Shown: in pieces, positions 1 to 34,801 of the stretch | Layout of the letters: the number at the start of each line of letters is the position of its first letter | Position numbering within the stretch: position 1 is the first letter of the stretch | NCBI GenBank assembly: GCA_016789345.1 | Contig: JAEURG010000239.1 | Coordinates: 1-34,801 of the forward strand | DNA length: 34,801 nucleotides | DNA from: Anaerolineales bacterium | GTDB taxonomy: Bacteria > Chloroflexota > Anaerolineae > Anaerolineales > Villigracilaceae | Direction: 5' to 3' | Position numbers and translations under genes: made by a program | The notes under the pieces: generated by a model | Database searches by the model: none | What the model saw: only the letters and a program-made list of their open reading frames with translations | Told to the model about the DNA's origin: nothing

Positions 1-28
1 GAATGATGAGTGAAGAATGATGAATTTA
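1..28. repeat. Heptamer-periodic tandem repeat inside carB (truncated by window edge)
   Basis: Plus strand reads GAATGAT, GAGTGAA, then GAATGAT again: period 7. On the coding (minus) strand it encodes a Ser/Phe/His-rich run (about NSSFFTHH) right after the conserved [11 protein letters not shown] motif of CarB. It may continue beyond position 1. Confidence 0.6.
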
Positions 29-1547
29 AGAGCCGTGAAATATGAGAGTCTGAGAATCCCATTTGCTTTGCTTCATGCAACAATGCTTTCAATTCCGCTT
101 TCTGCATTCCACTTTCTGCATTCCGCATTCTGCCTTCTGCATTTTGAATCTCTTTCATTTGCGCCAAGAACCATAAATCATAACCAGTGATATTTGCAAT
201 TTCATCTAAGGACATGCCTTGCTGAATAGCACGATAGACGCGGAACAATCTATCGGCGCGAGGAATTGTCAGCGAAGCGAATGTTTCAGGTTCAGTGAGC
301 AATTCTTTGTTAGGTCCAGAAGCGTCTAATGCGTCCACACCAATTTCCAAAGATTGAATCGCTTTATTCAAAGCTTCAGGAAATGTCCTTCCTAATGCCA
401 TCGCTTCCCCAACCGATTTCATTTGCGGACCAAGAGTTGGGTCTACACCTGGAAATTTTTCAAATGCCCAGCGCGGAATTTTCACAACCACATAATCGAG
501 CGAAGGCTCAAACGCGGCTTTGGTTTGTTTGGTGATATCGTTGGTGATTTCATCGAGGGTGTAACCAACGGCGACGAGCGCGGCGAGCTTTGCAATTGGA
601 AAACCAGTTGCCTTCGATGCCAGCGCAGACGAACGACTCACACGCGGATTCATTTCGATAACAACAACGCGACCTGTTTTTGGGTCAACGCCAAATTGCA
701 CATTCGAACCGCCCGTTTCAACGCCCACCGCAGATAACACTTGATGTGCAAGGTCACGCAAAATTTGATATTCGCGATCCGTTAAAGTTTGTGCAGGTGC
801 AACCGTGATGCTATCGCCCGTATGCACACCCATTGGGTCAAGGTTTTCAATCGAACACACGACGACAAAATTATTTTTTTTATCGCGCATCACTTCGAGT
901 TCATATTCTTTCCAACCCAAAACAGATTCTTCCAACCATGCCTGACCAATCGGTGATTCTGAAATTGCACTGCGAACAGCTTCTTGAAGTTGATTTGATT
1001 CGTAAACCCACGATGCACCTGTACCACCCATTGCAAATGAAGCGCGGACTAAAACAGGATAGCCTGTTTCTTTAACAATCTCTTGCGCTTCTTTCAACGA
1101 GTAAGCCTGTCCACCCCGCGGAACAGGGATATTATTCTTTTGCATCGTCTCGCGAAATAACATTCGGTCTTCAGCGGCTTTGATGGCATTGAGATTTGCT
1201 CCAATTAATTGCACACCATATTTTTCAAGCACGCCATTTTCACTTAATGCCAGTGCAAGATTTAATCCAGTTTGTCCGCCAACGGTGGGGAGCATGGCAT
1301 CTGGTTTTTCTTGAGCAATGATGGCTTCCAATGCTTCGGGTGTTAATGGCTCGATATAAGTTGCATCCGCAATTTCAGGGTCAGTCATAATCGTTGCGGG
1401 ATTTGAATTAACCAACACAACGCGATAGCCTTCTGCTTTCAATGCTTTGACCGCTTGTGTGCCAGAGTAATCAAACTCCGCGGCTTGACCAATGACGATA
1501 GCTCCAGAGCCAGGGACGAGGATGGTGTGAATGTCTGTTCGTTTCAT
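1..1547 (-). CDS. carB: Carbamoyl-phosphate synthase large subunit, partial (N-terminal 515 codons)
   Basis: Makes carbamoyl phosphate from bicarbonate, ATP and ammonia delivered by CarA, for pyrimidine and arginine synthesis in the cytoplasm. The frame is open from an ATG at 1547 to the left edge, so the C-terminal half is missing from the window. The N-terminus has the CarB signature ([20 protein letters not shown], then QAAEFDYSG). The ATP-grasp carboxyphosphate domain follows with [28 protein letters not shown] and [20 protein letters not shown]. The start of the oligomerisation domain is also present ([14 protein letters not shown], then [14 protein letters not shown]). Two stretches in that domain are encoded by heptamer repeats (residues about 467-486 and 507-515). 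It lies 148 nt downstream of carA across an inverted repeat. No clear Shine-Dalgarno sequence is seen. The open frame and the preserved GFSD motif between the repeats argue against a pseudogene, but the end is not visible. Confidence 0.95.
92..147. repeat. Heptamer-periodic tandem repeat inside carB (8 units)
   Basis: Eight consecutive 7-mers, for example ATTCCGC, TTTCTGC; paired they give a 14-bp unit repeated about three times. The carB frame reads through as a charged run ([18 protein letters not shown]) in the linker between FLAQMKEI and [12 protein letters not shown]. CarB homologues vary in length here. Confidence 0.75.
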
Positions 1548-1561
1548 CTATAAAAGTCCCC

Positions 1562-1678
1562 GTTGGTCGAGTAGGGCGAAGCCCGTATCGAGACCAACAT
1601 GTTTCAAGTTATATTTTGCTTGACAGCAATGTGTGGTCTCGATACGACATTCGCTATCGCTCATGTCTACTCGACCAC
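1562..1678. repeat. Nested inverted-repeat element between carA and carB
   Basis: Two related hairpins face each other. Left hairpin 1562-1598 has ends GTTGGTC/GACCAAC and an inner GGGC-GAA-GCCC. Right hairpin 1633-1678 has ends GTGGTC/GACCAC. The copies are inverted: GGTCGAGTAG on the left matches CTACTCGACC on the right (10/10), and CGTATCGAGACC matches GGTCTCGATACG (12/12). It fills nearly all of the 148-nt gap and encodes nothing. It resembles a REP/MITE-type non-autonomous element. It could fold in the carAB mRNA and affect carB expression (inference). Confidence 0.75.
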
Positions 1679-1695
1679 CGAATAGGAATTGAATG

Positions 1696-2844
1696 TTATT
1701 TTCCATTTTTATCCCCAATCATTTTGAAAAAATCAGAAAATATATCGTGTGCATCATGCGGACCAGGCGCAGACTCAGGATGAAATTGCACGCTAAAGAC
1801 AGGTTTGTTTTTCATTTTCAAACCTTCAAGTGAATCGTCATTTAAACTTTTATAAGTAATATCCACTTCATTTTTATTTAATTCCCCTTCGGTGACGCAG
1901 TAATTGTGATTCTGTGCAGTGATTAAAACTTCTCCGCTTGGTAGATGTTGCACAGGGTGATTCCCGCCATGATGTCCGAATTTAAGTTTATGCGTATCTG
2001 CTCCAAGTGCTCGTCCGATTAATTGATGTCCGAGACAAATACCAAAAACAGGCACACCACTTTCAATTAATTCACTGACTGCTTCAACTGCATAAGGTAA
2101 ACCTGCTGGGTCGCCAGGTCCATTGGATAAAAAAATTCCATCAGGTTTCAACGCCAGCACATCATCGGATGTTGTATCTGCTGGAACAACAGTTACATTT
2201 GCTCCGTAAGAAGATAAATGGCGAAGGATATTTTCTTTAATTCCAAAATCATAAGCAACAATAGACCATGGACGATTGACCGTAGACCGTCCACTGTCTT
2301 CCGTCCACGGTCTCTTGACCCATTTACTGCCTTCATCATCCACCCAATGATAGGACTCTTCACAAGTCACTTCTTTGACCATGTCTCTTCCATCGAGTCC
2401 GTTCCAAGCGTGTACCATGTTCAAAAGCACATTCGCAGGTGTACCCTTAGTAGAAAGAGCCGCTTTTTGTGTGCCACCGTCACGAAGTTTGCGAGTCAAA
2501 TAACGTGTATCCACGCCACTAATGCCGGGAATATCATGTTGACAAAGCCATTCAGATAATGAAAATGCAGAACGCCAATTTGAAACAACTGGACTCAACG
2601 AACGAATCACTGCCGCTGTAACTTGTGGCTTTGCTGACTCATCATCTTCTAAATTGATTCCGACATTACCGATGTGCGAAACTGTGAACAAAACGCCTTG
2701 TCCACGATACGATGGGTCAGTCAAAATTTCTTGATAACCCGTCATGCTCGTGTTGAACACCAATTCAAACACTTCATCGGTTTTTGCACCAAAAGCTTTG
2801 CCTTCGATAATTGTGCCATCTTCTAAAACTAATGTTGCCGTCAT
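1696..2844 (-). CDS. carA: Carbamoyl-phosphate synthase small (glutaminase) subunit
   Basis: Hydrolyses glutamine and channels ammonia to CarB. At 382 aa it has the usual family length. The N-terminal domain has [19 protein letters not shown]. The C-terminal class I glutamine amidotransferase domain has nucleophile Cys270 in [27 protein letters not shown], and the His/Glu pair in [16 protein letters not shown]. The start at 2844 is preceded by AAAGGA with 7-nt spacing. Residues about 178-194 ([17 protein letters not shown]) are encoded by a seven-unit heptamer repeat in the linker just before the amidotransferase domain. An intrinsic terminator ends only about 27 nt upstream of the ATG, so expression probably needs read-through (attenuation). 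carB follows in the same direction. Confidence 0.97.
2264..2312. repeat. Seven-unit heptamer repeat inside carA (49 bp, near-palindromic)
   Basis: Exactly seven adjacent 7-mers; on the coding strand they include GACCGTG, GACGGAA and end with CATGGTC. The ends are near-complementary, so the whole element is an imperfect palindrome. It is read in frame as residues about 178-194 of CarA. Confidence 0.8.
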
Positions 2845-2869
2845 GTATTAATCCTTTCGTGATGCAGAC

Positions 2870-2903
2870 AAAAAAATAACCCTCCAAAAGGAGGGCTATT
2901 TTT
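2870..2903 (-). terminator. Intrinsic terminator/attenuator just before carA
   Basis: In minus-strand RNA a GCCCTCC/GGAGGGT stem with a TTTT loop is extended by flanking A/U pairs and followed by a run of seven U. The one non-canonical position is a G-U pair on the minus strand but an A-C mismatch on the plus strand, which indicates function in the minus direction. It lies between a short Arg-rich ORF and carA. Confidence 0.85.
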
Positions 2904-3018
2904 AATTAACGTTTTCGATGAAATCCTGAATCGAACCTGCCAAGTCAAAAACTTCCAACCTTTCGAGAAAAGTTAGTTTTGAACGACGGGTACGACGTGC
3001 ACAAAGTTGTCTGAACAT
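2902..3018 (-). CDS. Putative Arg-rich leader peptide of carAB (38 aa)
   Basis: ATG at 3018, TAA at 2902-2904. The product begins MFRQLCARRTRRSKL, with Arg at residues 3, 8, 9, 11, 12 and 20; four of these are CGT codons arranged as two adjacent pairs. A good promoter ends just upstream, placing the predicted start of transcription only about 4 nt before the ATG, so the message would be nearly leaderless; no Shine-Dalgarno sequence is present. The stop codon abuts the intrinsic terminator before carA. Carbamoyl phosphate feeds arginine synthesis, so arginine-codon-dependent attenuation is a reasonable hypothesis. I cannot identify an antiterminator by eye. The ORF could be a chance frame in a structured leader RNA, or an independent small protein. 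Confidence 0.45.
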   Translation of the reverse strand: MFRQLCARRTRRSKLTFLERLEVFDLAGSIQDFIENVN

Positions 3019-3028
3019 ATTGGGCGGT

Positions 3029-3056
3029 ATTCTACCATCCCCACAAAATATGTCAA
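3029..3056 (-). promoter_or_regulatory. Sigma70-type promoter for the carAB leader
   Basis: Minus strand -35 TTGACA (3051-3056), 16-nt spacer, -10 TAGAAT (3029-3034). It lies in the gap just after the purB stop. Predicted transcription start is near 3022. Confidence 0.7.
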
Positions 3057-3062
3057 TAGAAA

Positions 3063-4406
3063 TTATCCAGCAATTTTTTCGGTCAATTCAATTGCCAAAC
3101 CAATATAACTTTCTGGCGAAAGATTTTTCAATTTATTTCTTGTGGCATTATCTACATCAATTGAATCGCACCAGGTTTTGTAATCTGCTTCTGTTAAAAC
3201 TTGTCCACGAGTTTTTTCTTTGAGCGTTTCATACGCATCAGATTTTCCAACTGCACGCAAGATAGTTTGTGCGCCTTCAGAGACGACTTCCCAATGAGCA
3301 TTTAATTCTGCTTTGAGTTTTTCTTCGTCAGGAGCAATGCGCTTCAATCCACGTTGAAAGTTGGTCCATGCTAGGAGGCTGTGACCTAACGCCGAGCCAA
3401 ACGTGCGGCGGACAGTTGAATCTGATAAATCTCTTTGTAAACGTGAGACAGTTAATTTTTGAGCATAATGACTGAAAAGAGAATTTGCGACTCCGAGATT
3501 ACCTTCAGCATTTTCAAAATCAATTGGGTTAACTTTTTGAGGCATTGTCGAAGAACCAACTTCACCAGCAACAACTGCTTGCTTCAAATAACCATCACTG
3601 ATATATCTCCAAATATCTTGAGCAAAATCAATCAAAATGGAATTTGTTAAACGAATTAAATCAAAATACCGAATCCAATTATCGTATGGGAGGATTTGTG
3701 TGGTTAATAAATTTGGCTCCAAATCAAAACTTGAGACAAAATTTTCACTAAATGGAATCCAATCTATTTGTGGAGCAGATGCTTGAAGTGCATTGAAATT
3801 CCCAACTGCACCCGTCAACTTGGCTTCAAAGCGAAATTTGGATATTTCATCACGAATCTTTTTTAGGCGAGCAACGTAAACTGCAAACTCTTTTCCTAAT
3901 GTGGTGGGAACTGCAAACTGCCCATGTGTGCGAGCGAGCATAGCTGTAGATTTATAACGAAGAGCAAAGTCAGAGAGACTGGAGATTAGAGATTGGAGAT
4001 TCGGAAGAATGACTTTATCACGCGATTCTTTCAATGCAATGGCTTGACCAATGCTATTTGTATCTTCTGAAGTTAAGCCGAAATGAATCCAAGGAATCAA
4101 ATCCGCTAGATTGAGTTTGCTTTGAATGAAATATTCAATCGCTTTCACGTCATGGCGCGTTTTACGCTCGTGCTCAAGGATTAATTCTGCATCGGCATCT
4201 GAAAAATTTGAGATGATAGATTCGATTTGCGCGGATTCAGAATCTCTCAAAGGGCGTATCAAGCCTGTTTTGGAAAGAGCAAGCAAAAAGTTAAGTTCGA
4301 CGCGTACTCTATCACGCAGAAAAGCAAACTCGGAGAAATAATCCGTTAAAGGCTTAGTAATCTCTGCGTAACGTCCATCTAATGGAGAAAGTAAGTGTAG
4401 GGTCAT
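3063..4406 (-). CDS. purB: Adenylosuccinate lyase
   Basis: Catalyses two fumarate-releasing steps: SAICAR to AICAR in IMP synthesis, and adenylosuccinate to AMP. 447 aa, close to the E. coli-type enzyme, which also begins with an SP(L/V)DGRY motif; here LLSPLDGRYAEIT. Other motifs are LARTHGQFAVPTTLGKE (substrate-binding His) and the fumarase/lyase signature GEVGSSTMPQKVNPIDFENA. The ATG directly follows the guaB stop (4407-4409), so the two are probably co-translated or at least co-transcribed. Residues about 136-145 are encoded by four heptamer-like units, but the protein length there matches E. coli PurB, so nothing is obviously inserted. Confidence 0.97.
   Translation of the reverse strand: MTLHLLSPLDGRYAEITKPLTDYFSEFAFLRDRVRVELNFLLALSKTGLIRPLRDSESAQIESIISNFSDADAELILEHERKTRHDVKAIEYFIQSKLNLADLIPWIHFGLTSEDTNSIGQAIALKESRDKVILPNLQSLISSLSDFALRYKSTAMLARTHGQFAVPTTLGKEFAVYVARLKKIRDEISKFRFEAKLTGAVGNFNALQASAPQIDWIPFSENFVSSFDLEPNLLTTQILPYDNWIRYFDLIRLTNSILIDFAQDIWRYISDGYLKQAVVAGEVGSSTMPQKVNPIDFENAEGNLGVANSLFSHYAQKLTVSRLQRDLSDSTVRRTFGSALGHSLLAWTNFQRGLKRIAPDEEKLKAELNAHWEVVSEGAQTILRAVGKSDAYETLKEKTRGQVLTEADYKTWCDSIDVDNATRNKLKNLSPESYIGLAIELTEKIAG
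3974..4001. repeat. Heptamer-like tandem repeat inside purB (4 units)
   Basis: AGAGACT, GGAGATT, then AGAGATT and a second GGAGATT: period 7, 28 bp. It encodes part of ILPNLQSLISSLSD. The protein aligns without a gap to the E. coli type, so this may be a chance resemblance or a conversion rather than an insertion. Confidence 0.45.
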
Positions 4407-5891
4407 TTATCTTTGACTTAATTGATAGTTTGGCGCTTCTTTCGTAATGATAACATCATGCGGATGACTTTCAAGCAAGCCAGCATTTGTAATGCGAGTG
4501 AGTCTTGTTTTGGTTTGCAAATCTTTTAATGATGCCGCGCCTGCATAACCCATGCCCGAACGAAGCCCACCAACGAGTTGATAAACGTATTCACCAAGCA
4601 TACCTTTATAAGGTACGCGACCTTCAATACCTTCGGGCACAAGTTTTCCACCGCCAGCCTGACCTGTTGCATAACGATCAACGCCATAACCTTTCATCGC
4701 GCCGAGACTTCCCATGCCGCGATATTCTTTGAAGCGACGACCTTCATACATCATCACTTCGCCAGGCGCTTCTTCCAAACCCGCAAGCATACTGCCAAGC
4801 ATCACAGCATTTCCACCAGCAACAATTGCTTTAACAATATCACCACTGAATTTGATTCCGCCATCCGCAATCACTGTGATGCCATGTTTTCTTGCGGCTT
4901 GAGCACATTCAAAAATTGCAGAGACTTGTGGCATACCTGCGCCAGAGATGACTCGTGTTGTACAAATTGAACCAGCACCTACACCGACTTTAATCGCATC
5001 AGCACCTGACCTGATAATTGCTTCTGTTCCTTCGGCAGTGACCACATTCCCAGCAATGACTGGCAAATCTTTCCATGCACTTTTGATTCTTTGAATCGCT
5101 TCAAGCACACCTTTGGAATGTCCGTGTGCAGTATCAATGGTGACTGCATCTACACCTGCTTTGAGCATCAAATCAACTCGTGTTTCAACATCTTTCCCAA
5201 CACCAACTGCCGCGCCAACTAAAAGACGACCTTGTGAATCGGTTGAGGCATTTGGATAATCTCTTGCTTTTTGAATATCTTTTACAGTAAGCAAGCCTTT
5301 TAATTTTCCATTTTCATCTACTAGTGGAAGTTTTTCGATGCGATGTTTTTGCAAAATATCTTTTGCATCTTTTGCAGAGATACCAACTTTTGCAGTGATG
5401 AGTTTATCTTCCTTCGTCATAAATTGACTAACGGGCAAGTTGTAATCAGATGCTTCAACAAAACGGATATCTCTGTTGGTAAGAATGCCAACAATTTTTC
5501 CATTTTCATTTGTAATTGGCACGCCACTAATATGATATGTGGACATAATCTCTTCGGCACGACTCAATGGAGCATCAGGTTGTAAGCTGATAGGTTCAAC
5601 AATCATGCCAGATTGAGAGCGTTTTACTTTTTCCACTTCTGCGGCTTGTGCTTCGGGTGGCATGTTGCGATGGATGATTCCCATACCGCCTTCGCGAGCC
5701 AATGCGATGGCAAGTCTTGCTTCGGTGACAGTATCCATTGCGGCAGAGAGGATGGGAATATTAAGTTGAATGGTTGGCGTAAGTTGTACTTTTACATCCG
5801 TTTCATTGGGTAATACTTCTGTATAACCTGGGACGATTAATACATCATCAAAAGTGAGGGAATCAAATCGGTCAAAAAGTTCTTCGTTCAT
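4407..5891 (-). CDS. guaB: Inosine-5'-monophosphate dehydrogenase
   Basis: NAD-dependent oxidation of IMP to XMP, the committed step to GMP. 494 aa, normal length. The TIM-barrel begins [18 protein letters not shown] tandem CBS pair lies at about residues 95-210 ([39 protein letters not shown]). The catalytic loop Cys310 is in [11 protein letters not shown], followed by phosphate-binding [15 protein letters not shown] and the flap region [10 protein letters not shown]. The start at 5891 has AAGGAG six nt upstream. A 62-bp palindromic element separates it from the purH N-domain gene. The purB ATG follows immediately. guaA and purA are not in the window. Confidence 0.98.
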
Positions 5892-5910
5892 ATTTTTCTC
5901 CTTATATAGT

Positions 5911-5972
5911 GTAAGGGCGACCCGTCACTGGAAATCAAGGTAATCAGATTTCTCTAGGCGGGTCGCCCCTAC
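5911..5972. repeat. Palindromic MITE-like element (GTAGGGGCGA ends)
   Basis: 62-bp imperfect palindrome. Outer arms GTAAGGGCGACCCGTC (5911-5926) and GGCGGGTCGCCCCTAC (5957-5972) pair with two mismatches; inner arms GAAATC (5931-5936) and GATTTC (5947-5952) also pair. It has no coding capacity and sits in the guaB 5' region. Its end sequence matches the element at 32242-32308. Confidence 0.8.
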
Positions 5973-5982
5973 GATTGAAAAT

Positions 5983-6561
5983 TTATTTTGTTTGTTTCTC
6001 TAAATATTCATGAATGGCTGTATCGTAATGTGCAGTGGAAGCAAATCCTTTAATAGCAAGTTTCTTTCGGGTCTCATCAGAAACAATGCCTGATTGTAAT
6101 TCTTGTAATACAGAGTTGTAATCAGCAGGGTCACAAATTAATGTTACGCGTTCGTGATTCTTTGCTGCGGCACGGATGAGGGTTACGCCACCGATATCTA
6201 TATTTTCAATGGCATCCATATAAGTGACGTTTGGTTTGGCAATCGTTTGCTCAAACGGATAAAGGTTGACCGCAACAAGGTCAATAAAATCCCAGCCTAA
6301 ATCAAGCAGTTGTTTGTGATCTTCGTCCGTTGGGCGGGCGAGAAGTCCGCTGTGAATAGCGGGATGTAACGTTTTGACTCTTCCGCCGAGAATTTCAGGT
6401 GATTTTGTATATTCAGCAACTTCAGTGATAGAGAGTCCATTATCATGAAGAAGTTTGGCTGTGCCACCAGAGGCAAGCAAAGTCCAGCCGAGAGAGGTGA
6501 GTCCTTTAGCAAATTCGATAATTCCAGTTTTGTCGTGAACAGAGAGAATGGCGATGGGCAT
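5983..6561 (-). CDS. purH: IMP cyclohydrolase domain of PurH as a stand-alone protein
   Basis: Closes FAICAR to IMP, the last step of de novo purine synthesis. 192 aa, corresponding only to the N-terminal (MGS-like fold) half of a normal bifunctional PurH of about 520 aa. Typical motifs: AILSVHDKTGIIEFAKGL, LLASGGTAKLL, SPEILGGRVKTLHP, AIHSGLLAR, VAVNLYPFE, ENIDIGGVTLIRAAAKNH. It ends cleanly at the normal domain boundary (YLEKQTK), so it looks like a true split rather than a frameshift. The transformylase half is encoded at 7168-8340, with purN lying between. GGAG lies upstream of the ATG. Confidence 0.93.
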   Translation of the reverse strand: MPIAILSVHDKTGIIEFAKGLTSLGWTLLASGGTAKLLHDNGLSITEVAEYTKSPEILGGRVKTLHPAIHSGLLARPTDEDHKQLLDLGWDFIDLVAVNLYPFEQTIAKPNVTYMDAIENIDIGGVTLIRAAAKNHERVTLICDPADYNSVLQELQSGIVSDETRKKLAIKGFASTAHYDTAIHEYLEKQTK

Positions 6562-6580
6562 GAAAAACTCCAGATAGGAT

Positions 6581-7165
6581 TTATTTGGTTAGCAAATCTT
6601 TTAAAGTATTTACTAAAACTTGATGCTCTATTTGATGAACTCTTGATTCAAAATCTCCAAGTGATTCATTTTGAATAAAATTAATTTCTTGTTTTGCTAA
6701 TAATGGTCCATCATCCACGCCTTCATCGGGCACGAGATGAATCATGACACCTGTTTGAGTTATCTCACCGCGTTGATAAGATTCGTATGCTCGTTCAATT
6801 GCATGTGTACCTGGAAATGTATTTGGCAAAGCAGGGTGAATATTGATTACGCGATTTGGAAAGTGGTTTAGAAACGTAGAAGTGAGAATTCGCATCCAGC
6901 CAGCTAAAATGATGTAGTCGGGTGAACAAGCTGAGGCGTAGGTAGCGAGGCGTGAGTCATATTCTTGGCGAGATTCATTTTCAAGTTTTGCAAAATGAAT
7001 CGCATCTATTCCAGCATTTTTTGCACGAACAAGTCCATACGCATCTGCTTTGTTTGAAATCACACATACAACAATTGCATCAAGCTCGCCAGATTTACAA
7101 GCATCGAGTATTGCTTGTAAGTTGGAGCCGTTTCCAGAAATGAGAACAACGAGTCGAGAAATCAT
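6581..7165 (-). CDS. purN: Phosphoribosylglycinamide formyltransferase
   Basis: Transfers a formyl group from 10-formyl-THF to GAR. 194 aa, normal size. Motifs: VLISGNGSNLQAILDAC (phosphate loop), ILAGWMRIL, catalytic Asn/His in NIHPALPNTFPGTHA, and GVMIHLVPDEGVDDGP with the catalytic Asp. It starts 2 nt after the stop of the AICAR transformylase gene and lies between the two halves of PurH, all in one transcription direction. Confidence 0.97.
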   Translation of the reverse strand: MISRLVVLISGNGSNLQAILDACKSGELDAIVVCVISNKADAYGLVRAKNAGIDAIHFAKLENESRQEYDSRLATYASACSPDYIILAGWMRILTSTFLNHFPNRVINIHPALPNTFPGTHAIERAYESYQRGEITQTGVMIHLVPDEGVDDGPLLAKQEINFIQNESLGDFESRVHQIEHQVLVNTLKDLLTK

Positions 7166-7167
7166 AA

Positions 7168-8340
7168 TTAATGATGGAAGAGACGAATACCACTGAAGAC
7201 CATCGTCATGCCATACTCATCACATGCAGAGATAACATCTTCATCACGATTTGAACCACCAGGTTGCAAAACATAACGCACACCACTTTTTGCCGCGCGG
7301 TCAATTGAATCACGGAATGGAAAAAATGCATCGGAACCTAGCACAACATCAGACATTCCATCTAACCATACGCGTCTTTCTTCTGGTGAAAGTTGCTGTG
7401 GCGATTCTGAAAACACTTCTTTCCAGTTGGCTTTTTCTGCATCGGTTACATCAGGTTGCAGAAATTGGTCAATTGCATTATCACGGTCAGGTCGTTTGAT
7501 TCCAGTTTTGAATGGCAAATTTAAAACATGCGGGTGTTGACGTAAACGCCACATATCCGCTTTGGCTCCTGCAAGCCTTGCACAATGCACACGCGATTGT
7601 TGACCTGCACCCACGCCAATCACTTGTCCATCTACTGCATAACAAACAGAATTAGATTGTGTGTATTTGAGTGTTATCCATGCAATGGTCATATCTCGAA
7701 TTGCATTTTCAGATAAGTTTTTCTTTTTGGTAACAATGTTTGTGAAATCTATTTGTGAAACTATTCGGTCATTACGATGTTGTTCAAATGTGATGCCATA
7801 GACATCACGTGTTTCAATCGGCTCTGGTTCATAGGCTGAGTCAATTTGAACGACAGCATATTTTCCTTTTTTCTTTTCTTTCAAAATATTCAATGCTTCG
7901 GGTTCATAGCCTGGAGCAATCACACCATCTGAAACTTCGCGACTAATTAGCTTTGCTGTGGGCACATCCACAATATCAGATAAAGCAATCCAATCTCCAA
8001 ACGAAGACATACGATCTACACCACGTGCACGTGCGTAAGCAGTTGCTAACGGAGAAAGTTCAAGGTCATCTACGAAATATATTTTTTTCAAGACATCCGA
8101 AAGCGGAGTCCCAACTGCTGCACCTGATGGGCTGACATGTTTAAAGGAAGAAGCGGCTGGTAATCCAGTAGTTAACTTTAATTCTTTCACCAATTGCCAA
8201 GAATTAAGTGCATCTAATAAATTGATATAACCAGGTGACGATGAAAGCACTGTAATTGGCAAATCTCCATTTTTCATAAAAACACGCGCAGGTGCTTGTT
8301 GTGGATTGGCTCCGTAACGAAGGGGAAGAGATGTCGACAT
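7168..8340 (-). CDS. purH: AICAR transformylase domain of PurH as a stand-alone protein
   Basis: Formylates AICAR to FAICAR with 10-formyl-THF, the penultimate step to IMP. 390 aa from the chosen ATG at 8340. That start is preferred because AAGGA lies 7 nt upstream, it clears the purM stop (8351), and the protein then begins MSTSLPLRYGANPQQAPARV. An in-frame upstream start at 8394 would overlap purM. Motifs: ASSFKHVSPSGAAVG with catalytic Lys-His, MSSFGDWIALSD, GVIAPGYEPEAL, GQVIGVGAGQQSRVHCARLA, LGSDAFFPFRDSID, VRYVLQPGGSNRDEDVI. It lacks the N-terminal cyclohydrolase domain, which is encoded separately at 5983-6561. Confidence 0.92.
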   Translation of the reverse strand: MSTSLPLRYGANPQQAPARVFMKNGDLPITVLSSSPGYINLLDALNSWQLVKELKLTTGLPAASSFKHVSPSGAAVGTPLSDVLKKIYFVDDLELSPLATAYARARGVDRMSSFGDWIALSDIVDVPTAKLISREVSDGVIAPGYEPEALNILKEKKKGKYAVVQIDSAYEPEPIETRDVYGITFEQHRNDRIVSQIDFTNIVTKKKNLSENAIRDMTIAWITLKYTQSNSVCYAVDGQVIGVGAGQQSRVHCARLAGAKADMWRLRQHPHVLNLPFKTGIKRPDRDNAIDQFLQPDVTDAEKANWKEVFSESPQQLSPEERRVWLDGMSDVVLGSDAFFPFRDSIDRAAKSGVRYVLQPGGSNRDEDVISACDEYGMTMVFSGIRLFHH

Positions 8341-8350
8341 AAATAAATCC

Positions 8351-9364
8351 TTATTGAATGAGTTGAACTTTTTGCTTGCCTTCAACCAATTCACCGATGA
8401 TAAAAGTTTCTTCTTGAATAGATGCTTGTAATTTTGAAACCGAATTTTTATCTACAACCAAGACCATGCCAATGCCCATGTTGAAGACGCGATACATTTC
8501 TTCAGTTTCAATTTCTCCTGTTGCTTGAATGAAATTCCATAGCGGAGACATTTCCCATGAACCAAGTTGAATCTTTGCGTCAATATCATCGGGTAAAACA
8601 CGCGGAATGTTTTCAATGAATCCACCACCTGTGATGTGAGCCAGACCTTTAATTTCAGAAAGCACAGGTTGAAGAACAGAATAATATGAACGATGTGGTG
8701 CAAGTAATGCATCTGCAAGCGACATGTTGAGTTCAGGAGCTTTATTTTCAAGCGAAGCATTCGCAAAGATTTTGCGAATCAAAGAATATCCATTCGTATG
8801 TGGTCCACTGGATTTTAATCCGATTAAGACATCACCAGCTTTGATATCTTGTCTTGGAAGAATTTCGCTTCGTTCCAACACGCCGACAATTGTTCCTGCA
8901 ACGTCAAATTCATTTGGCTGATACACACCTGGCATTTCGGCTGTCTCACCACCCAATAATGCAACACCAGATTCTTTACACGCTTCTGCAATACCAGTCA
9001 CCACTTCTGCAGTTTGTTCGGGATTCAATTTTGATGTTGCAAAATAATCCATAAAAAATAATGGTTTCGCACCTTGTACCAGAATGTCGTTGATACAATG
9101 ATTAACAATGTCATGTCCAATGCCGCGATATCTTCCAACGGATGCGGCTAGTTTTACTTTTGTTCCTACGCCGTCTGTTGATGCAACCAATACAGGAGAT
9201 TTCATTTCTTTTAAAGCAGAAGCATCGAACAATCCACCAAATGAACCGATACCTGCTAATACTGACGAGTTGTAAGTTGATTTGACCGCATCTTTCATTA
9301 ATTCAACAGCTTTATTGCCCGCATCAATATCTACACCCGAAGAAGCGTAATCGGATTTTGTCAT
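8351..9364 (-). CDS. purM: Phosphoribosylformylglycinamidine cyclo-ligase (AIR synthetase)
   Basis: ATP-dependent closure of FGAM to AIR. 337 aa, usual length. Motifs: YASSGVDIDAGNKAVELMKD, VLVASTDGVGTKVKLAASV, HDIVNHCINDILVQGAKPLF, GVALLGGETAEMPGVY, LKSSGPHTNGYSLIRK and AHITGGGFIENIPRVLP. The start codon overlaps the purD stop in an ATGA arrangement, suggesting translational coupling. Confidence 0.98.
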   Translation of the reverse strand: MTKSDYASSGVDIDAGNKAVELMKDAVKSTYNSSVLAGIGSFGGLFDASALKEMKSPVLVASTDGVGTKVKLAASVGRYRGIGHDIVNHCINDILVQGAKPLFFMDYFATSKLNPEQTAEVVTGIAEACKESGVALLGGETAEMPGVYQPNEFDVAGTIVGVLERSEILPRQDIKAGDVLIGLKSSGPHTNGYSLIRKIFANASLENKAPELNMSLADALLAPHRSYYSVLQPVLSEIKGLAHITGGGFIENIPRVLPDDIDAKIQLGSWEMSPLWNFIQATGEIETEEMYRVFNMGIGMVLVVDKNSVSKLQASIQEETFIIGELVEGKQKVQLIQ

Positions 9365-10629
9365 TTTGCACCTTGCAAAGCTTTTTGTGCAATATCTTTT
9401 CGATATTGCATGCCATCAAATGAAACTTTATTAATATTGGAATAAACGTTTTCAACTGCATTGGCAATATCATTCCCCAAAGCGGTTAATCCAAACACAC
9501 GTCCTCCTGATGTGACAATTTTGTCTCCATCAAACTTTGTGCCTGCATGAAAACAAAATAAATCTTTTGGTAATTCTTTAAATGTAACAAGCTTTCCATT
9601 CTCTGCTTTTTCAGGATAACCCTTGCTTGCCAACACCACGCAAACTGCCGCGACATCTTTCCACTTAATATTTATATCTTTCAATTTTCCATCAACACAT
9701 GCTTCAAGAATTTCCATCAAATCTGTTTCGAGTAGTGGAAGCACCACCTGAGTCTCAGGGTCACCAAAACGACAGTTAAATTCCAACACGCGAATTCCAT
9801 CTTTAGTGAGCATCAGCCCTGCATACAACACACCAATAAATTTTCTGCCTTCTCTTCGCATTCCATCAATTGTTGGTTGTAATACTTTTTCAATTGCTTC
9901 TTTCAACAATTCATTTGTCAAAACAGGTGCAGGCGCATACGTTCCCATTCCGCCTGTGTTCGGTCCTTGGTCACCATCCAATAATTGTTTGTGGTCTTGC
10001 GCGGGAATCATCGTCACACAATGCTCGCCATCTGAAAAAGCCATTAAAGAAACTTCCTGCCCAATCAATTTTTCTTCAATCACCACTTCTGTTCCTGCCG
10101 AAGCAAATTCATTTTTCACCAGCATCGCTTCCAACGCAGAAATTGATTCTTCCAACGTCTCTGGCAAAATCACGCCTTTGCCTGCTGCCAGACCAGAGGC
10201 TTTAATCACAACTGGATAATCAATTTTATGGATGTGATCGACTGCTTCTTCAAAATCAGAAAATGTGACATATCTCGCTGTTGGGATTTGATTGCGCGCC
10301 ATGAAATTTTTTGAAAAAACTTTCGACGCCTCAATCTCCGCTGCAGCTTGACTCGGTCCGAAACAGCGGATGTTTGCATCTGACAAAGAATCTACCAATC
10401 CATCTGCAAGCGGAATCTCTGGACCAACAATTACCAAATCAATTTTCTTTTCTTTGCAAAAATGAATAACAGATTCATGATTACTAACATCCACTAAAAC
10501 ATTTTCGCCACATGAACTTGTGCCAGGGTTTCCAGGTGCAATATAAAGTTTCGTCAATCGTGGAGATTGAGCAACTTTCCATGCCAAGGCATGTTCACGT
10601 CCGCCAGAACCGATGATTAAAACATTCAT
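9361..10629 (-). CDS. purD: Phosphoribosylamine-glycine ligase (GAR synthetase)
   Basis: ATP-grasp ligase joining phosphoribosylamine and glycine. 422 aa, normal. Motifs: VLIIGSGGREHALAWKVAQS, LYIAPGNPGTSSCGEN, IDYPVVIKASGLAAGKGVIL, EEKLIGQEVSLMAFSDGEH, ALDHKQLLDGDQGPNTGGMG-type region (read here as AQDHKQLLDGDQGPNTGGMG), and LEFNCRFGDPETQVVLPLL. It starts 2 nt after the purF stop and overlaps purM at its own stop. Confidence 0.98.
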   Translation of the reverse strand: MNVLIIGSGGREHALAWKVAQSPRLTKLYIAPGNPGTSSCGENVLVDVSNHESVIHFCKEKKIDLVIVGPEIPLADGLVDSLSDANIRCFGPSQAAAEIEASKVFSKNFMARNQIPTARYVTFSDFEEAVDHIHKIDYPVVIKASGLAAGKGVILPETLEESISALEAMLVKNEFASAGTEVVIEEKLIGQEVSLMAFSDGEHCVTMIPAQDHKQLLDGDQGPNTGGMGTYAPAPVLTNELLKEAIEKVLQPTIDGMRREGRKFIGVLYAGLMLTKDGIRVLEFNCRFGDPETQVVLPLLETDLMEILEACVDGKLKDINIKWKDVAAVCVVLASKGYPEKAENGKLVTFKELPKDLFCFHAGTKFDGDKIVTSGGRVFGLTALGNDIANAVENVYSNINKVSFDGMQYRKDIAQKALQGAK

Positions 10630-10631
10630 AC

Positions 10632-12062
10632 TTATTTTGTCACCTTTTCAAAACCAGTCTTAACTGAAGTCATATCCACTGGAATCGGATATGCTCCCGT
10701 AAAACATGCCTGGCAAAATCCATCGTTGCGTTTGAGTGCGCGCATCATGCCTTCCACAGATAAATAATACAAGCTATCTGCATTCACATATTCTCGAATT
10801 TCATCAACAGTACGTTTGTGAGCAATTAAATCTTCATGCCTGCCCATGTCTACACCCATAAAGCAGGGATGTGCAATCGGCGGACAAGTAATCGCCATGT
10901 GAACTTCTTTTGCCCCTGCATTTCGCAATAACTTGATTAATGGACCTGTCGTATTTCCCCGTACGATACTATCATCAATCACCACGACTCTTTTATCACG
11001 AACATTTTCATTGATAACATTAAACTTTAAAGCTACACCACGTTTGCGAAGTGAATCAGTTGGTTCAATAAATGTTCTGCCTACATAACGATTCTTGATG
11101 AAACCATCGTTGTATGGAAACTTTGTCACGTGTGAAAAACCAATTGCGGCAGGCACAGATGAATCAGGTACAGGAATGACAACATCACCAAGGTCGCTGC
11201 CCATTTTTTCTGTAATCTCGCGAGCAAGTTCTTCGCCTAATCTCTGACGCACATGATGAACATTGATGCCATCCCACACTTGATCAGGACGTGCAAAATA
11301 AATATGCTCGAAGATACACATGGCTGTGGGATTCACAGTTGGAAGAGCTTGCATTACTTTCAGTGCACTATTCGATAATGAAACAACCTCACCAGGTTTT
11401 ACATCGCGGATGGCTTCACATCCCAAAGTTTGTAACGCACCTGTTTCAGATGCAACGGCATGTCCGCCACCAGGTAATAAGCCAATACACAGCGGACGAA
11501 ATCCCCACGGGTCACGAACTGCATATACACAATCTCGAGTCAAAATAACTAACGAGTATGCGCCAATCCATTTTGCCATCGCGGTCTTGATTCGTTCTTC
11601 CCATGTCGCGCCACCGTTGCGTGCCAACATCATCGTCATCACTTCGGTATCTGATGAAGATGAAAAACCAACGCCTTGTTCCATCAATTCATTTCTTAAC
11701 TCAGCAGAATTAATTAAATTTCCATTATGTGCCAATGCCAAAGGTCCATGCATGGTTTCGATCATAAACGGTTGAGCATTTCTTAATAACGATGAACCTG
11801 TTGTTGAATAACGTGTATGACCAATTGCATAATGACCTTTTAAATCTGCCATGACGTTGGGCGTGAATACATGCGAAACTAACCCAACCCCTTTGTGCAT
11901 GGAGATTGTTTGTCCATCCGCAACTGCCATGCCCGCCGCTTCTTGTCCGCGATGTTGCAATGCATATAATCCAAAGAACGTCATGCGTGCTACATCTTCG
12001 TTCGGCGCGAAGATGCCAAGCACACCACATTCTTCTTTTGGTGATTCATCAAAATAGTTCAT
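10632..12062 (-). CDS. purF: Amidophosphoribosyltransferase, Fe-S type
   Basis: First committed step of purine synthesis: PRPP plus glutamine to phosphoribosylamine. 476 aa. An 11-residue propeptide precedes the Ntn nucleophile Cys12 (KEECGVLGIFAPNED). The PRPP-binding motif is VVVIDDSIVRGNTT. Four cysteines fit the B. subtilis-type 4Fe-4S ligand pattern: Cys249 (AMCIFEHIY), Cys400 (HPCFMGVDM), and Cys450/Cys453 (FCQACFTG). By family knowledge this form is processed at the propeptide and oxygen-sensitive. It overlaps purK by 14 nt. Confidence 0.98.
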   Translation of the reverse strand: MNYFDESPKEECGVLGIFAPNEDVARMTFFGLYALQHRGQEAAGMAVADGQTISMHKGVGLVSHVFTPNVMADLKGHYAIGHTRYSTTGSSLLRNAQPFMIETMHGPLALAHNGNLINSAELRNELMEQGVGFSSSSDTEVMTMMLARNGGATWEERIKTAMAKWIGAYSLVILTRDCVYAVRDPWGFRPLCIGLLPGGGHAVASETGALQTLGCEAIRDVKPGEVVSLSNSALKVMQALPTVNPTAMCIFEHIYFARPDQVWDGINVHHVRQRLGEELAREITEKMGSDLGDVVIPVPDSSVPAAIGFSHVTKFPYNDGFIKNRYVGRTFIEPTDSLRKRGVALKFNVINENVRDKRVVVIDDSIVRGNTTGPLIKLLRNAGAKEVHMAITCPPIAHPCFMGVDMGRHEDLIAHKRTVDEIREYVNADSLYYLSVEGMMRALKRNDGFCQACFTGAYPIPVDMTSVKTGFEKVTK

Positions 12063-13113
12063 ACACTTCCTTTACCAAATCAATTTTCTTTTGCAAAGTT
12101 TCCATATCTTTTTCAACAAACGTAATATGCCCAAGTTTTCGTTTCGCTCTCGGCTCTTTATCGTATAAATGCAAATGTGCGCCTTCAATCTTTAGGATGA
12201 ATTCCACGTCTGGAATAGTTCCCACTAAATTGACCATTCCACACACTCCCAGCGGATTCGTGCTCCCAAGCGGCGCATCTGTCACAGCCCGAACTTGATT
12301 CTCGAACTGAGACGTGACACTACCTTCAATTGACCAATGCCCGCTGTTGTGGACTCGTGGTGCCATTTCATTTGCCAGCAAGCGACCGTCTTTTTCAAAG
12401 AACTCAATCGTCAACACACCAACGTAATTTAATGTATCCATCACCGCTTGAGCATATTCTTCGGCTTGCTTTTGTAAATCTGGTGAGATATTTCCATTTA
12501 CAAGCGATAATCTTAAGATTCCATCTTTGTGATGATTTTCAATCAACGGATAAAATTTAGTCTCCCCAGATTTATTTCGCACAGTAATAATAGATAATTC
12601 ACGGTCAAATGAAATGAATTCTTCTAAAATACCATTTTCAATTTTTTCTGCTTCGATCTCTGCTTGTGAATGAACAATGCTTTGACCTTTGCCGTCATAC
12701 CCCATACGACGAGTCTTCAGCACAGCAGGGAAACTAATTTCATTTCCTTTGGATAGTTCGATTGTAAATTTTGGGGTTGGAATGCCCAATCCACAAAAAA
12801 AAGATTTTTCAATAAATCGATCTTGTGCTTTTTCCAATGCAATAGATGGTGGATATATAGGAACGAATTTTTCAAGATGTCGCGCTGTTTCTACTGGGAC
12901 ATTTTCAAATTCATAAGTGATTACATTCAAGCCATCGGCAAACTTTTCAAGAGCAGATGTATCAGCATAATCCGCTGTGATTTGTTCAGCGAGCAAGCTG
13001 GAGGGTGAGTCAGAGGCGGAGTCAAAGAAGCGAAAGCGATGTCCGAGTGGATATCCTGCTAATGCAAGCATTCGTCCTAATTGACCTGCTCCCAAAACGC
13101 CGATTGTTTTCAT
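12049..13113 (-). CDS. purK: N5-carboxyaminoimidazole ribonucleotide synthase
   Basis: ATP-grasp enzyme converting AIR and bicarbonate to N5-CAIR. 354 aa. Motifs: [88 protein letters not shown] and [10 protein letters not shown]. It starts inside the purE stop (4-nt ATGA overlap) and its own end overlaps purF, consistent with a coupled operon. Pairing with purE shows the bacterial two-enzyme route is used. Confidence 0.98.
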
Positions 13114-13607
13114 CCGTTATCTTCTCGCGGATCAGGGTTATCCAAAACATTTTGTGTTTGCTTGGCGCGATAATCAAGAAGTGCGTTGAGATGTTCTTGA
13201 TGTTTGTTTGCAACAATCGAAGCCGCAAGCAACGCCGCATTGATTGCACCAGCCTTGCCAATTGCCAACGTGCCAACGGGAATGCCCGCAGGCATTTGCA
13301 CAATCGAGAGAAGCGAATCCATTCCATTGAGTGCCTTCGATTGAACAGGCACACCAAGCACAGGCAGATGTGTTTTCGCAGCAGTCATGCCAGGTAAATG
13401 TGCTGCGCCACCTGCGCCTGCAATAATGACTTCAATGCCGCGTTCATGTGCAGACTCTGCAAATTGAAATAACAAATCAGGCGTGCGATGTGCAGAAATA
13501 ATTTTGACTTCGTATGGAATCTTTAATTCATCGAGAATTTTTGTAGCGTGTTCCATCATCTCCCAATCTGATTTCGAGCCCATGATAATAGCAATTAATA
13601 GATTCAT
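13110..13607 (-). CDS. purE: N5-carboxyaminoimidazole ribonucleotide mutase
   Basis: Rearranges N5-CAIR to CAIR. 165 aa from the ATG at 13607, which has GAGG six nt upstream; an in-frame TTG at 13619 is less likely because it overlaps the upstream stop. Class I motifs: [47 protein letters not shown] and [20 protein letters not shown]. The last ~20 residues ([20 protein letters not shown]) are polar and probably disordered. It is followed by purK with a 4-nt overlap. Confidence 0.97.
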
Positions 13608-13615
13608 TATTTGCC

Positions 13616-14146
13616 TCAATTGTCTTTCAAAACATAATTACTATCTTTGACTAATTTCATGGCAGCCCAAACAGCCCCAGATGCAGTAGAAAGTATGCCT
13701 GTAATAGAATAATATACAAAAAGACTTCGATCTATTGAGATGGGTGGATTTAAAGGATCAAATGTCCATAAAACCCACCACATAAGAAAACCCACCAAGA
13801 CGCCAATACTAGAGCCTTTCAAAACAATAACTTTATAGTTGATATCTTGAAGTAAATTATTATGTAATAAAACAGATAATAAAATTCCACCAATTACCCC
13901 TGGAACTATTGAGCCTATTAGACCAACAAAAATTAGTCCAGGCACAATAACCACGATTGTAGGAGAAAATATATATTGGGTCATTTCATCTGAAAACCCT
14001 AAAACTAATAATGGACCAAGAATCCAAAATACGGCAAAAATCACTGATCCAACAAATGATCCCTGCAGACCTCGCATTGCGCCATAAAGAGAGAAAACAT
14101 AATAACTTCGTAGTTTTGTTTTCATATTTACAAAAGTTTCATTCAT
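13616..14146 (-). CDS. Unknown four-helix membrane protein embedded in the purine operon
   Basis: 176 aa, family not recognised. Its ATG overlaps the purC stop (ATGA), and the purE ribosome-binding site overlaps its own stop, so it is built into the operon by translational coupling. Four hydrophobic segments are visible: about residues 29-50 ([18 protein letters not shown]), 58-92 ([20 protein letters not shown], running on into [12 protein letters not shown]), 103-125 ([12 protein letters not shown]) and 142-164 ([20 protein letters not shown]). The Gly-rich second segment may form a hairpin. Charged residues are few and mostly at the ends, with no catalytic motif. A transporter-like or scaffold role for nucleobase metabolism would be speculation. 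Confidence 0.8.
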
Positions 14147-15126
14147 AAGATTTGGGAAATTATCTCTGCTTTTTTTAGATTTTCAATCAACCGTTCTTCA
14201 ATTGGATATGAACCTGGCTTGAACGTTTTGCCTGTCAGCATTTCGTAAATGGCAATATATCTTCGTGAAGCGGATGTCCACAAATCATCGGGCATGGAGG
14301 GAATTTCTCCATCGCCGCGATAGCCTTTTTCTGCATACGCAATACGAATAAATTCCTTGTCAAAGTTTTCGGGTTCTTTGCCTTCATCAAATAATTTTTG
14401 ATAGGCATTCGCTCGCCAAAAACGAGATGAGTCTGGTGTATGGACTTCATCAATTAACATTACCTGACCATCATCGGTTAAACCGAATTCATATTTGGTA
14501 TCCACTAAAATCAACTCTGCTTTCCCAGCTAATTCCTGTCCGCGTTTGAAAATGGCTAGTGCGGCAGTTTGAACCTGATTCCATATCTTTTCATCAAGTA
14601 TCTTTTTCTCAACGACTTCGGCACAAGTTAATCGTTCGTCATGTCCCGTTTCGCCACCTTTGGTTGTGGGCGTGATAATCGGCTCAGGTAATTTTTGATT
14701 CTTTCTCAAGCCTTCAGGAAAATCATAGCCATAAATATTTCGCTCACCTAAAGAATAACGATGCCACAAAGCCGTAGATGTGACTCCTGTAATATATCCG
14801 CGCACGATGACTTCTACTTGAATCGGATTCACTTTTTGAACAATTGCGGCATTTGGATCTGGAATTGAAATCAAATGATTCGGAATAATATCTTTCGTCT
14901 GTTCAAACCACCAAGCAGAAAGTTGATTCAATACTTGACCTTTGTATGGAACTCGCGCAAGGATTCGGTCAAATGCTGATAAGCGATCTGTTGTGATAAT
15001 CAATCTTTGTCCATTTTGCAAATCATACCAATCGCGCACCTTGCCCGATTGTTTTCCTGCAAGTGGTAAATTGGTTTCATTCAGCGCTTGCGGAATTAAT
15101 TTCAACAATTCATTTTGCGAGATCAT
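14143..15126 (-). CDS. purC: Phosphoribosylaminoimidazole-succinocarboxamide synthase
   Basis: Joins CAIR and aspartate to SAICAR using ATP. 327 aa, the longer family form of about 300 aa rather than the E. coli form of about 240 aa. Motifs: GKVRDWYDLQNGQRLIITTD, RLSAFDRILARVPYKGQVLN, VEVIVRGYITGVTSTALWHR, TPTTKGGETGHDERL, LILVDTKYEFGLTDDGQVML and IDEVHTPDSSRFWRA. It begins 1 nt after purQ and ends in an ATGA overlap with the unknown membrane-protein gene. Confidence 0.98.
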   Translation of the reverse strand: MISQNELLKLIPQALNETNLPLAGKQSGKVRDWYDLQNGQRLIITTDRLSAFDRILARVPYKGQVLNQLSAWWFEQTKDIIPNHLISIPDPNAAIVQKVNPIQVEVIVRGYITGVTSTALWHRYSLGERNIYGYDFPEGLRKNQKLPEPIITPTTKGGETGHDERLTCAEVVEKKILDEKIWNQVQTAALAIFKRGQELAGKAELILVDTKYEFGLTDDGQVMLIDEVHTPDSSRFWRANAYQKLFDEGKEPENFDKEFIRIAYAEKGYRGDGEIPSMPDDLWTSASRRYIAIYEMLTGKTFKPGSYPIEERLIENLKKAEIISQIL

Positions 15127-15127
15127 T

Positions 15128-15895
15128 TTACATTTGCCTCGCGTAGTTCACACCATTTTCAAACAACTTCAATCCGCTTCCGCTGGTCTCTCCGCGTGTG
15201 TGACGCGGATGTTGCCATAAATAAATATGATTTTCAGGATGTGGCATCAAGCCAAGCACATTGCCTTTTGCATTGGTAATCCCAGCAATATCCATCGTTG
15301 AGCCATTTGGGTTTATCGGGTACACACCGTTTGCTGATGAACCATTTGCGTTCACATAAGTCAACGCGATATGTTCGCTTGAAATATTTTCAATCGATTG
15401 AAAATTTCCTTCACCATGTGCAATAGGGCAGGTGATGATTTCATTTAAATCTTTTGTCCAGATACAATTTTGTGATGTGGATTTGAGATTGACCCAACGA
15501 CATTCAAAATGACCTTCCGCATTAAAAGTTAATGTCGCTTCATTCTTAACTTGTGTTTGATTCTGTTTCCCAGGCAGAATCCCAGCTTTGACCAAGACTT
15601 GAAATCCGTTACAGATTCCAATCACAGGTTTGGTAGCATCCACAAATGCAGAGACTTCATCCGCAAAGTAAGATGCTAAATCCAATGCAAGAAGTTTGCC
15701 TGCGCCTAATGCATCTGCGTAGGAAAAACCACCAGGAACAACGAGCAGTTGAAAGTCCGCGAGAAGCGATTTGTGATTCCGCAATTCATTTAATGGAACA
15801 CCTGTCGCATCTGCACCTGCGAGAGTTAAAGCATCCATCACATCGAAATCGCGATTGGAGCCATGAGCTTGGAGGACGAGAGCTTTTGGTTTCAT
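15128..15895 (-). CDS. purQ: FGAM synthase glutaminase subunit
   Basis: Provides ammonia from glutamine to PurL. 255 aa. Class I amidotransferase: oxyanion-hole region VVPGGFSYADALGAGKLLAL, nucleophile Cys95 in PVIGICNGFQVLVKAG, and the His-Glu pair in LGLMPHPENH. Other PurQ features: CPIAHGEGNF and NPNGSTMDIAGITN. It starts 3 nt after the purL stop. PurL here has PurS-like domains at its N-terminus, so a separate purS is not needed in the complex. Confidence 0.97.
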   Translation of the reverse strand: MKPKALVLQAHGSNRDFDVMDALTLAGADATGVPLNELRNHKSLLADFQLLVVPGGFSYADALGAGKLLALDLASYFADEVSAFVDATKPVIGICNGFQVLVKAGILPGKQNQTQVKNEATLTFNAEGHFECRWVNLKSTSQNCIWTKDLNEIITCPIAHGEGNFQSIENISSEHIALTYVNANGSSANGVYPINPNGSTMDIAGITNAKGNVLGLMPHPENHIYLWQHPRHTRGETSGSGLKLFENGVNYARQM

Positions 15896-15898
15896 AAT

Positions 15899-18691
15899 CT
15901 AGTGTGAAGTGTTGAAGGCTTGCACAAGTTCTTCAACACGGATTTCCGTTTCATTGAGTTTAAGAATTGGTTTGGTTGTGACTTCACCAATTTTTTGGAA
16001 TGGTAAATTTGCAAATTGTTTTTCAAAAGCAGATTCGTTTTTTGGAGTCACTTCAACAAGCAAACATCCATTCACTTCATTGAATATGTTTAATGATTCG
16101 AATTTGACTTCAGCACCAAGGCGACCACCAATGCACATTTCTGCAATTGCAACCCCGAGACCACCTTCACTTAAATCATGCGCAGATCGGATTAAATTAT
16201 TTTTGATGGCTTGATGCAATGCTTTGTAAACTTGTAATGCTGATTTTGGAACATTAGGAATATTTTTTTGTTCCGTTTGAAAATTGCCAACCAAATAAAT
16301 AAGATTGCCTGCTTCTTTTAAATCCATGGTAATAGATTGATTGACATCTTGAATAATACCAATTGCAGAAATTAATAACGTAGGTGGAATGGCATGGCGC
16401 AAACCATCTGCACCGAGATATTCATTGTTGAGCGAATCTTTTCCGCTGATGAATGGCGTGCCATAAAAAAGTGATGCATCATGACAACCGCGACATGCTT
16501 CAACGAGTGCCCCCAATGTTTCTGGACGAAGTGGATCACCCCAACAAAAATTATCAAGCACGGCGATTCTTTCAGGGTCAGCACCAACTGCAACAGCGTT
16601 GCGAATCGCTTCATCCATCACAGACCATGCCATTTGATATGCATCACGTTTTCCAAATTCAGGATTGATTCCATTGGAAAGCACGATACCTTTTGTTCCT
16701 TTTGTGCCAATAGGTTTAATCACCGCCGCATCGGAAGGTGCATCGGCTTCAATACCTGTCAAAGGTTTGACAACTGTTCCGCCTTGTACTTCGTGGTCGT
16801 AGATGCGAATTGTTGATGCTTTGCTTGCGATGTTTGGAGAAGAAAGTAAAGAGAGCAGATGACTAGAGATTAGATGATTAGGAATTGGTGCAGAAATAAT
16901 ATTCTCTATTCTCTGTTCTCTTATAACTGCTTTCAGTTGTCTTTGTGGAATTCCTTCATGTAAAAATTCATTGTCCATATTCACAACGGATTTTTCACCA
17001 TAACGAACGATGAGTCTGTTCTTGCCAGTGAATTCACCAATGTCTGTGAGTTCAGTGTTGAATGTGTCACATAATTTTTGCAAATCAGAAATTTTTTCTG
17101 GTGCAACTGCGAAGACCATTCTTTCTTGTGCTTCGGAGAGCCAAATCTCCCATGGAGCCAAACCTGGATATTTTAATTTCACGCGAGTCAAATCAACATC
17201 ACAACCAATCGATGAAGCCATTTCCCCAACTGCGGAAGATAATCCGCCTGCGCCACAATCGGTGATGTCGTTGTAAAGCTCTAAGTCTCTTGCGCGGACT
17301 ATGACATCAATCAAACCTTTTTCTGTAATCGGGTCACCGATTTGAACGGACGCACCAGAGACTTCTCCTGTTTGTGCATCCATGGTCATAGATGAAAATG
17401 TTGCGCCGCGTAAACCATCACGACCTGTTCTTCCACCTAATACAACGACTCGATCACCAACTTGTGGATTCTTTTTATGTTTTCCTTTGGGAGCAATGCC
17501 AACACATCCGCAAAAGACTAATGGATTAGCTGTGTAGCCTTCATCATAAAGAATTGCTCCATTGACAGTTGGAATGCCAATTTTATTTCCATAATCTTGC
17601 ACCCCAGCCACAACACCTGATTGAATTCTGCGAGGATGTAAAACGCCTTCAGGCAAAGATTTTGGATCTAAATCTTGTGGACCGAAACATAAGATATCTG
17701 TATTTGCAATTGGCTTTGCACTGACTCCAAGCACATCGCGGATGACTCCACCGACGCCTGTGTTTGCACCACCAAACGGCTCTACTGCTGACGGATGGTT
17801 GTGCGTTTCAGCTTTGAAGGAAATTTCAAATTCATCATCAAAGTCGATGATGCCTGCATTATCTACAAATGCAGAGATAACCCAAGGCGCGTTGATTTTG
17901 TCAGTTGCTGATTTGAGATAAGTTTTGATTAAAGAATCGATATTCGATATTCGGGATTCGTCGTTCGAGTATCGAATATCGATTTTCGCTTTAAACGTTT
18001 TATGAACACAATGTTCACTCCATGTTTGTGCAATGGTTTCAAATTCAACATCGGTTGGGTCACGTTTTGCTTCGATGAAATAATCTTGAACAGCTTTCAT
18101 CTCTGCTAAATCTAATGCAGCACGACGTTCTTTGGAAAGTGCGAGTAATTTATCATTTGATAATTTGCGGATGGGAATGATTTCCACTTCACCGCTTGAT
18201 TCAACTTCTTCAGGAAAGGATGGAGTAATTTCACCAATTGTCCAATGTTGGATGACGTTATTTGCAAGTAATGCCTTTGCAAGCTGTTCAACTTGCTCAA
18301 CTTTCAAACCTTCAACTTGAAACCTAAGACCCGTTGCGGCGCGATGAACTCCATTGATTTTTAATTCGTGTGATGCGCGAACGATTTGCTCTGCAACAGG
18401 GTCTGTGACGCCGGGGCGAAGAGAAACTTCCAGAATAACAGAATCAGGTTGGGGCGTGGAAAGAGGCGCGGGTAGTTCAATCCACAAAGCGGACTGAGTT
18501 ACAGGGTCTGTTAAAAGTTTGAGAGCCAACTGTTGCAATTCTTCCTGCGACAGTTGGCCCTCGATAAAGTAGAGGTCCTGAACGCTGATGCGTTTCAGGA
18601 GCTGGAATCCGAGTAAGTGGGCGTCTCTTAAATAGCCGTTTGAACGTGGGTCTTTGTTTTTGGTTTGAACAAGAAATTTGTAGATGGACAT
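15899..18691 (-). CDS. purL: FGAM synthase synthetase subunit with N-terminal PurS-like region
   Basis: ATP-dependent conversion of FGAR to FGAM with PurQ. 930 aa, about 190 longer than a small PurL. The extra N-terminus looks like two PurS-like units: about residues 1-75 (MSIYKFLVQTKNKDPRSNGY onward) and about 82-155 (VILEVSLRPGVTDPVAEQIV onward). The catalytic part has QTWSEHCVHKTFKAKI, FKAETHNHPSAVEPFGGANT, GVGGVIRDVLGVSAKPIANT, LTDCGAGGLSSAVGEM-type motif (ITDCGAGGLSSAVGEMASS), and SLLSSPNIASKAS. Two linkers are coded by heptamer repeats: about residues 237-253 (RYSNDESRISNI) and about 591-614. A strong promoter lies just upstream, giving a predicted 5' leader of only about 6 nt and no Shine-Dalgarno sequence, so purL may be read leaderless. 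It is the first gene of the purine cluster. Confidence 0.96.
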   Translation of the reverse strand: MSIYKFLVQTKNKDPRSNGYLRDAHLLGFQLLKRISVQDLYFIEGQLSQEELQQLALKLLTDPVTQSALWIELPAPLSTPQPDSVILEVSLRPGVTDPVAEQIVRASHELKINGVHRAATGLRFQVEGLKVEQVEQLAKALLANNVIQHWTIGEITPSFPEEVESSGEVEIIPIRKLSNDKLLALSKERRAALDLAEMKAVQDYFIEAKRDPTDVEFETIAQTWSEHCVHKTFKAKIDIRYSNDESRISNIDSLIKTYLKSATDKINAPWVISAFVDNAGIIDFDDEFEISFKAETHNHPSAVEPFGGANTGVGGVIRDVLGVSAKPIANTDILCFGPQDLDPKSLPEGVLHPRRIQSGVVAGVQDYGNKIGIPTVNGAILYDEGYTANPLVFCGCVGIAPKGKHKKNPQVGDRVVVLGGRTGRDGLRGATFSSMTMDAQTGEVSGASVQIGDPITEKGLIDVIVRARDLELYNDITDCGAGGLSSAVGEMASSIGCDVDLTRVKLKYPGLAPWEIWLSEAQERMVFAVAPEKISDLQKLCDTFNTELTDIGEFTGKNRLIVRYGEKSVVNMDNEFLHEGIPQRQLKAVIREQRIENIISAPIPNHLISSHLLSLLSSPNIASKASTIRIYDHEVQGGTVVKPLTGIEADAPSDAAVIKPIGTKGTKGIVLSNGINPEFGKRDAYQMAWSVMDEAIRNAVAVGADPERIAVLDNFCWGDPLRPETLGALVEACRGCHDASLFYGTPFISGKDSLNNEYLGADGLRHAIPPTLLISAIGIIQDVNQSITMDLKEAGNLIYLVGNFQTEQKNIPNVPKSALQVYKALHQAIKNNLIRSAHDLSEGGLGVAIAEMCIGGRLGAEVKFESLNIFNEVNGCLLVEVTPKNESAFEKQFANLPFQKIGEVTTKPILKLNETEIRVEELVQAFNTSH
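16851..16921. repeat. Heptamer-periodic repeat inside purL (second locus)
   Basis: The clearest part is 16901-16921: ATTCTCT, ATTCTCT, GTTCTCT. The stretch 16858-16885 is also cut in sevens (for example AGAGATT, AGATGAT) and resembles the purB repeat. It is read in frame as a variable linker (REQRIENIISAPIPNHLISS) just before the conserved SPNIASK motif. Confidence 0.6.
17935..17983. repeat. Seven-unit heptamer repeat inside purL (49 bp, perfect 14-bp terminal inverted repeats)
   Basis: Exactly seven 7-mers, for example TATCGAA and ATTCGAT. The arms ATCGATATTCGATA (17936-17949) and TATCGAATATCGAT (17970-17983) are perfect inverted repeats around a 20-nt centre. It is read in frame between KTFKAKID and SLIKTYLKSATDKI of PurL. 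It has the same length and unit count as the carA element but different heptamers. Confidence 0.85.
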
Positions 18692-18703
18692 AAGGGTTTC
18701 GAG

Positions 18704-18732
18704 ATTGTACCCTTTGGCACTTGTCTAGTCAA
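18704..18732 (-). promoter_or_regulatory. Sigma70-type promoter for the purine operon
   Basis: Minus strand -35 TTGACT (18727-18732), 17-nt spacer, -10 TACAAT (18704-18709). Predicted start is near 18697, 6 nt before the purL ATG. It sits in the 57-nt gap after lysX. No terminator is seen in that gap, so read-through from the lysine operon is possible. Confidence 0.7.
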
Positions 18733-18748
18733 CAGATGTTACGAAATG

Positions 18749-19600
18749 TTAAGCTTTTTGTCTTACATTTTGTAAAACGTATTCAATCATCTTTTGTGGA
18801 ATGTTCACGCCCGTTGTTGTGATGCTGTTTCGAAATTCCATCGTGTGATTTATTTCGTTGATGGTGTATCCATTTTCTGTTTCAAATAAATCGAGAGCGA
18901 GCAATCCGCCACCAACGGCTTGTGCGGCACGTTGACATAAATCTGCAATCTCATCTGTGACTGGGCAATTCGTTGCAATACCACCGCGGGCTGTGTTGGT
19001 GATCCAATTTTCGGATGAACGATAGATGGCACAAATACATTCATCGCCAATCACAAACGCACGAATATCTCTATCAGGTTTGTTGATATATTCCTGAATA
19101 TAAAAAACTTGATGATTGACTCCAAGTGAAGATTTATGTTCAATCAATGATTCGGCTTGTGACTTATTTTCGACTTTGGCAAGCAATCTTCCCCATGACC
19201 CAACGACTGGTTTCAATACACATGGATAGCCCATCGCTTCAATCGCCCTGATAGCTGATTCTTCATCGAATGCCATCAACACTCTGGGAGTTGGGATTCC
19301 GTTCTTCGCGAGCAATTGACTCGTGACGTATTTATCGCCACATCGTTCAGCAACTAATGATGAATTCACAACTGGAATTCCATGTGCTTCAAAGATGCGT
19401 GAGATGTAAAGTCCGCGTGAGTATGAAATAGAGCGTTCGAATAATACATCAATCTCTTGGGGAAGTTGATGTATGTCAAAGAAAGCATCTCCATCATTAA
19501 TGCGGACGATTTCTATATCGTCACGTTTTTCCACTTCATCCAATAAATATTTTTCTTCGGCTCGTAAGCGGGTGTATAAAAATCCAACTCGGGTTGTCAT
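18749..19600 (-). CDS. lysX: Alpha-aminoadipate-LysW ligase LysX
   Basis: ATP-grasp ligase that attaches the amino group of alpha-aminoadipate to the C-terminal Glu of the carrier protein LysW, protecting it during lysine synthesis. 283 aa, normal. Motifs: [60 protein letters not shown], the LysX-type [20 protein letters not shown], and [20 protein letters not shown]. It starts 11 nt after the homoisocitrate dehydrogenase stop with AAGGAG upstream. RimK- or ArgX-type ligases are related, but the operon and the NTARGG and EINHTMEF motifs favour LysX. LysW itself is not in the window. Confidence 0.93.
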
Positions 19601-19611
19601 GGGATAACTCC

Positions 19612-20613
19612 TTAACTTATTCTTTCAATAATTTTTTTCGTCACTTGACTGGTTGTTAAACTTCCACCCAAATCAGGTGTGGTTTCTTTAGATGCAATAC
19701 AACTTTCAACTGCTTTGCGTAATTGTTCTGCTGATTCTTTTTCATTTAGATAATCCAACATCATGGCTGTCGCCAAAAACATCGCAATCGGATTTGCTTT
19801 GCCTGTGCCGACCAATGGCGGCGCACTTCCGTGAACAGGTTCAAATACAGAAGCATGGACGCCAATATTTCCAGAAGCGGCGACTCCAAGTCCGCCGACA
19901 AACATGCAGGCTTCATCACTCAAGATGTCGCCGAATAAATTGGTCGTGACGATGACTTCAAATTGTTCAGGCGCGCGCACTAATTCCATGGCACATGTAT
20001 CTACAAGCATTTCATGCAAAATAATTTCAGGATATTCTTTTGCAATTTCAAATGCAACTGCGCGGAAAAGTCCGCAAGTTTGGCGAAGTACATTGGCTTT
20101 ATGAATTACGTGAACTGATTTGCGATTAGTTTGTCTTGCCAAGTCAAATGCTTTGCGGATGATTCTCTCAGAGCCTTTGCGTGTGATAACTCTTTCTGTG
20201 ATGGCACGATTTCCATCATTTTCGAGTCTTTCAATTCCAGAATATAAGCCTTCTATATTTTCGCGAACGATAATGATGTCAATATTTTCTTTTGATGATT
20301 CATGTGGAATTGAACGACATGGTCTTAAGTTGGCAAACAACTCCAATGACTGACGCATCCGCACGACGGGGGAAAAATATCCAGCGAGGTTGGGTGGTGT
20401 CGTAACAGCGCCAAATAAAGTCGCGGAAGAAGCGCGGATTTGTTCAAGAGTCGAATCGGGTAATGGCGTGCCAAGTCGCTCGTAGGCGTTGAATCCAATA
20501 TCTGCGCGGGTGAATTCAAAATCCAATGGCAATGCAGATAAAACTTGTTTTGCACAATCAATCACTTCGGGTCCGATGCCATCGCCAGGGAGAAGACAAA
20601 TTTTATAGGTCAT
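19612..20613 (-). CDS. hicdh: Homoisocitrate dehydrogenase (isocitrate/isopropylmalate dehydrogenase family)
   Basis: NAD-dependent oxidative decarboxylation of homoisocitrate to 2-oxoadipate in the alpha-aminoadipate pathway. 333 aa. Motifs: [90 protein letters not shown] and [12 protein letters not shown]. The RENxEGLY segment resembles Thermus homoisocitrate dehydrogenase rather than 3-isopropylmalate dehydrogenase, which has an RELTGG-type sequence there. The start overlaps the preceding stop by ATGA. A broader substrate range, including isocitrate or isopropylmalate, cannot be excluded. Confidence 0.85.
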
Positions 20614-21107
20614 GCAAGCAAATCCTGTATCTCATGTGTTTTAAGAAAATTGATAATGCCGCCAGCATCTGCAATTTTCAAAACAAAATCAGGCAAGGCT
20701 TGTGCTTGATATTGATGTCCGTTCGTACGATTGAAAATTTCACCTGTGGCTAAATTGACATCAATGTCGTCGCCTTCGGTGATATCCGCAACCGCTTCAG
20801 GGCATTCTAGAATTGGCAAACCAATATTGATTGCATTTCTAAAAAAGATTCGTGCAAACGATGGTGCGATGATGCATTTTGCTTGTGAGCCTTTGATAGC
20901 AATTGGTGCGTGTTCGCGCGATGAACCACATCCAAAGTTTTGTCCGCCAACGATGACATCACCAGGTTGCATTGTTTTTGCATATTCAGGTTTGACTTCG
21001 CAAAAAACATTTTTTGCAAGTTCAAGTGGGTCAATCGTAATGTTGTAACGACCAGGGATGATTTCATCCGTGTTCATGTTTTCTCCAAACGTCCATGCTT
21101 TTCCCAT
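20610..21107 (-). CDS. hacB: Homoaconitase small subunit (LeuD/LysU family)
   Basis: Swivelling-domain subunit of the hydro-lyase that isomerises homocitrate/homoaconitate to homoisocitrate. 165 aa from the ATG at 21107, chosen because AAAGGAGA lies 5 nt upstream and the protein then opens MGKAWTFGENMNTDEIIPGR as family members do; the upstream in-frame extension to 21143 has no such signal. Other motifs: GGQNFGCGSSREHAPIAIKG and AKCIIAPSFARIFFRNAINI. It overlaps the dehydrogenase gene by 4 nt. Isopropylmalate isomerase activity is the alternative; the operon context favours lysine. Confidence 0.85.
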   Translation of the reverse strand: MGKAWTFGENMNTDEIIPGRYNITIDPLELAKNVFCEVKPEYAKTMQPGDVIVGGQNFGCGSSREHAPIAIKGSQAKCIIAPSFARIFFRNAINIGLPILECPEAVADITEGDDIDVNLATGEIFNRTNGHQYQAQALPDFVLKIADAGGIINFLKTHEIQDLLA

Positions 21108-21128
21108 AAGAGTCTCCTTTGATGATTT

Positions 21129-21200
21129 ACCACAAAGTGTCACAAAGATTCACAAAGGAAAACCAATTAAACCTTTGTGTTACTTCGTGTCCTTCGTGGT
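21129..21200. repeat. Inverted repeat between the two homoaconitase genes
   Basis: Left arm 21129-21158 contains CACAAAG three times with 10-nt spacing. Right arm 21172-21200 carries the inverted counterparts (CCTTTGTG ... CTTCGTGGT). The arms pair imperfectly across a 13-nt centre. It begins right at the stop codon of the large-subunit gene and could form a hairpin in the operon mRNA between the two cistrons. Confidence 0.65.
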
Positions 21201-22465
21201 TAAGAAATAGTTTCCAAAAGTTCACGTGGGTCTGTGATTTTGCCAGTGAGTGCAGTTGCTGCAGCGGTAGCAGGACTCGCTAAATAAATTTCCGAAAGTG
21301 GACTTCCCATACGTCCAATGAAATTTCTATTCATTGTTGTCAATGCGCGTTCACCTGGTGCAAGGATTCCGCCGTGACGTCCAATACATGCGCCACAACC
21401 AGAACCAGTTACCGTGCAACCTGCGTCCATCAAAATATCGATCAAGCCATTGGTCAATGCTTTTCTATAAATGCGATCACTGGCAGGTGTAACGATGACA
21501 CGCACAAGTGGATTTACTTTTTTACCTTTCAACATATTTGCCACAATTTCTAAATCTTCATAACGTGCGTTGGTACATGTGCCAATATAAACTTCATGCA
21601 CATCCAAGCCTTGGACTTCTGTCAACGGTTTGACGTTATCAACATCAGGATGACAAGCCACTTGTGGAACCAGAGTTGAAACATCTACCTCAAGTACACG
21701 TTCATATCGTGGATTTACTGGAAGAATTCGCTCAAAGGGACCTTTCCCTTTAGCAGGCGTCTCATTTTCAAGATAATTAATCGTTACATCATCGGCTGCA
21801 ATCAATCCACATTTTGCACCGATTTCAGTGGACATGTTTGGAAAAATAATTCGTTCGTGCATTGGCAAGTTATCAATGTATTCGCCACCAAACTCAACAG
21901 AGCGATAGGTTCCACCATCCATACCAAGTAAGCCTGCAATGTGAATCATCACATCTTTGGCGTATACGCCAGGTTGAGATTGCCCGCTTAATTCCACGCG
22001 AATCGTTTCAGGGACTTTGAACCAACATTTCCCAGTAATCCAAGCAACGCCAATTTCTGTAGAACCAAGTCCAGTTCCGAAAGCTCCCATGGCTCCGTAT
22101 GTATTGGAATGTGAATCTGCACCAATAACTATTGCTCCAGGTGTAATGTAACCTTCTTCGATCATCACCTGATGACAAACACCTTGATGTAACAAGTGTG
22201 GCAATTCTTGTTCTTTGACAAACTCAATAATCTTTTTATGATTCTCTGCCGCCAAAACATTTGGCGCAGGGTAGGCATGATCAAAATGAATCACAATTTT
22301 GTTTTTATCTAAGATTGGTTTGCCAATATCACGAAATGCTTTGATTGCAAGTGGCGTGGTGTTATCGTGACTCATGATGTAATCGACATCTAATAACAAG
22401 ATTTCACCTGCTTGAACTTGTTTGCCTGCTTTACGTGAAAAAATTTCTTCGATTAATGTGCCCAT
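21200..22465 (-). CDS. hacA: Homoaconitase large subunit (LeuC/LysT family)
   Basis: 4Fe-4S hydro-lyase subunit acting with the small subunit at 20610-21107. 421 aa, matching the archaeal/Thermus-type LeuC2 and HacA group rather than the ~470-aa E. coli LeuC. Cluster ligands fit Cys297 (GTCTNARYEDL) and Cys357/Cys360 (GSGCGACIGRHGG). Also VIGADSHSNTYGAMGAFGTG, GLGSTEIGVAWITGKCWFKV and NRNFIGRMGSPLSEIYLASP. AAGGAG lies before the ATG. It is separated from the upstream synthase gene by 10 nt and from the downstream subunit by a repeat. Confidence 0.88.
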   Translation of the reverse strand: MGTLIEEIFSRKAGKQVQAGEILLLDVDYIMSHDNTTPLAIKAFRDIGKPILDKNKIVIHFDHAYPAPNVLAAENHKKIIEFVKEQELPHLLHQGVCHQVMIEEGYITPGAIVIGADSHSNTYGAMGAFGTGLGSTEIGVAWITGKCWFKVPETIRVELSGQSQPGVYAKDVMIHIAGLLGMDGGTYRSVEFGGEYIDNLPMHERIIFPNMSTEIGAKCGLIAADDVTINYLENETPAKGKGPFERILPVNPRYERVLEVDVSTLVPQVACHPDVDNVKPLTEVQGLDVHEVYIGTCTNARYEDLEIVANMLKGKKVNPLVRVIVTPASDRIYRKALTNGLIDILMDAGCTVTGSGCGACIGRHGGILAPGERALTTMNRNFIGRMGSPLSEIYLASPATAAATALTGKITDPRELLETIS

Positions 22466-22475
22466 GAATTCTCCT

Positions 22476-23858
22476 TTATTTGTTATTTCCGTTATATTTT
22501 TTCAAAACCATTCTTGTATCCGTGCGTTTGACACCTTGAACAGTACGAACTTCTTCGATTAGATTATTCAATGCCATCATGTTTTCTGCATTGATGAAAG
22601 CACTGATGTCATAATCACCAGTCACTTCATAAACAGAATTGACATTGGTAAGCCCACGCAAACGACGAACGACTGAAGAAGTGTAAACATGCGATTCGAC
22701 TTCCACCATTAACATCGCGCTGATGTCTCTAGGAATCACATCGATCTCTCTACCCGTGACCTGCTCGGCAATCTCTAAAATATCCGCATCGAAAAGTTGT
22801 TTTCTCTGATCACCGATGTTTTTGATGCGTGAAACAATCACTTCTAACTCCGCACTACTGACTTCGATATCATATTCATCGAGGCGTGCTTGCACAGCAC
22901 TTTTGCCTGTATATTTGTCAATGACAATTTTTCTTTCACGTCCAAGCATAGCTGGGTCAAATGGCTCGTACGTTCTTGGGTCTTTCAACACGCCATTGGT
23001 ATGGACTCCGCTTTTGTGGCTGAATGCGTTTTGTCCAGTGATAGGTTTATTGGGTGAGAGAAAGAAGCCAGAAATTTTTTCGAGATAACTGGAAAGTTCC
23101 ATCAACGGTTGAATGTTGTATTTTTGAATCCCCTCTAAGTTATGAAAAGATAAAATTGTTTCTGCTAAATCAGGGATGCCTGTGCGTTCGCCTAATCCGT
23201 TCACAGTTGTATGAATACAATTTGCTCCAGCACGAACACCTGCCATCGCATTGGCTAATGCAAGTCCATAATCGTCGTGGCAATGTAAATCAATTTGACA
23301 GGGGAGTAATAACTCATGTAATGCAGAGACTCTTTCAAACATATTGTGAGGTTGCATGATTCCCAAAGTGTCTGCAAAACTGATTCGGTCTGCTCCTGAT
23401 TCAATAGCGGCATTACAAATTTGCACAAGGAATTCAAAATCCGTACGAGTTGCATCTTCAGGTGTGTAACGAACTTTTAAATCTAAACTCTTTGCATAAG
23501 AAATATGTTCTCGGATAATTTCAATGGCTTGATCTTGTGTTCGATGAAGTTTGCTATCTAAGTGAATCTTGGAGGTGGCATAAAAAATCGCAACACGATT
23601 CGCGCCGCAGGCTTTGGCACGGTCAATGCCTGTGTGTGATGCAATGCTGTGGGCGACCACTTCAGCCCGAAGTCCGAGAGAGGCGATTTTTTCAATCGCT
23701 TTCGCTACATTTGGTGAAACAGATGGGTCACCAGCTTCAATCATCTCCACACCAACACAATCCAGCATTTTGGCAATTTCAATTTTTTCATCTACACTGA
23801 AATTGACATACGGCGTTTGTTCGCCTTCACGTAATGTTGTATCTAAAATTTCAAACAT
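22476..23858 (-). CDS. hcs: Homocitrate synthase-like enzyme with C-terminal RAM domain
   Basis: Condenses acetyl-CoA with 2-oxoglutarate to homocitrate, the entry to alpha-aminoadipate lysine synthesis. 460 aa. Catalytic TIM-barrel: FEILDTTLREGEQTPYVNFS, FADTLGIMQPHNMF, metal-binding HCHDDYGLALANAMAGVRAG, TTVNGLGERTGIPDLAE, then FSHKSGVHTNGVLKDPRTYE. Residues about 380-458 (ISAMLMVEVESHVYTSSVV onward, with YEVTGDYDISAFINAE) look like an Lrp/AsnC-type RAM ligand-binding domain, a fusion also known in archaeal homocitrate synthases. This implies amino-acid feedback, probably by lysine. GAGG lies 5 nt before the ATG. It is the first gene of the operon, about 15 nt after an intrinsic terminator, so expression likely depends on read-through. 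2-isopropylmalate synthase or citramalate synthase is the alternative reading. Confidence 0.85.
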   Translation of the reverse strand: MFEILDTTLREGEQTPYVNFSVDEKIEIAKMLDCVGVEMIEAGDPSVSPNVAKAIEKIASLGLRAEVVAHSIASHTGIDRAKACGANRVAIFYATSKIHLDSKLHRTQDQAIEIIREHISYAKSLDLKVRYTPEDATRTDFEFLVQICNAAIESGADRISFADTLGIMQPHNMFERVSALHELLLPCQIDLHCHDDYGLALANAMAGVRAGANCIHTTVNGLGERTGIPDLAETILSFHNLEGIQKYNIQPLMELSSYLEKISGFFLSPNKPITGQNAFSHKSGVHTNGVLKDPRTYEPFDPAMLGRERKIVIDKYTGKSAVQARLDEYDIEVSSAELEVIVSRIKNIGDQRKQLFDADILEIAEQVTGREIDVIPRDISAMLMVEVESHVYTSSVVRRLRGLTNVNSVYEVTGDYDISAFINAENMMALNNLIEEVRTVQGVKRTDTRMVLKKYNGNNK

Positions 23859-23873
23859 AAATTCCTCATGGAC

Positions 23874-23909
23874 AAAATAAAAAACGCTCTCCGTTATCGG
23901 AGAGCGTTT
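23874..23909 (-). terminator. Intrinsic terminator/attenuator before the lysine operon
   Basis: Minus-strand hairpin AACGCTCTCCG, a 4-nt loop, and CGGAGAGCGTT (11 perfect pairs plus an A-U pair), followed by a U-rich tail. It ends about 15 nt before the homocitrate synthase start codon, leaving no room for a downstream promoter. Confidence 0.9.
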
Positions 23910-23939
23910 AGGTAAGCAGATAAAAAATAAATAAAGTTA

Positions 23940-24037
23940 TTTCTATTTTCTGTTTAACCGAAACAAAACCAAACCCGACAACATTGGTTGCAGATTTGGC
24001 TTGCGCTTTGATTTGGTTTCATAACAGAAAATAGAAA
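23940..24037. repeat. 98-bp inverted repeat in the lysine-operon leader
   Basis: Perfect 15-bp terminal inverted repeats: TTTCTATTTTCTGTT at 23940-23954 and AACAGAAAATAGAAA at 24023-24037. A weaker inner AAACCAAA/TTTGGTTT pairing follows. The arms are themselves cut in sevens (TTTCTAT, TTTCTGT). It would fold as a long hairpin in the leader RNA, competing or alternating with other structures. It could equally be a MITE-like element. Confidence 0.7.
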
Positions 24038-24041
24038 GCAT
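23943..24041 (-). CDS. Putative leader peptide of the lysine operon (32 aa)
   Basis: ATG at 24041, TAG at 23943-23945. The product is hydrophobic and basic, with two suggestive clusters: Lys at residues 10, 12 and 14 (TKSKRKP), and Leu at residues 17, 21, 24, 26 and 29 plus a Val (MLSGLVLFRL). The predicted transcription start is only about 8 nt upstream and there is no Shine-Dalgarno sequence. Promoter, short ORF, long hairpin, intrinsic terminator and first gene are arranged as in ribosome-mediated attenuation of amino-acid operons. Which amino acid would be sensed is unclear: the genes point to lysine, the denser codon cluster to leucine. The ORF nearly coincides with the inverted repeat and might be incidental. 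Confidence 0.4.
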   Translation of the reverse strand: MLSIFCYETKSKRKPNLQPMLSGLVLFRLNRK

Positions 24042-24055
24042 AAAGATTGAGCCGA

Positions 24056-24083
24056 ATTTTACTCGTGATATGAAATATGTCAA
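24056..24083 (-). promoter_or_regulatory. Sigma70-type promoter for the lysine-operon leader
   Basis: Minus strand -35 TTGACA (24078-24083), 16-nt spacer, -10 TAAAAT (24056-24061). Predicted start is near 24049. It is divergent from gltB; a nitrogen-type dyad (24094-24109) lies 11 bp behind the -35 box. Confidence 0.7.
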
Positions 24084-24093
24084 CCTTTTTGTA

Positions 24094-24109
24094 TTACCCA
24101 AATGGATAA
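24094..24109. promoter_or_regulatory. Nitrogen-cluster dyad, site 1 (between lysine operon and gltB)
   Basis: TTACCC-AAAT-GGATAA, 11 of 12 half-site bases matching TTACCC-N4-GGGTAA. Its centre is 33 bp (about three helical turns) upstream of site 2. Confidence 0.6.
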
Positions 24110-24126
24110 CATTCATTTTTCAATAA

Positions 24127-24142
24127 GTACCCATATAGGTTA
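24127..24142 (+). promoter_or_regulatory. Nitrogen-cluster dyad, site 2 (gltB-proximal)
   Basis: GTACCC-ATAT-AGGTTA, a weaker match to the dyad but immediately upstream of the gltB -35 box and centred 30.5 bp before the -10, the same placement as at amt and glnA. Confidence 0.55.
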
Positions 24143-24170
24143 TTGAAAATATTTTTTTGCTCACTATCAT
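24143..24170 (+). promoter_or_regulatory. gltB promoter
   Basis: -35 TTGAAA (24143-24148), 16-nt spacer, -10 TATCAT (24165-24170); predicted leader about 32 nt to the ATG. Confidence 0.6.
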
Positions 24171-24208
24171 TAAAAGAATTTATCAATTCCTAACTGAGAT
24201 GAGGCACC

Positions 24209-27200
24209 ATGAAAAAAATACTTGCAAATAAAGAGGATGACCATCAGAAAAAAGTTAATTCATTTAATTGGTTAACTACTGAACATACCAAAACATGGTT
24301 AGATGAAAGAGATGCTTGTGCTTTAGTAGCATCTGTGCGCAAGAATGGTGAAGCGTCACATGGAAATTTAAAACGGGCACTCGCCGCATTAAGCATCATG
24401 GGGCATCGCAGTGGGGAAGTGAATGGAGAAGGGGATGGATGTGGTGTGATGACAGACATTCCACGTTTGTTATGGTCACAGGCATTAGAGCAAGAAGGTA
24501 AGCCCGGTTGGTTAGCAGAAGACCGCCGTTTTTTTGTGGGGCATTTGATGATTCCAAATACTGAAGAAAATATTTCTGATGTAAAGTCACGCATTATCAA
24601 CACGTTAAAAGAAATAGGCATAGACCTTTTATTAGAACGCCAGATTCTTACTCGTCCGCAAGTGTTGGGGAAAATGGCACGCCAGCAAGTTCCATACCTT
24701 TGGCAAATTGCTGGCATGGTAAGCCAAGGTCCACTAGAGCATGTGGAACGTACACTGTTTCAACTTGGTTTGTACATAGAAAAAAATACGAATGTTTCCA
24801 TCGCTTCACTTTCAAGCAATGTGGTTATTTATAAAGTGCGTGGTTCCATTGAAACGCTGTATCAATATTATCCAGAACTTCGTAACCCAGATTTCACAAC
24901 AGCCATCACAATTGGTCATGCGCGTTACTCAACCAACACTGCTACCATTTTTGAACGTGTGCAACCATTTAGTTTGTTAGGACATAACGGCGAAATTAAT
25001 ACGATTGCTCGTTTGCGCGAACAAGCCGAAATGCTCGGCGTAGATTTGCCGCGCGATGGAAGCGACTCGCAAGACCTTGACCGTTTGCTCGGGACATTGA
25101 TTCATCAATATCATTTTTCATTAACTGAATCAATGGAACTTGCATTTCCTCCACTCATTAGTGAAGTAGAAAAACTTTCTCCCGAATTGCAAACCATTTA
25201 TAAATATTATCGTCAGGCATTTGGTCCATTTGCACAAGGTCCTGCTGGAATTATTTCACGTTATGGTGATGAATGTGTTTTCAGTGTAGATGCACTTGGT
25301 TTGCGTCCGTTATGGTTTGGTGATACAGAAAAAGAATATTTCTTTTCTTCAGAAAAAGGTGTCTATCATCTTGACACAATGAATGTGGATCCGATTCCAC
25401 TTTCGCCCGGAGAAAAGATGCGTTTGCGAATTCATCGTGGACGAAATGTAGAAGTCTTTGATTATCCTGCTATTCAACAAAGAATGTTAAATCTTTCGAT
25501 AAGACGATTTGGTTCACTCGAAACGATGAGTCGTCGTTTACAGCATCAAGATGAATCACAAACCCGCTTCATTCTTGATGCTTCGACACGGCTCAGCACA
25601 AGCCTGAAACCTGATTCGCCAACCCTCGACAATCGTTTATCTGCTTTTGGTTGGGGACGTGAAGACCGCGAATGGGTGAGTGAACTTGCCAAAAATGGAG
25701 TTGACCCCATCAGTTCACTTGGCTTTGATGGTCCACTTGCACCGCTATCATCCGAACGACAAAACATTGCTGATTATTTCAAAGAAGCAGTTGCAGTGGT
25801 GACAAATCCCGCTATTGACCGTGAACGTGAAGTAGAACATTTTTCTACACAGATAGTTTTAGGGTCACGACCACCACTCATGCCGAACGAACTTGGTAAT
25901 GATGTCACTTTCACTTTAGATACTCCGCTTTTGCTAGAACATCCTAGTGATGCTGTAGAAACGATTGCATCAGATTCTGGTTGTGGAACATTGAATCAAT
26001 TGTTTGCAAAATTTTCAGAATCACAAATTGCTCAAATACAAATAGTCACACAACCAAATGAAAATACGGAGCAAGCTTTAGAACGAATCGCTCAAGCGTC
26101 TATTGAATCAGTTAAGAATGGTGCTCGAATTGTTTTGCTTGATGATTCATCTGCTTTTCAAAATGAAAATGGCTGGCTAGACCCAATGCTCGTATTAAGT
26201 ATCGTTGACCTTGCTTTACGTCGCACTTTCATTGAAGTTAATACTTCTGAATCACCAACCCCGCTTTCATTAAATGTAGATGGAAAAATTGATTTAGGTT
26301 TAATGGCTTCGCATCATTCAATCAACTTACGCAGACAGGCTTCAATTGTCTTACGCAGTGGAGCAATCCGCAATTTGCATGATTTGATAATGTCTATTGG
26401 CATGGGAGCAGATGCAGTTTCACCATACTTGATTTTTGAGTCTGCTACAAAAGATAAAGTTGAATTAACAAATGAAGAAATTAATCTACGTTTGAAACAT
26501 GTCTTGAAAGCATTACGTTCTGGTGTTGAAAAATGTACCAGCACAATGGGCATCCACGAATCACGCGGCTATGGACGTTTATTCTCCAGCATTGGGTTAA
26601 GTCCACAAGTTGCATCTGCATTGGGTACAGTTAATTATGGTGGTTCTGCACAAGGTGGTTTGCAATGGAAAGATATTGATGCAGATATTGAAGAACGTGC
26701 TAAGTCATATCACAGTGTGGGGCGTGGTGAACTTTCGCGCGTGAATCATTTTTATCCAAAAATTTGGAAGGCGGCTGGCAAGTTGGGGAAACAAGAATCA
26801 ACTTGGAGTGAGTATGAAGCGCATGCGCAATCCACTGCAAAATCAAATCCAGTCACCATTCGTCACATTCTTGATTTTCGTTATCAAAACGAATCAAATA
26901 TTGATTCACAAAAAGTGGATGCGAGCATTACATCGCATCAATTACCATTTTTGATTGCATCTATGTCATTTGGTTCGCAAGGTGAAGTTGCCTATCGTGC
27001 CTATGCAGAAGCGGCATTTCGTTTGAAAATGCTTTCGGTGAATGGGGAAGGTGGTGAGATTCCTGATTTGTTAGGAAGGTATCCATTCAATCGTGGTATT
27101 CAAATTGCATCGGGTCGTTTTGGAATTACTGCTGAAACAATCAATGCAACCAATTTGATTGAAATAAAAGTTGGTCAAGGTGCAAAGCCCGGCGAAGGCG

Positions 27201-29035
27201 GACATTTACCTGCGCGCAAAGTTACTCAAAAAGTTGCGGATGCACGCCATGCACAAAAAGGTGTTGATTTAATTTCGCCATCGAATAATCATGATATTTA
27301 TTCGATTGAAGATTTGGCGCAATTTATTGAAGAATTAAAAACGATAAATCCGAAAGCGCGTGTGGCTGTAAAAGTTCCTGTTGTGCCGGGCATTGGCATC
27401 ATTGCGGTTGGCATTGCAAAAGCCGAAGCCGATATTATTTATTTGACAGGCTTTGATGGTGGAACAGGTGCGGCACGTTCACATTCATTGAGATATGTTG
27501 GTTTGCCTGCTGAAATTGGAATTGTGGAAGCGCATCGTGCTTTAAGTGAATCTGGTTTGCGCGCGAAAGTTGAAATTTGGGCTGATGGTGGAGTCCGCTC
27601 CGCGGATGACACAGTTAAGTTAATGTGTTTGGGTGCTAATCGAATTGGCTTCGCCACATTACCAATGGTTGCAATTGGTTGTACGATTTGTAGAGATTGT
27701 CAGAGTGGGACATGCCATGTTGGAATCACGACTCAACTTGAAACAAAAGATGAAGCGACTCATTTAGGAATTAAACATTTTGCCCCGCGAGATTTTGAAA
27801 GTGCAACACAGTCATTGGTTAATGTGTTTACAGGTTTAGGCGATGGCGTAAAACAAATTGTTGCTAAACTTGGTTTTGATAATGTGCAAGATATTGTCGG
27901 AAGGTCTGATTTGCTGGTGCAAATATCACATTGTGAAAAAATTGATTTGAATGAAATGCTTATCCCTGCTGATGAATATTTGTTAGCGAAACAACCTGTA
28001 AAAATTTCAATGCCTATGCCTATCAATGAAACAGTGAGTATTGACCGTGGTCCATTACATCGTCCGCGCAATCATCTGACGACTGTTATATCCAATCTTG
28101 TGATGGAAAGTTTTACAACCTATCAACAAGATGTGGTTTTGTTTGAAGATGATAAAGTAACACCAGTAGACCGCGCATTAGGTACACATTTGACTGGTGC
28201 ATTGACTCGCTTCAAAAAGAATTGGGATTGGTCGCCGGGTCACGGTGGTTTAGGTGGGAATCGTGAAACGTGGCGTTTGCCAATGAAGAAACAAGAAGTA
28301 GATATTGATTCTGTGCCACGAACATCATTGCACTTTACAAGCAGTTCTGTACCGGGCAATGGATTAGGTGCTTATAATGCTGACCCTGTTCATATTCTTG
28401 TAGAAGGTGGTGCACAAGATGGTGTTGCCAAAGGAATTTCTGGTGGGCAAGTAGTGATTATGAAAGGCTATAACCATGACGGCAAATTAATTGATGGGTC
28501 AGTTGGAAAAAGCCTTGCCTATGGTGGCATTGGTGGAACTGTGATTGTGCAAGGTAATGCCGATTCGCGTGCTTGCATTCGTTTATCTGGTGCAGATGTA
28601 ATCATTGGCGGTGAAATCACCAAGCCATTAAATGATAGTCTTGGATTCATTGGCGCACGTGCAAATATCAAAGGTTTCTTGTGTGAATATATGACATCGG
28701 GTCGTGTAGTTGTGCTTGGTGACCCAGGTCCGTGGATGTGTGCAGGTATGACAGGTGGTGTTTTGTATTTACGTTTACAACCGCATTTGAACTTTGACCA
28801 ATCTGCTATTCAACGTCGACTTGCCAAAGGTGCTAAAGTGGTTGTACAAGAAGTGAATGAAAATGATTTGAAAAATTTGAAAGAGTTGCTGACTGTCTAC
28901 GCTGAAGAACTCAAGCATAATCATCAAAGTGAAGAAGCTAATAAAGTTAGTAATCTATTAGTAGATTGGAAGAATACGTTTGTGAAAGTGATTCCATTAT
29001 CTCAACAGGAAGATCAAAGATTCTCAACTGAATAA
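24209..29035 (+). CDS. gltB: Glutamate synthase, large (GltB-type) subunit
   Basis: Makes two glutamate from glutamine and 2-oxoglutarate, completing the GS-GOGAT cycle with the glnA product downstream. 1608 aa, about 100 longer than typical GltB. A 36-residue propeptide precedes the Ntn nucleophile Cys37 (LDERDACALVASVRKNG); the context is CALV rather than the common CGVG. The amidotransferase domain continues with GHARYSTNTATIFERVQPFS and LGHNGEINTIARLREQAEML. The FMN barrel has FLIASMSFGSQGEVAYRAYA and VGQGAKPGEGGHLPARKV. The 3Fe-4S ligands fit Cys1158, Cys1164 and Cys1169 (C-x5-C-x4-C). The C-terminal beta-helix GXGXG domain begins near residue 1290. A gltD partner is not adjacent, so it may be encoded elsewhere or the enzyme may use ferredoxin. 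GAGG lies 4 nt before the ATG. Two dyads precede its promoter. Confidence 0.95.
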   Translation: MKKILANKEDDHQKKVNSFNWLTTEHTKTWLDERDACALVASVRKNGEASHGNLKRALAALSIMGHRSGEVNGEGDGCGVMTDIPRLLWSQALEQEGKPGWLAEDRRFFVGHLMIPNTEENISDVKSRIINTLKEIGIDLLLERQILTRPQVLGKMARQQVPYLWQIAGMVSQGPLEHVERTLFQLGLYIEKNTNVSIASLSSNVVIYKVRGSIETLYQYYPELRNPDFTTAITIGHARYSTNTATIFERVQPFSLLGHNGEINTIARLREQAEMLGVDLPRDGSDSQDLDRLLGTLIHQYHFSLTESMELAFPPLISEVEKLSPELQTIYKYYRQAFGPFAQGPAGIISRYGDECVFSVDALGLRPLWFGDTEKEYFFSSEKGVYHLDTMNVDPIPLSPGEKMRLRIHRGRNVEVFDYPAIQQRMLNLSIRRFGSLETMSRRLQHQDESQTRFILDASTRLSTSLKPDSPTLDNRLSAFGWGREDREWVSELAKNGVDPISSLGFDGPLAPLSSERQNIADYFKEAVAVVTNPAIDREREVEHFSTQIVLGSRPPLMPNELGNDVTFTLDTPLLLEHPSDAVETIASDSGCGTLNQLFAKFSESQIAQIQIVTQPNENTEQALERIAQASIESVKNGARIVLLDDSSAFQNENGWLDPMLVLSIVDLALRRTFIEVNTSESPTPLSLNVDGKIDLGLMASHHSINLRRQASIVLRSGAIRNLHDLIMSIGMGADAVSPYLIFESATKDKVELTNEEINLRLKHVLKALRSGVEKCTSTMGIHESRGYGRLFSSIGLSPQVASALGTVNYGGSAQGGLQWKDIDADIEERAKSYHSVGRGELSRVNHFYPKIWKAAGKLGKQESTWSEYEAHAQSTAKSNPVTIRHILDFRYQNESNIDSQKVDASITSHQLPFLIASMSFGSQGEVAYRAYAEAAFRLKMLSVNGEGGEIPDLLGRYPFNRGIQIASGRFGITAETINATNLIEIKVGQGAKPGEGGHLPARKVTQKVADARHAQKGVDLISPSNNHDIYSIEDLAQFIEELKTINPKARVAVKVPVVPGIGIIAVGIAKAEADIIYLTGFDGGTGAARSHSLRYVGLPAEIGIVEAHRALSESGLRAKVEIWADGGVRSADDTVKLMCLGANRIGFATLPMVAIGCTICRDCQSGTCHVGITTQLETKDEATHLGIKHFAPRDFESATQSLVNVFTGLGDGVKQIVAKLGFDNVQDIVGRSDLLVQISHCEKIDLNEMLIPADEYLLAKQPVKISMPMPINETVSIDRGPLHRPRNHLTTVISNLVMESFTTYQQDVVLFEDDKVTPVDRALGTHLTGALTRFKKNWDWSPGHGGLGGNRETWRLPMKKQEVDIDSVPRTSLHFTSSSVPGNGLGAYNADPVHILVEGGAQDGVAKGISGGQVVIMKGYNHDGKLIDGSVGKSLAYGGIGGTVIVQGNADSRACIRLSGADVIIGGEITKPLNDSLGFIGARANIKGFLCEYMTSGRVVVLGDPGPWMCAGMTGGVLYLRLQPHLNFDQSAIQRRLAKGAKVVVQEVNENDLKNLKELLTVYAEELKHNHQSEEANKVSNLLVDWKNTFVKVIPLSQQEDQRFSTE

Positions 29036-29048
29036 TCCTTTTGGGTAA
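29033..29048 (+). promoter_or_regulatory. Nitrogen-cluster dyad, site 3 (at the gltB stop codon)
   Basis: TAATCC-TTTT-GGGTAA; the right half is perfect. The left half starts on the gltB stop codon. Centred 31.5 bp upstream of the -10 of the promoter at 29049-29077. Confidence 0.55.
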
Positions 29049-29077
29049 TTGATAATAATTGTTCTATTGAATAGAAT
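29049..29077 (+). promoter_or_regulatory. Promoter of a putative small RNA
   Basis: -35 TTGATA (29049-29054), 17-nt spacer, -10 TAGAAT (29072-29077), both 5 of 6 to consensus. Predicted start is near 29084. The next gene, amt, has its own promoter beyond a terminator. Confidence 0.6.
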
Positions 29078-29083
29078 TCAGGA

Positions 29084-29177
29084 ATGGTTGGCTTACGTTT
29101 CTAGCCTATGCCTCTCCTTGTTTAGCCCGTATGGGCAAATAAAGTGGATGAAAACATCTCATCCACTTTATTTTTTT
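29084..29177 (+). ncRNA. Putative nitrogen-regulated small RNA (about 90 nt)
   Basis: A short transcription unit lies between gltB and amt: promoter with an upstream dyad, about 50 nt of body, a small hairpin (GCCC-GTAT-GGGC, 29125-29136) and a strong terminator hairpin. There is no convincing ORF; the longest start-stop frames are about six codons. The body has a C/U-rich stretch including CTCCTT (29114-29119), which could pair with Shine-Dalgarno sequences such as AAGGAG before amt or glnA. Alternatively the region is only the gltB 3' end and the promoter is fortuitous. Confidence 0.45.
29137..29177 (+). terminator. Strong intrinsic terminator after gltB/small RNA
   Basis: 15-bp perfect stem, AAATAAAGTGGATGA (29137-29151) with its complement at 29159-29173, a 7-nt loop, and a T run reaching 29177. 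Confidence 0.92.
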
Positions 29178-29179
29178 AA

Positions 29180-29195
29180 TACTCCATTTGGGTAA
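29180..29195 (+). promoter_or_regulatory. Nitrogen-cluster dyad, site 4 (upstream of amt)
   Basis: TACTCC-ATTT-GGGTAA; perfect right half, poor left half (3/6). Its centre is 64 bp (about six helical turns) upstream of site 5. No promoter box at the usual distance, so it may be an auxiliary site. Confidence 0.45.
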
Positions 29196-29243
29196 TGGGA
29201 ATATCATTACAACATGATGAATGAAATGAATTTCATTATGAAA

Positions 29244-29259
29244 TAATCCATTAGGGTAA
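29244..29259 (+). promoter_or_regulatory. Nitrogen-cluster dyad, site 5 (amt-proximal)
   Basis: TAATCC-ATTA-GGGTAA directly before the amt -35 box and centred 30.5 bp before the -10. The 12-mer GGGTAATAGACT that runs into the -35 box is shared exactly with glnA. Confidence 0.65.
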
Positions 29260-29287
29260 TAGACTCTTTTCTCTGCATCATTAAAAT
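29260..29287 (+). promoter_or_regulatory. amt promoter
   Basis: -35 TAGACT (29260-29265, weak), 16-nt spacer, -10 TAAAAT (29282-29287); leader about 31 nt. A weak -35 next to the dyad fits an activated promoter. Confidence 0.6.
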
Positions 29288-29324
29288 CACATCTATTATC
29301 AATTTATGAAAAGGAGAATAGAAG

Positions 29325-30584
29325 ATGGAACAGATTAATGCAGGAGATACCGCTTGGATTCTTGTCGCCACTGCACTTGTATTGGTGATGACGCCAGCGC
29401 TCGCGTTTTTTTACGGCGGGATGGTTCGAAAAAAGAATGTGCTCTCAACACTGAACTTAAGTTTTATTACGATTGGTTTGATTAGTTTGCAGTGGGTTCT
29501 GATTGGTTACACCATTTCGTTTGGAACATCGGTTGGTGGCTTTTTCGGTGGCTTAGACTTTTTAGGTTTCAATGGAGTCGGGCAAGAACCGAATCCAAAT
29601 TATTCAGCTACATTGCCACATCTTGGCTTCGCCGCTTTTCAGATGATGTTCGCCATCATTACTCCAGCTTTGATTTCTGGAGCCATTGTTGAACGAATTA
29701 GTTTCAAGGCATATATTGTCTTCACATTGTTGTGGGCAACCCTTGTTTATAACCCAGTCGCTCACTGGGTGTGGGGTGTTGGTGGTGTGCTTCGCAATTT
29801 AGGTGCACTTGATTTTGCTGGTGGAACAGTCGTTCATATTACGGCAGGTTTTTCAGCCCTCGCAATTGCAATCGTACTTGGCAAACGTAAAGATTATGGT
29901 CAGACCAACATTGAAGCCGGTAATATTCCCTTCACTGTTTTAGGTGCAGGTTTGTTATGGATGGGTTGGTTTGGTTTCAATGGTGGCAGTTCGTTAGCCG
30001 CAAATGGATTGGCTTTCAATGCAATCGTCACAACAAATACCGCCGCCGCTGCTGCTGCCGTTGCTTGGATGTTCTTAAGTTGGAGAGAAGGTAAACCAAG
30101 CATTTTAGGAATTGCAACGGGTGCAGTTGTTGGTTTGGTAGCGATTACCCCAGCCGCTGGTTTTGTAACGCCTCTTGCCGCAATTGTAATTGGTGCGCTT
30201 GCCGCTCCGATTAGTTTTTACGCCATCAAACTTCGCCAAAAATGGGGCTTGGATGAGTCATTAGATGTATGGGCTTGTCATGGTGTAGGTGGTACATGGG
30301 GTGCGTTGGCAACTGGTTTATTTGCAACCACAGCAGTTAACTCTGCCGGTTTCGATGGTTTGTTCTATGGAAATCCAAATCAGTTGGCAGTGCAAGCCTT
30401 GGCTGTAGTTGTCACGATTGCATTTTCATTCGGTGTTACGTTCTTATTGGCTAAAGTATTAAGCGCAACTATTGGTTTACGTGTTACGGAAAGCCAAGAA
30501 GACACAGGCTTAGACATCAGTGAACATGGTGAAAAGGCTTACTCTGACGACGCATTCTCTGGCGCATTAAGTGGTGCAGACTAA
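29325..30584 (+). CDS. amt: Ammonium transporter, Amt family
   Basis: Inner-membrane ammonium channel/transporter feeding GS-GOGAT. 419 aa with about 11 hydrophobic segments. Family motifs: TPALAFFYGGMVRKKNVLST, FQMMFAIITPALISGAIVER, YNPVAHWVWGVGG, and GALDFAGGTVVHITAGFSAL carrying the conserved Asp and twin-His first pore His. Later come GLLWMGWFGFNGGSSLAANG and WACHGVGGTWGALATGLFAT with the second pore His. The C-terminal tail (LRVTESQEDTGLDISEHGEK) is the usual cytosolic regulatory part. AAGGAG lies upstream of the ATG. No glnK/glnB PII gene is adjacent, which is unusual for amt. A promoter with two dyads precedes it and a hairpin follows it. Confidence 0.97.
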   Translation: MEQINAGDTAWILVATALVLVMTPALAFFYGGMVRKKNVLSTLNLSFITIGLISLQWVLIGYTISFGTSVGGFFGGLDFLGFNGVGQEPNPNYSATLPHLGFAAFQMMFAIITPALISGAIVERISFKAYIVFTLLWATLVYNPVAHWVWGVGGVLRNLGALDFAGGTVVHITAGFSALAIAIVLGKRKDYGQTNIEAGNIPFTVLGAGLLWMGWFGFNGGSSLAANGLAFNAIVTTNTAAAAAAVAWMFLSWREGKPSILGIATGAVVGLVAITPAAGFVTPLAAIVIGALAAPISFYAIKLRQKWGLDESLDVWACHGVGGTWGALATGLFATTAVNSAGFDGLFYGNPNQLAVQALAVVVTIAFSFGVTFLLAKVLSATIGLRVTESQEDTGLDISEHGEKAYSDDAFSGALSGAD

Positions 30585-30610
30585 TTAATTTGAAAAGGTT
30601 TAATCAAGCA

Positions 30611-30646
30611 CATGGTGATTGGAACATCCAATCACCATGCTGTTTT
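30611..30646 (+). terminator. Intrinsic terminator after amt
   Basis: 12-bp perfect stem CATGGTGATTGG (30611-30622) and CCAATCACCATG (30628-30639), 5-nt loop, followed by a short TTTT tract. Confidence 0.75.
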
Positions 30647-30648
30647 AA

Positions 30649-30664
30649 GTACCCGTTTGGGTAA
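30649..30664 (+). promoter_or_regulatory. Nitrogen-cluster dyad, site 6 (glnA)
   Basis: GTACCC-GTTT-GGGTAA, the most symmetrical plus-strand copy (TACCC/GGGTA perfect). Centred 32.5 bp before the glnA -10 box. Confidence 0.7.
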
Positions 30665-30694
30665 TAGACTTACCCTACCCACAAACCCTATAAT
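30665..30694 (+). promoter_or_regulatory. glnA promoter
   Basis: -35 TAGACT (30665-30670, weak), 18-nt spacer, perfect -10 TATAAT (30689-30694); predicted leader about 42 nt. Confidence 0.65.
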
Positions 30695-30743
30695 GCCGAA
30701 GTTGAAATAATTAATTTAAATTCATTAGTAAGGAGTTTATCCC

Positions 30744-32150
30744 ATGGCAAAGACAGTTAAAGATGTTTTGGAATTAGCAAAAAATGTGCAAGTGGTAGAT
30801 TTACGCTTCATTGACCTCCCTGGAACTTGGCAACATTTCACCATTCCAGTTCAACGTTTTACAGAGGACTTTTTGAAGGAAGGTATTCCTTTTGATGGTT
30901 CTTCCGTTCGCGGTTTTCAAGAAATTCATGAATCAGATATGCTTCTCAAAGCAGACCCTGAAACTGCATTTATTGACCCAACTTCTGAAACACCAACTTT
31001 GGTTCTTTCTTGTAATGTGTTTGACCCATTCACAGAAGAACCCTATTCACGTGACCCACGTTATGTAGCACAAAAAGCCGAAGCGTATTTAAAAAGCACA
31101 GGCATAGCAGAAACAGCCTTCTTCGCGCCAGAAGCGGAGTTCTTCGTCTTCGATGGCATTCGTTATGTATCCACTCCAAACGAAGCAAGCTTTTCCATCG
31201 AATCATCCGAAGCATGGTGGAGTAGTAATGAGGCAGGTTCCAAAGGTGGGCAAGTACAACCGAAGCGTGGTTACTTCCCAACTTCACCAACTGATACTTT
31301 ACAAGAACTTCGCAACAAATTTATGTTAGCCATGATTGAAGCAGGCGTGCCAATGGACTTGCATCATCACGAAGTTGCTACCGCCGGTCAAAGCGAAATG
31401 AGTATGACCTACACCACACTCACTCGCATGGCTGATGATTTATTGTTATACAAATATATTATCAAGAATGTTGCTCGTCAAAATGGTAAGACTGTAACTT
31501 TTATGCCGAAACCAATTTTTGGTGATAATGGTTCTGGTATGCATGTTCACTCTTCATTATGGAAAGGCAAGACTAACGTTTTCTTTGATGAAAAAGGTTA
31601 TGCTGGTCTTTCACAAACTGCAAAATATTACATTGGTGGTTTGCTCAAACATGCTCCTGCTTTGTTAGCACTTACTTCACCAACTACAAATTCATATCGC
31701 CGCTTAGTGCCCGGTTACGAAGCACCAGTAAACATCGCTTACTCACAACGCAATCGCTCGGCTATTTGTCGTATTCCTGCAAACAAAAGTTCCAAAGCAA
31801 AACGGGTTGAATTCCGTGCGCCTGATGCAACTAGCAATCCATATCTCGCTTTCTCTGCAATTCTTATGGCTGGTCTCGATGGTATTTTAAACAAGATTGA
31901 CCCAGGTGACCCACAAGACCGCGATTTGTATGAATTGCCAGCAGAAGAAAAGAAACTCATCAAACAAGTTCCTAGCTCATTGGGTGAAGTGCTTGATGCG
32001 CTTGAAGCCGACCATGATTTCTTGTTACAAGGCGGAGTCTTTACTCCTGACTTGCTTGAAGAATATATCAAATACAAACGTGTGCATGAAGTGGATGCCG
32101 TTCGCTTACGACCGACTCCACATGAATATGTTCTCTACTTTGACGCATAA
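30744..32150 (+). CDS. glnA: Glutamine synthetase type I
   Basis: ATP-dependent amidation of glutamate to glutamine; dodecameric cytosolic enzyme. 468 aa, the length of the GSI-beta form. Motifs: IPFDGSSVRGFQEIHESDML, FFAPEAEFFVFDGI, MDLHHHEVATAGQSEMSMTY (metal-binding His), KPIFGDNGSGMHVHSSLWKG, PVNIAYSQRNRSAICRIPAN and VEFRAPDATSNPYLAFSAIL. Tyr396 in RDLYELPAEEK matches the adenylylation site of GSI-beta enzymes, so GlnE-type control is possible (glnE is not in the window). AAGGAG lies upstream of the ATG. Preceded by a dyad-bearing promoter and followed by its own terminator, so it is probably monocistronic. Confidence 0.98.
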   Translation: MAKTVKDVLELAKNVQVVDLRFIDLPGTWQHFTIPVQRFTEDFLKEGIPFDGSSVRGFQEIHESDMLLKADPETAFIDPTSETPTLVLSCNVFDPFTEEPYSRDPRYVAQKAEAYLKSTGIAETAFFAPEAEFFVFDGIRYVSTPNEASFSIESSEAWWSSNEAGSKGGQVQPKRGYFPTSPTDTLQELRNKFMLAMIEAGVPMDLHHHEVATAGQSEMSMTYTTLTRMADDLLLYKYIIKNVARQNGKTVTFMPKPIFGDNGSGMHVHSSLWKGKTNVFFDEKGYAGLSQTAKYYIGGLLKHAPALLALTSPTTNSYRRLVPGYEAPVNIAYSQRNRSAICRIPANKSSKAKRVEFRAPDATSNPYLAFSAILMAGLDGILNKIDPGDPQDRDLYELPAEEKKLIKQVPSSLGEVLDALEADHDFLLQGGVFTPDLLEEYIKYKRVHEVDAVRLRPTPHEYVLYFDA

Positions 32151-32180
32151 CCCGCGCCACTGACATCGCCTCCTACCTAG

Positions 32181-32229
32181 CCGACAGTTGGTTGCTGACT
32201 TGTGAGTTTGCATCTGGCTGTCGGTTTTT
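32181..32229 (+). terminator. Intrinsic terminator after glnA
   Basis: Arms CCGACAG (32181-32187) and CTGTCGG (32218-32224) with a long loop, followed by TTTTT. The long loop makes it weaker than the other terminators here. Confidence 0.7.
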
Positions 32230-32241
32230 CATTAAACAATT

Positions 32242-32308
32242 GTAGGGGCGGGGTTATCCCGCCCAATGTATGTGATGCAATAAAAGGGCGAGGAGACCTC
32301 GCCCCTAC
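32242..32308. repeat. MITE-like palindromic element, second copy of the GTAGGGGCG family
   Basis: Ends GTAGGGGCG (32242-32250) and CGCCCCTAC (32300-32308) are perfect inverted repeats. Each half also folds alone: GGGCGGG/CCCGCCC on the left, GGGCGAGG/CCTCGCCC on the right. It shares its terminal sequence with the element at 5911-5972. It ends 16 nt before the exporter gene. Confidence 0.8.
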
Positions 32309-32324
32309 GAAAAAATAAAATTAT

Positions 32325-32951
32325 ATGATTCCACTTCTTATCTCTTCTTTTATTCTCGCAATTTCTTTTTGTGCTCCGCCCGGAGTCGTAACAGCCGAAA
32401 CCATTCGACGCGGTTCTGCTCGTGGATTTATCCCCGCATTGTATGTTCAATTTGGTTCATTAGTAGGTGATACCACTTGGGCAATCATTGCATTAACAGG
32501 TTTGGCATTTGTAATTCAGAATCCAATTGCCAAAACGATTCTTAGTTTAATCGGCACTACTCTTATGCTTAAACTAGCATGGGATGCTTTCAAAGATGCT
32601 CGTCATAATAAAGAATTAGCAATTGATTCAACACCATCCACTCGCGGAGATTTTGCTAGTGGTGCTTTCCTTTCATTAGGCAATCCCATGAACATCGTCT
32701 TCTGGACTGGTCTTGGAACAACCGCATTTGCATCTATTGCAGGTAGTCCGCAACCGATTCATTTTGCTGTTTTCTTTACAGGCTTTTTATTTGGTGCAAT
32801 TGCATGGTGTTTTGTAATGGCTGGCTTAGTGGCTTGGGGACGAAAATTCTTAACCCCAACTTTTTTTCAAGGTCTCAACTTGATTTGTGGACTGGCGCTT
32901 GCATATTTTGCATTTCGCCTTAGTGTTGATTTGATTCAGAATCTTATATAA
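32325..32951 (+). CDS. LysE/RhtB-family amino-acid exporter
   Basis: 208 aa inner-membrane protein with about six hydrophobic segments. Family features: the N-terminal FCAPPGVVTAETIRRG (LysE/RhtB-type PPG signature after TM1), FGSLVGDTTWAIIALTG, and FLSLGNPMNIVFWTGLG (NPxxxxFW-type motif). The substrate cannot be read from sequence; members export basic or neutral amino acids. The start at 32325 has no Shine-Dalgarno sequence and lies 16 nt after a palindromic element, so its own promoter is unclear. The histidine kinase gene begins 11 nt after its stop, suggesting co-transcription. Confidence 0.85.
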   Translation: MIPLLISSFILAISFCAPPGVVTAETIRRGSARGFIPALYVQFGSLVGDTTWAIIALTGLAFVIQNPIAKTILSLIGTTLMLKLAWDAFKDARHNKELAIDSTPSTRGDFASGAFLSLGNPMNIVFWTGLGTTAFASIAGSPQPIHFAVFFTGFLFGAIAWCFVMAGLVAWGRKFLTPTFFQGLNLICGLALAYFAFRLSVDLIQNLI

Positions 32952-32962
32952 CTGGAACTTGC

Positions 32963-34801
32963 ATGGATAGCAAACCAATGGGACAATCATCTTTAATTCA
33001 CGAACACCCGATATTTGAGATGACTACTCAACCTTTCTCTACTTCTGATAATGACCCGCGCTTGCTAGAAGCCTTACGCATTCTGAATCAAATCAGTTTG
33101 GCGATTAATCGTATTGGCTCAGAGGATGCGAGTCAGAATGCTTTAAGTCTGCAATTAATTGTAGAGAGTGCTATTCGCGTTGTGCCGGGTTCATCAGCAG
33201 TAATTTATACCTACGACCAAAGCATGGGGCAATTTGAAAAAGAAATGCGTGTTTCAGCACAACCAGATGAACGCACACCTGTTTCTATTCCAACACATGC
33301 AGATGATGAACCTCGCCCAAATGGCATTGGTATACGCGCTATTCAAAATCGTCATAGTCGCTTTTCGTATGAAGAAGCAGATTTAGATGTTCATCCATAT
33401 CATGCCGCTTTGGGAGTCAAAGCAGTTGCTTGTTTCCCATTAATCGTCGCGGAGCAAGTAGTGGGTGTGCTGTATATCTATTTATATGAAGAGAGGCAGT
33501 TCTCTCCCTTAGAGCAGTTGATGCTGGATAACTTCGTCAACCAAGCCGCCATGGCAATTTACCATACCAGACGGCTAGCTGGAATCCAACGTGATTTGTT
33601 ACGAAAAGAAGAAGAATTAAATCAACTTCGCCGAGCAGGGTTATTAATTTCTTCTCGTTTACGACTAGAAGAAACGCTCGATTCTATCTTACAGTTGGCA
33701 CTTGAAATTACAAATGCTCAATACGGAATCTTCCGTTTGTTAGACAAAAATGGAGAATTCCTCGTCACCCGTGCGGTGAGTGGATTAATGCTTGAACGTC
33801 CATTAGTAGAAAAATTACCTTTAGATGGTAACAGCGTCATGGCGTATGTGGCTCGTACACGCGAATCATTATTGATTTCAGATTTACGTCAAGAGCCATG
33901 GAAAGATATTTATTATCCGCTTGATTCAAAAATTGAGATGCGTTCTGAATTAGCAGTGCCATTAATCAATGCCAGTGGACGATTAGAAGGTGTTTTGAAT
34001 CTGGAAAGCCCAAAGTTAGGTGCTTTCTCTGAAAGTGATAATCATTCATTGCAATCATTAGCAACCTATGCCATTACTGCCATTCAAGAAGTGCGTTTGT
34101 TAGATGCTTTGCAAGAAGCGGCACAATTATTAATTTCTCAACCTACACAAAAAGTATTAGACCGTTTATGTGTCATGGCAAATGATTTGTTGAATACTTC
34201 GTCAAGTGCAATATGGTTGAAGAATGAATCAAGTGAGTTACAACTGATTGCTTCTGATGGTGCAAAACAAAAGCTTGAATCATTTTCAGAAATGAAGAAA
34301 CAAAATAATGCTTTGATACTTCCGTTAGGTGAGGAGGTTGAGGCGTTGGGAATGTTTGGGGTCTTCAACCCAATTACAAGCGAGGAAAGAAGCGTTAAAT
34401 CTGAATGGGATAAAAAAGTGTTGGCATGTCTTGCAAATTATGCAGCGTTGTCTGTTCAGAATAAATCGAGTCAAGAAACTTTAAGAAGAACACAAGAACA
34501 ACATTGGACTGCGGAGACGTTTGCGGCGGTGGGTGATATTTCTGCAAACTTGTTGCACAACATGAATAATAAAGTGGGTGCAATTCCAGTGCGTGTGCAA
34601 GCCATTCAAGATAAATATGCACAAACTTTGGAAGCCGATTCGTATTTATCAAACACACTCGCAGAGATTGAACATAGCGCCATGGAAGCCATGCAAATTG
34701 TGCAAGAGAATCTTTCGCATTTGCGCCCGATACGTATGGAAAAAGTAAACATTGCTGTTTGTATGAAAGATGCCATTCATGCTACCCAAATTCCAGCAGA
34801 T
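32963..34801 (+). CDS. Multi-GAF sensor histidine kinase, partial (first 613 codons)
   Basis: The frame is open from ATG at 32963 to the right edge. There is no signal peptide or clear membrane segment, so it is likely cytosolic. Three GAF-like sensor modules can be seen: about residues 30-210 (VVPGSSAVIYTYD, ALGVKAVACFPLIVAEQVVG, VLYIYLYEERQFSPLEQLML), about 225-390 (ALEITNAQYGIFRLLDKNGE, ELAVPLINASGRLEGVLNLE), and about 390-505 (more divergent, SSAIWLKNESSELQLIAS). A HisKA-like dimerisation segment follows, with the probable phospho-acceptor His532 in GDISANLLHNMNNKVGAIPV. The ATPase domain is beyond the window. The upstream neighbour is a LysE-type exporter. The ligand and response regulator are unknown. 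No clear Shine-Dalgarno sequence. Confidence 0.85.
   Translation, partial: MDSKPMGQSSLIHEHPIFEMTTQPFSTSDNDPRLLEALRILNQISLAINRIGSEDASQNALSLQLIVESAIRVVPGSSAVIYTYDQSMGQFEKEMRVSAQPDERTPVSIPTHADDEPRPNGIGIRAIQNRHSRFSYEEADLDVHPYHAALGVKAVACFPLIVAEQVVGVLYIYLYEERQFSPLEQLMLDNFVNQAAMAIYHTRRLAGIQRDLLRKEEELNQLRRAGLLISSRLRLEETLDSILQLALEITNAQYGIFRLLDKNGEFLVTRAVSGLMLERPLVEKLPLDGNSVMAYVARTRESLLISDLRQEPWKDIYYPLDSKIEMRSELAVPLINASGRLEGVLNLESPKLGAFSESDNHSLQSLATYAITAIQEVRLLDALQEAAQLLISQPTQKVLDRLCVMANDLLNTSSSAIWLKNESSELQLIASDGAKQKLESFSEMKKQNNALILPLGEEVEALGMFGVFNPITSEERSVKSEWDKKVLACLANYAALSVQNKSSQETLRRTQEQHWTAETFAAVGDISANLLHNMNNKVGAIPVRVQAIQDKYAQTLEADSYLSNTLAEIEHSAMEAMQIVQENLSHLRPIRMEKVNIAVCMKDAIHATQIPAD

Follow-up and report, generated by a model that had tools for sequence, protein, structure and literature searches.

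An operator-like dyad before ammonium-assimilation genes of Anaerolineales-type Chloroflexota and a LuxR-type two-component regulator as its probable binder

Introduction

The NtrB-NtrC system of Proteobacteria consists of a kinase and a response regulator that are encoded near glnA and control glnA and amt; NtrB has PAS domains. In cyanobacteria, NtcA acts at glnA from a single site beside the -35 region, in class II geometry. The GlnR and TnrA proteins of Bacillus and the GlnR of Actinobacteria, which carries an OmpR-type C-terminal HTH, control glnA, amt and gltB homologues. NarL, a LuxR-type regulator of the NarL/FixJ group, recognises the half-site TACYYMT. For this part of Chloroflexota, a literature search below full-text level found no named nitrogen regulator.

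The window analysed here is a stretch of 34,801 nucleotides from an Anaerolineales bacterium (contig JAEURG010000239.1). The initial annotation described in it six copies of a dyad around gltB, amt and glnA and noted no match to the motifs of NtcA, Bacillus GlnR/TnrA or NtrC. These three are indeed unsuitable, as either the motif or the promoter type disagrees (sites read by eye). The single glnA site next to the -35 region resembles the NtcA arrangement, but the sites are not GTA-N8-TAC and the candidate regulator is not of the CRP type. The kinds of target (glnA, amt and gltB) are those of GlnR/TnrA and of actinobacterial GlnR; however, the TGTNA-N7-TNACA motif of the Bacillus proteins is not matched, and the candidate has a GerE instead of an OmpR-type HTH.

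Results

Six sites in the window

All six positions attributed to the dyad TTACCC-N4-GGGTAA are right, whereas an exact copy is found nowhere: the mismatches amount to one at 24094 and 30649, two at 29033 and 29244, and three at 24127 and 29180 (Table 1). The stable portion of the sites is CC-N-TTT-GGGTAA. Their confinement to the gaps around the three genes holds for five of them, but the site at 29033 covers the final 3 bases of gltB. Counting mismatches is weak evidence by itself, because a loose scan (at most 3 mismatches) gives 16 matches in the window, where 100 shuffles gave 6.95 on average. With a matrix trained on genomes other than this one, the six top matches of the window are exactly these sites, and the next scores 11.1. 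The matrix maximum in 100 dinucleotide shuffles had a mean of 10.6 and a largest value of 19.7. Four sites outscore all shuffles, with that before glnA the best of the window; the site at 29244 falls just below the largest value, and the weakest, at 24127, is not significant by itself against these shuffles. A second site in the gltB promoter is also present in relatives (L206, L215, L220, L232, L241 and L244).

Table 1. Features of the window and of the overlapping contig
Feature	Position	Strand	Basis or remark
Operator-like site, distal of two before gltB	24094..24109	-	score 25.3; kept in relatives' gltB promoters
Operator-like site, proximal of two before gltB	24127..24142	+	score 13.0
Candidate -10 TATCAT (gltB)	24165-24170	+	by eye
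gltB-like, glutamate synthase large subunit, 1608 aa	24209..29035	+	NF008730 match below cut-off
Operator-like site at gltB 3' end	29033..29048	+	score 20.1; counterpart in L232
Candidate -10 TAGAAT after 29033 site	29072-29077	+	by eye
Operator-like site, distal before amt	29180..29195	+	score 23.8; identical 18-mer in L050
Operator-like site, proximal before amt	29244..29259	+	score 19.6
Candidate -10 TAAAAT (amt)	29282-29287	+	by eye
amt, ammonium transporter, 419 aa	29325..30584	+	relatives; Pfam on amt of L215 only
Operator-like site before glnA	30649..30664	+	score 28.7; same element in all 48 measured glnA promoters, this one included
Weak -35 box TAGACT of glnA, abutting site	30665..30670	+	sequence and glnA promoters of relatives
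-10 box TATAAT of glnA	30689..30694	+	sequence and glnA promoters of relatives
glnA, type I glutamine synthetase, 468 aa	30744..32150	+	TIGR00653 above cut-off
LysE-type translocator gene	32325..32951	+	Pfam LysE on L218 counterpart
GAF-domain sensor kinase gene, candidate sensor, cut by contig end	32963..34801	+	GAF domains; HATPase_c in full-length relative L295
Response regulator gene	G000:C118:2015-3094	-	contig end shares 100 identical bases with window end

Promoter geometry

Spacings of 30.5-32.5 bp between site centre and -10 box had been assigned to four sites and hold, by eye, for those at 24127, 29033, 29244 and 30649; the site at 29180 has no clear -10 at this distance (by eye). 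The 12-mer GGGTAATAGACT is present before both amt and glnA, and the poor -35 box is borne out by the weak TAGACT. Across glnA promoters, the best-matching -10 hexamer (5 or 6 of 6) begins 22-24 nt past GGGTAA in 48/48 (the count leaves out G088, locus L331); in all 48 measured, the site directly adjoins the -35 region without covering the -10. As far as can be read from sequence, this placement beside a weak -35 box is activator geometry. Most of the printed metY and argG promoters have the site well upstream of a good -35 box.

Sites in related genomes

The relatives were 150 genomes of the same family, searched with the pattern TTACCC[AG]TTTGGGTAA at no more than one mismatch. The matches number 94 against 61 for the reversed-pattern control; since these counts are not far apart, the location of the sites, rather than their number, carries the argument. 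Among the 92 sites read in these genomes, 65 precede glnA, gltB, amt, argG, metY, pckG, gdh-like or lysZ, and 27 have no evident target gene. In further regulator-positive glnA promoters the site is present in 19/19, with p<=0.01 in 18 and p=0.035 in G088. The exact TTACCC-N4-GGGTAA has matches in 25/150 genomes, many of them within genes; those with an RTTT centre are the informative ones.

The initial annotation had proposed a search of relatives, which agrees with it in most respects: sites recur before orthologous glnA, amt and gltB, other genera included, and pattern matches concentrate before nitrogen genes, with the same -10 spacing at glnA (48/48). The guessed targets turned out differently: nitrogen, amino-acid and PEP carboxykinase genes are among them (argG, metY, pckG, gdh-like and lysZ), but no nirA or urea gene was found among the nameable targets. 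The six near-copies look like real, conserved control sites of ammonium-assimilation genes. A chance origin, or a role at the RNA level as terminator or riboswitch, was already disfavoured and is very improbable. It would suit the loose window matches, only about twice the shuffled expectation, and the family-wide counts, little above their control, but it is opposed by the first rank that a matrix from other genomes gives to the six, by the recurrence of sites in other genera ahead of the same genes and by the position of the glnA site upstream of the glnA -10; a search of the window against Rfam gave no match.

Scans of the own genome are dominated by chance, since neither CCNNNNGGGTAA (41 matches, its reversed control 100) nor WAYCCNWWWGGGTAATT at 2 mismatches (86, control 96) exceeds its control. 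Intergenic sites beyond the window precede a LacI regulator gene (P0001) and a DUF6035/CoiA-like gene (P0002). This LacI protein was set aside as the regulator, having an operator-like repeat of its own (by eye) and no link to glnA.

The kinase-regulator pair behind glnA

Behind glnA-lysE follow the GAF sensor kinase gene, which runs to the contig end, and, on the overlapping contig, a response regulator gene. The regulator matches PF00072 in two stretches and PF00196, all above cut-off, which gives the NarL/LuxR-type architecture REC-REC-GerE; its Pfam matches include no sigma-54 AAA+ domain, and none of the 25 NCBIfam models listed reaches cut-off. The GerE domain matches NarL, VraR, DevR and ComA chains, and its recognition-helix stretch, which aligns with that of NarL, is nearly invariant among the 32 regulators read. 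The regulator is present in 53/150 genomes of the family, absence being judged from the scored top candidates, 13 per genome. The pair also stands behind glnA in several relatives. The kinase is beside the regulator in L049, L050, L295 and L399, as well as in this genome across the contig end, and an ORF listing of 30 regulator loci has a long ORF directly upstream in most. No regulator other than that of the pair was seen to recur in the glnA cluster; in L181, a small HTH gene is additionally present near glnA. No P-II protein was found in this genome (assembly 87% complete).

In G353, from another family of the same order, the kinase-regulator operon has a strong site (20.8) in front of it, on a stretch without glnA (L399). 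Judged by eye, this site may sit downstream of a promoter. Near five more distantly related regulators (42-49% identity, L400-L404) there is no good site, only a weak match (10.8) inside a gene in L400. A regulator that chiefly represses, or that activates some promoters and represses others, would agree with the L399 position, the variable site positions and the upstream placement at metY and argG, but the glnA site, with its weak abutting -35 and its free -10 in 48/48, speaks for activation, and this alternative is considered quite unlikely.

Co-occurrence of regulator and sites

A near-perfect site is found in 44/53 regulator-positive against 11/97 regulator-negative genomes (p=1e-18, largely linkage), and near-perfect matches number 80 in the 53 positive genomes (control 35) and 14 in the 97 negative ones (control 26). 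Among 30 regulator-negative genomes checked, 29 are without a glnA of this kind and one has a 50% relative. The regulator and the glnA site therefore co-occur through linkage, and only genes outside the cluster provide a fair test. Sites at such targets occur in 15/53 positive and 3/97 negative genomes (p=1.2e-5), leaving out a gltB2 site of G144 that lies about 13 kb from the regulator on one contig and was therefore not counted as unlinked; with it the positive genomes would number 16/53. For argG, metY, pckG, gdh and lysZ alone the numbers are 14/53 and 1/97 (p=1.5e-6); argG of G117 was kept although it lies about 35 kb from the regulator on the same contig, and without G117 this strict set gives 13/53 against 1/97 (p=5e-6). 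Within the genus, sites outside the cluster are present in 12/27 positive and 1/28 negative genomes (p=4e-4). These p-values overstate the association because the genomes are related. The metY promoters have a site in 9/26 against 1/21 cases, a significance (p=0.015) that arises because sites already known from the pattern search are included; newly fetched metY promoters (20+20) gave 3 against 0 (p=0.23).

The regulon could be real and yet be bound by another factor, such as a CRP/FNR-like protein acting in the manner of NtcA, the pair merely travelling with glnA. A class II activator of the NtcA/CRP type would likewise suit a position near -43, no significant link emerges from the newly fetched metY promoters by themselves, and G116 (argG, metY), G072 and G077 (both gltB2) have target sites while neither regulator nor kinase was found (gaps are possible). 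This alternative is unlikely, as the sites outside the cluster follow the regulator, no other regulator recurs in the glnA cluster and the L399 site precedes the pair itself.

Discussion

The dyads are probably operators of a nitrogen regulon in Anaerolineales-type Chloroflexota, and their binder is most likely the REC-REC-GerE regulator behind glnA-lysE, acting with the GAF kinase. The uncharacterised activator that had been proposed to bind near -43 and control ammonium assimilation is well supported by sequence, through the conservation before glnA, amt and gltB and the -10 spacing; activation and a response to nitrogen are its presumptive part. The sequence itself shows the sites with their conservation and promoter geometry, the gene pair, and its co-occurrence with sites at genes beyond the cluster; binding by the candidate, activation, a switch by phosphorylation and nitrogen status as the signal are what we infer. 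Under nitrogen shortage, the GAF kinase would phosphorylate the response regulator, a dimer of which would occupy the 6-4-6 site with its centre near -43, adjoining the poor -35 box, and would recruit RNA polymerase of the sigma-70 type at glnA, amt and gltB. Since the kinase and regulator genes lie behind glnA, the system may boost its own expression.

Whether the GAF kinase and the double-receiver LuxR-type regulator form the global nitrogen control of many Anaerolineae is evenly balanced. Such control would cover ammonium uptake, GS-GOGAT, glutamate dehydrogenase, arginine and methionine synthesis and PEP carboxykinase, in this genome without P-II, and nitrogen status would be read directly, either by the GAF domains or by a signal further upstream. 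If true, the metabolism of arginine, methionine and PEP would be linked with nitrogen assimilation. What is now proposed comprises an operator, a regulon and a single named candidate for the regulator together with its kinase, and the question is therefore directly testable.

As in NtrB-NtrC, a candidate kinase and regulator are encoded near glnA. Unlike NtrC, the regulator has GerE and is without the sigma-54 AAA+ domain (Pfam), and the glnA promoters have a TATAAT-type -10 of the sigma-70 kind in 48/48, judged from the -10 box alone; unlike NtrB, the candidate kinase has GAF domains. The NarL/FixJ type (NarL, ComA, VraR, DevR) shares with the candidate a receiver with a C-terminal GerE HTH (Pfam) and a partner histidine kinase encoded beside it, and the TACCC half-sites and 6-4-6 spacing of the dyads are reminiscent of NarL and ComA sites. 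For NarL itself the comparison is mixed: the TACCC/GGGTA halves fit its half-site, but the spacer is 4 instead of the 6 expected from the NarL 7-2-7 arrangement. The candidate differs from this type in its two receiver domains and in its apparent targets, the ammonium-assimilation genes. If the proposal is true, a LuxR-type two-component system fills here the place that NtrC, NtcA or GlnR takes elsewhere.

Predicted operators in the window

The initial annotation placed six copies of a 16-bp dyad, TTACCC-N4-GGGTAA, around gltB, amt and glnA. Inspection of the window sequence confirms all six positions; every one of the six sites deviates from this motif by 1 to 3 bases. The window was scanned with a matrix of 36 distinct sites (64 in all), all from other genomes; neither the window itself nor the glnA and gltB promoter loci in its two nearest relatives (L215, L232) contributed to it. 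The six sites occupy ranks 1-6, with scores of 28.7, 25.3, 23.8, 20.1, 19.6 and 13.0, and the next-best match scores 11.1. In 100 dinucleotide shuffles of the window the maximum score averages 10.6, with a top value of 19.7, and four of the six sites outscore all 100 shuffles. The score of site 29244 is slightly below the top shuffle value, and the case for 24127 as a putative operator depends on conservation, not on score. Judged from sequence, the dyads are operators with high probability. The terminator-like hairpin between gltB and amt suggests that amt is likely a separate transcription unit.

Features of the window and of related loci
Feature	Position	Remark
Minus-strand block	1696-23858	long, divergent from gltB; purine-like, then aminoadipate-lysine-pathway-like genes (by eye)
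Hairpin gctctccg...cggagagc	23883-23910	between gltB and divergent homocitrate-synthase-like gene, upstream of the latter (by eye)
Dyad	24094
Dyad	24127
gltB	24209-29035
Dyad	29033
Hairpin with T run	29138-29176	between gltB and amt; terminator-like by eye
Dyad	29180
Dyad	29244
amt	29325-30584
Dyad	30649
glnA	30744-32150
Kinase gene	32963-34801	runs off the contig
Dyad-like pair	L019:464, 539	75 bp apart
Dyad-like site	L024:1042	ahead of LacI-family regulator gene
P-II gene	L218:9365-9760	between amt and glnA

Conservation and target genes

Among the loci of amt relatives, the dyad precedes amt, glnA or gltB in Anaerolineae bacterium PMV_2.79 (L049), Anaerolineales bacterium ES-bin-309 (L050) and Anaerolineaceae UBA8523 (L056), where it is perfect (ATTACCCATTTGGGTAAT); most of the remaining, more distant loci of this set, Caldilineaceae among them, lack it. 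These relatives suggest that the window comes from an Anaerolineales-type Chloroflexota bacterium. The strict pattern TTACCC[AG]TTTGGGTAA, allowing up to one mismatch (a near-perfect site), was run on 150 genomes drawn from the same family and matches in 55 of them. All distinct matches except one, on contig C166 of the window's genome (L019) and inspected separately, were read with their flanks (92 sites); 65 precede a recognisable target gene and 27 are without an evident target. Conservation before orthologous glnA, gltB and amt, on which the initial annotation had made its regulon depend, is found in relatives (30, 9 and 3 of the 92 sites, respectively). The other targets are metY (7), argG (5), pckG (4), a second gltB type, gltB2 (4), a glutamate dehydrogenase-like gene (2) and lysZ (1). 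One example each of the argG, metY, pckG, lysZ and gltB2 proteins passes its NCBIfam cut-off; the glutamate dehydrogenase-like protein and the gltB product of the window match under the cut-off, and most target names at other loci come from BLAST to window proteins or reading by eye. The predicted regulon is one of nitrogen and amino-acid assimilation.

The gene that follows the pair on C166 is DUF6035/DUF7829/CoiA-nuclease-like and has no evident role in nitrogen metabolism. One site in G126 (L249) precedes a gene resembling LacI by eye. At metY orthologues (L226, L216, L231 and others) about 300-400 nt separate the site from the start codon, and a leader RNA is possible there.

Promoter geometry

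The glnA sites are of two main types, GTACCC(A/G)TTTGGGTAA and TGCTCCATTTGGGTAA. A -35-like T(A/G)GAC directly follows the site in 40 of the 48 glnA promoters measured. Searched 16-31 nt after the site, the best TATAAT match begins 22, 23 or 24 nt past it in all 48 (6/6 bases in 41, 5/6 in 7); the site centre therefore falls near -43 throughout, as initially proposed. This is the position where LuxR- and NtcA-type activators sit. By eye, the -10 box of pckG is about one helical turn more distant from the site than at glnA, and most metY and argG sites lie far upstream of a good -35 box.

A candidate two-component regulator

In relatives, glnA and a lysE-type gene are followed by a sensor kinase gene (GAF domains, HATPase_c) and then by a response regulator gene, whose 359-residue product combines two receiver domains with an HTH of the GerE (LuxR) type. 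The window has the counterpart kinase gene, which is cut by the contig end and for that reason does not appear among the listed ORFs. The remainder of the kinase and the regulator are encoded on contig C118; one end of this contig, reverse-complemented, matches the final 100 bases of the window without a difference. The kinase is probably soluble, although the relative read at L295 has one hydrophobic stretch (residues 154-172, mean hydropathy 2.0). The recognition-helix stretch of the regulator is nearly invariant in the 32 loci read (33 tried), as would be expected for a conserved operator. On sequence grounds, the system beside glnA is the best candidate regulator of the dyad regulon. A search of the window's genome (assembly 87% complete) turned up no P-II gene, although some relatives have one between amt and glnA.

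The regulator is present in 53 of the 150 family genomes (E<=1e-40, best 13 candidates per genome scored) and in 15 of 400 phylum genomes (E<=1e-70, best 5 scored). Thirty genomes have a near-perfect site at glnA, and the regulator occurs in 29 of them; in the remaining one, G137, the kinase lies at a contig end, and the regulator gene is therefore probably cut off. All 19 regulator-positive genomes missed by the strict pattern at glnA carry a variant site in the glnA promoter, 86 to 151 bases ahead of the start codon (one at 303), with shuffling p at most 0.01 in 18 and p=0.035 in G088. Close glnA was not found in five other regulator-positive genomes (G021, G111, G126, G141, G144). In G353, from another family of the order, the regulator is 46% identical, the kinase-regulator pair lies beside gltB and a strong site (score 20.8) precedes the kinase; glnA is absent from the stretch read. 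Five more distant regulators (L400-L404) have no good site nearby.

Co-occurrence of regulator and sites

Near-perfect sites occur in 44/53 regulator-positive versus 11/97 regulator-negative genomes (p=1e-18, which, like the other co-occurrence p-values here, is too optimistic because the genomes are related). This association is largely linkage, since glnA of the window kind is absent (E<=1e-120) from 29 of 30 regulator-negative genomes checked, the remaining one having a 50% relative. Sites at genes outside the glnA cluster (argG, metY, pckG, the glutamate dehydrogenase-like gene, lysZ, gltB2 and an amidotransferase-like gene of G009) give a fairer test: 15/53 versus 3/97 (p=1.2e-5), or 14/53 versus 1/97 (p=1.5e-6) minus gltB2 and the G009 gene, and 12/27 versus 1/28 within the genus (p=4e-4). 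Most of these sites lie on contigs other than the regulator's. Among metY promoters read directly, a subset of the metY genes found, the site is present in 9/26 regulator-positive versus 1/21 negative genomes (p=0.015); this set joins 20+20 newly fetched promoters, which alone give 3/20 versus 0/20 (p=0.23), with 6+1 from the pattern search, and contig ends shorten four positive stretches and one negative.

G116, G072 and G077 have target sites, yet neither regulator nor kinase was found. In G116 (L233, contig C50) sites precede metY and argG, and glnA of this kind was likewise not found; recent loss, an assembly gap or another binder are the alternatives for this exception.

Comparison with known systems

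Among the papers listed for nitrogen regulation in Chloroflexi/Anaerolineae and for LuxR-/NarL-type control of glnA, no title or abstract opening describes such a system. The RegPrecise 3.0 paper (PMC3840689) gives 30 TF regulogs from 5 genomes for the Chloroflexi collection of that database; NtcA and GlnR are absent from the main text of the paper, and a database entry may still exist. For the regulator, no NCBIfam model reaches cut-off among the 25 of 88 matches listed. Its recognition-helix stretch aligns with NarL structures (PDB 1je8, 8u3b). Chains of VraR, DevR and ComA are matched as well. The NarL half-site is TACYYMT, and the ComA site is a 6-4-6 palindrome.
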